A stretch of 64,000 nucleotides of DNA from positions 5,005,001-5,069,000 of the forward strand of contig NZ_CP087106.1 of NCBI RefSeq assembly GCF_028583545.1. The letters run 5' to 3'. This document shows positions 1 to 64,000 of this stretch, piece after piece; the stretch's first letter is position 1; every line of letters begins with the position of its first letter. Both the position numbers and the translations under genes were made by a program. This DNA comes from Methylobacterium sp. NMS14P (GTDB lineage Bacteria > Pseudomonadota > Alphaproteobacteria > Rhizobiales > Beijerinckiaceae). A model generated the notes under the pieces. That model saw only the letters and a list, made by a program, of their open reading frames with translations. It was not told the origin of the DNA and did no database searches.

Positions 1-1753
1 AGGGCTGGAACGGCGAGCCGGCGTAGAAGGTCGCCCGGGCGAAGTGGGTCAGCACCTCGTGCAGGCTGTGCGTGCGCATCTCCTCGGCCACCGAGCGGAT
101 CGCCCCGAGATCCGGGCGGACGTAGAAGCGCGTGTCGGCCGCCGGCGCCGTCGGGGCGCCCGAGAGGGCGGTGCGGATCGGCTCGGCGCCGTACGGGTCG
201 GTCGCCGCGACGTAGCCGACGTCCTGGTGGCCGTAGCGGCCGGCCCGGCCGGCGATCTGCCGGATCTCGGAATGGGTCAGCGCCCGCTCGGCGGTCCCGT
301 CCCACTTGCGCACCGCCGAGAACACGATCCGCTTCAGCGGACCGAGGTTGAGCCCCATGCCGATCGCGTCGGTGGTGACCAGCACGTTGGCCTCGCCGGA
401 GCGGAAACGGGCGGCCTCGGCCCGGCGGACCTCCGGCGACAGGGCGCCGTAGATCGTCGCGACCCGGTGGCCGCGGGCGACGAGGACCTCGCGGTTCTCG
501 TGCACGGCCCGGCGGGAGAAGGCCACGACCGCGTCGCCGGCCTCGACCTTCTCCAACGGCACCGGCTCCTCCAGCAGCAGGAGCGGCGACTTGCGGGTGA
601 AGGGGATCACCTCCAGCGACTCGTTGGCGGCCTCGGCGGCACGGCGCACATACGACAGCGCGTCGTCGGAGCCGCAGACGATCACGGTCTTGGCGGCGAC
701 GCCGAACAGCGCGTTGGTCCAGGCCCAGCCGCGGTCGGGGTCCGACAGCATCTGGATCTCGTCGATCACCGCGACGTCGATCGGCCGGGTCAGGTCGGCG
801 GTCTCGATGGTCCGGGCGGTGTGGGTCGGGTTGGCCTCGCCCAGCACCTCCTCGCCGGTGATCATGCCGGCGCGCAGCCCCCGCTCGCGCAGGGTCTCGT
901 AGTTCTCCAGCGCCAGGAGCCGGAGCGGCGCGAGGTAGGCCCCGGTCTCGGCCGCCGTCAGGTGCTGGAGCGCCGCGTAGGTCTTGCCGGAATTGGTCGG
1001 CCCCATGTGGAACAGGATCGTCCGGTTGAGGCGCCGGGCGGCGGTGAAGCGCTCGATATAGGCGCCGAAGCCGACCTGATCGCGCAGGCGGCGCAGGCGG
1101 GATCCCTCGCGCGCCACCGCCTTGGCGTGCCGGCGCACCGGCGTGAGCGTGTCGTTGAGGCCGCGGGCGAGCTTCGGGCCGTAGGTGAAGACCCGGGACC
1201 GGAGCGAGCGGTCCATGTGGGCGATGTAGGCGGCGGCGTCCGCCCCGACCTCGCGCAGGTCGACGAGGAGCTGCGCCCGCAGCTTGTCGACCGGCTTGTG
1301 CAGGGCGCGGGTGGCCTGGAGCGCGGTCCGCGCCACGGCCTCGCGCAGGGCCTCCAGGCGGTGGGCCGGGTCGTTCCGGGCGGCCATGCGGGCGAGGATC
1401 TCGGCCGCCTCCGGCTCGGGGGCCATGTCGAGCCGCAGGTCCAGGCGGCCGTTGTCGAGGAGCGGGATCTCGGTCCGGATCAGCCAAGTGATGCGGTGGT
1501 CCTTGGTGACCACGGCCCGGAGGGCCGGGATCGCCTTCCGGATCGCCGGGATGCCGGTCTCCGCGAAGGCCCGGGCGGCCCGCATCTCCCGGAGCGCCCG
1601 GGCGACGCGCTCGTCCTCGACCTCGGCGCCGTGATCGGGCAGCTCGAGATGGGTGAGCAGCCGGTCGAGATCGACCGCGTCCGGGGACAGGCCGAGGCGG
1701 CCTACGGATTCGATCAGGCTCTCGATCGTCGGGCGGAGACGCTTGCGCGCCAT
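1..1753 (-). CDS. SUV3-like DEAD/DEAH superfamily helicase, partial (C-terminus outside window)
   Basis: The reverse strand from an ATG at 1753 encodes at least 584 codons and runs off the left edge. Walker A is GPTNSGKTY at about residues 251-259, the form typical of mitochondrial/alphaproteobacterial SUV3-type RNA helicases. A DEIQM Walker B, a helicase-C block with TTDAIGMGLNL and the motif VI region QIAGRAGRYG follow. The first 240 residues are a basic helical region without a recognised motif. The family unwinds RNA or RNA/DNA duplexes with ATP and is linked to RNA turnover; this role is taken from the family. AAGGTG lies just upstream of the ATG. The nucleic-acid-binding C-terminus cannot be seen. 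Confidence 0.88.
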   Translation of the reverse strand, partial: MARKRLRPTIESLIESVGRLGLSPDAVDLDRLLTHLELPDHGAEVEDERVARALREMRAARAFAETGIPAIRKAIPALRAVVTKDHRITWLIRTEIPLLDNGRLDLRLDMAPEPEAAEILARMAARNDPAHRLEALREAVARTALQATRALHKPVDKLRAQLLVDLREVGADAAAYIAHMDRSLRSRVFTYGPKLARGLNDTLTPVRRHAKAVAREGSRLRRLRDQVGFGAYIERFTAARRLNRTILFHMGPTNSGKTYAALQHLTAAETGAYLAPLRLLALENYETLRERGLRAGMITGEEVLGEANPTHTARTIETADLTRPIDVAVIDEIQMLSDPDRGWAWTNALFGVAAKTVIVCGSDDALSYVRRAAEAANESLEVIPFTRKSPLLLLEEPVPLEKVEAGDAVVAFSRRAVHENREVLVARGHRVATIYGALSPEVRRAEAARFRSGEANVLVTTDAIGMGLNLGPLKRIVFSAVRKWDGTAERALTHSEIRQIAGRAGRYGHQDVGYVAATDPYGAEPIRTALSGAPTAPAADTRFYVRPDLGAIRSVAEEMRTHSLHEVLTHFARATFYAGSPFQP

Positions 1754-1866
1754 GCGGTCACCTTCGGCAGAAGCGTCTCACGCCAACCCGGACGCAGTCG
1801 GGGGCGTTCCGGATCCGATCCATGCGCCGGGCGGAGGCGGCACGCCATCCCCGATGCGCGCCTCCG

Positions 1867-1919
1867 CCGTCTCTGCGAGCGCAGCGAAGCAATCCAGTTC
1901 GCTGCGCTCGCGATGACGG
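1867..1919. repeat. dispersed palindromic repeat, family A, short copy
   Basis: A 14-bp perfect inverted repeat (1875-1888 with 1898-1911, arm GCGAGCGCAGCGAA) separated by 9 bases. The same arm sequence recurs around 4180 and 16315, always between genes. Here it lies between the convergent stop of lysR and the start of the helicase. Confidence 0.8.
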
Positions 1920-1923
1920 AGCG

Positions 1924-2811
1924 TTACGGCTGCCGGGCCGCCTCGGCGAGCCAGCCGCAGAAGGCCCGCACCGCCGGATCCTCCGCCCGGGGCTCCGGGA
2001 CGTAGGTGTAGTAGCTCCGCGCCGGCAGGGCGGGGCCCGCGAAGGGCAGGGTCAGGCGGCCGGCGGCGACGTCGTCGGCGATCAGCCGCTCGGGCCCCAT
2101 GGCGACGCCGAGCCCGTCGAGGGCGGCCTGGAGGGTCAGGTAGAAGTGCTCCAGCGTCACCGTGGCCTGCGGCGCCAGGTCCGGGACGCCCGCCGCGCGC
2201 AGCCAGTCCGGCCAGACCCGCGGCAGCGTCGCGGCGTGCAGCAGCGTGTGCTGCCGGAGATCCTCCGGCACCCGGAGGGGCAGCCGCCGCAGCAGGTCCG
2301 GGCTGCAGACCGGGATGCGCCGCTCGGACAGGAACGGCTCCGCGCGGTGGCCCGGCCGGCTGTCCGGCCCGCCCCGGATCGCCACGTCGAACGGCTCCGC
2401 CACGCTGGCGAGGAGCACGTTCGAGGTCGTCAGCCGCACCTCGACGGACGGATTGGCCCGCTGGAAGCCCGACAGGCGCGGGATCAGCCAGCGCAGGGTG
2501 AAGGTCGCCAGCGCGTTCACGTGCAGCAGGCGCGGCCGGCCGCGCTCAGCTTGGCGCGCCGTGGCCAGGGCGATGCGGTCGAGGGCCGCGCCGATCTCGG
2601 TGGCGTAGGCCGTGCCGGCCTCGGTCAGGACCACGCGCCGGTTGTGGCGCTCGAACAGCGGCAGCCCGAGCCAGCCCTCCAGCGTCTGGACGTGCCGGCT
2701 GATCGCCCCGTGGGTGACCCGCAGCTCGTCCGCCGCCCGGCTGAAGCTCCCGTGCCGCGCGGCCGCCTCGAAGGCTTTCACGGCGTTGAGCGGCGGCAGG
2801 CGACGGTGCAC
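1924..2811 (-). CDS. LysR-family transcriptional regulator (GcvA-like)
   Basis: 295 residues, a normal length for the family. The N-terminus (LPPLNAVKAFEAAARHGSFS, then AADELRVTHGAISRHVQTLE) is the LysR winged helix-turn-helix of the GcvA/AmpR-like branch. The rest is a periplasmic-binding-protein-like effector domain, including LPRLSGFQRANPSVEVRL and a late LDGLGVAMGPERL segment. It is divergent from the MFS exporter at 2905 with 93 bases between, the usual arrangement for a LysR protein controlling its neighbour. The effector is unknown. Confidence 0.9.
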   Translation of the reverse strand: MHRRLPPLNAVKAFEAAARHGSFSRAADELRVTHGAISRHVQTLEGWLGLPLFERHNRRVVLTEAGTAYATEIGAALDRIALATARQAERGRPRLLHVNALATFTLRWLIPRLSGFQRANPSVEVRLTTSNVLLASVAEPFDVAIRGGPDSRPGHRAEPFLSERRIPVCSPDLLRRLPLRVPEDLRQHTLLHAATLPRVWPDWLRAAGVPDLAPQATVTLEHFYLTLQAALDGLGVAMGPERLIADDVAAGRLTLPFAGPALPARSYYTYVPEPRAEDPAVRAFCGWLAEAARQP

Positions 2812-2904
2812 GGGTCAGGTTTCCTCACGCGAGCGTCAGCATAAGTCGTTTGTCAGCTCCGGGCCAGGGCGCCATCCTGGCGCGGCACCACGAAGGATGG
2901 CTGG
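2812..2904. promoter_or_regulatory. divergent lysR / MFS intergenic region with inverted repeat
   Basis: This 93-base spacer must hold both promoters. It contains GCGCCA-TCC-TGGCGC (2869-2883), a 6-bp inverted repeat, and AAGGA ahead of the MFS ATG. A LysR-binding site is expected here, but no clean T-N11-A motif could be assigned. Confidence 0.4.
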
Positions 2905-4149
2905 ATGTCCGTCGCGTCCGATCTGACCGCGTCTTCCGAGAGCGCGTCCGCCCGAACCGCGTCCCCGCCGGACGCCCGGCGCACGCTGGTCGCCACCGGC
3001 GTGAACCACGCCCTGCACGACGGCTACACGGACCTGATCTACGTGCTGCTGCCGGTCTGGCAGGCGGAGTTCGGCCTCGACTACGTGGCCCTGGCCTTCC
3101 TGCGCTCGCTCTACAACGGGGCGCTGGCGGCGCTGCAGATGCCGGCGAGCCGCCTCGCCCAGGCGTGGGGCGCCCGCACCGTCCTGGTGCTCGGCACAGT
3201 GCTCAGCGCGGCCGGCTACGCGATCGCCGGCGCCTCGGGCGGCCTCGTCGGGCTCGGGATCGGCCTCCTGCTCGGCGGCGCCGGCAGCAGCACCCAGCAT
3301 CCGCTGGCCTCGGCGGTGATCGCCCGGGCCTACGGACCCGGCGCCCGGGGACCCCTCGGCACCTACAATTTCACCGGCGATCTCGGGAAGGCGGCGGTCC
3401 CGCCCCTGGTCGGCCTGCTGCTGACCCTGACGGGCTGGCGGCACGCGCTCTGGGTGATCGCCGGCGTCGGGATCGCGGTCGCGCTCGCGGTCGCGCGCCT
3501 CCTGCCGCGTGAGCCGGAGTCACGCAGCGGCGGCGCGCCGGCGAGGCCGGTACCCCACCGGTCCGCGACCGGGCCGGGGAGCGGCACGGGCTTCCGGCTG
3601 CTCGTCGCGATCGGCATGCTCGACAACGCCGCGCGGCCGGCCTTCCTGCTCTACCTGCCGTTCCTGCTGCAGGAGAAGGGCGCGGCCCTGACCACGGTGG
3701 GCCTCGCCCTGTCGCTGGTCTTCGTCGGCGGCGCGCTCGGCAAGGCGGTCTGCGGGCGCCTCGGGGAAAACCTCGGCGTGACCCGGACCGTGATCCTCAC
3801 CGAGACCGGGACGGCGCTGGCGATCCTGGCGGTGATCGTCCTGCCGCTGGCCCCCGGGCTGATCCTCCTGCCGCTGCTCGGCGTGATGCTGAACGGCACC
3901 TCGTCGGTGCTCTACGGAACGGTCCCGGAACTGGCACCGGGGGACCGCGTCGAGCGGGCCTTCGCGGTGTTCTACACCTGGACGCTCGGCGGCAGCGCGC
4001 TGGCGGCGCCGCTGCTCTACGGACGGCTCGGCGACGCGGCCGGCCCGCACTGGGCCGCGGTCGCGGCGGCCGGGACGGCGCTCGCCGTGGTGCCGCTGAT
4101 GCTGGCCCTGGCGCCGCATCTCGGGACGGCGCACCGGCAGCGGGCCTGA
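2905..4149 (+). CDS. MFS transporter, fosmidomycin-resistance (Fsr)-like
   Basis: 414 residues with a hydrophobic pattern compatible with 12 membrane helices and a hydrophilic central loop around residues 200-220 (PREPESRSGGAPARP). The first helix region, with NHALHDGYTDLIYVLLPVW, resembles the Fsr/FosR branch of the major facilitator superfamily, which exports drugs or metabolites by proton antiport. It sits divergently beside a LysR regulator that probably controls it. The substrate cannot be read from the sequence. The start at 2905 is preceded by GAAGGA. About 25 Ser/Ala-rich residues precede the first helix, so a slightly later start is possible. Confidence 0.85.
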   Translation: MSVASDLTASSESASARTASPPDARRTLVATGVNHALHDGYTDLIYVLLPVWQAEFGLDYVALAFLRSLYNGALAALQMPASRLAQAWGARTVLVLGTVLSAAGYAIAGASGGLVGLGIGLLLGGAGSSTQHPLASAVIARAYGPGARGPLGTYNFTGDLGKAAVPPLVGLLLTLTGWRHALWVIAGVGIAVALAVARLLPREPESRSGGAPARPVPHRSATGPGSGTGFRLLVAIGMLDNAARPAFLLYLPFLLQEKGAALTTVGLALSLVFVGGALGKAVCGRLGENLGVTRTVILTETGTALAILAVIVLPLAPGLILLPLLGVMLNGTSSVLYGTVPELAPGDRVERAFAVFYTWTLGGSALAAPLLYGRLGDAAGPHWAAVAAAGTALAVVPLMLALAPHLGTAHRQRA

Positions 4150-4173
4150 GGCGCGCCGTCCGCTCGGATCACC

Positions 4174-4266
4174 CGTCATCGCGAGCGCAGCGAAGCGGCC
4201 CAGGGCAGCGGGACTTCTCGGCAGCGCGACGCCACCCTGGGTGGCTTCGCCCCGCTCGCGAAGACG
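4174..4266. repeat. dispersed palindromic repeat, family A, full copy
   Basis: Starts GTCATCGCGAGCGCAGCGAA and ends with the near-complementary GGCTTCGCCCCGCTCGCGAAGAC. CCCAGGG and CCCTGGG form inner inverted arms. It lies between the convergent MFS and cyclase genes and could act as a bidirectional transcription end. Nearly the same element occurs at 16308. Confidence 0.8.
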
Positions 4267-4272
4267 TTTGCG

Positions 4273-5997
4273 TCAGGCGTTTCCGATGGCACTGACCCTG
4301 ACGGCCTCGGACCGGCCGTCCACCGCCACGTCCCGGATCTCCGCCGGCGCCACGCGGGCCGCCGCGTAGACCGCCTCCGACACCACCGCCACGCAGCCGA
4401 GGACCTTGGTCAGGCCCTGGAGCCGGGCCGCGACGTTGACGGTGTCGCCGAGCGCCGTGAACCGGGCGTCGGTGGCGTCGCCCATCTCGCCGACGATCGC
4501 CGGGCCGGCATGCACGCCGATCCCGTACCGGAGGGTGTGCTCCAGGTCGGCCGCCAGGAGCCCGTTCAGGGTGTCGACCGATTCGGCGATGAGGTCGATC
4601 GCCTTCAGGGCCTCCCGGGCGGCCGCCTCGGCTTCCGTCTCCAGGCCGAACAGGGCCAGCAGGCCGTCGCCGAGGAACTGGTTGGTCGAGCCGCCGGCCT
4701 CGCGGACGGCGTCGCCGACCGCGCCCAGGAAGCGGTTGATGATGAACACCGTGTCGTAGGGCAGGCGCTCCTCGGCGAGCCGCGTCGAGCCGCGCAGGTC
4801 GACGAACATCGCCACGATGAAGCGCTCCTCGCCGGACTGCGCCCGGTCGAGCAGGTCGGCCTGGCGCATGCGCGGCTGCGGCGGCAGCAGCGGCACCACG
4901 GCCATGTCGGTCTCCGGCCGGAACTGGCAGGCGAGGCGGACCCCCGGGCCGGCCGCGATGCGCTCCAGCACCGCCCGCTCCGTGCGGCCGGGCGCCGGCG
5001 CGCCGTCGCTGCCGTCCGTCACCCGGATCCGGCAGGTCGAGCACCGGCCGCGGCCGCCGCAGACGCTGGCATGGGGGATCCGGTTGCGCCGGCTCGCCTC
5101 CAGGACGCTCGTGCCGCGAGGCACCCGCACCACCCGCCCGTCGGGGTAGCTGAGCCGGATCGTGCCGCGCTTGATCTCGGCGAGCGTCCGCGCGCCGCGG
5201 GCCGCGATCACCGCCGCCACGAGGCCCGCGTAGGTCCCGAGCAGCCCGTCCCGGATCGCGGCGAGCCGCGCCACCTGGTCGGGCAGACCGACATGGACCG
5301 GCCGGAGCGCCGCGGCGCGCCACGCCGGATCCTGCGCCAGGGTCAGGATCATCCGGCCGCCCTGCGCGAAGCCCAGCAGCGACAGGACCGGCACCAGCAC
5401 CGCGAGCGCCAGCAGCCAGGGCGCCATGCGGTCGAAGCCGGGCTTCAGCCGCAGCCAGAAATACAGGCCCATGCAGCCGTGGATCCAGGCGACGACCAGG
5501 ACCGTGACCTGCATCAGGCCGAGGGTCGGCGAGGCGATCCAGAAGGCGTAGAGTTCCTGCGCGTAGCCCTTGTCGAGCCCCTCGGTGACGAAGGAGACCC
5601 GGGTCCCGACGATGTGGCCGATGAGCAGCGGCGGGATCAGCAGGCCCGAGACCATCTGCAGGGTCTCGGACGGCCGCCAGTGGAAGAAGCGGGCCGCGTA
5701 GAGGGCCTGGAGCCCGAGCAGCAGGTGGATCAGCAGGGCGCCGTAGAGCGCCGTCAGGCCGACGGGGTTGAGCCAGACGGCCGTGACGAGGTCGAGGCCG
5801 TCCTCCATGGCGTCGAGGGAGACGTTGCCCAGGGCGTGGTTCAGCAGGTGGGTCAGCACGTAGCCGAACAGGATCAGGCCGCTGGCCAGCCGGAGGCGCC
5901 GCAGGTTCAGGCGGAGCCGCGCGGCGCGCGGGGCCGACCGGGGTTGCGCGCCCGACTCGGCGGACCGGAGCGTCGCGATTGAGGCTGTGCGCACCAT
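4273..5997 (-). CDS. membrane-anchored [2Fe-2S] ferredoxin / class III adenylate cyclase fusion
   Basis: 574 residues from the ATG at 5997; a TTG at 6057 would add 20 poorly supported residues. Three parts are visible. Residues 35-250 hold several membrane helices with scattered His (50, 54, 91, 128, 173), reminiscent of a b-type cytochrome or succinate-dehydrogenase anchor. Residues 263-355 are a plant-type [2Fe-2S] ferredoxin domain with Cys 313, 319, 322 and 357. Residues 392-570 are a class III nucleotidyl cyclase (FIVAMFVDLRGST and GGSTNQFLGDGLLALF, carrying the metal-binding Asp residues). It probably makes cAMP in response to redox state or electron flow; this is an inference from the architecture. 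It is transcribed toward the MFS gene. Confidence 0.88.
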   Translation of the reverse strand: MVRTASIATLRSAESGAQPRSAPRAARLRLNLRRLRLASGLILFGYVLTHLLNHALGNVSLDAMEDGLDLVTAVWLNPVGLTALYGALLIHLLLGLQALYAARFFHWRPSETLQMVSGLLIPPLLIGHIVGTRVSFVTEGLDKGYAQELYAFWIASPTLGLMQVTVLVVAWIHGCMGLYFWLRLKPGFDRMAPWLLALAVLVPVLSLLGFAQGGRMILTLAQDPAWRAAALRPVHVGLPDQVARLAAIRDGLLGTYAGLVAAVIAARGARTLAEIKRGTIRLSYPDGRVVRVPRGTSVLEASRRNRIPHASVCGGRGRCSTCRIRVTDGSDGAPAPGRTERAVLERIAAGPGVRLACQFRPETDMAVVPLLPPQPRMRQADLLDRAQSGEERFIVAMFVDLRGSTRLAEERLPYDTVFIINRFLGAVGDAVREAGGSTNQFLGDGLLALFGLETEAEAAAREALKAIDLIAESVDTLNGLLAADLEHTLRYGIGVHAGPAIVGEMGDATDARFTALGDTVNVAARLQGLTKVLGCVAVVSEAVYAAARVAPAEIRDVAVDGRSEAVRVSAIGNA

Positions 5998-6113
5998 GCT
6001 GGAGGTCCGAGGGGATCGGTTTTGGGCCCACCATTTACGGGCCCCTCGTACCAGCAAGACTTCCGCTGCGTCCGATTTATTTCTAATCGCCCGCGATCCG
6101 CAGGATCTCGGCG

Positions 6114-6740
6114 ATGAGGAACGCGCGGGCCGCCCGCGCCGGAGACCCGATGCTGGACACCTTCTTCGCCCGCAGCGCCGCCGCGGTGGCCTCCGACCTG
6201 ATCGGCGCCCGTCTGTTCGTCGGCGCGGCCGGCGGGATCATCGTCGAGACGGAGGCCTACGACAGCACCGATCCGGCCTCCCACAGCTTCCGCGGCCCGA
6301 CCCGGCGCAACGCCAGCATGTTCGGGCCGCCGGCCCACGCCTACGTGTACCGCTCCTACGGGATGCACTGGTGCCTGAACCTCGTCTGCGAGCCCGGCAG
6401 CGCCGTGCTGCTCCGGGCGCTCGCGCCGACCGAGGGGCTTCCCGCCATGCGGGCGCGCCGCGGCCTGGAGGATCCGCGCCTCCTCTGCGCCGGCCCGGGC
6501 CGGCTCTGCCAGGCCCTCGGCGTCACCGACGCGCTGGACGGGGCGCCCCTCGCGCGGGCGCCGTTCCGGTTCGAGCCCCGCGCCGCGGGCGATTCCGGGG
6601 GCGTCGAGGAGACCGTCGACGTGGTCAGCGACCGGCGCATCGGCATCACCCGCGGCGCCGAGACGCCCTGGCGCTTCCTGCTCGCCGGCTCCCGGTTCGT
6701 GAGCCGCCCGGCGCGGAAGGCAGGGCCGGCCGCCGGATGA
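6114..6740 (+). CDS. DNA-3-methyladenine glycosylase (AAG/MPG family)
   Basis: 208 residues, or 196 from the better-positioned ATG at 6150, which follows GGAGA. It removes alkylated purines as the first step of base-excision repair. The fold signature is clear: LARxLIGARLF-like start, [17 protein letters not shown] with the catalytic Glu, [19 protein letters not shown], and [11 protein letters not shown] near the C-terminus. The length matches the family. The next gene follows on the same strand after a 78-base gap that contains a weak promoter-like motif, so it may be a single-gene unit. Confidence 0.93.
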
Positions 6741-6765
6741 GGGCGGCCGCCCGCCGCGGCCGCCG

Positions 6766-6790
6766 GGAACTTGGGCATCCGCCTGCGGTT
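6766..6790 (+). promoter_or_regulatory. possible general-stress (EcfG-type) promoter, one mismatch
   Basis: GGAAC (6766-6770), 16 bases, then GGTT (6787-6790) instead of the expected CGTT, 29 bases before the dehydrogenase ATG. Two better matches occur elsewhere in the window, which makes this one plausible but weak. Confidence 0.35.
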
Positions 6791-6818
6791 CCCCGGTCGT
6801 GGACGAGGGAGCCCCAGC

Positions 6819-7973
6819 ATGCTGGCGATGAACTACCGCGGACCGTACCGCGTGCGCGTCGATCGCAAGCCGATCCCCGTGTGCGAGCATGTTGAGGATG
6901 CGGTCATCCGGGTTACGCGGACCTGCGTCTGCGGCTCTGATCTTCACCTGTACCATGGAATGGTGCCGGATACGCGCGTCGGCATGACGTTCGGCCACGA
7001 GTTCACGGGCGTTGTTGAGGAGGTCGGCTCCGGCGTGCGCAACCTCGCCGTCGGCGACCACGTGCTGGTCCCGTTCAACATCGCCTGCGGCCGCTGCCAC
7101 TTCTGCAAGCAGGGGCTGTTCGGGAACTGCCACGAGGCGAACGCGCAGGCGACCGCGGTCGGCGGCATCTACGGATACTCGCACACCGCCGGCGGCTACG
7201 ACGGCGGCCAGGCCGAGTACGTCCGGGTGCCCTACGCCGATGTCGGCCCGTGCAAGATCCCCGAGACGATGGACCTCGACGACGCGGTGCTGCTCACCGA
7301 CGTCGTGCCGACCGGCTATCAGGCGGCCGAGATGGGCGGGATCCAGCGCGGCGACACCGTCGTGGTCTTCGGCGCCGGGCCGGTCGGCATCATGGCGGCG
7401 CGCTGCGCGTGGCTGTTCGGGGCCGGGCGGGTGATCGTCATCGACCACGTCGAGTACCGGCTCGACTTCGCGCGGCGGTACTGTCCCGCCGAGGTCTACA
7501 ATTTCCGCTCGATCGGGGATCCCGTGGTCTTCCTGAAGAAGACCACCGATTCCCTCGGGGCCGACGTCTGCATCGACGCGGTCGGCGGCGACGCGGCGGG
7601 GAGCGCCCTGCACACCCTGATGGGGACCAAGCTGAAGCTCGAGGGCGGCTCGGCGGTGGCGCTCCACTGGGCGATCAACTCGGTCAAGAAGGGCGGGATC
7701 GTCTCGATCGTCGGGGTCTACGGGCCGACCGGCAACCTGATCCCGATCGGCAACGTCCTGAACAAGGGCATCACCATCCGGGCCAACCAGGCCTCGGTGA
7801 AGCGCCTGCTGCCGAAGCTGATCGCCCATATCGAGGCGGGCCGCCTGAACCCCAAGGAACTGATCACCCACAAGGTGCCCCTCGAGGAGGCCGCGGATGC
7901 CTACCACCTCTTCTCGGCCAAGCTCGACGGCTGCATCAAGCCGGTCCTGGTCCCCCCGACGGCACGCGCGTGA
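6819..7973 (+). CDS. zinc-dependent alcohol dehydrogenase, glutathione-independent formaldehyde-dehydrogenase-like
   Basis: 384 residues from the ATG at 6819, chosen because GAGGGA lies 9 bases upstream; an in-frame ATG at 6771 lacks a ribosome site. Medium-chain dehydrogenase: catalytic-zinc region TCVCGSDLHLYHG and GHEFTGVVEEVG, structural-zinc cysteines CGRCHFCKQGLFGNC, and NAD(P) fold VVVFGAGPVGIMAARCA. The long insert with FLKKTTDSLGADVCIDAVGG is usual in the FdhA/formaldehyde dismutase branch. It likely oxidises formaldehyde or a small alcohol in the cytoplasm. The next gene starts 11 bases after its stop and is probably co-transcribed. Confidence 0.9.
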   Translation: MLAMNYRGPYRVRVDRKPIPVCEHVEDAVIRVTRTCVCGSDLHLYHGMVPDTRVGMTFGHEFTGVVEEVGSGVRNLAVGDHVLVPFNIACGRCHFCKQGLFGNCHEANAQATAVGGIYGYSHTAGGYDGGQAEYVRVPYADVGPCKIPETMDLDDAVLLTDVVPTGYQAAEMGGIQRGDTVVVFGAGPVGIMAARCAWLFGAGRVIVIDHVEYRLDFARRYCPAEVYNFRSIGDPVVFLKKTTDSLGADVCIDAVGGDAAGSALHTLMGTKLKLEGGSAVALHWAINSVKKGGIVSIVGVYGPTGNLIPIGNVLNKGITIRANQASVKRLLPKLIAHIEAGRLNPKELITHKVPLEEAADAYHLFSAKLDGCIKPVLVPPTARA

Positions 7974-7983
7974 GGAGGGGGCG

Positions 7984-8478
7984 ATGAGAAACCGTCCGAT
8001 CGATCCGTCGACGGTCCCGGGCTGGGGCGTCGACGCGGATCCGCAGAACGATCCGACCTACCCGATGCGCGACATCGCGCGCGACGACAGCCGGGGCATG
8101 AACTGGACGCGGCCGCCGCAGCAGCGGGCGCGCGTCGAGGTCCTCACCTCGATCGAGTACAACGCCCGCCCGGCGGTCGTCGGCACGTCGGTCCCGCCGC
8201 GCGGCGTGAGCGGCGTCATCCGCCGGCAGGCGTTCCGCTACAGCGAGTCCCAGTGGGCGCACTGGCTGATGCTGATGGCCGCCGACCGGGTGAACGTGGT
8301 CGAGGGCGTGGTCGACGACCTCGCGCGGGGCCGCGTCCCCAACGTCCCGGCCGAGATGGGCGCCCGGGCCGAGCTGGCCCACAACCGGTCCGGGCTGGCG
8401 GCGAAGCTCGCGCTGACCGGCGCGGCGATCGGGCTCGGGATCCTGGTCACGCGCCTCGCCCGCGCGGAGCGGCGCTAG
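7984..8478 (+). CDS. hypothetical protein with C-terminal membrane anchor
   Basis: 164 residues, ATG at 7984 preceded by GAGGAGGGG that overlaps the previous stop. The N-terminal two thirds are polar and Asp/Pro/Arg-rich (PQNDPTYPMRDIARDD, then RPPQQRARVEVL). The end has one hydrophobic segment, about residues 138-158 (KLALTGAAIGLGILVTRLA), followed by a positive tail. No family recognised. Tight coupling to the dehydrogenase suggests a related job, perhaps membrane association. Confidence 0.75.
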   Translation: MRNRPIDPSTVPGWGVDADPQNDPTYPMRDIARDDSRGMNWTRPPQQRARVEVLTSIEYNARPAVVGTSVPPRGVSGVIRRQAFRYSESQWAHWLMLMAADRVNVVEGVVDDLARGRVPNVPAEMGARAELAHNRSGLAAKLALTGAAIGLGILVTRLARAERR

Positions 8479-8624
8479 GGCCGCCCCGGAGCCGCTCCGT
8501 CCCGGGTCCGCCCCCGGCGCCCCGGGACGACGGCGCGGGGAACGGCTTTCGCGGCGGGTCCTCCCTCGGCTAGGACAGCGGGGCGCGCAGCCCTCCGGGT
8601 GCCTGCGCCGAGCCCGGGGGGACC

Positions 8625-9779
8625 ATGGCGGCCAAGGATGAAGCGACGTGGCGGGTCGGCGTCCTGTTCTCCCGCAGCGGGGTGAGCGGCATCACCGAGA
8701 CCGAGCACTTCCTCGGCACCGCCCTGGCGATCGAGGAGATCAACCGGGCCGGCGGCGTGCTCGGGCGCCCGATCGAGCCCGTCTGCTACGACCCCGCCGG
8801 CGACAACGACGCCTACCGCACCCTGGCCCGGCGGATGCTCGCCGAGGACGGGGTCGAGGTGGTGTTCGGCTGCTCGCTCTCGGCGAGCCGGAAATCGGTG
8901 CTCTCCACCGTCGAGCGGCACAACGGCCTGCTCTGGTACCCGTCGATCTACGAGGGCTTCGAGTACTCGGAGAACATCATCTACACCGGGGCGACCCTCA
9001 ACCAGAACGTCTTCGCCCTGGCCGACTACCTGCTGCAGGAGCACGGCGACCGGATCTTCCTGATCGGCTCCGACTACATCTACCCGCGGGAATCGAACCG
9101 GGTCATGCGCGACCTGATCGAGGCGAAGGGCGGGACCATCGCGGGCGAGCTGTACGCGGCCCTCGACGCGGACGACGCGGCCCACGCCGCCATGATCGCG
9201 GCGATCCGCGACGCCGCCCCGGACGCGGTCTTCTCCACGGTGGTGGGGCGCGGCGCCGAGCGGCTCTACCGCGCCTACGCCGAGTCCGGCATCGACCGCG
9301 CCCGCTGCCCGATCGCGAGCCTGACCCTGGCGGAGGGCCAGATCCGCGCGATCGGCCCCGCGCACTGCACCGGCCACGTCCTGGCGGCGCCGTATTTCGG
9401 CGCGCTGCCCGGCGAGGAGAACCGGCGCTTCGTCGCCGCCTTCCAGGGCCGGTTCGGGGCCGAGCGCCCCACCAGCATGTGGTCGGAGACCGCCTACGCG
9501 CAGGTCCACCTCTTCGCCCGGGCGCTCGCGGAGGCCGGCACCCTCGACGCCGAGCGCCTCGGCGCGGCGGCCCTGCGGCAGCGGCTCGCGGCGCCGGAGG
9601 GCGAACTCGCCTTCGACGGCGAGACGCGCCACATCTGGCTCACCCCCGGCATCGGCGTCGCCCGCGCGGACGGGCAGTTCGACGTGGTCTGGCGGGCGCG
9701 GCGGCCGGTGCGGCCCGACCCGTACCTCGCGTGGTCCCGGTTCGAGACGAACTGGCTGGAGGAGGGGCTCGCCGCGTGA
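8625..9779 (+). CDS. amiC: AmiC-like amide sensor (periplasmic-binding-protein fold, cytoplasmic)
   Basis: 384 residues without a signal peptide. The Leu-Ile-Val-binding-protein fold starts at WRVGVLFSRSGVSGITETEH. Segments such as LLWYPSIYEGFEYSENIIYTG and IFLIGSDYIYPRESNRVM are typical of the AmiC/UrtA branch. In Pseudomonas AmiC binds short-chain amides and holds the antiterminator AmiR inactive until ligand appears. Its stop overlaps the GTG of the AmiR-like gene (GTGA at 9776-9779), so the two are translationally coupled as in the known amiC-amiR pair. That this copy senses amides is inferred from the family and the downstream genes. Confidence 0.88.
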   Translation: MAAKDEATWRVGVLFSRSGVSGITETEHFLGTALAIEEINRAGGVLGRPIEPVCYDPAGDNDAYRTLARRMLAEDGVEVVFGCSLSASRKSVLSTVERHNGLLWYPSIYEGFEYSENIIYTGATLNQNVFALADYLLQEHGDRIFLIGSDYIYPRESNRVMRDLIEAKGGTIAGELYAALDADDAAHAAMIAAIRDAAPDAVFSTVVGRGAERLYRAYAESGIDRARCPIASLTLAEGQIRAIGPAHCTGHVLAAPYFGALPGEENRRFVAAFQGRFGAERPTSMWSETAYAQVHLFARALAEAGTLDAERLGAAALRQRLAAPEGELAFDGETRHIWLTPGIGVARADGQFDVVWRARRPVRPDPYLAWSRFETNWLEEGLAA

Positions 9780-10402
9780 CCGCCCCCGCCCGCAAGATCC
9801 TGGACGACCTGCGGCGCGCCCGCGCCCTCGTCGTCCATCCCCGGGACGAGGAGGCCGCCGCGCTGCTCGAGCAGCTCCGCCGCCTCGGCTGCGCGGTCTC
9901 CCTGGCGTGGCCGCCGCCCGCCGCCCTGCCGGCCGACATCGACACGCTGTTCATCCAGCTCGACGACGCCCAGGTGATGCACCTGCTGCCGTCGATCGAG
10001 GCGATCGAGCCAGCGGTCATCGCCATCGTGGCCTACGAGAGCCCGACCTCCCTGAAGGCGATCGCCGACGTCAACGCCCACGGCGTGCTCAACAAGCCGC
10101 TCCACCCGCGGGGCGTGCTGACCCAGTTCGCCCTGGCCCGCTACCGGCGCGGCTACGAGGGCCGGCTCACCAGCAAGATCAACCGGCTGGAGGAGACCAT
10201 GAAGGGTCGCCGCACCGTCGAGAAGGCGGTCCGGCTGCTCGTGGACCTGAATGGGATCGACGAGGACGCCGCCTACAAGATGCTCCGGGACCGGGCCACC
10301 GCCGCCCGCGTGCCGATGGCGAGCGTGGCCGAGGGCGTGGTCTCGGCGCACGAGGCGATGAGCGGCCTCGGCCTGCGCATCGCGTTGGCGGAAAAGTCCT
10401 GA
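9776..10402 (+). CDS. amiR: AmiR-like ANTAR antiterminator
   Basis: 208 residues from a GTG overlapping the amiC-like stop by four bases. Residues 12-125 form a receiver-like domain without a clear phosphorylatable Asp. Residues 125-145 are a coiled coil (LTSKINRLEETMKGRRTVEK). Residues 133-193 are an ANTAR domain (KAVRLLVDLNGIDEDAAYKM, then LRDRATAARVPMASVAEGVV). ANTAR proteins bind paired hairpins in leader RNA and stop an overlapping terminator from forming. The 174-base leader that follows holds a strong terminator and hairpins of the expected kind, so the target is probably the adjacent amidase mRNA. Confidence 0.88.
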   Translation: MTAPARKILDDLRRARALVVHPRDEEAAALLEQLRRLGCAVSLAWPPPAALPADIDTLFIQLDDAQVMHLLPSIEAIEPAVIAIVAYESPTSLKAIADVNAHGVLNKPLHPRGVLTQFALARYRRGYEGRLTSKINRLEETMKGRRTVEKAVRLLVDLNGIDEDAAYKMLRDRATAARVPMASVAEGVVSAHEAMSGLGLRIALAEKS

Positions 10403-10462
10403 TCGCAGCAGCCTGCCGCATTTATGGTCTTGCGGTCTGTTTCGGGGTGCGTATCGTAGTCT

Positions 10463-10519
10463 AACCGGGCAAGGTTGCCCCGCAGCAGCAGTGCTGCACG
10501 ACATCACGGCTTTGAAGCC
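10463..10519 (+). promoter_or_regulatory. putative ANTAR-type tandem hairpins in amidase leader
   Basis: Hairpin 1: GGGC (10467-10470), loop AAGGTT, GCCC (10477-10480); the six-base loop has A at position 1 and G at position 4, as in the published ANTAR RNA motif. Hairpin 2: GCAGC (10482-10486), loop AGCAGT, GCTGC (10493-10497); A1 is present but position 4 is A. A third small hairpin, GGCT-TTGA-AGCC (10508-10519), uses bases of the terminator left arm. The motif match is partial; the location between amiR and the terminator is what makes it convincing. Confidence 0.55.
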
Positions 10520-10560
10520 TCTGGTTCGCGGATGTTTGTGTCCGCGCCCAGGGGCTTTTT
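10516..10560 (+). terminator. intrinsic terminator/attenuator upstream of the amidase ATG
   Basis: Left arm AGCCTCTGG (10516-10524) pairs with CCAGGGGCT (10548-10556). An inner stem CGCGGA/TCCGCG (10527-10532 with 10541-10546) closes an 8-base loop, and the stem ends in a run of five T (10556-10560). It ends 16 bases before the amidase ATG at 10577, so transcription must read through it to express the operon. This is the arrangement controlled by AmiR in Pseudomonas. Confidence 0.85.
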
Positions 10561-10576
10561 GCGTTTCGGAGCTCTC

Positions 10577-11422
10577 ATGATCCAGGCGAACGGTCCCGCG
10601 CGCCCGCCGATACGGGTGTCGTGCATCCAGTTCGAGCCGCAGTTCGGCGCGGTCGCGGCGAATATGGCGCGCGCGTCGGACCTCGTCCGCGCCGCCGCCG
10701 CCGAGGGCAGCCGGCTGATCGTCCTGCCGGAACTCGCCAGCACCGGCTACGTGTTCGAATCCGCCGCGGAGGCCGCCGCGCTGGCCGAGCCGGTGCCGGA
10801 CGGCCCGACGACCCGGGCCTGGGCGGCGCTCGCCGCGGAGCTCGGCGTCCACATCGTGGCGGGGATCGCCGAATCCGCGGGCGAGACCCTCTACAACGCC
10901 GCCGTCATCGTCGGGCCGGAGGGCTACATCGGCACCTACCGCAAGGCGCATCTCTGGGACCAGGAGAACGTGTTCTTCGCCAGGGGCGATCGCGGCTTCC
11001 CGGTCTTCGACACCGCGCTCGGCAAGGTCGGCGTCGCGATCTGCTACGACGGCTGGTTCCCCGAGACCTTCCGGCAGCTGGCGCTCGCCGGCGCCGAGAT
11101 CGTCTGCATCCCGACCAACTGGGTGCCGATGCCCGACCAGCCCGAGGGCGAGGCCGCCATGGCCAACACCCTGCACCGGGCCGCCGCCCACACGAACGGG
11201 ATCTTCATCGCCTGCGCCGACCGGGTCGGAATCGAGCGCGGCCAGCCCTTCGAGGGCCAGAGCCTGATCATCGGCCCCAAAGGCTGGCCGCTCGCCGGCC
11301 CGGCGAGCCGCGACCGGACCGAGACCCTCTCGGCGACGGTCGACCTCGCCGAGGCCGGCCGCAAGGACCTGAACCGGTTCAACTCGCTCCTGCGCGACCG
11401 CCGCACCGACCTCTACGGCTGA
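10577..11422 (+). CDS. nitrilase-superfamily amidase (carbon-nitrogen hydrolase)
   Basis: 281 residues. The nitrilase-superfamily triad is visible: Glu52 in VLPELASTGY, Lys123 in TYRKAHLWDQE and Cys156 in VAICYDGWFPE. It should hydrolyse an amide C-N bond in the cytoplasm, releasing ammonia and a carboxylate. The sequence is not the long aliphatic amidase AmiE (about 345 residues), so the substrate may differ. It is the first gene behind the attenuated leader and is followed by a transporter for urea or small amides. The ATG at 10577 was chosen because codons upstream of it overlap the terminator stem. Confidence 0.9.
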   Translation: MIQANGPARPPIRVSCIQFEPQFGAVAANMARASDLVRAAAAEGSRLIVLPELASTGYVFESAAEAAALAEPVPDGPTTRAWAALAAELGVHIVAGIAESAGETLYNAAVIVGPEGYIGTYRKAHLWDQENVFFARGDRGFPVFDTALGKVGVAICYDGWFPETFRQLALAGAEIVCIPTNWVPMPDQPEGEAAMANTLHRAAAHTNGIFIACADRVGIERGQPFEGQSLIIGPKGWPLAGPASRDRTETLSATVDLAEAGRKDLNRFNSLLRDRRTDLYG

Positions 11423-11489
11423 GCCGAGATCCGTTTCCGCCCCCGTCCGTCCCCTGTCCGTCCCCCTGTCCGTCACAAGGAGTTCGCCC

Positions 11490-12644
11490 ATGGTGAAATG
11501 GTCCCTCGTCGGCGCCACGGCGCTCGCCCTCGCCGCCACGGCCGCGCAGGCCGCCGATCCCAAGCCGATCGTCATCGGCGTGCCCGTCGGCCTGTCGGGG
11601 GCCAACAGCGTCGTCGCGCCCTCGGTGGTGCAGGCGGCCGAGCTCGCCGTGGAGGAGATCAACGCCAAGGGCGGCGTGCTCGGCCGCAAGCTCGTCCTGG
11701 AGGTGGCCGACGACGCCTCCGGGGCGGCCGGCGCCCAGAAGGCCTTCGACAGCCTGATCTACCAGAAGAAGGTCGACGTCCTGATCTCCATGGAGACGAG
11801 CGCGGCCCGCAACGCCGGCCTGCCCGCCGTCACCAAGGGGAAGGTGCCGTACATCTACACCTCGTTCTACGAGGGCCATTCCTGCAACAAGAACCTGTTC
11901 GTGAACGCCTGGGTGCCCGAGCAGCAGGTGCCGCCGGTGGTGGACGCCTTCAAGGCGAAGGGCGCCAAGACCTACTTCCTGATCGGGAGCGACTACGCCT
12001 TCGGCCGCGGCATGCTGGGCTTCGCCAAGAGCTACGTCGAGAAGACCGACGGCAAGGTCATCGGCGAGGAATACCTGCCGATGGACGGCAGCGACTGGAC
12101 GGCGATCATCTCCAAGCTGAGGGAGGCCAAGCCCGACGCGCTGATCACCTCGACGGCGGGCGGCGCGCCGAACGTGACGCTGACCAAGCAATTGCGCGGC
12201 GCGGGCGTGACGCTGCCCTTCGCCAACCTCGCGCTCGACGAGGGCACCGCCAAGAGCATGGGCGCGGACGCCGAGGGCGTCTACCTCTCGGCCTCCTACG
12301 TCACCGGGATCGACAGCGCCGAGAACAAGGCCTTCCTGGCGGCGATGCAGAAGAAGTTCGGCGCGGAGCTGCGCACGCCGAACGACCTGTCGGTGCCGGA
12401 ATACGAGGCGATCTACCTCTACAAGGCCGCCGTCGAGAAGGCGGGCGGGACCGAGACCGCCAAGGTGCTGGAGGCGCTCCCGACCGTGAGCTTCACCGGG
12501 CCGCGGGGCACGATCACCATGAGCAAGCAGCACCACGCGCCGCTGACCATGTATCTCGGCCAGATTCAGAAGGACGGCACCGTGAAGGTCGCCGGCACCT
12601 TCAAGGACGTCGATCCCGGCGAGCAGTGCCCGAAGCTGCAGTGA
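11490..12644 (+). CDS. ABC transporter substrate-binding protein, urea/short-chain amide or branched amino-acid type
   Basis: 384 residues with a signal peptide (MVKWSLVGATALALAATAAQA, cut near residue 21). The mature part is a type I periplasmic binding fold (KPIVIGVPVGLSGANSVVAP, then AELAVEEINAKGGVLGRKL). The late IYTSFYEGHSCNKNLFVN segment resembles the UrtA/FmdD group. It delivers a small nitrogen compound to the permeases encoded downstream. Its neighbours (AmiC/AmiR, two amidases) favour an amide or urea. A 269-base gap with a dispersed repeat separates it from the permease genes. Confidence 0.88.
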   Translation: MVKWSLVGATALALAATAAQAADPKPIVIGVPVGLSGANSVVAPSVVQAAELAVEEINAKGGVLGRKLVLEVADDASGAAGAQKAFDSLIYQKKVDVLISMETSAARNAGLPAVTKGKVPYIYTSFYEGHSCNKNLFVNAWVPEQQVPPVVDAFKAKGAKTYFLIGSDYAFGRGMLGFAKSYVEKTDGKVIGEEYLPMDGSDWTAIISKLREAKPDALITSTAGGAPNVTLTKQLRGAGVTLPFANLALDEGTAKSMGADAEGVYLSASYVTGIDSAENKAFLAAMQKKFGAELRTPNDLSVPEYEAIYLYKAAVEKAGGTETAKVLEALPTVSFTGPRGTITMSKQHHAPLTMYLGQIQKDGTVKVAGTFKDVDPGEQCPKLQ

Positions 12645-12686
12645 GGCGACGAGCGCGCGGCTCGTTCTTCGCCGCATAGGCGACGC

Positions 12687-12832
12687 ACCCCCTCTCCCGT
12701 GCGGGAGAGGGTTGGGGTGAGGGACCGGACGTTCCAGGATCGCGCGCGCCGTCGCCGCGCGGTCGAGGTCGAGACTTTCTCGGAGAGGCCGCACCCCTCA
12801 CCCGGTCCCCTCTCCCGAACGGGAGAGGGGAC
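12687..12832. repeat. dispersed repeat, family B, copy 1
   Basis: About 146 bases bounded by hairpins: CCCTCTCCCGTGCGGGAGAGGG at the left and CCCTCTCCCGAACGGGAGAGGG at the right. The core includes GTCGAGACTTTCTCGG. A second copy with the same ends and core lies at 19771-19915. It sits inside the transporter operon between the binding protein and the first permease. Confidence 0.85.
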
Positions 12833-12913
12833 CGGCGTACGATCCTGAGACCGCGTCGCCCCTGCCGATGGCTGTTCCGCCGCGCGACGGCGACCCTTCA
12901 TCCGGAAACCCCG

Positions 12914-13747
12914 ATGCTGCTCACCCTCGACATCCTGACCACGGCGGCGATCCTGTTCATCGTCTCGATCGGCCTCCTGGCGATCTTCGGCGTGCTCAAG
13001 ATCATCAACTTCGCCCACGGGGCGTGGCTGACGGTCGGCGCCTACTGCGCGGTGGTGACCGCCAAACTCGGGCTCAACCCGTGGGCGGCCCTGCCGCTCG
13101 CCTTCGCGGTCGGGGCGGTTCTGGGCGGACTCGCCGAGCACTTCATCATCCGCCCGCTCTACCGGCGGCCGCTGGACGCGATCCTCGCCACCTGGGGGCT
13201 CGGCATCGTGGCCGGGCAGCTCATCACCCTGGCCTTCGGCCGGGACGTCCAGCTCACCCCGAACCTCTACGCCGGCACCGTCGAGATCCTTGGCGTCGAC
13301 TACTCGGCCTACCGCCTCGTGGCGCTCGGCATCGCGCTGGCGATCGGCACGCTGTTCGCGCTCACCATCGAGCGGACCCGGCTCGGCCTCTCGGCCCGGG
13401 CGGTAATCATGAACGAGACCCTGGCGCGCAGCCTCGGCATCGACACGGGGCGCGTGCGCCTCGTCGTGTTCATGCTCGGCGCCGGCTTCGCGGGCCTCGC
13501 GGGCGTCCTGCTGACGCCGCTCACCAGCGTCGACCCGAACATGGGCGTCTCCTGGCTGATCGGCGCCTTCATGCTGGTGATGGTCGCCGACGCCTCGTAC
13601 CTGGCGCTCGCGGCGGCCTGCCTCGTCTTCGGGGCCGCACAGGTCCTGATCAGCACCTTCGTGAGCCCGATCCTGGGCAGCATCGCCGTCGCGGTGCTCG
13701 CCGCCCTCGTGCTGCGGATCAGCCCGAAAGGTTTCTCCCGTGCTTGA
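12914..13747 (+). CDS. branched-chain amino-acid/urea-type ABC permease (LivH/UrtB-like)
   Basis: 277 residues with about eight hydrophobic segments and the LivH signature near the start (LLAIFGVLKIINFAHGAWLT). The cytoplasmic loop RTRLGLSARAVIMNETLARS and the conserved GAGFAGLAGVLL segment fit the family. It forms half of the membrane channel with the next gene. The stop overlaps the next start by 8 bases (13740-13747), pointing to translational coupling. Confidence 0.92.
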   Translation: MLLTLDILTTAAILFIVSIGLLAIFGVLKIINFAHGAWLTVGAYCAVVTAKLGLNPWAALPLAFAVGAVLGGLAEHFIIRPLYRRPLDAILATWGLGIVAGQLITLAFGRDVQLTPNLYAGTVEILGVDYSAYRLVALGIALAIGTLFALTIERTRLGLSARAVIMNETLARSLGIDTGRVRLVVFMLGAGFAGLAGVLLTPLTSVDPNMGVSWLIGAFMLVMVADASYLALAAACLVFGAAQVLISTFVSPILGSIAVAVLAALVLRISPKGFSRA

Positions 13748-15545
13748 GACCCTGCCCGTTGCCGAGCGCGCCGCCGCGGCGCCCCGCGGACGCCGCCTGT
13801 CCCGCGCCGCGCCCTTCGTGGTCGCGGCCCTGGCGGCGCTGGCCCTCTGGATCGCGCCGCTCGTCCTCGACACCTTCGCGGTCAACGTCCTGACCCGCTC
13901 GATGATCTACGCGGTGCTGGCCGTCACGGTGGACCTGCTCTGGGGCTTCGCGGGGATCCTGACCTTCGGGCAGGCGGCGTTCTTCGGCATCGGCGCCTAC
14001 GCCACCGCGATGATCCTGGCCGCCTACGGGGCGACGCCGCTGGGGATCGCCGCGGCGGTCGCGGCGGCGCTCGCGGTGCCGGCGCTGCTCGGCCTCGCGG
14101 TCGGCTGGCTGTCCTTCTACCACCGCTCGACCCCGCTCTACGCCTCGGTGATCTCGCTGGTCGTCCCGATCGTCGTGGTGCAGCTCATCTACGCGGGCGG
14201 GGAATGGACCGGCTCCAGCAGCGGGCTCGTCGGCTTCGACGTGCTGCCCTTCGAGACCGAGGGCTTTTTCCGCCTCGCGGCGCTGTTCCTGGTCGTGGTC
14301 ACGCTGGCGGCCTGGATCCTGGTCCGGGCCGATGCCGGCCGCGCCCTCGTGGCGCTCCGGGACAACGAGGCGCGCTGCGCCTATCTCGGCCTCAACCCGC
14401 GGCGCCTGCAAATCCGGCTGACCGCGTCGCTCGCCGCCGTCGCGGGGCTCGCGGGCTTCCTGTTCGCCAACGCCTCCGGCGTGGTCGCGCCCGAGAATGC
14501 CGGCTTCCTGTTCGGCACCGAGCTGGTGATCTGGGTGGCGCTGGGCGGCCGCGGCACCCTGCTCGGCCCGGTGCTCGGCACCGTCGCGATCGACTACCTC
14601 GCGGCGAACCTCTCAGGCGATCTGCCGTTCCTCTGGCAGCTCCTCCTGGGGACGGCCTTCGTGGCCATCATCATCCTGCTGCCGGGCGGCCTCGCCGACC
14701 TCGTCGGCCGCCTCTGGCGGGCGCTGCCGGTGGGCCGGCGGCAGCCGGCGCCGCCGCGCCTCGTCGCGCGGGTGGCCGCCGCGGAGCAGACCGCCGCCGC
14801 GACCCCCATCCTCAAGGTCGAGAACCTCGCCAAGGCCTACGGCGCCCTGACGGTTCTGGAGGGCATCGACCTGGAGATCCGGGCGGGCGAGCTCGTCAGC
14901 CTCGTCGGGCCCAACGGCGCCGGCAAGACCACGCTGATGCGCTGCCTCAGCGACGGCACCGAACCGTTCAAGGGCGCGATCGCCGTCGGCGGCACGCCGA
15001 TCACCGGGCTGACGCCGAACCGGATCGTCGGCCTCGGCGTCGGGCGCAAGTTCCAAGTGGCGAGCGTGTTCGAGAGCCTGTCGGTGGCCGACTGCCTCCG
15101 CCTCGCCCGGGCGTCCCACGATGGCCTGAGCCCGGTCGGGCGGGCCGAGACGCTGGGCCTGCCGCAGCCGGCCCTCGACGTCCTGCGCATGACCGGCCTC
15201 GACCGCCAGCTGACGCAGCCGACGCGCCTCCTGTCCCACGGGCAGAAGCAGGCGCTGGAACTCGCCATGGTGGTGGCGCTGGAGCCGCGGCTGATCCTGC
15301 TCGACGAGCCCACCGCCGGCCTGACCAAGGCCGAGCGCACCACCATCGGCACCGTCCTCAAGGCGCTCACCGCCGAGGGCCGGATCGCCGCCGTGCTGGT
15401 CGAGCACGACCTCGACTTCGTGCGCGAGATCTCGTCGCGGATCGTGGTGCTGCACCAGGGCCGGCTCGTCCTCGACGGCACCGTGGAGGCGGTCGTCGGC
15501 TCGGAGCTGGTCCGGACCATCTATTCGGGAGGCGGCCATGGTTGA
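13740..15545 (+). CDS. fused ABC permease-ATPase (LivM-LivG / UrtC-UrtD-like)
   Basis: 601 residues from a GTG. Residues about 20-330 are a LivM-like permease (ILTFGQAAFFGIGAYATAM and a long series of membrane helices). A linker around 330-355 leads to a LivG-like ATPase at 358-600: Walker A GPNGAGKTT, signature LSHGQKQALELAM, Walker B LILLDEPTAG and switch His in VEHDLDF. Usually these are separate proteins. The fusion guarantees one-to-one assembly; it has been seen in some related transporters, but its effect here is inferred. It overlaps both neighbours by 8 bases. Confidence 0.92.
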   Translation: MLETLPVAERAAAAPRGRRLSRAAPFVVAALAALALWIAPLVLDTFAVNVLTRSMIYAVLAVTVDLLWGFAGILTFGQAAFFGIGAYATAMILAAYGATPLGIAAAVAAALAVPALLGLAVGWLSFYHRSTPLYASVISLVVPIVVVQLIYAGGEWTGSSSGLVGFDVLPFETEGFFRLAALFLVVVTLAAWILVRADAGRALVALRDNEARCAYLGLNPRRLQIRLTASLAAVAGLAGFLFANASGVVAPENAGFLFGTELVIWVALGGRGTLLGPVLGTVAIDYLAANLSGDLPFLWQLLLGTAFVAIIILLPGGLADLVGRLWRALPVGRRQPAPPRLVARVAAAEQTAAATPILKVENLAKAYGALTVLEGIDLEIRAGELVSLVGPNGAGKTTLMRCLSDGTEPFKGAIAVGGTPITGLTPNRIVGLGVGRKFQVASVFESLSVADCLRLARASHDGLSPVGRAETLGLPQPALDVLRMTGLDRQLTQPTRLLSHGQKQALELAMVVALEPRLILLDEPTAGLTKAERTTIGTVLKALTAEGRIAAVLVEHDLDFVREISSRIVVLHQGRLVLDGTVEAVVGSELVRTIYSGGGHG

Positions 15546-16281
15546 GGCAGCACGGCAGGCAGCGCGGCAGGCTGCGCCGGCGGGGGACGCCCTCGCCCTC
15601 GACGGCGTGTCGAGCGGCTACGGCGCCGTCGCCATCGTCAAGGACGTGTCCCTCTCGGTCGGAGCGGGGGAGATCGTGGCGCTGCTCGGCAAGAACGGCA
15701 TGGGCAAGACCACGCTGCTCAAGACCGTCCTGGGCATGGTGGCCCTGCGCGGCGGCGCCATCACGGTCGGGGGCCAAGCGCTGGCCGGCCTCACGCCGGC
15801 CAAGCTCAACGCGCTCGGCGTCGGCTACGCGCCGCAGGAGCAGCCCCTGTTCCAGGACCTGTCGATCCGCGACAACCTGCGCCTCGCGGTGCCCTCCGAC
15901 CGGATGCTGCCCGCGGCGCTGGAGCGGCTGTTCGGCCACTTCCCGTTCCTGAAGGACCGGCTGGCCCAGCGGGCCGGCACCCTCTCGGGCGGTGAGCAGA
16001 AGATGCTGATCCTCGGGCGCGCCCTGATGCTGCGGCCGCGCCTCCTGCTGATCGACGAGATCTCCGAGGGCGTGCAGCCCTCCATGGTCGAGCGCCTGCG
16101 CGGCGTGCTCCAGGCCGAGCGGGCCGCGGGCGTGTCCATGCTGGTGGTGGAGCAGCACGTCGCCTTCGCGCTGGCGCTCGCCGACCGCTACGCCGTCCTG
16201 AAGCTCGGCGAGATCGTCGACAGCGGTCCGGCGCAGGCGCCGGACGCGCGGGCGCGCGTCATCGACCATCTGGCGGTGTGA
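15538..16281 (+). CDS. ABC transporter ATPase (LivF/UrtE-like)
   Basis: 247 residues. Walker A is GKNGMGKTT, the signature LSGGEQKMLILGRALM, Walker B LLLIDEISEGVQPSMV; the D-loop and switch region VVEQHVAFAL are intact. EISEGVQP is the form seen in LivF/UrtE subunits. It should pair with the ATPase half of the fused gene to power uptake. The ATG lies inside the end of the fused gene (8-base overlap). It is the last transporter gene; a family A repeat follows. Confidence 0.93.
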   Translation: MVEAARQAARQAAPAGDALALDGVSSGYGAVAIVKDVSLSVGAGEIVALLGKNGMGKTTLLKTVLGMVALRGGAITVGGQALAGLTPAKLNALGVGYAPQEQPLFQDLSIRDNLRLAVPSDRMLPAALERLFGHFPFLKDRLAQRAGTLSGGEQKMLILGRALMLRPRLLLIDEISEGVQPSMVERLRGVLQAERAAGVSMLVVEQHVAFALALADRYAVLKLGEIVDSGPAQAPDARARVIDHLAV

Positions 16282-16307
16282 GGCCGTTCCGGTGCTGATC
16301 CCCAGGC

Positions 16308-16398
16308 CGTCATCGCGAGCGCAGCGACGCGACCCAGGGCAGCGTGACATCTCCGAGCGTGCCGCAGTCTGGGTTGCTTCGCTCCGCTCGCAAGGACG
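16308..16398. repeat. dispersed palindromic repeat, family A, full copy
   Basis: Begins GTCATCGCGAGCGCAGCGAC and ends with TTGCTTCGCTCCGCTCGCAAGGAC, with CCCAGGG and a weaker inner arm between. It matches the copy at 4174-4266 over nearly its whole length. It lies between the last ABC gene and the DUF1028 gene. Confidence 0.8.
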
Positions 16399-16431
16399 GC
16401 GAGATCGCTCCGAACCGAGAGCCGTAAGCGC

Positions 16432-17364
16432 ATGAGAGAACTCAACACCTTCTCGATCGCCGCCCGCTGCCCGCGGACCGGCCAGCTCGGCGTCGCGGTG
16501 GCGAGCGCCGTCCCGGCGGTGGGCGGGCTGTGCCCGTTCCTCAGGGCCGGGATCGGGGCCGTCACCACCCAGTCCTGGGTGAATCCCTACCTCGCCGCCC
16601 GCATCCTCGACGGGCTGGCCGGCGGGCAGGATCCCGACGCGGCGCTGGCGGCGGCCCTCGCCACCGACGACCGGCCGGACCTGCGCCAGCTCGGCCTCGT
16701 CGACGGGCACGGGCGGGCCGCCGCCTGGACCGGCGCCGGCTGCACGGCGGCGGCCGGCCACCGCACCGGGATCGGCTACGCCGTCCAGGGCAACATGCTC
16801 GCCGGGCCGGGCGTGATCGACGCCATGGCGGAGGCCTTCGCGGGGAGCGCCGCCCAGGATCTGGACGAGCGGCTGACGCGCGCCCTGGAGGCCGGCGACG
16901 CGGCCGGCGGCGACCGGCGCGGCAAGCAGTCGGCGGCGCTCAAGATCGTCGCCGGCGAGGATTACCCGCTCCTCGACCTGCGGGTCGACGAGCACGCCGA
17001 GCCCGTCGCCGAGCTGCGCCGCGTCCTCGCGGTCGCCCGTCGGCAGCTCGTGCCGTTCGTGGCCGGCATGCCCCGGAAGGACGGCCCGGCCGGTGCCCTG
17101 CCGGACGACGTCGTGGCGATGCTCCTGAGGGGCCCCGCCGAGCGGCCGGGCGCGGCGACCGTCGATGCGCCGGACCTCCTGCGCGACGTCGTCGGCCTGC
17201 GCCAGGAGCCCCGGCGGGTCGCGCACCTGCTGGCGCAGTTCGCGCCGGTGCTCGCCGAGATCGCGCGGCTCCGCGACCTCGACCTCGCGGACATCCATCC
17301 GCCGGTCGTCTTCGATCCGACCTTGCCGTACCGCCGGGTGCCCCATGACGACCGCCGCGACTGA
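16432..17364 (+). CDS. DUF1028 (Ntn-hydrolase-like) protein with AtzG/GatC-like C-terminal extension
   Basis: 310 residues. Residues 1-205 match DUF1028, a family with an Ntn-hydrolase-like fold: NTFSIAARCPRTGQLGVAVA at the start, and GYAVQGNMLAG in the core. DUF1028 would end near 205 (LDLRVDEHAEPVAELRRVL). Residues about 244-302 form a helical stretch followed by DIHPPVVFDPTLPYRR, which resembles the small AtzG/GatC-type subunit of AtzE-like amidases. The next gene is such an amidase and starts inside this one (20-base overlap). The extension assignment is a visual inference and needs a profile search. Biochemical function of DUF1028 is unknown. Confidence 0.8.
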   Translation: MRELNTFSIAARCPRTGQLGVAVASAVPAVGGLCPFLRAGIGAVTTQSWVNPYLAARILDGLAGGQDPDAALAAALATDDRPDLRQLGLVDGHGRAAAWTGAGCTAAAGHRTGIGYAVQGNMLAGPGVIDAMAEAFAGSAAQDLDERLTRALEAGDAAGGDRRGKQSAALKIVAGEDYPLLDLRVDEHAEPVAELRRVLAVARRQLVPFVAGMPRKDGPAGALPDDVVAMLLRGPAERPGAATVDAPDLLRDVVGLRQEPRRVAHLLAQFAPVLAEIARLRDLDLADIHPPVVFDPTLPYRRVPHDDRRD

Positions 17365-18757
17365 CGCCCTCTGGCAAGCCCCGATCACCGAGCTCGCGCG
17401 CCGGATCGCGGCGCGGGAGCTGTCGAGCGCCGAGCTCGTCGGCGCCAGCCTCGACCGGATCGCGCGCCTCGACGGCGCCCTGAACAGCTTCGTCCACCTC
17501 TCGCCCGCGGCCCTCGACGCCGCGCGCGCGGCCGATGCCGAGATCGCCCGGACGGGTCCGCGCGGCCCGCTGCACGGCATTCCGATCGCCGTCAAGGACA
17601 ACTACACCACGGCCGACATGTCGACCCGGGCCGGCACGGCGGTGGAGGCCCTGACCTTCCCGGCGGCCGACAGCCACGCCGTGGCGCGGCTGCGGGCGGC
17701 CGGCGCGGTGATCCTCGGCAAGACGCGGATGCACGAATTCGCCTGGGGCATGGTCACGCCGCCGACCCGCAACCCCTGGGACCCCGACCGGGTGCCCGGC
17801 GGCTCCAGCGGCGGCTCGGGCGCGGCGGTCGCGGCCCGCCTCTGCCCGGCCGCGCTCGGCTCGGACACGGGCGGCTCGATCCGGATCCCGGCCGCCCTGT
17901 GCGGGGTCGTCGGCCTCAAGCCGACCTACGGCCGGGTCGGCCGGTCGGGGATCGTGCCGCATTCCTGGTCCCTCGACCATGCCGGGCCGCTGACCCTGAC
18001 GGTCGCCGATGCCGCCCTGATGCTGCAGGCGCTCGCCGGGCCGGATGCCGGCGATCCCGCCGCCAGCGCGGCGCCGGTCCCCGACTACACGGCCGGGCTG
18101 GACCGGCCGATCCGGGGCCTGCGGGTCGCGGTGATCCGCAACCACTTCTTCGACGCGGTCGACGACGACGTCGCCGCCGCCGTCGAGGCGGCGCTCCGCT
18201 TCCTCGAAGACCGGGGCTGCGCGGTGCGCGACGTCGCGGTGCCGTCCCTGCGCCACGGCCTCGGCGCCATCTACGCCATCGAGCTCGCCTCCTCGACCGC
18301 CTACCACGACCGCAGCCTCGCCCGGGGCCACGTGGCGGGCTTCGCCGCCGACGTCCGCGACCTCGTGGAGATGGGCCGGCTCGTGACCGGGCCGGACTAC
18401 CTGCGCGCCGAGCAGGTGCGGGCCCTGATCATGGACGAGATGGCCGCCGTCCTGGCCGAGGCCGACGTGATCGTCGGCCCGGCCTCGCCGCTGACCGCGT
18501 GGCGGACGGACGAGTCCGCGGTGTCGCTCGGCGGGCGCGCGGAGAGCGTGCTGGCGGCCTCCTGGCGCCTGACCTACCCGTTCAACCTCGCGGGCCTGCC
18601 GGCCATCGCGCTGCCCTGCGGCTTCGACCGGCGCGGCCTGCCGATCAGCCTCCAGATCGCCGCCCGGCCCTTCGCCGAGGCCGAGATCCTGCGCGTCGCC
18701 CACCAGTACGAGCGGGCGCACGACTGGTGGTCCCGGGTGCCGCCCCTGGCCGCCTGA
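17345..18757 (+). CDS. amidase-signature enzyme (AtzE/GatA-like)
   Basis: 470 residues. The amidase-signature catalytic set is present: Lys84 in GIPIAVKDNYTT, the glycine/serine loop PGGSSGGSGAAVAA at 151-164, and the nucleophile Ser178 in SDTGGSIRIPAALCG. It hydrolyses an amide bond in the cytoplasm. The start is the ATG at 17345, inside the DUF1028 gene, which implies coupled translation. Homologs of this branch act on biuret-type or acylated amides together with a small GatC-like partner; the substrate here is not known. The gene closes the amide locus. Confidence 0.92.
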   Translation: MTTAATDALWQAPITELARRIAARELSSAELVGASLDRIARLDGALNSFVHLSPAALDAARAADAEIARTGPRGPLHGIPIAVKDNYTTADMSTRAGTAVEALTFPAADSHAVARLRAAGAVILGKTRMHEFAWGMVTPPTRNPWDPDRVPGGSSGGSGAAVAARLCPAALGSDTGGSIRIPAALCGVVGLKPTYGRVGRSGIVPHSWSLDHAGPLTLTVADAALMLQALAGPDAGDPAASAAPVPDYTAGLDRPIRGLRVAVIRNHFFDAVDDDVAAAVEAALRFLEDRGCAVRDVAVPSLRHGLGAIYAIELASSTAYHDRSLARGHVAGFAADVRDLVEMGRLVTGPDYLRAEQVRALIMDEMAAVLAEADVIVGPASPLTAWRTDESAVSLGGRAESVLAASWRLTYPFNLAGLPAIALPCGFDRRGLPISLQIAARPFAEAEILRVAHQYERAHDWWSRVPPLAA

Positions 18758-18866
18758 GGCGTCGCTCCCGTCCCGAACAGCTGAGCGGGACGGGGACGGT
18801 CGATTGTACGCAATCAATACCGCGACTCATCGCGAATATCCGCGCGATCTACCGATCGATGCGCGT

Positions 18867-18892
18867 GGAACCCTTTTTCCGTCGTCGCCGTT
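18867..18892 (+). promoter_or_regulatory. general-stress (EcfG-type sigma) promoter
   Basis: GGAAC at 18867-18871, 17 bases, CGTT at 18889-18892: a perfect match to the alphaproteobacterial general-stress consensus. It lies 31 bases before the ATG of the small secreted protein at 18924, giving a short leader with CAGGAGG. Confidence 0.75.
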
Positions 18893-18923
18893 GCTGGGTT
18901 CGATTGAAGTCAGGAGGCTACCA

Positions 18924-19154
18924 ATGCGGACCATTATTCTCTCGGGTGCCCTGTTCGCGGCCCTGTGCGGCGCGGCGAGCGCCGAGGAGACCACGGTCAT
19001 CCGCCGCGACGGGCCCGCCGTCGTCGACCACCGCGACACCGTCGTCGAGAAGCGCGAGGTCACCACCGGCAGCGTCGATTGCGGCTCCAAGACCGTCCAC
19101 AAGGAGGACGGCATGGGCAACTCCAAGACCGTCCACAAGGAAGGCTGCAACTGA
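18924..19154 (+). CDS. small secreted protein, Thr/Lys/His-rich, stress-promoter controlled
   Basis: 76 residues. Signal peptide MRTIILSGALFAALCGAASA, then a 56-residue mature chain with two similar segments around the motif SKTVHKE (CGSKTVHKEDGMGNSKTVHKEG). Two cysteines (about 54 and 75) bracket the repeats and could form a disulfide in the periplasm. CAGGAGG precedes the ATG. No family recognised. The general-stress promoter just upstream suggests a role in envelope protection. Confidence 0.8.
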   Translation: MRTIILSGALFAALCGAASAEETTVIRRDGPAVVDHRDTVVEKREVTTGSVDCGSKTVHKEDGMGNSKTVHKEGCN

Positions 19155-19198
19155 TCCTCGGCGGCCAGAAGCGATCTGACGACCCTGGAGATCTCAGC

Positions 19199-19615
19199 AT
19201 GATGAGCAAGCTTCTTCTGTCACTGGCGACCGCCGGCCTCCTCGCCCTCCCGGTGGCCGCCCAGGCGCAGGGCACCCTGCGGGGCGCGGCCGAGGGCGCC
19301 GAGGCCGGATCGGCCGCGGCCGGACCGGTCGGCGGCATCGTCGGCGGCGCGGTCGGCGCGGCCACCGGCACGGTGGGCGGCATCCTGGGCGTCGACGACC
19401 GCCCGCGGTTCCGCAGCTACGTCCGCGACCGCGGCGTGCGCTCCTACAGCTGGGGCGGTCCGGTCCGGGTCGGCACCGTGCTGCCGGAGGACAGCGTCAC
19501 CTACTACGACGTGCCCACCGACTACCGGGTGCGTCCGGGCTACCGCTACACCATCGTGAACGAGCAGCCCGTCCTGGTCGATCGCGGCCACCGCATCGTC
19601 GAGGTCATCGACTGA
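19199..19615 (+). CDS. secreted DUF1236-type protein
   Basis: 138 residues, signal peptide ending AAQAQG. A glycine/alanine-rich section of about 45 residues (AAGPVGGIVGGAVGAATGTVG) is followed by a compact C-terminal part, residues 90-138 (VGTVLPEDSVTYYDVPTDYR, and VNEQPVLVDRGHRIVEVID) that fits DUF1236, a small domain common in Rhizobiales secreted proteins. Function unknown. It starts 44 bases after the previous gene, so it probably shares its stress promoter. Confidence 0.82.
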   Translation: MMSKLLLSLATAGLLALPVAAQAQGTLRGAAEGAEAGSAAAGPVGGIVGGAVGAATGTVGGILGVDDRPRFRSYVRDRGVRSYSWGGPVRVGTVLPEDSVTYYDVPTDYRVRPGYRYTIVNEQPVLVDRGHRIVEVID

Positions 19616-19770
19616 TCGGAGGGGCGCCGGGATCCCGGCGCTCCGCCAGGCAGGACGGCCCGTCCGGCATCGCCGGGCGGGCCGTCACGCGTGAGGCGGG
19701 CCGTGCCGGACGAGGAGACGAGATCGCGCGTCTCGCGCGGGCACGGGCGCTGGAGACGGGGCGCGACGGA

Positions 19771-19915
19771 CCCCCTCTCCCGAGCGGGAGAGGGCCGGGG
19801 TGAGGGACGAGAAGTAGCAGGATCGAGCGCCCCGTCGCCGTTCAGCCGAAGTCGAGACTTTCTCGGTGAGGCCGCATCCCTCACCCTGTCCCTCTCCCGC
19901 CCGGGAGAGGGGACC
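19771..19915. repeat. dispersed repeat, family B, copy 2
   Basis: Same layout as 12687-12832: terminal hairpins of CCCTCTCCC/GGGAGAGGG at both ends and the core GTCGAGACTTTCTCGG followed by TGAGGCCGCATCCCTCACCC. It fills much of the 394-base gap between the DUF1236 gene and the end of the CheB/CheR gene; no gene was seen in the rest of that gap. Confidence 0.85.
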
Positions 19916-20009
19916 CGCGGCCGGTCCTGAAGCCGCTGCCGACACGGATGGGTGGACCCAACGGCCCGCCGCGAGCGCGCAGCCGGTCGCGGCGGGATCG
20001 GCCCCCGTC

Positions 20010-23466
<3,457 letters not shown>

Positions 23467-23486
<20 letters not shown>

Positions 23487-24027
23487 CGAGATCCGCGAGG
23501 GTGAGCTTGGCCTGCGCGACCGTGGCGACCGTGTTGGCGATCGTCATCAGCGAGCCCTCGATGACGAGCCCACTCTCCGCAAGCGTCGGGGTCAGCCGGG
23601 ACAGGGTCCGGCCGAGTTCGGTATCGTAGGCGGAAAGCAACTCGGGTTGCGAGCGGCTGACATCGAATTGGGATGCGAAAAGAAAGCGCACCTCGCCCGA
23701 GAGCGCCTTCAGTTTGGACATGTACAGCAGATTGACGAAGGGCTTCCCGTCCTTGCGGAAATTCACGATCGGCGTGCGCACCGTGTCCTGCCGGTCGTTC
23801 TCCAGGAAGGCGTGGATCTTGGCCCGCGCCTCCCGATTCTCGGCGTCGCGCTGGAGGAGGCGGCAATTGCGCCCGACGACCTCCGCGCCCGTGTAGCCGG
23901 TGAGCTGGTGGAACCGCTCGTTCACCAGGAGCAGGACGTTGTCGTCGGTCGCGGCGGCCAGCGCCACGGCGATGTGGGATTTCTCGAAGAAGGCCCTGAG
24001 TTCGTCCGGGATTGTCTGGCTGTCCAC
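23467..24027 (-). CDS. short LOV blue-light photoreceptor
   Basis: 186 residues from a GTG at 24027; an ATG at 24168 would add 47 Arg/Ser/Pro-rich residues encoded by a tandem repeat, which look untranslated. LOV core: residues 9-125 with flavin-adduct Cys55 in GRNCRLLQRDAE, LLLVNERFHQLTGYTGAEV ahead of it and the conserved Gln120 in FLFASQFDV. A 55-residue helical tail follows with no kinase. Light should form a flavin-cysteine bond and change the helical tail. The gene ends inside the start of the CheB-CheR-kinase gene, its likely partner. Confidence 0.88.
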
Positions 24028-24106
24028 GGTCGGTTCCCTGTCGCCTCCGTTCGGCGCGGTCCTGCGGGTCCGTTCCCGGGGCCGCCCGCCCGGCGGGCAC
24101 CGCGCC

Positions 24107-24142
24107 GAGGACGCCCGCGAGGACACCCGCGAGGACACCCTC
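24107..24142. repeat. 12-base tandem repeat, three imperfect copies
   Basis: GAGGACGCCCGC, GAGGACACCCGC, GAGGACACCCTC in succession, upstream of the LOV gene on its reverse strand. It would encode RVSSRVSS-like residues if the longer LOV reading were translated, which I doubt. Confidence 0.75.
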
Positions 24143-24252
24143 ATGGGCGCGCCGCCGCGGTATGGCAATGACGCCCGGCCCGGCGAACCCGTTCCGCGCG
24201 GGCCTGCGACGCCGTGTGTCCGGGAAGCGCCGCCCGCCCGGGCCTCCGGACC

Positions 24253-26835
24253 TCAGCCCTCGCCGCCGATGATGCCGCGGATGCGGGTGGCGAGCGCCTC
24301 CAGGGCGAAGGGCTTCGTCATCACCTGCATGCCGGGACCGAGATGGCCGTGGTTGAGGGCGGCGTTCTCGGCGTAGCCGGTGATGAACAGGACCTTCAGG
24401 TCGGGGCGGTGCTGGCGGCCGGCATCGGCCATCTGGCGGCCGTTCATGCCGCCGGGCAGTCCGACATCGGTGATCAGCATGTCGATGCGCACGTCCGACT
24501 GGAGCACCTTCAGCCCCGAGGCGCCGTCCGCCGCCTCGATCGCCGCGTAGCCGAGATCCTCCAGCACCTCGGTCACCAGCATCCGCACGGTCGGCTCGTC
24601 GTCCACCACCAGGACCGTCTCGCCCTGCTCGGCGCGGGGCGCGTGGGCGAGGTCCGGCAGGCTGACCTCGGCCTCCGCCTCGCCGAGATGGCGGGGCAGG
24701 TAGAGGCACACCATCGTGCCCTGGCCGACCTCCGAGTAGATCCGGACCTGCCCGCCGGACTGCTTGGCGAATCCGTAGATCATCGAGAGGCCGAGGCCGG
24801 TGCCCTCGCCGATCGGCTTGGTGGTGAAGAACGGGTCGAAGGCCTTGGCGACCACGTCGGGGGTCATGCCGGTGCCGTTGTCCGAGACGCAGAGCGTCAC
24901 GTACTGCCCCGGCTCCAGCTCGCGCTCCTGGGCGGCCCGGTGGTCGAGCCAGCGGTTGGCGGTCTCGATGACGATGCGCCCGCCCGCCGGCATCGCGTCC
25001 CGGGCGTTGATGCACAGGTTGAGCAGCGCGTTCTCGAGCTGGCTCGGGTCGACCAGCGTCGGCCACAGGCCGCCGGCCCCCACCGACTCGATCGCCACCG
25101 CGGGGCCGACCGTGCGGCGGACGAGCTCCATCATGCCCTCGACCAGGCGGTTCGCGTCCGTCGGCTTCGGGTCGAGGGTCTGGCGGCGCGAGAAGGCCAG
25201 CAGGCGGTGGGTCAGGGCGGCGGCGCGCTTGGCCGCGCCCTGCGCCGCGCCGATGTAGCGGTCGAGGTCGCCGACCCGGCCCTGCAGCATCCGGGTCTGC
25301 ATCAGCTCCAGCGAGCCGACGATCCCGGCCAGCATGTTGTTGAAGTCGTGGGCGAGCCCGCCGGTGAGCTGGCCGACCGCCTCCATCTTCTGCGACTGCC
25401 GCAGGGCCTCCTCGGCGCGCATCAGCTCGGCGGAGCGCTCGGCGACCCGCTGCTCCAGGGTCTCGTTGAGGCTGCGCAGCGCCGCGGCGACGCGGTCCCG
25501 CTCCGCCTCGACGGCGCGGCGCTCGTCCACGTCGATCAGGACCCCGGGGAAGCTCAGGGGCGTGCCGTCGGGCGCGTGGTCGACGCGGCCGTTGGCCTCC
25601 AGCCAGTAGTAGCGCCCGTCCGCCCGGCGGACCCGGTACTGGTGCGCGTAGGCGCCGCCCCGGGCGACGGCCTCGTTGATGGCGGCCGCCAGCCCGGGCT
25701 GGTCGTCCGGATGCACGGTCGCGACGATCTGGGCGAGCGGGATGCCGTCCCGGCCGAGCGCCGGGTCGAGGCCGAAGCTGCGGGCGAAGCCCTCGTCGAC
25801 CGTGAACCGGTCGCTCGGCAGGTCCCAGTGCCAGGTGCCGATGATGGCGCCGGCCGCGAGGGCGAGCTGCACGCGCTCGATGTTGGTCCGGGCGAGCGCC
25901 TCGCTGGCGCGCAGGGCGTCCTCCGCCTGCCGGCGCGCCGTGATGTCCCGGAACAGCACCGAGACCTGGCGCCGGCTCGCCGGCCCGATCCGGGCGGCCG
26001 AGACATCGATGAAGCGGTCGGCCTGGGCGAAGAAGCGCTCGAACCGGATCGGGACACCGGTGCGGAGCACGCCGCCGTAGAGCTCGAGCCAGGCCTCCGC
26101 GTCCTCGGCCGACACGAGGTCGCGCAGCGTCCGCCCGACGATGCCGGCGATGCCGGTGTGGCGCTCGTAGCCGGGATTGGCCTCGACGTGGACGTAGTCG
26201 CTCAGCGGGCCGTGCGGGCCGTCGAAGAACTCGATGATGCAGAAGCCGTCGTCGATGGCCTCGAACAGGGTCCGGTAGCGCTCCTCGCCGGCGCGCAGGG
26301 CGTCGCGGGCCGCCCGCTGCTCGGTGATGTCGCGCGCCACCCCGGAGAACCGCACCGGCCGCCCCGCGGCGTCGCGCTCGATCTCCCCCTGCCGGGCGAT
26401 CCAGCGGATCTCGCCGGTATCCGGGCGCCGGATCCGGTAGACGACGTCTCGCGGGGCGTCGCCGCTGCGCCGGCTCGCCGCCGTCGAGACGAGGGGCTGG
26501 TCCTCCGGCAGGATCAGCGCCTCGACCAGCTCGGCCGGGTAGGTGTCGCGCTCCGGCAGGCCGTAGAGCCGGCAGAATTGCGGGGTCGGGTGCAGGAGCC
26601 CGTCCGCGACCCCCACGGTGAACAGGCCGATCCCGCCCGCCTCCTGCGCCCGCAGCAGGCGCGCCTCGGCCTCCCGGAGGGCCAGGCCGGCCCTGTCCGG
26701 GTTCGCGGGGGGCTGAGGGAGCGGCCGGGCGTCCCCCTGCGCGGCGGTCGCGGCCGCCCGCGCCCGGAGGCCGGCGGCTTCCTCTTCCAGCGCGCGGGCG
26801 CGCCGCAGGAGCGCCTCGGTCCCCGTCTCGTCCAC
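24253..26835 (-). CDS. hybrid PAS histidine kinase with C-terminal receiver
   Basis: 860 residues from a GTG at 26835. The start is uncertain: the frame stays open to 27138, but that stretch is only Arg/Pro-rich. A short coiled coil (residues 1-35) leads to PAS domains at about 60-175, 185-305 and 320-445 (ARDITEQ, FRDITARRQ and LIDVDERR mark their ends). The HisKA domain has His496 in LTGGLAHDFNNMLAGI, the ATPase follows at about 600-720, and a receiver at 738-858 has Asp790 in LITDVGLPGGMNG. The order is typical of a hybrid sensor whose own receiver competes for the phosphate. It lies upstream of the LOV gene in the same direction. Confidence 0.87.
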   Translation of the reverse strand: MDETGTEALLRRARALEEEAAGLRARAAATAAQGDARPLPQPPANPDRAGLALREAEARLLRAQEAGGIGLFTVGVADGLLHPTPQFCRLYGLPERDTYPAELVEALILPEDQPLVSTAASRRSGDAPRDVVYRIRRPDTGEIRWIARQGEIERDAAGRPVRFSGVARDITEQRAARDALRAGEERYRTLFEAIDDGFCIIEFFDGPHGPLSDYVHVEANPGYERHTGIAGIVGRTLRDLVSAEDAEAWLELYGGVLRTGVPIRFERFFAQADRFIDVSAARIGPASRRQVSVLFRDITARRQAEDALRASEALARTNIERVQLALAAGAIIGTWHWDLPSDRFTVDEGFARSFGLDPALGRDGIPLAQIVATVHPDDQPGLAAAINEAVARGGAYAHQYRVRRADGRYYWLEANGRVDHAPDGTPLSFPGVLIDVDERRAVEAERDRVAAALRSLNETLEQRVAERSAELMRAEEALRQSQKMEAVGQLTGGLAHDFNNMLAGIVGSLELMQTRMLQGRVGDLDRYIGAAQGAAKRAAALTHRLLAFSRRQTLDPKPTDANRLVEGMMELVRRTVGPAVAIESVGAGGLWPTLVDPSQLENALLNLCINARDAMPAGGRIVIETANRWLDHRAAQERELEPGQYVTLCVSDNGTGMTPDVVAKAFDPFFTTKPIGEGTGLGLSMIYGFAKQSGGQVRIYSEVGQGTMVCLYLPRHLGEAEAEVSLPDLAHAPRAEQGETVLVVDDEPTVRMLVTEVLEDLGYAAIEAADGASGLKVLQSDVRIDMLITDVGLPGGMNGRQMADAGRQHRPDLKVLFITGYAENAALNHGHLGPGMQVMTKPFALEALATRIRGIIGGEG

Positions 26836-27157
26836 GCTCAGCGTCCGCGCGTCGCGACCGAGTCCGCCGCCGGCCGCGCGGGGCGGGCGGGGCGGATCGC
26901 CGGGGCCGGGAGGGCGGGTGATACGGGCACGGGGCTGGCGCTGCGACAGAGTGGCGGGTCGTGCGCGCCTTCTGCCGGAAACGGACCTGGGACGCCACGG
27001 GAACGGACCATAACGCGCGGGAACCGCCAAGGCTGCGTCGGCCGGCCCGGCGACGGCGAGATCGGCGGGCGAGCGGCCGCGGGCGACGATCCGCGCGAGG
27101 CCGCCCCGTCGCCCGGGCGGCCCCGGGGGAGGGCGCACGTCTCCGCGGGGGCGCCGG
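26836..27157. other. 322-base stretch without a supported gene
   Basis: Very GC-rich sequence between the secreted protein gene and the hybrid kinase. Open frames exist on both strands but show only Arg/Pro/Ala-rich shadow translations. It must hold the kinase promoter; no motif was recognised. Confidence 0.5.
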
Positions 27158-27514
27158 CTACGGCTCGGCGAGGCGGCAGGTGGCGCTGCTCGCGCGGGGC
27201 CAGCCGTAGTAGATCGTCTCGGCCTGCACGTCGGCGAGGCCCACGACCTCCGGCACCGAGGCCTGCTGCGTGTCGAGCACCGCCCCGCCGGCCCCGGTGA
27301 AGGTGCACAGGACGGTCACGTTCGTCGCCAGGTCCTGGCCGGTGTTGCGCAGGTTGACCATCGCCCGCTGCGGCTCGTGCGAGTCCGGCGGCGTGTGCAG
27401 CCGAGTCTCCCGCAGGACCAGGGCGGCGTCGGCCCGCGCCGGCGGGGCGAACGCGACGATCAGGCCGGCAGCCAGGAAGGCGCCGGCCCGCCGCGACGAC
27501 TGCATCCTGCGCAT
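27158..27514 (-). CDS. small secreted protein, probable beta-sandwich
   Basis: 118 residues with a signal peptide (SRRAGAFLAAGLIVAFAPPARA, cut near residue 28). The mature part has alternating hydrophobic strands (RAMVNLRNTGQDLATNVTVL, then CTFTGAGGAVLDTQQASVPE) like FxLYD or DUF3426-type beta-sandwich domains, and two cysteines. Function unknown. A GTGCCGGG/CCCGGCAC hairpin lies just upstream (27535-27558). It is on the same strand as the yellow-like gene to its right. Confidence 0.72.
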   Translation of the reverse strand: MRRMQSSRRAGAFLAAGLIVAFAPPARADAALVLRETRLHTPPDSHEPQRAMVNLRNTGQDLATNVTVLCTFTGAGGAVLDTQQASVPEVVGLADVQAETIYYGWPRASSATCRLAEP

Positions 27515-27577
27515 GGTCGGTCCATCCTATCCTCGTGCCGGGTTCACGGACCCGGCACCCGCCTCGATCCAACTTGT

Positions 27578-27594
27578 AACCCGGGATCCGGGTT
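27578..27594 (-). terminator. hairpin after the royal-jelly-like gene
   Basis: AACCCGG-GAT-CCGGGTT, 7-bp stem with a 3-base loop, 60 bases beyond the stop at 27654 on the reverse strand. No T run follows, so termination is only suggested. Confidence 0.4.
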
Positions 27595-27653
27595 CGCCGT
27601 CAGGCGCCGCGCGCCGAACGCACCGCCGCGCCCGAAACCGAGCGGATCCGGCC

Positions 27654-28754
27654 TCAGTTGCGCAGCGGCTTGGCGTCGATCTGCATCCGGTAGATCGTCG
27701 TCGGGAACTTGACCGCCGAGGCCGCGCCGCCGCTCATGGCCGGCGTGCGGTTCATCTGCGCCGCCGGGATCCACAGGCCGCCCTGCTCGTCGATCCACAT
27801 CGCGTCGACCCAGACGAGCCGCGGGTCCTGCACCAGCGTGCTCATCGTCCCGTCCGGCGCGATCTTGAGGATCCGCAGGCCGTCCGTGTCGCTCGCGTAG
27901 ATGGTGCCCGCCGCGTCGATGGCGGTGCCGCCCGTCGCCACGGTGGCGGCGTGGAGCTTCACGTGCCGGGCGCGCTCGGCGTCGCTCACGGCGGCGTCGT
28001 CGAGGTACCGGGTCTCGATGCTGTAGAGCGGCCCGGTGCACGCTTGGTAGTAGAAGGTCTTGCCGTCCGGTGAGACTTCCAGCTGGTCGGCGTGGATGAA
28101 GAGCAGCTTGTCCTTGTCGTCCCGGAGCACCCGGCCCTGGCCGGTCAGCGGGCGCTGCGCGATGGTCGACCAGTGGCCGTCGAGCACCCGCCGCAGGCCG
28201 CCGGTCTCGCGGTCGAGGACGATCAGCCCGGGCTGGCCGGCATCCGTCAGGTAGATGTGTCCGCCGTTGAAGCGGAAGTCGTCGATGAAGCTCTTCTCGG
28301 TGGTCGCCGCCTGCAGCGGGTAGACCCTGCGCACGGCGTTCGTGGCGAGGTCGATCTGCACGAGCTTCGGGCCGCCCGGCAGCGGCGCCGCGCCCATGCC
28401 GGGCGCGCCCTTGTCGACCACCCAGAGGTCCCCGTCCGGGCCGATCCGGATGGCGTTGACCGCCACGAAGGCCCTGGCCGGGTCGTCGCCCGTCTTCCAG
28501 GCGTTCCAGGCCGCGTCGGGGAACGGGACCGCCTTGCCGTCCCGCCACTCCCCGAGCTCGAGCCCCGTGTCCTTGCTCTGCCGCTGGAACGGCGAGAACA
28601 GCCGGCCGTCCGAGGAGCGGGTGATACCGTTGAAGACGAGGTCGTTCGATTCCACCATCGGCTTGAGGGCGTCGGACCCGGCCGGCGCCTCGGCGGCGCG
28701 GCCCGGCGTGCCCAGGCCGACGGCCAGCAGGAGGGCGAGGAGCGTGGCGCGCAT
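27654..28754 (-). CDS. secreted major royal jelly protein / yellow-family protein
   Basis: 366 residues with signal peptide MRATLLALLLAVGLGTPGRA. The body is a six-bladed propeller of the MRJP/yellow family (PF03022): IRIGPDGDLWVVDKGAPGMG, FIDDFRFNGGHIYLTDAG, DGHWSTIAQRP, LEVSPDGKTFYYQACTGPLY and the late ASDTDGLRILKIAPDGT. Bacterial relatives are secreted and some are lactonase-like or dopachrome-converting-like; no activity can be assigned here. The true ATG is at 28754, and the frame stays open further upstream without meaning. Confidence 0.88.
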   Translation of the reverse strand: MRATLLALLLAVGLGTPGRAAEAPAGSDALKPMVESNDLVFNGITRSSDGRLFSPFQRQSKDTGLELGEWRDGKAVPFPDAAWNAWKTGDDPARAFVAVNAIRIGPDGDLWVVDKGAPGMGAAPLPGGPKLVQIDLATNAVRRVYPLQAATTEKSFIDDFRFNGGHIYLTDAGQPGLIVLDRETGGLRRVLDGHWSTIAQRPLTGQGRVLRDDKDKLLFIHADQLEVSPDGKTFYYQACTGPLYSIETRYLDDAAVSDAERARHVKLHAATVATGGTAIDAAGTIYASDTDGLRILKIAPDGTMSTLVQDPRLVWVDAMWIDEQGGLWIPAAQMNRTPAMSGGAASAVKFPTTIYRMQIDAKPLRN

Positions 28755-28870
28755 GGTGGGATCCCGGTCCGGCGGTGAAGCGTCTCGCCCGGTAAGCCCG
28801 CGGGGGGCGCGGTGTTCCGGGACGACCCCATCGGCCGCAGCCGCGAGTCCGGCGCGCGGGCCGTCCCGGA

Positions 28871-28918
28871 GACGCCTGCGACGACGCCTGCGACGACGCC
28901 TGCGACGCTTCGCCGGGG
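28871..28918. repeat. 12-base tandem repeat, four perfect copies
   Basis: GACGCCTGCGAC repeated four times without change, between the start of the yellow-family gene and the LexA box. It is non-coding on both strands as far as can be seen. Confidence 0.9.
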
Positions 28919-28937
28919 CTGGATCCCGGCGATTTGA

Positions 28938-28952
28938 GAACATATAGTGAAC
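28938..28952 (+). promoter_or_regulatory. LexA (SOS) box upstream of DUF6894-ruvB
   Basis: GAAC-ATATAGT-GAAC is a perfect match to the alphaproteobacterial LexA operator (direct repeat GAAC spaced by seven). It lies 43 bases before the ATG at 28995, within the likely promoter. Confidence 0.8.
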
Positions 28953-28994
28953 ACAGGGTGAGCGCCGCGCGGGGCGGCCGAGGAGGAGCGAGGG

Positions 28995-29249
28995 ATGGCC
29001 AAGTACCGGTTCCACTGCACCAACGGCCTCGAATGCGTGTTCGACGCCCGCGGCACCGAGGTCCGCGCGACGGCGCGCCTCGTCGACCGGGCCCGGAAGG
29101 TCGCCTCCGACGTGCGGCAGTCGCTGGCCAACCGCACCGACTGGGCCGAGTGGCGGGTGAGCGTGCACGACCTCTCGGGCCGGCGGGTCCTGGTGCAGCC
29201 CTTCGTGCAGCCCTTCGAGAAGGCGTCGGGTCGCGCCAGGGCGGCCTGA
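28995..29249 (+). CDS. DUF6894-type small protein
   Basis: 84 residues. MAKYRFHCTNGLECVFDARG and the downstream ARLVDRARKVASDVRQSLAN helix fit DUF6894, a short family abundant in Methylobacterium-like genomes and of unknown role. The ending repeats VQPFVQPF. GAGGAG precedes the ATG. Its stop is directly followed by the ruvB ATG (29250), so both are on one message under the LexA box. Confidence 0.78.
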   Translation: MAKYRFHCTNGLECVFDARGTEVRATARLVDRARKVASDVRQSLANRTDWAEWRVSVHDLSGRRVLVQPFVQPFEKASGRARAA

Positions 29250-30281
29250 ATGGCGGCGCCGATCAAGACGGTCAGGCCGGGGCCGGTCCCGGGCGCGGGG
29301 GTGACCGCCGCGGCGGACCAGACGATCCGTCCTCTGAGTCTGTCCGAGTTCATCGGTCAGCGTGCGGCGCGGGCGAACATGCAGGTGTTCATCGAGGCGG
29401 CGAGGAAGACCGGGCAGGCGCTCGACCACGTGCTGTTCGTCGGCCCGCCGGGCCTGGGCAAGACCACGCTCGCGCAGATCGTGGCGCGCGAGCTCGGCGT
29501 GAACTTCCGCTCGACCTCCGGGCCGGTGATCGCCAAGGCCGGGGATCTGGCCGCCCAGCTCACCAACCTGGAGGAGCGCGACGTCCTGTTCATCGACGAG
29601 ATCCACCGGCTCAACCCGGCGGTCGAGGAGATCCTCTACCCGGCCATGGAGGATTACCAGCTCGACCTGATCATCGGCGAGGGCCCGGCGGCGCGCTCGG
29701 TCAAGATCGAGCTGCCGAAGTTCACGCTGGTCGGCGCCACGACGCGCGCCGGCCTGCTGACGACGCCGCTGCGCGACCGGTTCGGGATCCCGATCCGCCT
29801 GGAGTTCTACGAGATCGACGAGCTGGAGCAGATCGTGGCGCGCGGCGCGCGGGTGCTGGGCCTCGGCATGTCGGCGGAGGGCGCCAACGAGATCGCCCGG
29901 CGGGCGCGGGGCACGCCGCGGATCGCGGGGCGGCTTCTGCGGCGGGTGCGGGACTTCGCGATCGTGGCGGAGGCCGAGACGGTGACGCGGGCGATCGCCG
30001 ACCGGGCGCTGCAGCTGCTCGACGTGGACGGGGCGGGTCTCGACGTGATGGACCGCAAGTACCTGAGCCTGATCGCGCGCTCGTTCGGGGGCGGGCCTGT
30101 GGGCATCGAGACGATCGGGGCGGCGCTGTCGGAGCCGCGGGACGCGATCGAGGACATCATCGAGCCCTACCTGATCCAGCGCGGCTTCGTGCAGCGTACC
30201 CCCCGCGGCCGCGTCCTCACCCGGCACGCCTACCGGCATCTGGGCCTGCCGGAGCCCGGGGCGGCCGCGGTCGCGGCCTGA
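29250..30281 (+). CDS. ruvB: Holliday junction branch-migration ATPase RuvB
   Basis: 343 residues, the family length. RuvB features in order: [33 protein letters not shown], Walker [10 protein letters not shown] at 65-73, Walker [28 protein letters not shown], the sensor [18 protein letters not shown] and the C-terminal winged helix [18 protein letters not shown]. It drives branch migration of crossovers with RuvA. Unusually, ruvC and ruvA are not beside it; the gene follows a DUF6894 gene behind an SOS box. It could be the sole ruvB moved from ruvCA or a second copy. Confidence 0.95.
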
Positions 30282-30348
30282 GCGCCGGCCGAATTGCCGG
30301 ATCCCCCGGCCGGCCCTAGCTTCCCTCCGCACAGCGGAGGCGCCCGCG

Positions 30349-30969
30349 ATGATCGATCTCTACGCCTGGAACACCCCCAACGGCCGGAAGATCAGCGTGG
30401 CGCTGGAGGAGATGGCGCTGCCCTACCGGGTCATCCCGGTCGACATCACCCAGGGCGCGCAGCACGCGCCGGACTTCCTGGCGATCAGCCCGAACAACCG
30501 CATTCCCGCCATCGTCGACCCGGACGGGCCGGACGGGTCCCCGATCCCGGTGTTCGAGTCCGGGGCGATCCTGCTCTACCTCGCCGAGAAGACCGGCCGC
30601 TTCCTGCCCGAGGACCGGCGGCAGCGCGTCGCCGCCCTGGAATGGCTGATGTGGCAGATGGGCGGCTTCGGGCCGATGCCCGGCCAGGTCCACCACTTCC
30701 TGACCGTCGCGGAGGCCGACCGCGCCTACGGGCTCGCCCGCTACAGCAAGGAGACGCACCGGCTCTACGGCGTGCTGGACCGGCGCCTCGCGCAGGTCGC
30801 GTACGTCGCGGGACCGCTCTCGGTGGCGGATTTCGCGATCCTCGGCTGGGCGTGGCGCCACGAGCGCCATCAGGTCGACCTCGCCGACTACCCGCAGGTC
30901 CGGCGCTGGTACGACCGGATGATGGCGCGCCCCGCCGTGCAGCGGGGCTTCGCCGTCCCGCTGAGCTGA
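30349..30969 (+). CDS. Nu-class glutathione S-transferase / GSH-dependent disulfide reductase (YfcG-like)
   Basis: 206 residues. The N-terminal thioredoxin fold starts MIDLYAWNTPNGRKISVALE, with Thr9 and Asn11 at the positions used by E. coli YfcG. The GSH-contact ESGAILLYLAEKTG (about 66-80) and the helical C-terminal domain (AGPLSVADFAILGWAW) are intact. It is expected to reduce mixed disulfides or peroxides in the cytoplasm. It stands between ruvB and a solute-binding protein with short gaps; no functional link is evident. Confidence 0.92.
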   Translation: MIDLYAWNTPNGRKISVALEEMALPYRVIPVDITQGAQHAPDFLAISPNNRIPAIVDPDGPDGSPIPVFESGAILLYLAEKTGRFLPEDRRQRVAALEWLMWQMGGFGPMPGQVHHFLTVAEADRAYGLARYSKETHRLYGVLDRRLAQVAYVAGPLSVADFAILGWAWRHERHQVDLADYPQVRRWYDRMMARPAVQRGFAVPLS

Positions 30970-31028
30970 GGCGGGACGCCCCTGGTCCGGCGCTTGCGAC
31001 GCCGGAATCCACCGTTCGGGGAGTGACG

Positions 31029-32600
31029 ATGAGGCGACGCACCTTCCTGGCCGCGGGGGCCGCGGCCCTGGCGGCCCCCTCCGTCGGGCGGGCGCAGGAC
31101 GCCCGGGTCCTGCGCATGGTCCCCCAGGCGAACGTCACCTCCATCGACCCGATCTGGACGACGGCGATCGTCACCCGCAACCACGCCTACGTGATCTACG
31201 ACACGCTGTTCGGCCTCGACGCCGACCTGCGGCCGCAGCCGCAGATGGCGGCCGGCCTCAAGGTCGAGCAGGACGGGCGCCGGGTGACGATCCCCCTGCG
31301 GGCGGGCCTGCGCTTCCACGACGGGACGCCGGTCCTGGCGCGGGACTGCGTGGCCAGCATCCGGCGCTGGGCGGCGCGCAACGGCTTCGGCCAGACCCTG
31401 ATGGCCGCCACCGACGAGCTCGCCCACGACGGCGACACCGACATCGTGTTCCGCCTGAAGGCGCCGTTCCCGCTCCTGCCGCAGGCGCTGGCGAGCGTCA
31501 GCCAGCCGGCCTTCGTCATGCCCGAGCGGGTCGCCCAGACCGACCCGTACAAGCAGATCACCGACGCCACCGGCTCCGGGCCGTTCCGCTGGAAGGCCGA
31601 CGAGTTCAACTCGGGCAGCCTGATGGTCTACGAGCGCCACCCCGGCTACGTGCCGGCGCCCGGCACGCCGAGCCTGACGGCCGGCGGCAAGGTCGCCCAT
31701 TTCGACCGGATCGAGTGGCGGATCATCGCCGACGGCGCCACCGCGGCGGCGGCCCTGCAGAACGGCGAGATCGACTGGTACGAGCAGCCGCCGCCCGAGC
31801 TCCAGCAGCTGCTCGCCCGCAACCGCGACATCGTGGTGGAGGGCCTGGACCGGCTCACCAACCCGGCGATCCTGCGGATGAACCACCTGCAGCCGCCCTT
31901 CGACGACGTCGCGGTGCGCCGGGCGGTGCTGCCGGCGATCGTCCAGAGCGACTTCATGGCGGCGATCGTCGGCGACGACCCGGCCACCTACGACGACCGC
32001 TGCGGGATCTTCACGCCGGGCACGCCGATGGCGAGCCAGGTCGGCCTGGAGGCCCTCACCGGGCCGCGCAGCCTGGAGGCGGCCCGGGCGGCGCTCAGGG
32101 CCTCGGGTCACGACGGGGCCAAGATCCGGCTGATCGGACCCACCGACCTCCTGGCGCCCGCGGCGCTGACCCAGGTCGCGGCCGACCTGCTCCCCCGGAT
32201 CGGCTTCAACGTCGACCTGGCCCTGAGCGACTGGGGCACGGTGATCCAGCGGCGCGTCTCCCGCGAGCCCGTCGAGAAGGGCGGATGGTCGGTGCTGCTC
32301 ACGACCTTCTCGTCCTTCGACAACGCCGACCCCGCCGCCCTCCAGCCGCTCCGGGCCAATGGGCCGAACGCGTGGTTCGGCTGGCCGTCGGTGCCGCGGC
32401 TGGAGGCGCTGCGGACCGCGTGGTTCGCGGCCTCCGACGCGGAGGCGCGCCGGGCGATCTGCGCCGACATGCAGCGGATCGCCCTCGAGGAGGTGGTGTT
32501 CGTGCCGGTCGGCTCCTACCGCTCGATGACCTCCTACCGGCGCAACCTCACCGGCCGCCTCCCGGGCTTCCCGATCCTCTGGAACCTCCGGCGCGCCTGA
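31029..32600 (+). CDS. ABC peptide/nickel-type solute-binding protein (SBP family 5), orphan
   Basis: 523 residues. A twin-arginine signal (MRRRTFLAAGAAALAAPSVG) ends near residue 22. SBP-5 features: VTSIDPIWTTAIVTRNHAYV, AAGLKVEQDGRRVTIPLRAG, and GSGPFRWKADEFN. Such proteins bind peptides, opines or small organics in the periplasm. No permease or ATPase gene lies nearby; the next gene is on the opposite strand, so it must work with a transporter encoded elsewhere. Confidence 0.9.
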   Translation: MRRRTFLAAGAAALAAPSVGRAQDARVLRMVPQANVTSIDPIWTTAIVTRNHAYVIYDTLFGLDADLRPQPQMAAGLKVEQDGRRVTIPLRAGLRFHDGTPVLARDCVASIRRWAARNGFGQTLMAATDELAHDGDTDIVFRLKAPFPLLPQALASVSQPAFVMPERVAQTDPYKQITDATGSGPFRWKADEFNSGSLMVYERHPGYVPAPGTPSLTAGGKVAHFDRIEWRIIADGATAAAALQNGEIDWYEQPPPELQQLLARNRDIVVEGLDRLTNPAILRMNHLQPPFDDVAVRRAVLPAIVQSDFMAAIVGDDPATYDDRCGIFTPGTPMASQVGLEALTGPRSLEAARAALRASGHDGAKIRLIGPTDLLAPAALTQVAADLLPRIGFNVDLALSDWGTVIQRRVSREPVEKGGWSVLLTTFSSFDNADPAALQPLRANGPNAWFGWPSVPRLEALRTAWFAASDAEARRAICADMQRIALEEVVFVPVGSYRSMTSYRRNLTGRLPGFPILWNLRRA

Positions 32601-32633
32601 GGCCGCGGCGGCCCGCGCCCGCGCCGGGCCGCC

Positions 32634-34595
32634 TCAGGCCCTGCGGCGCTCCGCGCCGGCCTCTGCTTCGGCCTCGCCCGCCAGCCGCGCCAGCAGGTCG
32701 GCGAGGGGCATCGGACGGCCGATGTGGTAGCCCTGGGCGTAGCGGCTGCCGTGCCGCCGCGCCACGTCCAGCTGGGCCTGCGTCTCGATCCCCTCGACGA
32801 TCCCGTCGAGGCCGAGGTTGCGGCACAGGTCGAGGATCGTGGAGACGAGGCTGCAGCCCCGGTCCGTGTCGATGTCGGCCATGAAGCTGCGGTCGATCTT
32901 GATCTTGTCCAGCGGCAGGCGGTGGACGTAGCCCAGGCTGGAATAGCCGGTCCCGAAATCGTCGAGGGCGATCTCGATGCCGAGGCTGCGCAGGGTGGTG
33001 ATGGCCGCCTTTGCGTGATCGAAGTCGCGCATCAGGGCGGTCTCGGTCAGCTCGAGCGTCAGGCGGCGCGGGTCGAGGCCGCTGCCCCGCACCGCCGCCA
33101 GGATCGCCAGGACGGTCTCCGGCGAGGCGAGGTCGTGGGCGGAGAGGTTGAAGGACAGGCCGGTCCCGGGCGGCAGCCGCGCGCCGTCGGCGAGCGCCTT
33201 GCGCAGGAGCAGGAGCGTCACCGTGTGGATCATGCCGCAGCGCTCGGCCGCCGCGATGAACCGGTCCGGCGCGACGCGGCCCAGCGTCGGGCTCGTCCAG
33301 CGCGCCAGACCCTCCACGAAGGCGGTCCGGCCCGTGGCGAGGTCGAGGACCGGCTGGTAGTGCAGCACCATCTCGGTGGCGAGGTCCGCCGTCCGCAGGG
33401 CCGTCTCCACCGCCTGCTCGGCGCGGATCGCGTCCTTGTGCTCCTGCGAGAACAGGGTGGTCGCGCCGCGCCGCTGCTCCTTGGAGTGGTACAGCGCGTA
33501 GTCGGCGCGGTCGAACAGGGCGTCGGCGTCGCGCGGGATCCGGCAGGGCAGTGCGAGCCCGCCCGAGCAGCCGGTGACGACCCGGATGTCGCCGATCCGG
33601 ATCGGCCGCTGCAGCGCCGTGCAGACGCCGTCGCAGAAGGCGAGCGCCGCCGCGGCCGAATCCGGCGCGCGCAGGAGCACGCCGAACTCGTCGCCCCCCA
33701 GCCGCGTCACCACCACGTCGGCGCCCGCGAAGCCCGCGAGGCGCCGGCCGGCCTCCGCCAGGACCCGGTCGCCGACGTTGTGCCCGTAGGTGTCGTTGAT
33801 CGGCTTGAAGCGGTCGAGGTCGAAGATCGCCAGGGCGAAGGGCGTCTCGGTGCCCGCGGACGACCGGTTCGCCTCGTCGAGCTTCTGGAAGAAGTAGCGC
33901 CGGTTGGGCAGTCCGGTGAGGCTGTCGGTCTGGGCGAGGCGCGCGTTCTCCTCCGACAGCCGGCTCGCCACGGCCTGGGACGCGACGAGGTCGACGAAGG
34001 CCCGGTAGTTGGTGTTGAGGATGCGGACCATCACCGCCGTCACGAAGGCCGTGTTGGCGGCGATGGCCAGGAAGACGTTGTTCCCGCTGGTCACGCAGCA
34101 GAACAGGAACACGCTCATGACGATGCCGGTCACCAGGAAGGCCGCGACCGGCAAGTGCGTCAGGCAGAAGATGCAGGCGATCACCGTAACGGCCACGAAG
34201 ATCGCCACGTGGCCCTGCTCGTAGGGGCCGCCGTACCGGTTCAGGACCATCGCCCAGATCACGAAGGCGACCGAGAAGAAGACCGTGAGCGCCGTGGTCA
34301 ACCGCAGGTGGCGGGCCGCCCGCGCCTCGCTGAACGTCTCGGGCCGCAGGCGCAGCCAGTGCGCCGCCCGCACCACGCACAGCGCGATCACGGCGGCCGG
34401 GATGCCGAGCGTCAGGGATGCGGGCGCCAGGCCGTAATGCGTCACGGCGAGCGCGCCGGCATTGACCGAGAGAAGCCCGTAGAGCGTCGGGACCTGCTTC
34501 TGCAGCTCCGCGAGCTGACGCGTGGCGGTCAGGCCGCGGGCGGATGGGGTCAACGACGCGATCAGTAACGAGAGCGGATGTTGGGAGCGGTTCAT
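32634..34595 (-). CDS. membrane GGDEF-EAL cyclic-di-GMP protein
   Basis: 653 residues. Residues 40-190 hold about six membrane helices. The GGDEF domain has an intact site, RLGGDEFGVLL at 298-308, so it may make c-di-GMP; the RxxD inhibitory site is absent. The EAL domain begins at about 395 with EGL (427-429) in place of EAL. DDFGTGYSSLGYVHRLPLDK and the LTLELTETALM Glu are kept, so phosphodiesterase activity is possible. The two domains are in the usual order. It is transcribed alone, convergent with the solute-binding gene. Confidence 0.92.
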   Translation of the reverse strand: MNRSQHPLSLLIASLTPSARGLTATRQLAELQKQVPTLYGLLSVNAGALAVTHYGLAPASLTLGIPAAVIALCVVRAAHWLRLRPETFSEARAARHLRLTTALTVFFSVAFVIWAMVLNRYGGPYEQGHVAIFVAVTVIACIFCLTHLPVAAFLVTGIVMSVFLFCCVTSGNNVFLAIAANTAFVTAVMVRILNTNYRAFVDLVASQAVASRLSEENARLAQTDSLTGLPNRRYFFQKLDEANRSSAGTETPFALAIFDLDRFKPINDTYGHNVGDRVLAEAGRRLAGFAGADVVVTRLGGDEFGVLLRAPDSAAAALAFCDGVCTALQRPIRIGDIRVVTGCSGGLALPCRIPRDADALFDRADYALYHSKEQRRGATTLFSQEHKDAIRAEQAVETALRTADLATEMVLHYQPVLDLATGRTAFVEGLARWTSPTLGRVAPDRFIAAAERCGMIHTVTLLLLRKALADGARLPPGTGLSFNLSAHDLASPETVLAILAAVRGSGLDPRRLTLELTETALMRDFDHAKAAITTLRSLGIEIALDDFGTGYSSLGYVHRLPLDKIKIDRSFMADIDTDRGCSLVSTILDLCRNLGLDGIVEGIETQAQLDVARRHGSRYAQGYHIGRPMPLADLLARLAGEAEAEAGAERRRA

Positions 34596-35002
34596 CGGAG
34601 CTGCGGCTGCGCAATTTCGGTATTACTATTTTTCTTTCATTAAGGAGATATTTAAGCGGCGGCAGAGGACGATAATCGTTCGGTGCGCGGCTGCGCGCTC
34701 ACGGGAACCCTTTCGCGGTGATCTGCTGAAGATGCGCGCACGATGGATGGGATTCTCGGCGGCATTCGCCCTATATTGACTGGATCACGATCCGAATTGT
34801 CTTGCCTCGGTTGCTGTGGTTTCATTTTAAGTCTTCATCGCCTCTTCCCGCACGGGCCCCGCCCGATGCCACTCCGGCCCGCGCCCGTCGTCCCGGCGGG
34901 CTGCCGAGAACCCGCCGGCTGTCCGCCGATTGCCCGCCCGACCCATCCCGGCGATGATCGCCGCCGCGACGCGGCTGCGGCCGAGAGGCTGGAGGGAGAC
35001 CG
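34596..35002. other. 407-base AT-richer spacer between divergent genes
   Basis: The gap between the divergent GGDEF-EAL and MliC-like genes is clearly lower in G+C than its surroundings in its first 250 bases, for example TATTTTTCTTTCATTAAGG near 34626-34645. It should hold both promoters. No coding sequence with a credible protein was found. Confidence 0.5.
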
Positions 35003-35347
35003 ATGAGAACCCGTGACCAGGCAGTGGGGCTGGCGATCCTCGTCGGCGGGCTGTCCATGGCCGCCTGGCCCGGGCAGGCCGGGACGATCGACGTGACCTT
35101 CGCCTGTTCGAACGGACAGGCGCTGGCCGTCACGTTCGTGAACGCGGCGGGGCCCGACAAGGCGGTGGTCCGGCCGGCGAACGGCGCCGCCGTCACCCTG
35201 CCCGTGCAGATGAGCGGGTCGGGATACCGCTACGCCGACGCCACGCACGAGCTCCGGGGCAAGGGGCAGTCGGTCACGTGGACCGACGGGTCCGGCAAGC
35301 CCGTCACCTGCACCGACCACACCCCGGCCGACGCCAAGCCGCGCTAG
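35003..35347 (+). CDS. MliC-like periplasmic lysozyme inhibitor
   Basis: 114 residues with a signal peptide (to about residue 26, AAWPGQA). The mature domain follows the MliC/PliC pattern: one Cys early (VTFACSNGQALAVTF), SGSGYRYADATHELRGKG, and a late Cys (KPVTCTDH). That family binds c-type lysozyme through the SGSGxxY loop, which is present here. The domain length of about 85 residues agrees. GGAGGGAGACC precedes the ATG. Confidence 0.82.
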   Translation: MRTRDQAVGLAILVGGLSMAAWPGQAGTIDVTFACSNGQALAVTFVNAAGPDKAVVRPANGAAVTLPVQMSGSGYRYADATHELRGKGQSVTWTDGSGKPVTCTDHTPADAKPR

Positions 35348-35503
35348 GACGCCCGGGGCCGGGCAAGGGGTCGGCTCTGGGATCAGTTCCGGGATCGGCT
35401 CCGGGGTCGGTTCCGGACGCGGATGCCTCCTTTCCGGCCACGACTCTTGTGCCGGTCCGGCTGTGGCCTGATGTTGGCCGCCGGCGAAGCAGAGCGGTGG
35501 TCC

Positions 35504-36460
35504 ATGGCTGTCGTGCGGCGGATCGGCCTCGTGGTCTGTCCCGATTTCGATTTCATGGCGCTGGCGGTGACCTCGCCGTTCGTGCTGGCCAACAAGTACG
35601 CGGGCGCGCCGGTCTACGACGTCCGCCTGCTCGCCGAGCAGGGCGGCCGGGTGCGCGCGGGGCTGGGGCCGGACATCGCCACCGAGCCCCTCGGCGCGCC
35701 CGACGCCTTCGACACGATCCTGGTCGCGGCCGGGATCGGGCTCCCGGAGACGACGCCGGGCCTCGCCCGCTACCTCCGGGCGGCGGCCCGGGCGACGCGC
35801 CGGGTCGCGGGGCTGTGCATGGGGGCGTTCGTCCTGGCCGATGCCGGCCTGCTCGACGGGCGCCGCGCCACGACCCACTGGAACCACGCGTCCCAGTTCC
35901 GCGCGCGCTATCCCGAGACCCGGCTCGACATCGACAAGATCTACATCGCCGACGACAACATCTGGACCTCGGCGGGCATGTCGGCGGCGATCGACCTCGC
36001 GGTCGCCATGGTGGAGCGCGATCTCGGCCGCGACATCGCCACCCGCGTCGCCCGCGGGCTGGTGATGGAGCGCCGCCGGGCCGGCGGTCAGGCGCAGCAC
36101 TCGGCGCTGCTCGAGGTGGATGCGCCCACCGACCGGATCCAGAGCGTCCTCGCCCACGCGCGCCGGAACCTGCGGCTGCCGCTCACCACCGAGGACCTCG
36201 CCGCCGTGGCCTGCCTCAGCCCGCGCCAGTTCACCCGGCTGTTCCGGTCCGAGACCGGGATCTCGCCCGCCAAGGCCATCGAGACGATCCGCGTCGAGGC
36301 CGCCAAGCTGATGCTGGAGGAGAGCCGGCTGCCCATCGAGGCGATCGCCCGGGAGGCCGGCTTCGCCAACCGCGAGCGGATGCGCCGCGCGTTCCTCCGG
36401 GTCCACGGCGCGGTGCCGCGGGTGATCCGCCGCGCGGCCGGGCCCCTGGCGGTCGCCTGA
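35504..36460 (+). CDS. GlxA-type AraC-family regulator (DJ-1/PfpI + HTH)
   Basis: 318 residues from the ATG at 35504; an in-frame ATG at 35423 adds an unlikely basic leader. The N-terminal 190 residues are a DJ-1/PfpI domain with the nucleophile-elbow-like RVAGLCMGAFVLADAG. The last 100 residues are an AraC double helix-turn-helix (LTTEDLAAVACLSPRQFTRL, then AIAREAGFANRERMRRAF). It probably activates neighbouring catabolic genes; the molybdenum hydroxylase pair 130 bases downstream on the same strand is the obvious candidate. Confidence 0.9.
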   Translation: MAVVRRIGLVVCPDFDFMALAVTSPFVLANKYAGAPVYDVRLLAEQGGRVRAGLGPDIATEPLGAPDAFDTILVAAGIGLPETTPGLARYLRAAARATRRVAGLCMGAFVLADAGLLDGRRATTHWNHASQFRARYPETRLDIDKIYIADDNIWTSAGMSAAIDLAVAMVERDLGRDIATRVARGLVMERRRAGGQAQHSALLEVDAPTDRIQSVLAHARRNLRLPLTTEDLAAVACLSPRQFTRLFRSETGISPAKAIETIRVEAAKLMLEESRLPIEAIAREAGFANRERMRRAFLRVHGAVPRVIRRAAGPLAVA

Positions 36461-36472
36461 GCCGCGCCGAGA

Positions 36473-36502
36473 CATGGCCGGGCATGGCCGGGCATGGCCC
36501 GA
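36473..36502. repeat. 10-base tandem repeat, three copies
   Basis: CATGGCCGGG, CATGGCCGGG, CATGGCCCGA directly after the GlxA-type stop. Probably simple slippage. Confidence 0.7.
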
Positions 36503-36587
36503 AACGTGGCTTTTATGGCGTAGGCCGACCTCCGCGGCGACCGTAAGCATGGCCGGGGGCTCAGCCGATCCTCGGAGGTACGCGGCC

Positions 36588-37034
36588 ATGGTGAACCTGA
36601 CGATCAACGGCCGGCCGCACGCGGTCGAGGCCGAGCCCGACACGCCGCTCCTCTTCGTCCTGCGCGACACGCTCGGGATGACCGGCACCAAGTACGGCTG
36701 CGGGATTGCCCAGTGCGGGGCCTGCACGGTGCTCCTCGACGGGCAGGCGACGCGCTCCTGCCAGGTGCCGCTGGAGAGCGTCGGCGGCCAGGCCGTCACC
36801 ACCATCGAGGCGATCGAGCAGGACGCCGTCGGCCGGAAGGTCGTCGAGGCCTGGGTCTCGGTGCAGGTGCCCCAGTGCGGCTACTGCCAGTCCGGCCAGG
36901 TCATGGCCGCCACGGCCCTCCTCAAGCAGACGCCCAGGCCCACCGATGCCGAGATCGCCGAGGCGATGACCAACCTGTGCCGGTGCGGGACCTACAACGC
37001 CATCGCCGCCGCCGTGCGGCAGGCCGCCGCCTGA
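36588..37034 (+). CDS. molybdenum hydroxylase small [2Fe-2S] subunit (IorA-like)
   Basis: 148 residues from the ATG at 36588 with CGGAGGTA upstream. Two iron-sulfur clusters are predictable: the plant-type set C in KYGCGIAQCGACTVLLDG plus RSCQV, and the C-terminal set in QCGYCQSGQVMAA and NLCRCGTYNAI. It passes electrons from the molybdopterin subunit encoded 10 bases downstream. The pair is of the isoquinoline 1-oxidoreductase type, which lacks an FAD subunit. Confidence 0.93.
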   Translation: MVNLTINGRPHAVEAEPDTPLLFVLRDTLGMTGTKYGCGIAQCGACTVLLDGQATRSCQVPLESVGGQAVTTIEAIEQDAVGRKVVEAWVSVQVPQCGYCQSGQVMAATALLKQTPRPTDAEIAEAMTNLCRCGTYNAIAAAVRQAAA

Positions 37035-37044
37035 GGAGGCCGCC

Positions 37045-39321
37045 ATGGACCAGTTCCGCGATCTCGCCCGGCACGGCCTGTCCCGCGTCGATCCCGTCTC
37101 CGACGACCCGGCGCGCCGGCCGGCTCCCTCCCGCCGCGGCGTCCTCGCGGCGGCCGGCGGCGCCCTGGTGCTGAGCGCCGTCCTGCCGGTCCGCGCCGCC
37201 CGCGCGGAGGCGCAGGGCCCCGCGGAGGGCGCGGGCGCGCTCGCGCCCAAGCCCGGCACCCGGGTCGCCGCCTTCCTGGAGATCCACCCGGACGGGACCG
37301 TCAAGCTGCTGAGCCCCTTCGTGGAGGGCGGCCAGGGCATCGCCACCGGCCTGGCGCAGATCGTCGGCGAGGAGCTCGACGTGCCGCCGTCCCGCTTCGT
37401 GGTGGAGTGCGCGCCGCCCGGTCCCGACTACGCCGTCGTGAACGGCATCCGCATGACCGGCGGCAGCTTCTCGACCCGGTCGAGCTACGACGTCATGCGG
37501 CGCCTCGGGGCCACCGCCCGGGACCTGATGATCCGCGCCGCCGCGGCCCGGCTCAAGGTCCAGGAGGGCGAACTCACCACCCGGGACGGGGTCGTGCTGC
37601 ACGCGGCCTCGAACACGGCGCTCCCCTACGGCGCCCTGGCATCCGACGCGCTGGCGCTGAAGCCGAACGAATCCGTGCCGCTGCGCGACCCCCGGACCTT
37701 CCGCTACATCCGCCAGCCGGTCCCGCGGATCGACGTGCGGGACAAGTCGACCGGCCGGGCGATCTACGCGATCGACCAGAAGGTCGACGGCATGCTCTAC
37801 GCCGCCGTGCAGCACGCGCCGCGGCTCGGGACCGAGCCGGAGAGCCTGAAGAACGAGGCCGAGGTCGGGGCGATGCCGGGCGTGCACGCGGTGCACCGCC
37901 TGCCGGGGGCCGTGGCGGTCACGGCCGACAGCTGGTGGCGCGCCCGCAAGGCCGTCGAGGCGCTGCAGGTGGGCTGGTCGGCCGGCAAGGCCAGCGGCCT
38001 CGACACGGTGGCGGCCGATTTCTCCTCCGCCGGCATGCTCGCCGCGCTGAAGGCCTCGGCGGATCCGGGCCACGTCGCCGAGGCCGAGGGCGACGTGGAA
38101 GGTGCCTTCGCGAAAGCCGCGAAGGTGGTCGAGGCGGATTACGAGGCGCCCTACCTCGCCCATGCCCAGCTCGAGCCGCCCTCGGCGATCGCGCGGTTCA
38201 ACGGAGACGGCACCCTCGACGTCTGGCTGCCGAACCAGATGCCGGAGGTGTTCCAGGCGGTGTCGGCCAAGGTCGCCGGGCTGGAGCCGGCCAAGGTCCG
38301 CATCCACTCGCCGATGCTCGGCGGCTTCTTCGGCCGGCACTTCACCTACGAGGCCGGCAACCCGTTCCCGCAGGCGATCCTGCTCGCCAAGGCGACCGGC
38401 CGGCCCGTGAAGGTGCTGTGGTCGCGCGAGGAGGAGTTCGCCCGCGACGCGGTCCGGCCCCTGAGCTTCAGCCGGTTCCGGGCGGCCCTCGACGCGGCGG
38501 GCCGGCCGACCGCCCTCACGGTGCGCACGGTCGGCGAGGGGCCGATCGGCCGCTACTTCAGCATGATGATGCGGACGCCGGTCGACCCGTCCGCGGTCGA
38601 GGGCATCGTCGAGAAGCCCTACGCGGTGCCGAACCGGCGCATGACCTTCACGAAGGTCGCCCATCCCGTGAACATCGCGTTCTGGCGCTCCGTCGGCCAC
38701 TCGATGAACGACGCGTTCTACGAGAGCTTCCTCGACGAGGTCGCGCAGGCCGGCGGGCAGGATCCCTTCGCGCTGCGCATGGCGCTCCTCAAGGACAGCG
38801 CCCGCCACCGCGCCCTGCTGGCGGCGGTGGCCGAGATGTCGGGCGGCTGGCGGCGCGGCCCCTACCGGGCCGAGGGCGGCCTGCACGCCCGCGGCGTCGC
38901 GATGGCCTCGCCCTTCGGGTCGGAGACCGCCACCGTCGCGGAGGTCTCCGTCGAGGGCGGCGAGGCGCGCGTGCACAACCTCTGGATCGCGTTCGACCCG
39001 GGCAGCATCGTCAACCCGGCGATCGTCAAGGCGCAGGTCGAGTCGGCGGCCGCGCTGGGCCTGTCCTCGGTCCTGTTCGAGCAGATCGTCTACCGGGACG
39101 GCGTGCGCCAGTCGCAGAACTACGACACCTACCCGATCCTGCGCCGGGAGCACATGCCGGCCGTGCACGTGCGCATCGTCGAGAGCGGCGCGCCGATGGG
39201 CGGCGTCGGCGAGCCGGGGCTGCCGGGCGTGCCGCCCGCGATCCTCAACGCCGTCGCGGCGCTGACCGGCCAGCGGGTCCGCGCCCTGCCGATGACCAAC
39301 ACCAAGCTCGGCGCCGCCTGA
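37045..39321 (+). CDS. molybdenum hydroxylase large subunit (IorB/aldehyde-oxidase type), Tat-exported
   Basis: 758 residues. The twin-arginine leader SRRGVLAAAGGALVLSAVL (about residues 29-47) means export in folded form, probably with the small subunit. The body is a xanthine-dehydrogenase-like molybdopterin domain in the IorB layout: FVEGGQGIATGLAQI, YEAPYLAHAQLEPP, MLGGFFGRHFTYEA and a C-terminal GAPMGGVGEPGLPGVPPAIL with the active-site Glu region. It oxidises an N-heterocycle or aldehyde in the periplasm; the true substrate is unknown. The cofactor-maturation gene often found nearby is absent. Confidence 0.92.
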   Translation: MDQFRDLARHGLSRVDPVSDDPARRPAPSRRGVLAAAGGALVLSAVLPVRAARAEAQGPAEGAGALAPKPGTRVAAFLEIHPDGTVKLLSPFVEGGQGIATGLAQIVGEELDVPPSRFVVECAPPGPDYAVVNGIRMTGGSFSTRSSYDVMRRLGATARDLMIRAAAARLKVQEGELTTRDGVVLHAASNTALPYGALASDALALKPNESVPLRDPRTFRYIRQPVPRIDVRDKSTGRAIYAIDQKVDGMLYAAVQHAPRLGTEPESLKNEAEVGAMPGVHAVHRLPGAVAVTADSWWRARKAVEALQVGWSAGKASGLDTVAADFSSAGMLAALKASADPGHVAEAEGDVEGAFAKAAKVVEADYEAPYLAHAQLEPPSAIARFNGDGTLDVWLPNQMPEVFQAVSAKVAGLEPAKVRIHSPMLGGFFGRHFTYEAGNPFPQAILLAKATGRPVKVLWSREEEFARDAVRPLSFSRFRAALDAAGRPTALTVRTVGEGPIGRYFSMMMRTPVDPSAVEGIVEKPYAVPNRRMTFTKVAHPVNIAFWRSVGHSMNDAFYESFLDEVAQAGGQDPFALRMALLKDSARHRALLAAVAEMSGGWRRGPYRAEGGLHARGVAMASPFGSETATVAEVSVEGGEARVHNLWIAFDPGSIVNPAIVKAQVESAAALGLSSVLFEQIVYRDGVRQSQNYDTYPILRREHMPAVHVRIVESGAPMGGVGEPGLPGVPPAILNAVAALTGQRVRALPMTNTKLGAA

Positions 39322-39357
39322 GCGCCCGACAACCGACGACGGGACGGGACAACCACG

Positions 39358-40152
39358 ATGACACAGGCTCACGGGAAGGCCCTGGTGACGGGCGCGTCCT
39401 CGGGGATCGGCGCGGAGTACGCCGCGCAGCTGGCGGCGCGGGGGCACGACCTCGTCCTCGTAGCCCGCGACGCGGCCCGGCTGGCGGCCCTCGCCGCGCG
39501 CCTCGGCGGGGCGGCGGGCGTGGCGGTGGAGGTCCTGCAGGCCGACCTGACCCGGCCGGCGGACGTCGCCGCGGTCGGCGCGCGCCTCGCCGCCGACCCG
39601 GCGCTGCGCCTCCTGGTGAACTGCGCCGGCCTCGGGCCGATGGGGCCTGTCCTCCCCGGGCCGGCGGCGGGCTACGACCCCATGGTCGCCCTCAACGTGA
39701 CGGCGCTGCAGCACCTGACGCTGGCCGCGGCCTCCGCCTTCGCGGAGCGCGGCGGCGGCACGATCGTGAACGTGTCGTCGGTGGTCGCCCTGCTGCCCGA
39801 GCGCTTCAACGCGGTCTACGCGGCCAGCAAGGCCTACGTGCTGGCGCTCACCCAGGGGCTCGCCTCCGAGCTCGCGCCCCGGGGCGTGCGCCTGCAGGCG
39901 GTGCTGCCGGGCATCACCCGCACCGAGCTGTTCGCGCGGGCGGGCGCCGATCTCGACCGGATCCCCGCCGCGATGATCATGGAGGCGCGGGATCTCGTGG
40001 CCGCGGCCCTCGCGGGGCTCGACGCGGGCGAGCCGGTCACGATCCCGTCCCTGCCCGAGATCGACGATTGGACGGCCTTCGAGGCCGCCCGCCTGCGCCT
40101 CGGCCCGAACCTCTCCCGCAGCGCGCCGGCCGCACGCTACGGCCTCGGCTGA
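39358..40152 (+). CDS. short-chain dehydrogenase/reductase (SDR)
   Basis: 264 residues. The dinucleotide site is GASSGIGAEYAAQLAARG (residues 12-29), then NCAGLG, the catalytic Ser in VNVSSVVALLP, and YAASKAYV with Tyr and Lys. This is the classical DltE/YqjQ-like SDR group acting on a hydroxyl or keto group with NAD(P). It lies 36 bases after the hydroxylase large subunit and is possibly in the same operon, where it might process the oxidised product. Confidence 0.9.
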   Translation: MTQAHGKALVTGASSGIGAEYAAQLAARGHDLVLVARDAARLAALAARLGGAAGVAVEVLQADLTRPADVAAVGARLAADPALRLLVNCAGLGPMGPVLPGPAAGYDPMVALNVTALQHLTLAAASAFAERGGGTIVNVSSVVALLPERFNAVYAASKAYVLALTQGLASELAPRGVRLQAVLPGITRTELFARAGADLDRIPAAMIMEARDLVAAALAGLDAGEPVTIPSLPEIDDWTAFEAARLRLGPNLSRSAPAARYGLG

Positions 40153-40270
40153 GCGGCGTCCGGGGCGGCCCACCCTGGCCCGGTCGCGCCGGACCCGCTA
40201 GGAACCGCCCGTCCCGGAGATCGAGGCGTCGGCGTCCCGCCGCTTGTCGCCCGCGACGCGGAGTAACACC

Positions 40271-40963
40271 GTGCCCGCGCCCCCGTCGCGCTTCGACGCC
40301 GTTCTCCTCGACCTCGACGGCACCCTCGTCGACAGCCTCGCCGATCTCCGGACGGCCCTGAACGCCACCCTGGCGCGCGAGGGCCTGCCGCCGGTCGGGG
40401 CCGCCGCGATGCGGACCATGGTGGGCGACGGCGCGGTGGCGCTGCTGCGGCGCGCCCTGCGGGCCTCGGGCGGCGATCCGGAGCGGGCACCGGCGCTGCT
40501 GCCGGCCTTCCTGGCCGTGTACGAACCGCTCGCGGCCGCCGGCACCGCCCTGTTCCCCGGCGCCGCCGCGGCGGTCCGCGACCTCCGGGCGGCGGGCTAC
40601 GCGCTGGCGATCGTCACCAACAAGCCGGCCCGCGCCACCGGCCTGATCCTCGACTCCGTGGGGCTGGCGCCGCTGATCGACACGGTCGTGGGCGGCGACA
40701 CGCTGCCCGAGCGCAAGCCCGATCCCGCGCCGCTGCGTGAGGCCCTGCGCCGCCTGCGTGTCGAGCCCGGGCGGGCCGTCATGGTCGGCGACATGCACCA
40801 CGACATCGCGGCCGCCCGCGCCGCCGGCACCGCCGCCATCCTGGCCCGCTACGGGTACGGCCGCCCCGAGGACGCCGACGCCGCCGACGCCGTCCTCGAC
40901 GACATCGGCGGCCTGGGGGGCCTGATCGGGGCGCTGCCCGCGGGCGGCGCCCCGGTCACCTAG
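40271..40963 (+). CDS. HAD phosphatase, phosphoglycolate phosphatase-like
   Basis: 230 residues from a GTG at 40271 with GGAG 8 bases upstream; a TTG at 40244 is a weaker choice. HAD motifs: I LLDLDGTLVDS, II IVTNKP, III Lys in ERKPDPAPL, IV VGDMHHDIAAAR. The helical cap between motifs I and II fits Gph (2-phosphoglycolate phosphatase), which salvages the oxygenase or DNA-repair product phosphoglycolate. Substrate assignment is by family. The gene stands convergent to the DUF417 gene with only 7 bases between stops. Confidence 0.88.
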   Translation: MPAPPSRFDAVLLDLDGTLVDSLADLRTALNATLAREGLPPVGAAAMRTMVGDGAVALLRRALRASGGDPERAPALLPAFLAVYEPLAAAGTALFPGAAAAVRDLRAAGYALAIVTNKPARATGLILDSVGLAPLIDTVVGGDTLPERKPDPAPLREALRRLRVEPGRAVMVGDMHHDIAAARAAGTAAILARYGYGRPEDADAADAVLDDIGGLGGLIGALPAGGAPVT

Positions 40964-40970
40964 CGGCCTC

Positions 40971-41594
40971 CTAGCGGCTTGCCGCGAGGTCGAGGCGGGC
41001 GGGGGCGTTCGGCGCCCGGGCTTCCCGCTCGAGGACGGCGCGGGCGCTGTCGGCGAGGACGAGCCAGGCGCCGGCCATGAGGGTGACGTCCTTGAGGACG
41101 AGGCGCCCGGCGCCCGAGAGGTAGGGGAAGCCGTGCTCGGCGTCGCCGAGCGCCGCCACCCAGGCCTCGGGGGTGGTCACGAGGAACGACAGGGTCACCA
41201 CCGGGGTGAGGAAGGCCAGCACCGCCCCGGCGAGGCCCAGCCGCCGCGACGCCAGGCCGACCAGGACGAGCAGGCCGATCAGCAGCTCAACCGTGCCGAG
41301 CCCGCGGGAGAACGCGTAGGTGTGGTTGGCCGTCTGCCAGGCGCGGGCGGCGAGGTTGAGCTCGCCCTCGTGGGTGAGGTGCTGGGCGTACTGGTCGGGA
41401 TGGGCGTAGAAGAACGCCATCACCGGGCTGTTGGCGACGAAGGGCGTGATGCTGTCGGCCTCGTAGGGCACGAACTTGAGCGCGCCGATCCAGAGGAAGA
41501 TGACCGCGATGGCGACCCGCATGGCCTGGAGGCCGAGGCGGTTCGAGCCCGGCCCGGAGACGAGGCCGAGGACGCGGCGAACCTGCGTGTTCAT
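40971..41594 (-). CDS. DUF417 (YkgB-like) membrane protein
   Basis: 207 residues with about four membrane helices. RVAIAVIFLWIGALKFVPYE followed by EADSITPFVANSPVMAFFY is the DUF417 signature seen in YkgB/RclC. RclC of E. coli belongs to the reactive-chlorine response, but no RclA or RclB is present here. It follows the AhpD-like gene by 37 bases in an operon whose first gene is an AraC regulator, so a redox-stress role is plausible. Confidence 0.88.
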   Translation of the reverse strand: MNTQVRRVLGLVSGPGSNRLGLQAMRVAIAVIFLWIGALKFVPYEADSITPFVANSPVMAFFYAHPDQYAQHLTHEGELNLAARAWQTANHTYAFSRGLGTVELLIGLLVLVGLASRRLGLAGAVLAFLTPVVTLSFLVTTPEAWVAALGDAEHGFPYLSGAGRLVLKDVTLMAGAWLVLADSARAVLEREARAPNAPARLDLAASR

Positions 41595-41631
41595 GGCACG
41601 ATTCCTTGCTCAATCGGATGGGAGGAGGGGG

Positions 41632-41979
41632 CTACGCCTCGGCGGAGGCCGCGAAGGCGTCGAGCGCGCGGGTCGCGTAGACGACCGCGGCACCGGCATT
41701 GAGGCTGGTGGCGACCCCGAGGGCCTCGGCCAGCTCGGCCTCGGTGGCGCCGAGCTTGCGGGCGGCGTCGGTGTGGACCGTGATACAGCCGTCGCAGCGC
41801 AGGGAGATCGCCACCGCCACCGCGATCAGCTCGCGGGTCTTGGCGTCGAGCTGGCCGGTCTTCTGGCCCGCCGCGCTGAGGGTGCCGTAGCCCCGCACCG
41901 TGTCGGGGCTGAGCTTGGCGAAATGTCCGACGCCGGCGGTGACCTGCTGGCGGTACGTGTTCCAATCGATCATGTGCAT
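41632..41979 (-). CDS. carboxymuconolactone decarboxylase/AhpD-family protein
   Basis: 115 residues. The peroxidase-like CxxC is CDGC at 62-65 in ISLRCDGCITVHTDAARKLG, followed by the usual EAELAEALGVATSLNAG helix. Proteins of this family act as peroxidases or decarboxylases in trimers or hexamers. It lies between the AraC regulator and the DUF417 gene on the same strand. Peroxidase function is likely from the CxxC and context but is not shown. Confidence 0.9.
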   Translation of the reverse strand: MHMIDWNTYRQQVTAGVGHFAKLSPDTVRGYGTLSAAGQKTGQLDAKTRELIAVAVAISLRCDGCITVHTDAARKLGATEAELAEALGVATSLNAGAAVVYATRALDAFAASAEA

Positions 41980-42066
41980 GACGACCTCCTTCGTGATGAC
42001 GAGGAAGGTAGTCGGGGCCGGCCGCGCCCTCGATGACCGCGCGGCGCAGGCCGATGACCGCGCGGA

Positions 42067-43050
42067 TCAAACCGCCTGCGGGGGCGCCTCGGCCTGCCGC
42101 GCCTGTCCGGGGCGGATCCCGTACTTGCGCAGGAACGCCCGGCTGAGGGCGGGCGCGGACTGGTAGCCGACCTCCGCGGCGAGACGGTCCAGCGGGACCG
42201 TCTCGGTGCGCAGGCGATGATGGGCGAGCCCGAGCCGCAGGTCGGTGAGGAATTCCAGCGGCGCGACGCCCGCGGCGCCGCGGAAGGCGCGCACGAGGCT
42301 CGCCCGCGAGGCGGCGGCCGTCGCGGCCAGTTCGTCCAGCGTCCAGGGATGCACCGGGTCGCGCACCATCGCGAGCACCGCCCGGGCGGTGAGCGGCTGC
42401 CCCAGGAGGCGCAGCAGGCCCTCGGCCGGGGCCGACGCCTCGAGATGCGCGCGGAGCATCATCATGAACAGCGCGCTCGCGAGGTTCTCGGCGACCGCGA
42501 CCGACCCGGCGCGGAGGTCGTTCAGCTCCTCGCGGATGCCCGCCAGCAGCGGCGCGAAGCGGGTGGCGAGGGGCTCGGCGCCGACGCTCAGGACGAGGAG
42601 GTCCGGCAGGGCGGTCACGATCAGGGTCTGGGGCGCCGCCTCGAAGGCCAGGCGGCCGCAGATCAGCTCCACGTCCGGCTCGGCCCCGACGGTGGTCTTG
42701 AACCGCAGATCGTGCGCGTGGCGGACCGCGACGGGCAGGGGCGCCGACGGCGGCGGCCCCGCGCCGTGGAACAGGTGCGCGTCGCCGCGCGGCAGGAGCA
42801 GGATGTCCCCGGCCGCGACCTGCAGGGGCGCGCCCCCGGGCCGCCGCAGCGTGGCGCGGCCGCGCGTCACGAGGTGGAAATAGGCCTGCCGCGTCGGCTC
42901 GGGCGCGTGCGGGGCGGCCCAGGCGCCGCCGAAGCGGCAGACGTCGTCCAGGTGCGGCCGCACCCGCAGCAGCGGCGCGAGGCCGCTCAGCGGATCGTCG
43001 ACCCCGGCGGCCCCTGGCCCGTCCGCGCGGCGCCTGATCGGTCCGGCCAT
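42067..43050 (-). CDS. AraC-family regulator with cupin sensor (RclR/DUF6597-like)
   Basis: 327 residues. Residues 20-200 form a cupin-type sensing domain (VTRGRATLRRPGGAPLQVAA, DILLLPRGDAHLFHG). The C-terminus is an AraC helix-turn-helix pair (WTLDELAATAAASRASLVRA, then LDRLAAEVGYQSAPALSRAF). RclR and similar cupin-AraC proteins sense reactive species or metabolites. It is the first gene of a three-gene operon (regulator, AhpD-like, DUF417) and probably activates it. Confidence 0.9.
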   Translation of the reverse strand: MAGPIRRRADGPGAAGVDDPLSGLAPLLRVRPHLDDVCRFGGAWAAPHAPEPTRQAYFHLVTRGRATLRRPGGAPLQVAAGDILLLPRGDAHLFHGAGPPPSAPLPVAVRHAHDLRFKTTVGAEPDVELICGRLAFEAAPQTLIVTALPDLLVLSVGAEPLATRFAPLLAGIREELNDLRAGSVAVAENLASALFMMMLRAHLEASAPAEGLLRLLGQPLTARAVLAMVRDPVHPWTLDELAATAAASRASLVRAFRGAAGVAPLEFLTDLRLGLAHHRLRTETVPLDRLAAEVGYQSAPALSRAFLRKYGIRPGQARQAEAPPQAV

Positions 43051-43138
43051 GCTCCCCGCGCTCCGGAATGCCCCCGGGGCCCGGCATAAGGGCGCGCGGC
43101 GGCCTCGACCAGGGGTTGTTCGCCGGCGCCGCGCCCGG

Positions 43139-43876
43139 TCAGCCCGCCGCGATGGCCCTCTCGACGAACGCGGTCACGCCCGCGATGTAGCGCTGGATCG
43201 GGATCCCGCGCTTCCGGTGCTTGGCCCGCTTCACGTACCAGTCCTGCAGGAGCGGCTTGATCAGCGCCGCGGTGAGATCGACGTCGGCGACCGCGAAGAC
43301 GCCCGCCGCCGCGCCGCGGGCGAGGACCTCGGCGAAGATGCGCTCCGTGGCGGCCTCGCTCTCCGTCGCCATCGTCCGGGCGGGGGCCGGGAATCCCTTC
43401 GCCTCCATGAAGGCGAAGACGAACCAGGGCTGCATCGCCTCGGTCAGGCGGATATGGGTCTCGATCAGCCAGCGCAGGTGCGCGGCCGGATCCGCCGCGA
43501 GCCCCGCCGGGGCCTGCCGCAGGACCGCCTCGGCCGTCTCGGCCACCTCGGTGAGGATCATCACCAGCAGCGTGTTCTTGTTGTCGAAGTACGAGTAGAG
43601 CCCGCCCATGCTGAGCCCCGAGGCCCGGGCGAGGTCGCGCAGGCTCGTCTCGTGGAAGCCCTGCCGGCTCGACAGCTTCAGCACCGCCTCGATGATCCGC
43701 GCGAGGTTGGCGACGGCGACGTGGTCCTTCCGGACGCTGATCCGGTCCCGGTGCCGCGCCAGGATCCGCGCGCAGATCGCCTCGGTCGCGTAGGCGTCCT
43801 TCGCCGGAGGGGGCGCCGGAAGGTGCGCCGCGAGGTTCACCGGCGGGTTGGCCGGAGGAGCGTCTGCGGGGCTCAT
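43139..43876 (-). CDS. TetR-family regulator of the acyl-CoA operon
   Basis: 245 residues. The helix-turn-helix is at about 62-108: AVLKLSSRQGFHETSLRDLA and SGLSMGGLYSYFDNKNTLL. The remainder is the helical ligand domain. It is divergent from the acyl-CoA dehydrogenase gene, with a 14-bp palindrome in the 154-base gap (43979-43992). TetR proteins in such settings usually bind an acyl-CoA and release the operator; this is an inference. About 40 Pro/Ala-rich residues precede the DNA-binding part. Confidence 0.9.
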   Translation of the reverse strand: MSPADAPPANPPVNLAAHLPAPPPAKDAYATEAICARILARHRDRISVRKDHVAVANLARIIEAVLKLSSRQGFHETSLRDLARASGLSMGGLYSYFDNKNTLLVMILTEVAETAEAVLRQAPAGLAADPAAHLRWLIETHIRLTEAMQPWFVFAFMEAKGFPAPARTMATESEAATERIFAEVLARGAAAGVFAVADVDLTAALIKPLLQDWYVKRAKHRKRGIPIQRYIAGVTAFVERAIAAG

Positions 43877-43978
43877 CGATCCATCGTCGCTCCGTCGTCG
43901 CGCCAGCCCGCCGTGGCCACGACCGGGAGCGGCTCCCGCGGTCTAGCCCGTTGCCAGGCGCGAATCCAGGCGATAAAA

Positions 43979-43992
43979 AGCGAGCGCTCGCT
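43979..43992. promoter_or_regulatory. palindromic operator between tetR and acyl-CoA dehydrogenase
   Basis: AGCGAGCGCTCGCT is a perfect 14-bp palindrome, located 38 bases before the GTG of the dehydrogenase and flanked by AT-rich ATAAAA and GATTTTC. It fits the size and symmetry of a TetR-dimer site. Confidence 0.6.
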
Positions 43993-44030
43993 CGATTTTC
44001 GTCGTCGGCACCGACCCAGGAGGTGGGCCC

Positions 44031-45236
44031 GTGGATTTCACCATCTCCCCGCGCGTCGAGGATTACCGCGCCCGGATCGCGGCCTTCGTGGACGCGCACA
44101 TCCTGCCGCTGGAGGCCGATCCGGCCGCCTATGACGGCCACGGCAACATCAGCCTCGCCGAGCTGGCCCGGCTGCGCGGCCTCGCCCGCGCAGAGGGCCT
44201 GTGGTGCCTGCAGCTGCGGCCCGAGACCGGCGGCGCCGGGCTCGACAAGGTCGGCATGGCGGCCTGCTACGAGGCCATGAACCGCTCGATCTTCGGGCCG
44301 GTCGTGTTCAACTCGGCCGCGCCCGACGACGGCAACATGATGGTGCTGGAGAAGGTCGCGACCCCGGACCAGAAGGCGCGCTGGCTCGCGCCGATCGTGG
44401 ACGGGCGGGTCCGCTCGGCCTTCGCCATGACCGAGCCGCATCCCGGCGGCGGCTCCGATCCCGGCATGATCCAGACCCGGGCCGAGCGGCGGGGCGACGG
44501 CTACGTGGTCACCGGCCGCAAGTGGTACATCACCGGGGCCGAGGAGGCCGAGCACTTCATCCTGATGGCGCGCACCTCCGACGACGCGCGGAAAGGGCTG
44601 ACCGCCTTCCTGTTCCACAGGGACCAGCCCGGCTGGCGGATCCTGCGCCGCATCCCGATCATGGGGCCGGAGGAGCACGGCGGCCACTGCGAGCTGCTGT
44701 TCGAGGGCCTGGAGATCCCGGCCGAGAACGTCCTGATGACCGAGGGCGACGGCCTGAAGCTCACCCAGATCCGTCTCGGGCCGGCGCGGCTGACCCACTG
44801 CATGCGCTGGCTCGGCCTGTCGAAGCGCTGCGTCGAGATCGCCCGGGCCTACGCGGCCGAGCGGCACGGCTTCGGGATCCGGCTGGCCGACCGGGAGAGC
44901 ATCCAGCTGATGCTCGGCGACCTCGCCATGCGGATCGAGATCGGGCGCCTCCTGGTGATGAAGGCCGCCTGGGCCCTCGACCAGGGCAGCTTCGCCCGCA
45001 AGGAGGTGTCGATGGCCAAGGTGCACGTGGCCAACCTCCTGCACGCGGCCGCCGACACGGCGATCCAGATCAACGGCGCGCGGGGCTACTCCACCGACAC
45101 CCCCCTCGAGTGGATCTACCGCTACGCCCGGCAGGCCCGCCTCGTGGACGGGGCCGACGAGGTCCACAAGATGGTCCTGAACCGCAACCTCGAGGCCGAG
45201 GGCGACGCCTTCTGGTCGTGGGGCGTCGGGGCCTGA
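44031..45236 (+). CDS. acyl-CoA dehydrogenase
   Basis: 401 residues from a GTG after AGGAGGT. FAD and CoA-binding signatures: [36 protein letters not shown], and near the end [20 protein letters not shown]. The C-terminal block [16 protein letters not shown] is usual. It catalyses alpha,beta-dehydrogenation of an acyl-CoA with FAD. It opens an operon with thiolase, an APH-like kinase and a DUF6285-like protein, a set repeatedly found together in alphaproteobacteria for degrading some branched or medium-chain acyl-CoA. Confidence 0.94.
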
Positions 45237-45331
45237 GGGTCGGGCCTGAGCGGGGCCAACACCGTCCGTCCGCCGCGTGGGGCGCGCCGGCAGGCCGAGT
45301 CAGACAGGGAAGCCGAGAGGAAGCCGAGAGT

Positions 45332-46510
<1,179 letters not shown>

Positions 46511-46527
46511 CGCGGGTCTGAGGCGCC

Positions 46528-47568
46528 ATGCTGGACGCGGATCAGAGGACGGCGCTCTGCGCCTGGATCGGTCGGACCCTGGAGGCCGGGACGGTCGCGC
46601 TCGACGACGCGCGGCCGCTGACCGGCGGCTCGATCCAGGAGAACTGGATGCTGTCCTGCCGGGTCGACGGCGCGCCCCGGGGCTTCGTCCTGCGCAAGGA
46701 CGCGGCCGCCACCATCGCGTCGAGCCGCTCGCGGGCGGAGGAGTTCCGGATCCTGCGCGCCGCCTTCGCGGCCGGCGTGCGGGTGCCGGAGCCGGTCGGC
46801 TTCTGCGCGGATCCGGGGGTGGTCGGGGCGCCCTTCGCGCTGATGGGCCTCGTCGCCGGGATCGGGCTGGGGCCGCGGGTGGTCAAGGACACGAGCCTGG
46901 GCGGCGACCGCGCGGCGCTCGCCGAGCAGCTCGGCCGCGAGCTCGCCCGGACGCACGGCATCCTGCGGGCGGACGGCCCGGGAGCCGTCCCGGCGGGCGA
47001 CCTCGCCTTCCTCGGCGCGCCCGAGCCCGAGCCGGCCCTGGCCGAGATCCGCGCGCTCCGGGCGAGTCTCGACGGGATCGGCGCCGCGCGCCCGGCCCTC
47101 GAATGGGGCCTGCGCTGGGCCGAGCTCCGCGCGCCGCCCTGTCCCCAGCCGGTCCTGGTCCACCGCGACTTCCGCACCGGCAACTACATGGTCGATGCCG
47201 AAGGCCTGACGGCGATCCTCGACTGGGAATTCGCCGGCTGGGGCGACCCGGTCCAGGATATCGGCTGGTTCTGCGCCGCCTGCTGGCGGTTCGGCCGGCC
47301 CGACCTGGAGGCCGGAGGCATCGCCCCGCGGGCCGCCTTCTACCGCGGCTACGAGGCCGAGAGCGGGCGCGCGATCGACCCGGAGGCGGTGCACTACTGG
47401 GAGGTCATGGCGCATCTGCGCTGGGCGGTGATCGCCCTGGAGCAGGGCCACCGCCACGTCTCCGGTCAGGAGACGTCGCTGGAGCTGGCGCTGACCGGCC
47501 GGATGGTGCCCGAACTCGAGGCCGCGATCCTGCGCGAGACCGCGCCCGAGCGGTGGGGAGCCCGATGA
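46528..47568 (+). CDS. APH-family phosphotransferase associated with acyl-CoA metabolism
   Basis: 346 residues. Aminoglycoside-phosphotransferase/choline-kinase fold: N-terminal LTGGSIQENWMLSC, catalytic loop LVHRDFRTGNYMV with Asp and Asn, and metal-binding ILDWEFAGWGDPVQDIGWFC. The ACAD10/11-type branch sits beside acyl-CoA dehydrogenases and is thought to phosphorylate hydroxyacyl groups. It overlaps the next start (ATGA at 47565-47568). Confidence 0.92.
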   Translation: MLDADQRTALCAWIGRTLEAGTVALDDARPLTGGSIQENWMLSCRVDGAPRGFVLRKDAAATIASSRSRAEEFRILRAAFAAGVRVPEPVGFCADPGVVGAPFALMGLVAGIGLGPRVVKDTSLGGDRAALAEQLGRELARTHGILRADGPGAVPAGDLAFLGAPEPEPALAEIRALRASLDGIGAARPALEWGLRWAELRAPPCPQPVLVHRDFRTGNYMVDAEGLTAILDWEFAGWGDPVQDIGWFCAACWRFGRPDLEAGGIAPRAAFYRGYEAESGRAIDPEAVHYWEVMAHLRWAVIALEQGHRHVSGQETSLELALTGRMVPELEAAILRETAPERWGAR

Positions 47569-47894
47569 GCGAATCCTTCCCGGACGCGCCCGCGGGCGCC
47601 GCCCTCCTGTCGGTCGCCCGGCAGAGCCTCCTCGACGAGGTCGCGCCGGCCCTGTCGGGGCGCCAGCGCTACGTCCTGCTGATGGCCGCCAACGCGATGG
47701 GCGTGGTCATGCGGGAGATCGCGCAGGCGGGCGCGGCGGCCGGGGCCTGGGAGCGGGCGCTGGGCGGCGCCGAATCGCCGGCCGATCTGGTCGCGGCGAT
47801 CCGCGCCGGCCGGTGCGACGGGGACGCGGCGCTCCACGCCGCGCTCGTCGAGACGACGCGGATCGCCGCCGGCATCTGGAAGGCCCCGGGCTAG
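47565..47894 (+). CDS. DUF6285-like small protein
   Basis: 109 residues from the ATG overlapping the APH-like stop. Sequence is mostly helical: LSVARQSLLDEVAPALSGRQ and RYVLLMAANAMGVVMREIAQ are the recognisable DUF6285 patches. This small family typically travels with the acyl-CoA dehydrogenase/APH genes. Function unknown; it may be an accessory subunit of the APH-like enzyme. Confidence 0.82.
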   Translation: MSESFPDAPAGAALLSVARQSLLDEVAPALSGRQRYVLLMAANAMGVVMREIAQAGAAAGAWERALGGAESPADLVAAIRAGRCDGDAALHAALVETTRIAAGIWKAPG

Positions 47895-47961
47895 CGATCC
47901 CGGGCAAGCGATCCCGGGCTGCCGATCCCGGGCTGCCGATCCCGGGCTGCCGATCCCGACC
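47894..47961. repeat. 14-base tandem repeat, about five copies
   Basis: Units of G/CCGATCCCGGGCTG run from the DUF6285-like stop to the end of the micro-gene on the other strand: two variant copies, two perfect copies and one degenerate copy. Each unit holds the palindrome CCCGGG. Confidence 0.85.
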
Positions 47962-48060
47962 TCAGTAGGGGCGGCCGGTGCCCCGGCGCCGGTCGTAGCG
48001 GCGCCCGAGATAGGCGATGAGCTTCGGCACGATGAAGGCCGTCAGGAGCTTGCGCAGCAT
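47962..48060 (-). CDS. 32-residue basic microprotein
   Basis: ATG at 48060, stop at 47962. The translation begins MLRKLLTAFIVPKLIAYLGR and ends with RYDRRRGTGRPY: an amphipathic hydrophobic helix followed by a very basic tail. GGAGG lies about 10 bases upstream of the ATG, and it follows the CsbD/ElaB-like gene by 14 bases on the same strand. Too short for statistical proof, but the ribosome site and position support it. Confidence 0.6.
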   Translation of the reverse strand: MLRKLLTAFIVPKLIAYLGRRYDRRRGTGRPY

Positions 48061-48074
48061 CGGTGGGGCCTCCG

Positions 48075-48458
48075 TCAGCGGGCGCGGCGGGCGAGCCAGC
48101 CCGCCGCGAAGGCGAGGGCGGCCAGACCCAGCAGGGTGTTGGTGCGGTTGGCGTCGGCCGTGCGGATCGCCTGCCGGCCGTAATCCGCGCCGCGGCGGCG
48201 CACGTCCCGGGCGCGGTCGCGGCCCTCGTCGATCAGGTGATCGGCCCGTCTCCGGGCGGCCTCGGCCAGATGGCGGCCGTCCTCCGCGAGGTCCTCGGCC
48301 CGGTCGCGGGCGTGGCCGTAGGCGTACTGCGCCCCGCCGGCCACCTGGTTGACGGCGCCGCGCACCTGGCGGGCCGGGTCACCGGTCAGGCCGCCCAGGG
48401 CGGTCTGGGCGCGGCCCTTGAGGTGGCGGGACGCGCCGCGGATCTGGTCGCGGTTCAT
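48075..48458 (-). CDS. CsbD-like/ElaB-like stress protein with C-terminal membrane anchor
   Basis: 127 residues. The N-terminus (MNRDQIRGASRHLKGRAQTA, then GGLTGDPARQVRG) resembles a CsbD domain. The middle is a charged helix rich in Ala/Arg/Asp (ARDRAEDLAEDGRHLAEAAR). The end has one membrane segment (TLLGLAALAFAAGWLARRAR), the layout of ElaB/DUF883 proteins that tether to the membrane. Similar in plan to the gene at 49841. Confidence 0.82.
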   Translation of the reverse strand: MNRDQIRGASRHLKGRAQTALGGLTGDPARQVRGAVNQVAGGAQYAYGHARDRAEDLAEDGRHLAEAARRRADHLIDEGRDRARDVRRRGADYGRQAIRTADANRTNTLLGLAALAFAAGWLARRAR

Positions 48459-48538
48459 GCAGCTCTCCTGTTGTCGTGAGGATGGAGCCCCCGCCTCGGG
48501 GGGCGGCGGCGCCGGGGTGCCGGCGCCGCGGGACGGAC

Positions 48539-48742
48539 TCAGTGCTTTCCGGTGATCTTGTCGGCGATGGACTTGGCGCCGTCCTTGACGTCGCCGACGG
48601 TCTTCTGCGCCTCACCCTTCAGCTCCTGCGCCTTGCCCTCGGCCACCAGCTTGTCGTTGCCCGTCGCCTTGCCGGCCGCCTGCTTGACGTTGCCCACCGC
48701 CTCGTTGGCCAGGCCCTTGATCTTGTCGGTCGTGCTGCTCAT
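48539..48742 (-). CDS. CsbD-family stress protein
   Basis: 67 residues from the ATG at 48742 (CAGGAG upstream). It is a canonical CsbD-type chain: DKIKGLANEAVGNVKQAAGK, ATGNDKLVAEGKAQELKGEA, then VGDVKDGAKSIADKITGK. CsbD proteins accumulate in general stress in Bacillus and proteobacteria; the molecular function is unclear. It is one of several CsbD-like genes in this cluster. Confidence 0.92.
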   Translation of the reverse strand: MSSTTDKIKGLANEAVGNVKQAAGKATGNDKLVAEGKAQELKGEAQKTVGDVKDGAKSIADKITGKH

Positions 48743-48839
48743 CGCGTGTGCTCCTGCTTCGCTGGTGAGGCCGGTCTCCCCGGCCGGTGGTGGCCCCCGC
48801 ATTCCGCGCGGAGGCCGGTGAAGGTGTCAGAGGGCGGTG

Positions 48840-49763
48840 TCAGACGCGCCGGGTCTCGTAGGCGCCGAGCAGGGTCGCGGGCTTGGGCGCGCCCAGCCGG
48901 CCGCCGACATACGCCGCCAGCGCACCCAGGATCAGCGCCAGAGCGGCGTAGAACGCGCCCTGCGTGGCCGCCGACTTCGCCGTCACCGCGGCCGCCTCGG
49001 CCTTCTGCTTGGCGCTGGCCACCGCCTGCTCGTACTGCTTCTGGTAGTCGTCGATCTGCGCCTTGGCCTGATCCGGCGTGATGCTCTGCGCCTTGGCCAG
49101 GGCGTCGGCGGCGCGGGTCTTGGCCTGCTCCTTCTGGGCCGGGTCACCGGTCAGGACGGCCCTCACCGCCGCCACGGCCGCGTCCTTGGCCGCCTGCGGG
49201 TCCTGGCCGGCGGCCTGCTGGCGGACCTTGTCCTCGATGCCGTCCAGCGGGTTCGAGATCTTCGACAGCGACGGCGCCGCCGCCTGGGCGGCGGTCTGCA
49301 CCGTGCCGCCGACGAGGTTGCCGGCGCCGCCGAGCGCGCTCGAGACCGTGCCGAGCGTGCCGCCGACCAGGCCGCTGGCGGCCGAGGTCAGCAGGTAGAG
49401 CACCACCAGGGTCGTCACCGCCCACGAGACCAGCCCGTGCAGGGCGGCCGCGCCCGGCAGGGCCTTGCCCGAGAGCCGCCCGGCGATGAGGCCGCCGGTC
49501 AGCGAGGCGACGAGGCCGGAGGCGACGAACCACGCGCCCGCGCCCATCGAGACGGTGGAGGCGGAGGGGTTGTCGGCGGCGGTCGTGCCGACCGAGGCCA
49601 GCCCGACGCCGACGCCGACGAGGTTGATGATCACCTGGGTGACCAGCGCGGTCACGGCGCCGGCGAAGATGGCGCCCCAGGAGACTTGGTTGAGCAGGAC
49701 GGCGCGCGTGTCGGCGTGCGCGTCCGGCGCGAGGGGCGTTGCAACGGTCTGAATGGTGGTCAC
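48840..49763 (-). CDS. multi-span membrane protein with coiled Ala/Lys-rich domain
   Basis: 307 residues. Hydrophobic helices at about 28-55, 75-98, 105-130 and 275-300 (the last is GAFYAALALILGALAAYVGG). Between the third and last, residues 150-270 form a long soluble region, Ala/Gln/Lys-rich and helical (KVRQQAAGQDPQAAKDAAVA, DDYQKQYEQAVASAKQKAEA). Similar proteins in Methylobacterium-like genomes have been called PhnA-like, without evidence for phosphonate metabolism. It lies in the CsbD cluster and is likely stress related. Confidence 0.78.
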   Translation of the reverse strand: MTTIQTVATPLAPDAHADTRAVLLNQVSWGAIFAGAVTALVTQVIINLVGVGVGLASVGTTAADNPSASTVSMGAGAWFVASGLVASLTGGLIAGRLSGKALPGAAALHGLVSWAVTTLVVLYLLTSAASGLVGGTLGTVSSALGGAGNLVGGTVQTAAQAAAPSLSKISNPLDGIEDKVRQQAAGQDPQAAKDAAVAAVRAVLTGDPAQKEQAKTRAADALAKAQSITPDQAKAQIDDYQKQYEQAVASAKQKAEAAAVTAKSAATQGAFYAALALILGALAAYVGGRLGAPKPATLLGAYETRRV

Positions 49764-49840
49764 GCTGTCACTCCGGTGGTGGATCGCAGAAATTCGTGGG
49801 ACAGCCGGCCCGGACGGCCCAGGGGCGGCCGGGACGCGGC

Positions 49841-50356
49841 TCAGTCGCGGCGGGCGCTGACGAGCAGGCCGAGGCCGAAGCCCGCGATGCCGGCGATGAG
49901 CAGGGCGGCCAGCGGGTACTCGGCGACCTGCTGGCCGACCTCGCGGGTGCCGCGGCGCAGGGCGTGGCTGCCGCGCGCGTAGGCGTCCTCGGCGTAGTCG
50001 TACGCCTCCTCGGCCGCGTGGCGGACACCGCGCTCGGCGCGGGCGTACTGGTCCTGCGCGGCGCCCTGGGCGCGGCGGGCGCGGGCCTCGACGTCGTCGG
50101 CCCCGAGATCGTCGACGGCGTCGCGAACCCGGCCGCCGAGGTCGCGGGCGGCGTCGGTGACGTGGTCGGCGACGTGGTCGGCCGCGTCGCGCACGGTGTC
50201 CTTGGCCTGCCCGTAGAGGGTCTCGGCCTGTCCGGCGGCCTCGCGGGCGCGGCCCTCGACCGAGTCCCGCCGCGAGCCGGTCAGGTCGCCGAACGCGCCC
50301 TGCACCTTGCCGCCGAGTTCCCGGGCCGCGCCCGTGATGCGATTGGTATCGACCAT
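49841..50356 (-). CDS. CsbD-like/ElaB-like stress protein with C-terminal membrane anchor
   Basis: 171 residues. Residues 1-40 resemble CsbD (ITGAARELGGKVQGAFGDLT, then GSRRDSVEGRAREAAGQAE). A long Asp/Ala/Arg-rich helix follows (VADHVTDAARDLGGRVRDAV). The chain ends in one membrane span (YPLAALLIAGIAGFGLGLLV) and SARRD. A longer version of the gene at 48075, so the two are probably duplicates that diverged. Confidence 0.85.
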   Translation of the reverse strand: MVDTNRITGAARELGGKVQGAFGDLTGSRRDSVEGRAREAAGQAETLYGQAKDTVRDAADHVADHVTDAARDLGGRVRDAVDDLGADDVEARARRAQGAAQDQYARAERGVRHAAEEAYDYAEDAYARGSHALRRGTREVGQQVAEYPLAALLIAGIAGFGLGLLVSARRD

Positions 50357-50414
50357 GTCGTTCTCCTCCGTCGTCGCGTCTGCGATCGCCTCCGCGATCG
50401 CGTTCGTGGTGGGG

Positions 50415-50435
50415 GGCGCCTCACCGTGAGGCGCC
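50415..50435 (-). terminator. GC hairpin after the short CsbD gene
   Basis: GGCGCCTCAC and GTGAGGCGCC flank a single C. It lies 13 bases past the stop at 50448 on the reverse strand. No T run, so termination efficiency is uncertain. Confidence 0.45.
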
Positions 50436-50447
50436 GGGCGAGAGCCG

Positions 50448-50621
50448 TCAGCGCGGGTCGGAGCCCCTGGACCCGGGTCCAGGGGCCTTCGATCCGGGCT
50501 CGTCGCGCTTCTGGCGTCGGCCCTCGGTCTCCGTCCGGGCGTCGCCGGTCAGCTTGCCGATGGCCTCCTTCACCGAGCCCTTGAGATGCTCGGCGGACGG
50601 TGTCTTCCTGTCTTCGGTCAC
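50448..50621 (-). CDS. short CsbD-family protein (57 residues)
   Basis: GTG at 50621 with GAGG about 8 bases upstream, stop at 50448. The chain includes EHLKGSVKEAIGKLTGDART, the central CsbD signature, then a charged, Gly/Pro-rich tail (KAPGPGSRGSDPR). The tail is encoded over a 24-bp perfect palindrome (50463-50486). No other ATG in frame was found. It is the first of the minus-strand CsbD series. Confidence 0.75.
   Translation of the reverse strand: MTEDRKTPSAEHLKGSVKEAIGKLTGDARTETEGRRQKRDEPGSKAPGPGSRGSDPR
50463..50486. repeat. 24-bp perfect palindrome
   Basis: GCCCCTGGACCC followed by its exact complement GGGTCCAGGGGC, inside the 3' end of the short CsbD gene. It could fold in the mRNA. 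Confidence 0.85.
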
Positions 50622-50698
50622 GGGCGCCTCGTCATGCGTGAGAAAACCCTGGCCGATCGGAAGATGTGCGTCGGGCGAGCCCGATCAATGGTTGGGTT

Positions 50699-50716
50699 AT
50701 ACCAGTATGGCGGTAT
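50699..50716. promoter_or_regulatory. inverted repeat upstream of the short CsbD gene
   Basis: ATACC-AGTATGGC-GGTAT, a 5-bp inverted repeat spaced by 8 bases, between the stop of the PAS-LuxR gene and the CsbD start. It has the size of a dimer operator and is a candidate site for the adjacent LuxR-type regulator. Confidence 0.4.
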
Positions 50717-52177
50717 TTATCCGTCAGATATGCTCAGCGGAAATCCGTTCTCGCGTCCCCAGACGACTGCCTCGCTGCGCTTGTGGATGCCGATCTTGCG
50801 GTAGAGCGCGGCGCCGTGATTGCGTACCGTGTTGCGCGACAGCCCGAGCTTGCGCGCGATCGCGTCGTCGCTGAGCCCCGAGCAGATCAGGTTGAGGATC
50901 TGGCGCTCGCGCACCGTCAGGTTCGGCGCCGCCGCGTCGCCCGCCTCCCGGCCGGGACGGCGCAGGTTCGCCAGCTTCTCGATCAGCCCGCGGCTGAACC
51001 ACGACGTGTCGGCCATCACCGTCTCGATCGCGTCGAACAGCTCCCGCTCCGTGTGCTTGCGCTCGGTGATGTCCTGCAGGACCAGCAGAACGAAGGCCGT
51101 CTCGTTGATCTCGACCCGCTCGGCCGAGACCATGCAGTCGAGGCTCGCGCCGCTCTCGTGGCGCAGGCACACCTCGACGCCCAGCACGTAGCCCTGCCGC
51201 GCCAGCGCGGCCTCGACCTGCAGGCGCTGCGTGTCGGCGACCCACAGGCCGGCCTCCTCCAGCGAGCGGCCGACGACGCGGTCCTCGCCCAGGCCGAAGA
51301 CCCGGCCGAACGCCTCGTTCACGCCCGTGACCTGACCGTCGTCGGCCCGCACCAGCACGGTCGGCACCGGCGTCATCCGGAACGCCTTGGCGAAGCGCTC
51401 CTCGCTCTGGCGCAGCGCGGCCTCGGCCTTCCGGCGCAGCTCCAGGTCGGCGAAGGTGAACAGCATGCACGGCTCGTCGCCCATCGCGATCGGCTGGCCG
51501 GCGACGATCACGAACCGGCTCCCGCCGTCGGGCAGGTCGAGGCAGGCCTCCATCTGCGGGATCGTGGCGCCCTCGTTGAGCCGCGCGACGGCGAGGTCGC
51601 GGTTGCGGGCGCCGGCCAGGACGTCGACCTCGTAGGCGCTGCGGCCGATCACGGCGTCGCGGGTGTAGCCGGTCATCTCCAGGAAGCCGTGGTTGACCTT
51701 GACGTGGCGCAGGTCGGACAGCCGCGTGATCACGGCCGGGGCCGGGTTGGCGTTGAAGGTGCGCTCGAACCGCTCCTCGGCCTCGAACTGGTCGGACACG
51801 TCCTTGAGGATCAGCGCGAGGCAGCTCGGATTGCCGTCGCGGTCGGTGGCCACCAGGCTGCGCAGCGAGTGGACGAAGTCCATGTCGGGCTTGTCGGCCC
51901 GCCGCACCTCGACCACGACGTCGTGGAAGCGCTCGCCCGCGATCACGCGCTCGATCGGGTACTGGTTTGGCGTGATGTGGTTGCGGTAGCGCAGGCAGAA
52001 GCGGTCGCGGTAGGCGTCGACGGTGGGGCCGAGCTCGTCGAGGCTCTCGGCGCCGTGCATCGCCAGGGCGGCCTCGTTGGCGTACGTGATGGTCTGGTCG
52101 GGCTCGACCAGGATCACGCCCTCGCTCAGGCCGGCGATGATCTGCCGGAGCTCATGCCTGTCGACCCCCGCCGTCAC
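50717..52177 (-). CDS. PAS-PAS-PAS-LuxR transcriptional regulator
   Basis: 486 residues from a GTG. Three PAS domains at about 8-130, 135-255 and 262-385 (markers AEERFERTFNANPAPAVITR, VVGRSLEEAGLWVADTQRLQ). The last 65 residues are a LuxR helix-turn-helix: LTVRERQILNLICSGLSDDA and IARKLGLSRNTVRNHGAALY. No receiver or kinase domain is present, so it may sense a ligand or redox cofactor directly. A general-stress promoter lies 51 bases upstream. It is beside the CsbD cluster and may regulate it. Confidence 0.92.
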   Translation of the reverse strand: MTAGVDRHELRQIIAGLSEGVILVEPDQTITYANEAALAMHGAESLDELGPTVDAYRDRFCLRYRNHITPNQYPIERVIAGERFHDVVVEVRRADKPDMDFVHSLRSLVATDRDGNPSCLALILKDVSDQFEAEERFERTFNANPAPAVITRLSDLRHVKVNHGFLEMTGYTRDAVIGRSAYEVDVLAGARNRDLAVARLNEGATIPQMEACLDLPDGGSRFVIVAGQPIAMGDEPCMLFTFADLELRRKAEAALRQSEERFAKAFRMTPVPTVLVRADDGQVTGVNEAFGRVFGLGEDRVVGRSLEEAGLWVADTQRLQVEAALARQGYVLGVEVCLRHESGASLDCMVSAERVEINETAFVLLVLQDITERKHTERELFDAIETVMADTSWFSRGLIEKLANLRRPGREAGDAAAPNLTVRERQILNLICSGLSDDAIARKLGLSRNTVRNHGAALYRKIGIHKRSEAVVWGRENGFPLSISDG

Positions 52178-52227
52178 AGCTTCTGCCCCCCGTCACCCGC
52201 TCACTGCCCTGTCGGCAGCGGGGCACA

Positions 52228-52252
52228 AACGGGTTGCGCACAAGCCGGTTCC
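52228..52252 (-). promoter_or_regulatory. general-stress (EcfG-type sigma) promoter
   Basis: Read on the reverse strand: GGAAC (52252-52248), 16 bases, CGTT (52231-52228), 51 bases before the PAS-LuxR GTG. A perfect match to the GGAAC-N16/17-CGTT consensus. Confidence 0.7.
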
Positions 52253-52379
52253 CTCATCTACGTTATTTTCCTGGTATACGCGCATCATTGACGCGGGCGT
52301 TTTGAGCCAAAGATTAATGCTCATACCGCCGCGACGCCGCTCCCGCGCGATCTCGGCGCCCTTCCCAGCAGACGTGGCC

Positions 52380-52901
52380 ATGACGAACGCGCAGGATATT
52401 GACCGACCATTGCGGACGCCCGCGGAACACGTGGCCGTCATCTCCGGATCGGGTGCGCGATCCGAGGGCAGTCTGCGAGAACTTTCTTCAGAAGTTGCAG
52501 AATTCGATACGGCCTCGCGTTTAAGGCGCCTGCTCGGCCGCCTGTCGGAGGCCGCCGACGCCGCGGAGGCCGAGGGGCAGGTCCCGGCCGGCTTCGGGAC
52601 GGCGCTGATCGACGCTGTGCCGGAGCTGCGCCGCAGCGCGCTGTCGCTGACCTGTGACGCCATCGCGGGCGACGTCCAGGGGGACGACCTCGTCCGGCTG
52701 ACCCTCCTGAAGGCCTGGGAGCGCCGGGCGGAGTTCCGGAGCGGCACCGGGATGCCCGCGTGGCTCGTCGCGATCCTGCGTAGCCGCCCCGTCAACGGCC
52801 GCGTCGCGCACCGCCTCGCGGCGGCGGATCCGGGGATAGGTCGGCCGGCGCTCCGCGCCGGGCCGGCCGAAGGGCGCGTCGCGGGGCGGCGTGTGTCCTG
52901 A
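52380..52901 (+). CDS. truncated sigma-factor-like protein (region 2 only)
   Basis: 173 residues. Residues 85-135 look like an ECF sigma region 2 (VPELRRSALSLTCDAIAGDV, QGDDLVRLTLLKAWERRAEF, then SGTGMPAWLVAILRSR). This corresponds to the LPSLRRYALSLT... LLKAWxxxxxFRPGT... AWLFTILRN pattern of EcfG-type factors. After that the sequence degenerates into an Arg/Ala/Pro-rich tail and no region 4 follows in any frame. The first 85 residues are unrelated. It could be a decayed sigma factor or a short anti-sigma mimic; either is an inference. It is divergent from the PAS-LuxR gene. Confidence 0.6.
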   Translation: MTNAQDIDRPLRTPAEHVAVISGSGARSEGSLRELSSEVAEFDTASRLRRLLGRLSEAADAAEAEGQVPAGFGTALIDAVPELRRSALSLTCDAIAGDVQGDDLVRLTLLKAWERRAEFRSGTGMPAWLVAILRSRPVNGRVAHRLAAADPGIGRPALRAGPAEGRVAGRRVS

Positions 52902-53315
52902 GGTGGCGTGCTGAGATGCGCCGGGCCCTCGGCGCCGCGCAATGCCGGGCGAGAAACGCGGCGTACTGGTAAAAATCTCTCATTCACATGAAGGTGTTAG
53001 GCTCCATATCGCGGATGTGGAACGCGCCGTGCGCCCTCGGGTGCCTCCGGGTTCCTCGCCGCTTTTCGAGGTTGTGCCGGGCGGATGGCCCTCTTGTCCG
53101 GCACGGCCGCGAGGCCGGGCGCCCGCGCCGCTCCGGGCGCGCGTCCGGCCCGTTGCCCTTCCATCCCTGGCCCGTGCCCCGGGTCCCGACGCGCCCTCGG
53201 GCGACCCCACCGTTCGCCCACCGTTCGACGGTCCGCCGGCGCGCCTGGCCGCGCGACGGGGCTGCCCGGCGCGGATGATTCCCACCCGAGATCCGAGATC
53301 ACCGCAGAGGAGACG
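52902..53315. other. 414-base stretch without a supported gene
   Basis: The first 130 bases are AT-richer (TAAAAATCTCTCATTCACAT near 52971-52990); the rest is very GC-rich. Open frames on both strands give Arg/Pro-rich shadows only. It carries the promoter of the secreted protein at 53316. Confidence 0.45.
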
Positions 53316-53684
53316 ATGACACGATTTCGCGCTGCACTGCTCGCGCCCGCCCTGGTCCTCACGGTCTGCACCGCGACGGCAGCCGCCGCCAACCGGTTCG
53401 ACGGGTCCTGGTCGGTCATCGCCACCGCGGAGAGCGGGGGGTGCACGGGCCCTTACAGCTATCCCATCGTCATCCGGGACGGGAACGTGGACGACGCCGG
53501 CGACAACGGCGTCGACGCGTCCGGACGGGCCGGAGCCGATGGCCGGATCACCGGCACGATCCGCAAGGGGCTCGCCAGCGTCTCGGTCTCGGGCCGCCTG
53601 CGCGGGTCGGCCGGGACCGGCCGCTGGACGCTCTCGGGGCTCGGCGCCTGCGCGGGCCGCTGGACGGCCCGCCGCACCAGCTAG
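53316..53684 (+). CDS. small secreted protein
   Basis: 122 residues from the ATG at 53316 behind GAGGAGA. Signal peptide MTRFRAALLAPALVLTVCTA, cut near residue 24. The mature part starts NRFDGSWSVIATAESGGCTG and has repeating Gly-rich strands (GRITGTIRKGLASVSVSGRL, then GSAGTGRWTLSGLGACAGRW) like many small alphaproteobacterial periplasmic proteins of unknown function. Two cysteines may be bonded. It is convergent with the amylase gene. Confidence 0.8.
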   Translation: MTRFRAALLAPALVLTVCTATAAAANRFDGSWSVIATAESGGCTGPYSYPIVIRDGNVDDAGDNGVDASGRAGADGRITGTIRKGLASVSVSGRLRGSAGTGRWTLSGLGACAGRWTARRTS

Positions 53685-53715
53685 GGGCGCGGTCGGCGGC
53701 CGGCACGCGCGACGA

Positions 53716-55044
53716 TCACACGGTCAGGATGGCCCAGCCGTGGGCCGGGAGAGTCACGCGGGCGCCGGGGCCGCCGGCCTCGGCGAGATCGCCGCCGCCG
53801 GCCTCGATTGCCCGGGCCTCCGGCACCGGCAGCGTCGCGGCCGCGTCGGCGAGGTTCAGGGCGGTCAGCACCCGCGCGCTCCCGTCGCCCAGCGCGAGCA
53901 CGATCTGCGCGTTGGCGAGGTGCAGCGCCCGCGCCCGCGCGCGGTGCAGCCCGGCCTGGCGCCGCCGGAGGGCGATCAGGTCCTGGTGCAGCCGGTAGAT
54001 CGGCCAGCCGTACGGGGCGAGATCCGCGGGCGTCGGCGGGAAGGCCGGCCGGATGGCGTCGTCGCCGCCGACCCGCTCCTCCTTCACGCCGCGGAAGGCC
54101 TGCTCGTCGCCGGCGTAGATCGAGGGCGTCCCGCCGCAGGTCAGCAGGAGCGCCAGCGCGTGCGGCAGGTGGCGCTCGTCGGTGAGGCGGCTCGCGATCC
54201 GCGTCACGTCGTGGTTGCCCACGAAGGTCAGGGGCGCGAACCTGTCGAGATAGGCGTTGTGCCGGTCCAGGGCGTGGGCCAGCTCGAACAGGTTGCGGTC
54301 GTTGAGGGCGCTCCAGATCGCCTTCCACAGCTCGTACTGGGTCACCGCGTCCATGCCGGTGTCCTGGACGATTCGGGCGTAGTCGCCGTGGATCACCTCG
54401 CCGACGATGTAGGCCTCCGGATGCGCGAGGCGGACCTGCCGCAGCACCCGCGCCCAGAAGCGCGGCGGCACCGCGTAGGCCGCGTCCAGCCGCCAGCCGT
54501 CGGCACCCCGGGCGAGCCAGTGGCCCATGACGGCGGCGACGTGGTCGGCGACGCGCGGGTCGTCGTGGTTGAGCGTGACGAGCTGCCGGTGCCCCTCGAA
54601 GCAGGCGTAGTCCGGCTCGATGCCCGGACCGGAGCCCCGCGGCCAGGACAGCCTGAACCAGCCGGCCTGTCCGGATTCGGGCCCGTGCCGCAGGACGTCC
54701 TGGAAGGCCGGATGCGCCCGCCCGACATGGTTGAAGACGCCGTCGAGCAGGACCCGGAGGCCGCGGGCACGGGCCGCCGCGATCAGCGCGTCGAAATCGG
54801 CCTCGTCGCCCAGCCGCGGATCGATGCGGAAATGGTCGACCGTGTCGTAGCCGTGCGTAGAGGCGGCGAAGATCGGCCCCAGCGCCAGCCCGGACGCGCC
54901 GAGCTCGACCGCGTAGTCGAGCCAGCCGTGCAGGTGGGCGAGGCGGTGCGTGACCGGCGCGGCCGCGTCGGCCTGGTCAGGAGCCCCGACGAAGCGGAGG
55001 GGAAAGACCTGCCACCAGACTGCCTGTTCGATCCAGGACGCCAC
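53716..55044 (-). CDS. GH13 alpha-amylase-family glycosidase
   Basis: 442 residues from a GTG at 55044 (GGAGG just upstream); a TTG at 55065 is possible. Starts ASWIEQAVWWQVFPLRFVG. GH13 sites: region I VLLDGVFNHVG, region II GWRLDAAY with the nucleophile Asp, region III IVGEVIHGDY with the acid Glu, region IV VGNHDVTRI with the third Asp. No signal peptide, so it is cytoplasmic. The compact size fits cyclomaltodextrinase/neopullulanase-like or trehalose-synthase-related enzymes; the exact substrate cannot be decided. It could serve glycogen or trehalose turnover under stress, in line with the neighbouring stress genes. Confidence 0.92.
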   Translation of the reverse strand: MASWIEQAVWWQVFPLRFVGAPDQADAAAPVTHRLAHLHGWLDYAVELGASGLALGPIFAASTHGYDTVDHFRIDPRLGDEADFDALIAAARARGLRVLLDGVFNHVGRAHPAFQDVLRHGPESGQAGWFRLSWPRGSGPGIEPDYACFEGHRQLVTLNHDDPRVADHVAAVMGHWLARGADGWRLDAAYAVPPRFWARVLRQVRLAHPEAYIVGEVIHGDYARIVQDTGMDAVTQYELWKAIWSALNDRNLFELAHALDRHNAYLDRFAPLTFVGNHDVTRIASRLTDERHLPHALALLLTCGGTPSIYAGDEQAFRGVKEERVGGDDAIRPAFPPTPADLAPYGWPIYRLHQDLIALRRRQAGLHRARARALHLANAQIVLALGDGSARVLTALNLADAAATLPVPEARAIEAGGGDLAEAGGPGARVTLPAHGWAILTV

Positions 55045-55397
55045 CCGACCTCCGTCCGCCGCCAATCGGGACCGAACCCTGTTGCGCCGCGATGGTTGCA
55101 GGACCGGCTGCGGGATCTCGGCCGGCCCGGACGCGGCCTTCGACCGCCGGGTTCCGCACCCCGACGAATCGGCGCCGTCCGGGACGCGCGCCGCCGCGGC
55201 GCGGGCGAGCGCCGCCGTGGCGCCCCCGTGCGCGGCGCGGCAATCCCCGACAGCTCGGATCCGGACGTGGTGGCAGGCGCGGTCACGGGCCGCGAGCGGC
55301 TCGGCATTCGGGATCGGGCCGGTGGCGCGGGAGGATGTCTCCGCGAACCGCCGCTAAGTCCCGACCGCAACAGCGTTATCGCCGCGGCGCCGGGATG

Positions 55398-55438
55398 CTG
55401 ACTTGTCACCAGGAAAGCCTGGTGGTGCGGGCAGTCAG
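55398..55438. repeat. nested hairpin CTGACT/AGTCAG around CACCAGG/CCTGGTG
   Basis: Outer arms CTGACT (55398-55403) and AGTCAG (55433-55438); inner arms CACCAGG (55407-55413) and CCTGGTG (55418-55424) with loop AAAG. Strong enough to fold as RNA. Confidence 0.6.
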
Positions 55439-55495
55439 GTGCGAACCGGTCTCCAAATCGACTGGCTTTGCTGCCGCGGGAAATGGACTCAAGAA

Positions 55496-55546
55496 GGCCC
55501 ATCCTGCGGCACGAAACGGCCCATCCCGCACCGCGAAATGGGCCGT
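55496..55546. repeat. 22-base direct repeat overlapping a 9-bp inverted repeat
   Basis: Two adjacent copies of GGCCCATCCYGC...CGAAA (55496-55517, 55518-55539) followed by ATGGGCCGT, which pairs with ACGGCCCAT (55516-55524 with 55538-55546). Confidence 0.65.
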
Positions 55547-55678
55547 CCAAACCAGACGTCCTCAATCAATCGCGATGGCAGACCGAGGATGGCGCCGAGC
55601 CGACGAGCACGCACCGGGTGACGCTTGACATCCACGCGGCGCGGGTGATGCTTCTACGCTCATGAGGAGGCCGCAGCG

Positions 55679-56086
55679 ATGACCCGACGTCCGACCATCC
55701 TCGGCCGCAGCTATCTCGGCCATACGGCGACCCGCCGGACGCTACCGGATGTCACCTCAGCCCTGTCCGGTGACAAAGACACCGCTGCACCGGTCATCGC
55801 CCGCCGGATCGCCGACCTGGCGCGACGGGAGGGGAGGCCGCGGCCCAGCGGCGAACCTGGTCACTGGACCGGGTTTCGGATCGGCGACGTGGACGTCGAG
55901 ATCGGAGGGCGGTCGGACAATCGACCGCGGATCGAGGTCCGGTCTAACGGCCAATTCGTCCTGCGCGGACAAGCGCGGGTCGGTGGCGATGGCGTGCGGC
56001 GCATCAATGTCCGTTACTGGGACCGGGGACGCTGGCAGCGGAAGCTGTTCCGGAGGCGTGTGCTCCCGCCAACGGACGCGGCGTGA
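55679..56086 (+). CDS. hypothetical protein, island-associated
   Basis: 135 residues, ATG at 55679 with GAGGAGG 11 bases upstream. The first 60 residues are basic and Thr-rich; the second half has alternating strands (WTGFRIGDVDVEIGGRSDNR, then PRIEVRSNGQFVLRGQARVG, then RRINVRYWDRGRWQRKLFRR). A high charge suggests nucleic-acid binding, but no family was recognised. It is the first gene after the compositional change. Confidence 0.7.
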   Translation: MTRRPTILGRSYLGHTATRRTLPDVTSALSGDKDTAAPVIARRIADLARREGRPRPSGEPGHWTGFRIGDVDVEIGGRSDNRPRIEVRSNGQFVLRGQARVGGDGVRRINVRYWDRGRWQRKLFRRRVLPPTDAA

Positions 56087-56381
56087 CGTCGTCCGCAGTC
56101 GTCGGTTCAGGACTGATCCGCCGTGCAACTACGCTCAGCTCCGACACTGTTGATTATGAGATCGATAATAGATAAGTATTGATGTGCTTCCGGGCTTGCG
56201 CGATGCGGCTACCGGATGGCCCGAGCTTCCTGAGCCGCGGCGCGAGCCGCCAGGTGCAAACGGCCTACGCGTGATCTCTGCGGTCACCGTGCGCGAACAA
56301 GCCCCGCTGGGAGCTTGGATATGAACGTCGCCTGCTCGGCGCGTGTGCCGAGTTCCACCGGGGTAACCCCTGTGGAACATC

Positions 56382-57830
56382 ATGGCTCTCCCAAACCCCC
56401 TTGTCCCGAGGAAACGCACCCGCTCGTCTCCGCCCGGCGCTCATGTCGGTGCGGCCCCGGATGCGAGTTCGCCCCCGCAGTTCAGAACGCTGCAGACGCA
56501 GTACTGGCCGATTGACCAAGTTAAGCCGTACGCGCGCGAGCTGCGGACTTACCATAAAGACCAGCAGCAGAATCTGCAGCGCAACATCCTGGCGTTCAAC
56601 GGCCCCGTCGCCCCGATCCTCGTCTCGGGTGACGGTACGATCATCGGCGGTCATGCACTCCACCGCGCGCTGAAGGCGCTCGGCTTCGAGCACGTGCCGG
56701 TCACCGTCGTCGACGACCTCGATCCCGTGCAGGTCGCCGCGCTCCGGATCAGCCTCAACAAGATCCAGGAGATGTCGAGCTGGAACGCCGACGCGCTCCG
56801 GTACGAAGTTGCCTACATCGCTGAGGTCAATGTCGATCTGCTGGTGAATACAGCCATCCCGACGGTCGAGATCGACGTGCTCCTGCACCCGGATGTGAAA
56901 GATGACGCGGCGGACGAGGCCGACGCCCTCCCACCCTCGGATGGGAATGGGCCGACGATCTCGGTGCGGGGGGATATCTGGCTGTTCAAGAACGGACATG
57001 CGCTCGCCTGCGGGGACGCGCGCGAGCGCGACGTCTACGCCCGGCTGCTCGGCGCGCGCCGAGCCCGGATGATCGTCGCGGACGTACCTTACAACGTCAA
57101 AATTGCCGGTCACGTGACCAAGCGCGCCCTGCGTGAGTTCGCGATGGCCTCGGGCGAGATGACGCCGGCCGAGTTCACCCGGTTCCTGAAGATGATTTTC
57201 GAGAACCTCGCGGCGTTCTCCCTCGATGGATCAATCCATCTCGTCTTCATAGACTGGGCGCACATCGAAGAGCTCCTGGGCGCCGGTCGCAGCGTTTACG
57301 CCGAGCTCAAGAACCTGATCGTCTGGCATAAGCATCAGGCGGGGCAGGGTTCGCTGTGGCGCTCGCAGCACGAGCTGATCTTGGCCTGGAAGAATGGCCT
57401 CGCGCCGCACATCAACAACGTTCAGCTCGGCGCCAACGGGCGCTGGCGCTCGAACGTGTGGGGCTACGCCGGGGCGAATGCCTTCGGGCGCGGGAGGGAC
57501 AAGGACCACGGCGACCACCCGACGCCGAAGAGCGTCGCGATGATCCAAGATGCGATCCTCGACGTCACCCTGCGCGGCGATATCGTCCTCGACCCCTGCG
57601 CCGGTTCGGCGACGACGCTGGTCGCCGCACACAAGGTCAAACGTATTGGAATCGGCATCGAGGTCGATCCCGCCTACGTCGATCTCGGCGTCCGCCGGCT
57701 GGAGAAGCTCACCGGCGAGCCGGCGCGCCACGCCGAGACCGGACGCACCTTCGCCGAGACGGCGGCCGAGCGGGCTGGGTCTGGTGTCGACGACGATACG
57801 CGGCGCGGGGACGCGGAGGCTGAGCGATGA
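56382..57830 (+). CDS. ParB-like nuclease domain fused to a DNA methyltransferase, phage-type
   Basis: 482 residues. Residues 35-165 are a ParB/Srx-like domain (PVAPILVSGDGTIIGGHALH). Residues 190-455 are a beta-class amino-methyltransferase in which catalytic motif IV comes before motif I. Motif IV reads ADVPYNVKI, with DVPY where DPPY is usual, and motif I is VLDPCAGSATTLVAAHK. HPTPKSVAMIQDAIL is the typical region between them. It should methylate adenine N6 or cytosine N4. Similar fusions sit near terminases in many phages of Rhizobiales. Its stop overlaps the next ATG (57827-57830). Confidence 0.9.
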   Translation: MALPNPLVPRKRTRSSPPGAHVGAAPDASSPPQFRTLQTQYWPIDQVKPYARELRTYHKDQQQNLQRNILAFNGPVAPILVSGDGTIIGGHALHRALKALGFEHVPVTVVDDLDPVQVAALRISLNKIQEMSSWNADALRYEVAYIAEVNVDLLVNTAIPTVEIDVLLHPDVKDDAADEADALPPSDGNGPTISVRGDIWLFKNGHALACGDARERDVYARLLGARRARMIVADVPYNVKIAGHVTKRALREFAMASGEMTPAEFTRFLKMIFENLAAFSLDGSIHLVFIDWAHIEELLGAGRSVYAELKNLIVWHKHQAGQGSLWRSQHELILAWKNGLAPHINNVQLGANGRWRSNVWGYAGANAFGRGRDKDHGDHPTPKSVAMIQDAILDVTLRGDIVLDPCAGSATTLVAAHKVKRIGIGIEVDPAYVDLGVRRLEKLTGEPARHAETGRTFAETAAERAGSGVDDDTRRGDAEAER

Positions 57831-58183
57831 GCGCGCCGCTCCGCCGCCCGGGTCGAGACACCCGCATCAAGCCGGGGGAGGTGCGCAATCCCTACGGCCG
57901 CAACGGTCGACCCAAGCCAGCGGTCGACTTCCTCGACGAGGAGGTCACGCTCTCACTCAACGGCACCGCCGCCACGGTGACCCGGCGCGAAGCGCTCGAC
58001 CACTTCCTGTTCGTCAACTCCGCCCAGGGCCAGGTCGCGGCGATCCGTCTGCTGCACAAGCTGCACCCGGAGGCTCCGGTCGACGACGAACAGGCTGCCT
58101 CGGACTTGTCGCACGAGGAGCGCGAGGTGCTGGAGGCGTTCGTCCAGCAGCAGGCGCGCAAGCTGCGTGGGGGTGGGTCATGA
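57827..58183 (+). CDS. DUF5681 protein, possible small terminase partner
   Basis: 118 residues with the DUF5681 start DTRIKPGEVRNPYGRNGRPK (KPG..RNPxGR pattern). The rest is helical, ending DLSHEEREVLEAFVQQQARK. DUF5681 genes commonly lie directly before terminase large subunit genes and may recognise the packaging DNA. It overlaps both neighbours by four bases. Confidence 0.85.
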   Translation: MSAPLRRPGRDTRIKPGEVRNPYGRNGRPKPAVDFLDEEVTLSLNGTAATVTRREALDHFLFVNSAQGQVAAIRLLHKLHPEAPVDDEQAASDLSHEEREVLEAFVQQQARKLRGGGS

Positions 58184-58839
58184 TCACCCCCCGGATGATC
58201 GATCACCTCGTGCGTACCGACTACATGGTGTTCATCCACCGGGTGTTCCTGACGCTGAACCCCGGTATCCCGTTCGCGCCGAGCTGGCACCTCGACGCGA
58301 TGGCCGAGGCCCTCGCCCGTGTCCACGACGGGCGGGAGACGCGTCTGGTGATCGCGGTGCCGCCGCGCTCGGGCAAATCGATCATGACCTCGATCGGCTT
58401 TGCCGCCTGGCGGCTCGGCCACGATCCCCGGCGGCGCGTCATCTGCGTGTCGAGCGAGGACAGCCTCGTGCGCTCGCTCGCCGCCTCCTTCCGCGCGGTC
58501 GTGGCCAGCGAGTGGTACCGCGACGCGTTCCCGGCGTTTCGAATCGCGCGCGGCGGCGACCGCGCCACCGAGACGGTCACGACCGCTGGAGGCTATCGCT
58601 TCGGCGTTCCGCTCGCCGGGTCGGTGTTCGGACGTGGCGCCGACCTGATCATCGCCGACGACGCCATGAACCCGCAGGCGGCTCTGTCGGAGACGATCAG
58701 GCGACGTGAACTCGGTCTATGGGACACCAAGTTCCCGAGCCGCCTGAACGACAAGCGCACTGGGGCGATCGTCGTGGTGGGGCAGCGCCTTCACGAGGAC
58801 GATCTCGTCGGTCACCTCACCCGCGAGGACACGGCATGA
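58180..58839 (+). pseudogene. terminase large subunit, N-terminal ATPase part (split)
   Basis: 219 residues from the ATG at 58180 (four-base overlap with DUF5681). ATPase: Walker A VPPRSGKS in VIAVPPRSGKSIMTSIGFA, Walker B ADLIIADDAMNPQAA, and coupling RTGAIVVVGQRLHEDDLVGH. The frame stops at 58839 after HLTREDTA, exactly where the nuclease domain should begin; the continuation is in another frame at 58836. It may be a frameshifted gene or a stable two-gene split; ATG overlaps TGA (ATGA). Confidence 0.82.
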
Positions 58840-59633
58840 TGCGCCGACGTGGCTGGGCGATGCTGGTGATCCCGGCGATCGCACCGGAGGATGCCGCCTA
58901 CCGGATCGGGCCGGGCGAGGACGACGTGCACCACCGCAGGGCGGGGGAGGTCCTCCTGCCCGATCGCGAGCCGCTCGATGTGCTCGAGCGACTGCGGGCG
59001 GATCTCGGCTCGAGCAACTTCGCCGCGCAGTACGGCCAGGAACCGATACCGCCCGGCGGCAACATCATCCACGACGACTGGCTGCGGTACTTCAACGAGG
59101 AGCCCTCCGACCTGGAGCACTTGGTCGCGAGCTGGGATTTGGCCTCCACAGTCACCGAGACGAGCAGCTGGTCGGTCGGCCAGCTGTGGGGGGCGGTGGG
59201 CATGCACGCTTACCTGCTCGACCTCGTCCGGGTCCGGCTGGAGGCTCCCGAGCTGCGGCGGCTGATCCTTCAATATACGAAGGCATGGGATCCGCACGTG
59301 ACGCTGGTGGAGGACACCGAACTCGGCCGCACCCTGGTCCAAGAGATCCAGCGGACCACCGACCTTCGGCCGCGGCTGATCCGCCCACGCGGTGAGAAAA
59401 CTGCGCGGCTGGAGGCGCACGCGCCGGCATTCGAGGCCGGCCGCGTGCACGTGGCACGGAACTTCGAGTGGTTTGAAGGCTACCGGCGGGAATTGCTGGC
59501 ATTCCCGTACGGCGCCCACGATGATCAGGTCGACGCGACCTCGCAGGCGTTGAACTATCTCACGCAGCGGAGCGCCCGCGGCCGCGGAACCGTACGTCGT
59601 AACATCACGCGGCGGGAGGTGATCCGGGACTGA
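58836..59633 (+). pseudogene. terminase large subunit, C-terminal nuclease part (split)
   Basis: 265 residues from the ATG at 58836. It starts in the middle of what is normally one protein: WAMLVIPAIAPEDAAYRIGP follows the usual HEDDLVGHLL in intact relatives. The nuclease sites are visible as WDLAST, VEDTELG and PYGAHDDQVDATSQAL. It ends phage-like content in this stretch; no portal, protease or capsid gene follows. Confidence 0.82.
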
Positions 59634-59744
59634 GCAGCCGACCCACTGCGGTAAGTGGCGCTTGAGCTGTTGAGCAGACGCCACCGTATGAGCTCAGGAC
59701 GATCGAGATCTTGGGATCAGAAGTAGACGGTCGCGTCACAGTTG

Positions 59745-60902
59745 CTATGCGCGTGGCTCGAACGTGCACGTCATGGCCGTGCTCTCGTGCGATGGGGCGG
59801 ATCTGCACCGGGTGACGTACGCACCCCGCACCACCGTCCGCTCGGCGCCGATAATAGGATCGGCGTCGCCGCTCATCAGGCCAAGCCCCGCGCTCAGCAG
59901 ATCCTGCACCGCTCCCTCCGCGATCCCCGGCTCGAGTGTTTTGATCAGGCTGGCCACTTTGCCGACGAAGCCAAACAGGTTCATCGGGTCCGCCCGGTCG
60001 CCGGTGAGCACGATGCTCGATGCCTTGCCGGCTCCTCTGACCACCGACAGCCCGAGCTTCGAGCTGAACGAACCGCGCACGAGGTCAAGCTTGCGGAACG
60101 CCTCGACCGACTTGCGGAACGGGGCGTCGTCGAACCGGCAAACGTAGTTCATGCCTTGCTCGGCGCAGTCCTCGATGCCGCCGTCACCATCACCGCGCAG
60201 GCGCGTGTCGTACATCCGACGGAAGCTCGGCGCGTCGAAGGCGAAGGTCGTCGTAGGACCGGTCGCCGGCCGGCTCTCACCGTCGCCGGGCTCGTTCTGG
60301 CTCATCTCACGTGGAGGCATCGGGGCCGGCGGTCGTTGTTCGGCCGCTTCACGCAAGGCACGATCACGGTACCCCGCCGCGGCCCGCGCCTGCGCTTCTG
60401 CACGTCCGGCCTCTGCCTCCAGGCGTCGGACGTCGTCCTCGGGGCCGGCGGCGGGTAGGTCCGCCTGCCGGCGTGCCGCCTCGATCCGCGCCTGCGCTAG
60501 GTCCCGCCGGGCTTGGAGCTGAGCCGCCTGCCGCGCCCGCTCGGCGCGCGCGGCCGCCACGATCTGCGGCACGCGCGTCTCGAGCTCTCGTGCTTGGCCC
60601 CTGACCTCGGCGGCGAGATATGGGTTCACCCGGGCCGCCGTCCGCTCGCACGCGGACAAGATGGCGGGGAGGGCGGCGAGATCCGTGTCCGTCCAGTCGC
60701 CGGCGAGCTTGCCGAACGGCGCCTGGAGGCCGCCCCCGGCCAGGACGAACGCCAGGGGACCGGCCGCACTGGCGCAGCCACCCTGCGCGTCGATGTAGGT
60801 CTGGACGAAGCTCTGTCCTGCCCGGGCATCCGATGGGGCAAGCGAAGCCAGAGTGAGAGCTGTCGCGAGCTGTACGCCGGTGTGCCTGCTCCGCATCCTC
60901 AT
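59745..60902 (-). CDS. secreted protein with charged coiled coil
   Basis: 385 residues from the ATG at 60902 (AAGGGCAG upstream). Signal peptide ends near residue 28 (SLAPSDARAGQ). Residues 110-190 are an Ala/Arg/Glu-rich coiled coil (RAERARQAAQLQARRDLAQA). The C-terminal 180 residues form a folded domain with four cysteines (EDCAEQGMNYVCRFDDAPFR). No family recognised. It is divergent from a small XRE regulator with palindromic sites between, so it may be regulated by it. Confidence 0.75.
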   Translation of the reverse strand: MRMRSRHTGVQLATALTLASLAPSDARAGQSFVQTYIDAQGGCASAAGPLAFVLAGGGLQAPFGKLAGDWTDTDLAALPAILSACERTAARVNPYLAAEVRGQARELETRVPQIVAAARAERARQAAQLQARRDLAQARIEAARRQADLPAAGPEDDVRRLEAEAGRAEAQARAAAGYRDRALREAAEQRPPAPMPPREMSQNEPGDGESRPATGPTTTFAFDAPSFRRMYDTRLRGDGDGGIEDCAEQGMNYVCRFDDAPFRKSVEAFRKLDLVRGSFSSKLGLSVVRGAGKASSIVLTGDRADPMNLFGFVGKVASLIKTLEPGIAEGAVQDLLSAGLGLMSGDADPIIGAERTVVRGAYVTRCRSAPSHESTAMTCTFEPRA

Positions 60903-60995
60903 AGCTGCCCTTCCGTCGCGTGCCCGGGCGAGCCGCCTGACCGGCGTGCGCCTCGGTGACTCGTGTGGCTCCGGTAGGCGGTCGCAGTCCAGCAA

Positions 60996-61024
60996 AATAT
61001 CCGACTTTTGGATATTCGAATATC
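60996..61024. promoter_or_regulatory. operator-like palindromes between secreted protein and XRE regulator
   Basis: AATATCC-N7-GGATATT (60996-61016) overlaps GATATTCGAATATC (61011-61024), a perfect 14-bp palindrome. The 163-base gap lies between divergent genes, which fits autoregulation by the XRE protein. Confidence 0.6.
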
Positions 61025-61065
61025 GGTTCTAGTCGAGCTGGCGGTTCTTACCCGCACGGCCCGGC

Positions 61066-61311
61066 ATGGCGCGCACACTCGGTTCAGCTCGGCACGCGCG
61101 TCTGATCGAGCTCGTCGTACGTGCGCGGGAGGCGGCAGGCCTGACCCAGGCGGAGGTGGCAGGCCGGCTCGGGCGACACCAGCCATTCGTGTCGAACATC
61201 GAGAGCGGCGAACGACGGGTTGATCTGATCGAGTTGCTCGATCTGGCTGCGATTATCGGCCTGGACCTTAATCATGTTGTCGAGGAGCTCACCCGCGTCC
61301 CTTCGAAGTAG
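61066..61311 (+). CDS. small XRE-family regulator
   Basis: 81 residues. Helix-turn-helix of the Cro/C1 type: REAAGLTQAEVAGRLGRHQP and FVSNIESGERRVDLIELLDL. No extra domain, so it is probably a dimeric repressor. The neighbouring palindromes are the likely binding sites. It is typical of islands and phage-like regions. Confidence 0.9.
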   Translation: MARTLGSARHARLIELVVRAREAAGLTQAEVAGRLGRHQPFVSNIESGERRVDLIELLDLAAIIGLDLNHVVEELTRVPSK

Positions 61312-61593
61312 AGCGCAGGATCAGCACCAGTTCGCAGCCCGTCCGTGATCGTGAGATGAGACGTTGAGGACAAGCTTGCGAATATGGGGAAGGTGGACTT
61401 ACGGATGCCTAAAATCGTGGATTGTTTACCCCGCATTCTACGGCTGAAATCTGACGTTCGGCTCGGCGCTCACCCCCGGCCATTCAGCTATCTGCGACTG
61501 TGTCCCGTAAGCAGATGCTAATGCCGACTGTCGACCGTTCGCATAAGGGAAAGTTATGGCATATTATAATTTAAGTTCTGCTAGCCAAATTAT
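61312..61593. other. AT-rich intergenic stretch
   Basis: 282 bases between convergent genes, with ATATTATAATTTAAG near 61561-61575. No gene or clear terminator; a weak start of unknown value. Confidence 0.4.
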
Positions 61594-62520
61594 CTAGATA
61601 CCAGCATACCAGGCATAGCCCTGGTCTTCCCAGTACCCGCCCTTGCCCTGGCCGATGTGCACGAAGGTCTCGACAACCTCGATGCGCATTACGTACTTGG
61701 CCTGCTTGTAGCCGAGGTTGCGCTCCAGCCGCAGCCGCAACGGTGCGCCGTTGGCAACCGGCAGCACCTGCCCGTTCAGCTCGTAGGCCAGGATCGTCTG
61801 GGGGTGGAAGGCGTCCACGAGGTCGATGCTCTCATAGAAGCGCACCGGTTCGGATGCGCTGGCCGCGCTATCGTCGTTTGCCTGCTGGCCGCCTGCGTCA
61901 CGCTTGCTCTCGCCGCCACCCGACTGCTTCGTCATGGCCGGATTGGCATTGCCGGCAGGTGCGTTGCCCTGCTCGGTATCGGCCTCTGCACCCGCGGCAT
62001 CGTCCTCGCCCTGGTCCATGGTGTCGGCGCAGTGAAACACGACGTAGCGCGCCTGCGGCTTCAGCACCGCGCGGTTGAGGAGGTCTGATAGCGGCACCCC
62101 GGTCCACTTGCCGATAGCGCTCCACCCCTCGACGCAGTCGTGCCGGGTGATCTGGGTGCGCGACGGCAACTCGCGCAGCTCCGCCAGGGACAGCCTGAAC
62201 GGCTTCTCAACCAGCCCACCGACCTCCAGCCGGTAGTGTACGAATTTGTGCTTCGCCAGCGCCTTGTAGGCCTTGTCCGGCGGATCCTCGGTGCCGTTCG
62301 GCTTGAACCAAGGCGAGATGTCGGGCTCGGCATACTCGGGGGCCAACGACCGCTCGGTCAGGAGCAGCCGCTGCACGAACAGGTTCGCGTCCTCGCCGGT
62401 CTTGAGCGTGCGCCGGAACCACTTGACCTCGCCGAGCCGATCGCAGCCGCCGAGCAGCGCGGTGCTAGCCATGGCGGTGGCGCCGAGCAACAGCGTGCGT
62501 CGGTTGGGCGGCCCCGTCAT
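61594..62520 (-). CDS. sulfite-oxidase-type molybdopterin protein (MsrP/YedY-like) with low-complexity insert
   Basis: 308 residues. The leader NRRTLLLGATAMASTALLGGC has a twin-arginine motif and a possible lipobox Cys26. Oxidoreductase molybdopterin domain (PF00174): VGGLVEKPFRLSLAELRELP, with Mo-ligand Cys129 in TRHDCVEGWSAIGKWTGVPL, and FYESIDLVDAFHPQTILAYE. Residues 168-226 (QGNAPAG, KQSGGGESK, QQANDDSAAS) are a Ser/Gly/Gln/Asp-rich insert not expected in the family. It overlaps the cytochrome b gene by four bases. The enzyme is likely periplasmic, taking electrons through that cytochrome; reduction of methionine sulfoxide is one possibility. Confidence 0.85.
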   Translation of the reverse strand: MTGPPNRRTLLLGATAMASTALLGGCDRLGEVKWFRRTLKTGEDANLFVQRLLLTERSLAPEYAEPDISPWFKPNGTEDPPDKAYKALAKHKFVHYRLEVGGLVEKPFRLSLAELRELPSRTQITRHDCVEGWSAIGKWTGVPLSDLLNRAVLKPQARYVVFHCADTMDQGEDDAAGAEADTEQGNAPAGNANPAMTKQSGGGESKRDAGGQQANDDSAASASEPVRFYESIDLVDAFHPQTILAYELNGQVLPVANGAPLRLRLERNLGYKQAKYVMRIEVVETFVHIGQGKGGYWEDQGYAWYAGI

Positions 62521-63452
62521 GGCATCCCTCCCACGTTCTCAGGATCGGATACTGACTCGACCTTGCGCTCAATTACGAACCAGCCGGTGAGCATGCCGCG
62601 CATGTTGTTCCAGAACCCGGACAGCACTACGAACGCGACGTGGACGACCACGAATAGAACGAGCAGGCCGGCGACGACGAAGTGCACCGTGCGCGCCGAT
62701 TGCCGCCCGTCAAACAGGGTCAGCAGGAACGGGAAGGCCGCGTCCATGGCCGGCGACATCGCCAGCCCAGCCAGCACCTGCACCGGCAGCAGCACGAACA
62801 ACACCGCGGCGTAGGTGAGCTTCTGGATGACGTTGTAGCGTTTGGCTTCATCCCCTTGCGGGAAGCGCAGTGTCAGATGCTCCCACACCGAGGCGCCGAA
62901 GTGCCGGACCTGGTCGCGCTGCGGAACGACGCGGAAGCGCAGTTGCCCGCTCAGCAGACCGTAGAGCAGGTACAGGACCCCGTTCAGGACGAAGGCCCAA
63001 GCGAAGAAGAAGTGCCAGCTCCGGCCACCAGTGAGGTCCTGATCACTCGGCAGGGTCAGCCACGATGGGAAGCCGCGGTCCGCGGGCTCGCCATCGGTAC
63101 CGGGCGAGGATCCAAGATAGCCGGTGGTGTCGAAGGTGCGGCCCAGCACTGTGGCCGTTCCCTTCGGCGGGTCGTCCACGGTTGAGGACATGGCCAGCAG
63201 CGGTGTGTCGAAGGTCGAGGCCTTGCCCCAGTACAGGGCTGGGTGGGCGTTGAAGATCTGCAGGCCACTCATCAGCAGGACGAGCAGGCAGAGTGCGTTG
63301 ATCCAGTGGGTCACCCGGATCACGGCGGGGTGCCGGAACATCCAGCGCCGCCGCACGACTTCACCGAGGTCCGGCGCAGAGCGCTTCAGGTAAGTGCGGG
63401 GCAAGAAGCGAGTTTCCATGGGATGCACAGACAGCGCGGCGGCCGACTGCAC
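62517..63452 (-). CDS. membrane cytochrome b (b561/FdnI-like)
   Basis: 311 residues from a GTG at 63452 (GGAG about 9 bases before it), or 300 from the ATG at 63419. It has four to five membrane helices with His in HPAVIRVTHWINALCLLVLL, RSWHFFFAWAFVLNG, RTVHFVVAGLLVLFVVVHVA; a periplasmic loop follows the first helix. It should carry two b hemes and pass electrons from quinol to the periplasmic molybdoprotein. Coupled translation (overlap 62517-62520) supports this. It is not the shorter MsrQ (about 200 residues). Confidence 0.88.
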   Translation of the reverse strand: MQSAAALSVHPMETRFLPRTYLKRSAPDLGEVVRRRWMFRHPAVIRVTHWINALCLLVLLMSGLQIFNAHPALYWGKASTFDTPLLAMSSTVDDPPKGTATVLGRTFDTTGYLGSSPGTDGEPADRGFPSWLTLPSDQDLTGGRSWHFFFAWAFVLNGVLYLLYGLLSGQLRFRVVPQRDQVRHFGASVWEHLTLRFPQGDEAKRYNVIQKLTYAAVLFVLLPVQVLAGLAMSPAMDAAFPFLLTLFDGRQSARTVHFVVAGLLVLFVVVHVAFVVLSGFWNNMRGMLTGWFVIERKVESVSDPENVGGMP

Positions 63453-63481
63453 AGCCGCTCCGCCGCGCTCCAGGCGACCGC

Positions 63482-63700
63482 TTACATGCGGTGCATCATG
63501 CGGCGGCGCATCATCCGCTTCCGCATCATGCGCTTCTTCATCATCATGCGATCGCCGCGCATCATCTGCACCTGCGTGATGCCAGACTGATCAGCCTGTA
63601 AGCTGTTGACGGACATCGGGGCAGCTGACACCGAACCAGCACCGAGGGCGACGCCGCCAAGCAGGGTGGCGGCGGCAAGTGCGAACGTCATCTTCTTCAT
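63482..63700 (-). CDS. tiny secreted Met/Arg-rich protein
   Basis: 72 residues. Signal peptide MKKMTFALAAATLLGGVALG, cut near residue 26. The mature tail (residues 46-72) has 12 Met and about 12 Arg/Lys among 27 residues, in a five-residue repeat of the kind RMMRK, RMMRR. No family recognised. It lies 30 bases before the cytochrome b gene, on the same strand. A surface of alternating Met pairs and positive charges suggests a sacrificial Met sink or metal/anion binding. Confidence 0.85.
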   Translation of the reverse strand: MKKMTFALAAATLLGGVALGAGSVSAAPMSVNSLQADQSGITQVQMMRGDRMMMKKRMMRKRMMRRRMMHRM

Positions 63701-64000
63701 GCGAGATCTCCTTCAGAACACGGACTGATCGCCCGCATGGATCATGTAAGCCTACAACGCTCGCCTAAGTTCCTGAGTAAGAACGAGTCTCATCCGGAAC
63801 CCATCAAATGATGGGTTCGACAAACCTGCTGCTACGGATGACTGTGCCAGAAAATTTCATGTGCCAATCAATTTTCTTACATCATGCGATTATTTTCGAG
63901 CCTAGAACGATTTCCCGACCGCTTTCTAATCTACATTATTGGCGAGCTTGGCCGGCGCATCGCAGCCTCTTTCGCGGCGGCACGATGTCGCCGAAATTGG
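63701..64000. other. AT-richer right-end stretch, promoter of the Met-rich gene
   Basis: 300 bases with no supported gene; base composition is clearly lower in G+C than the left 55 kb. It must include the promoter of the leftward operon and may include the start of a neighbouring gene outside the window. Confidence 0.5.
63797..63818. promoter_or_regulatory. 22-bp inverted repeat upstream of the Met-rich operon
   Basis: GAACCCATCA-AA-TGATGGGTTC, 10-bp perfect arms with two central bases, about 97 bases before the ATG at 63700. Suitable as an operator or as a terminator for a gene from the right. Confidence 0.55.

Follow-up and report, generated by a model that had tools for sequence, protein, structure and literature searches.

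A three-hairpin leader behind amiC–amiR in Methylobacterium: a probable variant of AmiR antitermination

Directly behind the amiC–amiR gene pair of Methylobacterium sp. NMS14P lies a leader with several hairpins and a terminator, followed by a nitrilase gene. The locus raises the question of whether AmiR reads this RNA and, if so, through which hairpins. Very probably, it represents AmiC–AmiR antitermination of a nitrilase/ABC-transporter operon by a three-hairpin variant with relaxed loops; within this reading, we infer AmiR binding, the inducer or ligand, the direction of control, the transcription start and the role of the hairpin P0. The features of the window, i.e. the whole stretch of 64,000 nucleotides that was analysed, are as follows.

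8625–9779, + strand: amiC-like sensor gene (384 aa; Peripla_BP_5, PF13433, E 2.8e-127)
9776–10402, + strand: amiR-like antiterminator gene (208 aa; GTG start; overlaps the end of amiC)
10403–10576: leader interval, starting right behind the amiR stop at 10402
10430–10457, + strand: promoter-like elements TTGCGG (10430–10435) and TATCGT (10452–10457), spacer 16 nt
10467–10480, + strand: hairpin P0, GGGC-AAGGUU-GCCC, loop A1/G4; extra hairpin near the expected 5' end
10481: single base separating P0 from P1
10482–10497, + strand: hairpin P1, GCAGC-AGCAGU-GCUGC, loop A1/A4; first hairpin of the ANTAR-type pair
10498–10507, + strand: P1–P2 linker of 10 nt, with a conserved ACAU at 10501–10504
10508–10519, + strand: hairpin P2, GGC-UUUGAA-GCC, loop U1/G4; putative antiterminator hairpin, 3' arm forming the terminator base
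10515–10560, + strand: intrinsic terminator, AAGCCUCUGG...CCCAGGGGCUU plus U run; fold z −4.3
10568–10571, + strand: GGAG resembling a ribosome-binding site (by eye)
10577–11422, + strand: nitrilase-superfamily hydrolase (281 aa; PF00795, E 1.1e-55), first gene of the putatively controlled operon
11490–16281, + strand: UrtA/B/CD/E-like ABC transporter (binding protein, two permeases, two ATPases)
16432–18757, + strand: DUF1028 protein (PF06267) and amidase-signature hydrolase (PF01425)

Genes, promoter-like elements and fold of the leader

The AmiC-like protein matches the P. aeruginosa AmiC structures 1pea and 1qo0 (E 6.9e-84), and the AmiR-like protein matches the AmiR of structure 1qo0 (E 1.6e-23) and contains the domains AmiR_N (PF21332, E 1.1e-32) and ANTAR (PF03861, E 1.4e-12). 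Judged by domains and overlapping genes, an AmiC-type sensor and an AmiR with a pseudo-receiver domain share one operon, as in an AmiC–AmiR system. The window hydrolase matches the aliphatic amidase model less well than it does other nitrilase-superfamily models. At 27 of 27 further three-hairpin loci that were checked, a relative with 55–86% identity stands behind the leader (at L028, as a 148-residue segment only). The second permease of the ABC transporter is fused to an ATPase, and the transporter parts score below the NCBIfam urea cut-offs. From their position and common strand, the DUF1028 and amidase-signature genes would belong to the same operon. The preliminary description had proposed AmiC/AmiR antitermination of a nitrilase plus a urea-type transporter. 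The control itself is supported by domains, gene order, the conserved leader and the decay in G964 described below, whereas “amide” as the substrate is suggested by homology.

The genome contains three ANTAR matches. A second AmiR-like ANTAR gene (L003, G000:C1:3722611-3722763; 32% identical) lies, by eye, before an ABC binding-protein-like gene, and a search with the leader model R1 (see below) found no R1-type leader at that locus.

A consensus scan of 8500–12900 found no sigma-70 site, and the promoter assignment therefore rests on conservation: a TTG[AC] motif resembling a −35 element begins 36–40 nt ahead of P0 in 28 of 28 curated three-hairpin leaders. RNA from the candidate promoter would begin near 10464–10467. 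The spacing in all 28 leaders suggests that transcription starts only a few bases from P0, which is probably located at the 5' end of the transcript. A promoter/terminator scan of 8500–12900 missed both this promoter and this terminator, the latter presumably because an inner loop interrupts the stem.

Between the amiR stop and the promoter (10404–10428), the window carries the 9-mer CGCAGCAGC, which recurs at 10481. By eye, close relatives (e.g. L016, L017, L018 and L042) show a short inverted repeat GCAG..CTGC in the corresponding place, immediately ahead of ATT(T)AT-G-CTTG. The repeat may be an operator, or it may form an additional hairpin on RNA reading through from amiR.

The terminator consists of the left arm AAGCCTCTGG (10515–10524) and the right part CCCAGGGGCTT, and its T run extends to 10560, which leaves 16 bases up to the nitrilase ATG at 10577, as first described. 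The initial account of the hairpins also agreed with the sequence: two close hairpins have six-base loops, the first with A1 and G4 (P0, AAGGTT) and the second with A1 only (P1, AGCAGT), and a third small hairpin (GGC-TTTGAA-GCC, 10508–10519) shares the terminator left arm. By sequence and fold, the P2 3' arm (10517–10519) lies inside the terminator 5' arm.

By energy, the terminator alone stands out, and P0 and P1 do not. None of 200 shuffles folded as well as 10500–10567 (z −4.3). The corresponding values were z −1.35 for 10440–10505 (22 of 200 shuffles as good), −1.10 for 10460–10524 (24 of 200), −0.87 for 10403–10505 (33 of 200) and −1.8 for the whole leader, 10403–10590 (10 of 200). P0 and P1 were present in the folds of 10440–10505 and 10460–10524, the latter also containing P2, and absent from the minimum fold of 10403–10505; in the two local folds, their loops close to four bases via a pair between loop positions 1 and 6. 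An Rfam scan of the window returned no family at its gathering score; near the leader, there were three sub-threshold matches, the best being radC with 18.1 bits against a cut-off of 40. Since P0 and P1 are unproven by energy, their support comes from conservation. The failure of energy alone to single out these hairpins would suit a plain terminator, or an attenuator that acts constitutively, at the boundary of amiCR and the following operon, with the hairpins as GC-rich by-products. We consider this reading extremely improbable, as it is contradicted by the conservation, the both-sided stem changes, the linked occurrence with amiR (21 of 22 genomes) and the decay in G964.

Conservation of the leader and its linkage to amiR

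Antitermination by AmiR, the reading that we favor, was examined in relatives of the locus. The AmiR alignment scan of named genomes gave 52 loci, the closer of which share the leader; P0, P1, P2, the terminator and the gene order are common to Rhizobiales and Rhodobacterales relatives. The preliminary description would have been undermined by a lack of hairpin conservation among related leaders, and P0, P1, P2 and the terminator were found to be kept. In a 20-row alignment (A3), 99.6% of the stem cells are paired. Changes on both sides affect 16 stem cells, against a mean of 6.1 in shuffles, none of which (0 of 500) reached this number; the covariation score of 0.177 exceeds the 0.096 of the shuffles (0 of 500 as high) and the 0.147 of the best slid control. 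The numbers of pairs with both-sided change and of further pair types in A3 do not exceed the shuffles (320 and 500 of 500 as high, respectively). The P2 stem GGC..GCC is invariant in 20 of 20 rows and thus gives no covariation support; it could also be taken for simply an arm of the terminator together with a conserved GGC. In the curated leaders, the second pair of P0 is G-C in 12 and A-U in 16 of 28 and the third is G-C in 27 and A-U in 1, while the third pair of P1 is G-C in 20 and A-U in 7 of 27 (L016 has an irregular P1).

The linker was thought to be sequence-free, yet the ACAU of the window is nearly invariant. In A3, the ACAT columns show no change across 20 of 20 rows; exceptions outside A3 are L067, L068, L074 and L104. 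By eye, a linker ACAU is also found in some leaders of the Met-type AmiR discussed below (L008, L011 and L012). At L016 (3707–3759) of Methylobacterium nonmethylotrophicum, P0 is perfect and P1 is degenerate, with a five-base loop and no A1.

The linkage of the leader to amiR was analysed with R1, a model of P0, P1 and P2 whose seed included the window leader. In the genome of 6.9 Mb, R1 gave one strong match of 67.5 bits; the runner-up had E 0.63, and 150 of 6864 candidates were scored. This single strong site does not support the regulon idea for this leader type. Seed members score high by construction; three-hairpin leaders outside the seed scored 41.2–68.9 bits (L075, 68.9; G897, 61.5; G969, 61.0; L069, 58.8; G881/G823, 58.3; L067/L068, 49.8; G890, 46.6; L036, 42.7; L039, 41.2). 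Among 397 genomes of the order, 64 had a match at E 0.05 and 22 at E 0.001 or better; 42 had matches only at E 0.001–0.05, where about 20 are expected by chance, these E-values being rough. Directly upstream of 21 of the 22 best matches lies an amiR with Thr at the plug position, and the 22nd match, in G964, lies behind an amiR remnant. Likewise, a Thr-type amiR occurs in 22 genomes, and in 21 of them an R1 match at E ≤0.001 lies right behind the gene; the other, G694, has no R1 match. In G1007, amiR is split by a frameshift, and Thr is still read at the plug position.

Some loci differ in arrangement. In Chenggangzhangella methanolivorans (L042, 3001–3611; L101), amiR is split by a frameshift and the leader is intact, which reflects either a sequencing error or a recent loss. 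The Bradyrhizobium LY.7 contig (L007/L019 and L052) carries a second AmiR N-terminal fragment approximately 6 kb upstream, and no amiC match was found within 1.5 kb ahead of its amiR. Two terminators in a row lie behind amiR at L011 (2059–2113 and 2170–2235) and L012 (minus strand, 1439–1489 and 1332–1380), with ANTAR-like hairpins ahead of each (weak R1 matches; by eye), possibly forming a double attenuator.

G964 provides a natural loss of amiR. This genome (L181, G964:C12:296500-305500; L170) retains the nitrilase (79% identical), the binding protein (87%) and the permeases. Within the 9-kb region, amiR is reduced to a C-terminal-end fragment in two pieces and no amiC was found; the whole genome gave no AmiR match at E 1e-15. 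Compared with L015, G964 differs at 13 of 42 sites of P0–P1–linker and at 4 of 62 sites of P2–terminator (Fisher p 0.002); compared with L017, L018, L014 and L042, it differs at 12–16 of 42 and 5–10 of 62 (p 0.007–0.02). L015 itself differs from the amiR-carrying L014, L017, L018 and L042 at 1–7 of 42 and 2–6 of 62 sites, and from the window at 7 of 42 and 31 of 62, the last value arising because the ungapped comparison runs over terminator loops of unequal length. For the P0–P1 stretch, the optimal fold weakens from −17.6 to −5.5 kcal/mol in G964, and both hairpins are missing from it. The stronger decay of P0 and P1 relative to P2 and the terminator ties both hairpins to AmiR. In this single case, the decay, P0 included, agrees with what loss of the reader protein would predict.

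Hairpin pairing, loops and the role of P0

PMC3369931 defines dual-hairpin ANTAR RNA by a nearby gene for an ANTAR-domain regulator, stems of at least 3 bp, six-base loops with A1/G4, a linker of about 5–12 nt and a second hairpin that overlaps a terminator, the regulator binding the RNA and permitting read-through. P1 and P2 have stems of 5 and 3 bp, six-base loops that may close to four bases via a 1–6 pair and a linker of 10 nt; P2 overlaps the intrinsic terminator, and an ANTAR-domain gene (PF03861) is adjacent. A1 and G4 in both loops were not found: in the window, the rule holds for P0 and fails for P1 (AGCAGU, A4) and P2 (UUUGAA, U1). Because the strict dual-hexaloop rule fails, we file the leader as a variant and not as a plain member. 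A variant RNA site had been anticipated from one loop, and the departure is larger, comprising A4 of P1, U1 of P2 and the extra P0.

Sharing of the P2 3' arm with the terminator makes P1 and P2, with their 10-nt linker, the counterpart of the known two-hairpin ANTAR RNA. The pair had initially been taken to be P0 and P1. That assignment was abandoned, since the known second hairpin overlaps the terminator and the eut leader linkers are 5–12 nt long (PMC3369931), which fits P1 and P2.

The history of P0 was traced with a hand-made hairpin table and a 48-row AmiR tree, which was built by a quick method and contains some long branches. The table leaves out near-identical Rhizobium leaders (L024, L025, L027, L029, L034, L035, L037, L038 and L040), other near duplicates (L044, L046, L068, L071, L086, L088, L089, L096, L099, L105 and same-genome repeats) and L042, whose amiR is frameshifted. 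Given the hand coding, P0 with an AmiR-like loop was gained once, on the branch to 28 rows (support 99). Hairpins with other stems at the P0 place (L043, L045, L070 and L104) were coded as lacking P0; the L045 loop there (U-GGGC-A) is similar to P0 loops, and the single gain therefore depends on this coding. The tree indicates that P1 and P2 are the ancestral ANTAR pair and that P0 is an addition in one AmiR clade. Binding of P0 and P1 by AmiR as its two-hairpin target, with P2 incidental, is improbable. Although the P0 and P1 loops are more alike than either is to P2, and only P0 among the window loops has A1 and G4, these two hairpins are spaced by 1 nt, and binding them alone would leave the terminator untouched. 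Moreover, P2 is the most conserved hairpin, and earlier-branching relatives have P1 and P2 without an AmiR-like P0.

The consensus A-R-G-N-Y-U is common to the loops of P0 (20 of 28) and P1 (22 of 32). In rows with Thr or Ser at the plug position, the six-base P2 loops are U-N-N-G-N-A in 33 of 33 (G4, U1–A6) and have A1 in 0 of 33, the longer loops of L092 and L097 being uncounted. A1 together with G4 occurs in 6 of 28 P0, 19 of 32 P1 and 0 of 33 P2 loops (P1 and P2: Thr/Ser rows), and position 4 of the P0 loop is G in only 6 of 28.

Several relatives outside the clade (L070, L104 and L043) have hairpins with unrelated stems at the P0 place, suggesting that P0 may have a role apart from AmiR. 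It may be a 5'-terminal hairpin that protects the mRNA or prevents 5' misfolding, with AmiR using P1 and P2 only, a reading that we regard as possible, though short of likely. This role is consistent with the low frequency of G4 and with the location of P0, which in 28 of 28 leaders is where the transcript should begin, as well as with the P0–P1 gap of about 1–3 nt, which does not exceed the 3-nt linker that, according to PMC3369931, strongly reduced EutV induction. In contrast, the loop sequence shared with P1 argues against a stabilizer, as does the decay of P0 along with P1 in G964, in which the retained nitrilase would still profit from one.

The altered loops are accompanied by altered contact residues in AmiR. 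Seven of the 11 RNA-contact positions of EutV are identical or basic in the window AmiR (EutV numbering): R142, K147, E160, Y164, R168 and R175 are kept and K143 is R, while K149 is changed to V, M172 to T, N173 to A and R177 to P. At the loop-plug position, EutV-172, where Met is expected, the window AmiR has Thr175 (EutV number + 3). According to PMC8934654, Met172 of EutV is essential for RNA binding and was suggested to exclude smaller loops, e.g. tetraloops. The fetched loci aligned at this position, with known duplicates removed, have Met in 72, Thr in 52 and Ser in 2, and the residue changes only twice on the AmiR tree. P1 loops pair 1–6 in 29 of 32 Thr/Ser rows compared with 5 of 13 Met rows, and P1-type loops have G4 in 19 of 32 compared with 13 of 13, both under the same selection bias. 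The automatic motif search gave a candidate in 21 of 66 Met rows and 49 of 54 Thr/Ser rows. Of the Met rows, 11 candidates were kept, and L009 and L010 were added by eye; dropping implausible Met candidates (L051, L056, L059, L063, L113, L114, L132, L136, L138 and L140) favors canonical loops, and the rows are also related. The joint occurrence of Met172Thr and tetraloop-closable loops is thus suggestive, in a biased comparison with very few changes.

Proposed mechanism and relation to known systems

In the proposed antitermination, transcription of the operon would begin just ahead of P0. Without inducer, AmiR would be held by AmiC, and the RNA would form the terminator and stop at about 10560. 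An amide-type ligand on AmiC would free AmiR as a dimer, which would bind the nascent hairpins and stabilize P2; the stabilized P2 would block the terminator, whose left arm contains the P2 right arm. P0, at the extreme 5' end, would most likely give AmiR an additional site for loading.

The authors of the EutV crystal structure noted that the dimer cannot touch both hairpins of one RNA and asked why both are needed; they propose, as a model still to be established, that P1 is bound first and then P2 (PMC8934654). A corresponding stepping antiterminator, in which AmiR would load on the 5'-terminal P0 and move via P1 to P2, Thr in place of the Met plug accepting 1–6-closed tetraloops, is rather doubtful. 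The clade with a third hairpin, a lost Met plug and a relaxed A1/G4 rule offers a natural series for testing ANTAR loading and stepping and which loop features count. Searches demanding A1/G4 in both loops would miss much of this clade.

The window shares with P. aeruginosa an AmiC-like sensor beside an AmiR-like pseudo-receiver/ANTAR protein. The amiC/amiR gene order of P. aeruginosa differs from that of the window, where amiC–amiR lies upstream of the controlled operon. The window hydrolase, nearer to other nitrilase-superfamily models, heads an ABC transporter operon, the leader has the extra hairpin P0, and AmiR has Thr where P. aeruginosa AmiR and EutV both have Met. Both leaders have a terminator before an amide hydrolase and P2 at the terminator base, the P. 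aeruginosa leader being compared as described in the text of PMC3369931. The EutV/EutW dual-hexaloop leaders of Enterococcus faecalis, described in the same paper, resemble the window leader in the hairpin pair, the 10-nt linker and a P2 exclusive with the terminator. In contrast, the window loops break A1/G4, there are three hairpins, and a ligand sensor protein replaces the kinase. The NasR/NasT nitrate leaders likewise combine an ANTAR protein, a leader terminator and nitrogen genes, but use other sensors; NasR SELEX showed a clear A1/G4 preference (PMC7496416).

This leader fronts a nitrogen-scavenging gene cluster and would add an extra hairpin and altered loops to a known kind of switch, AmiR antitermination. 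Among the open-access papers listed, surveyed by titles and abstract openings, we found none on a three-hairpin ANTAR leader, nor on this operon. ANTAR matches before urea transporter genes are reported in PMC3369931, and these may include relatives of this leader.
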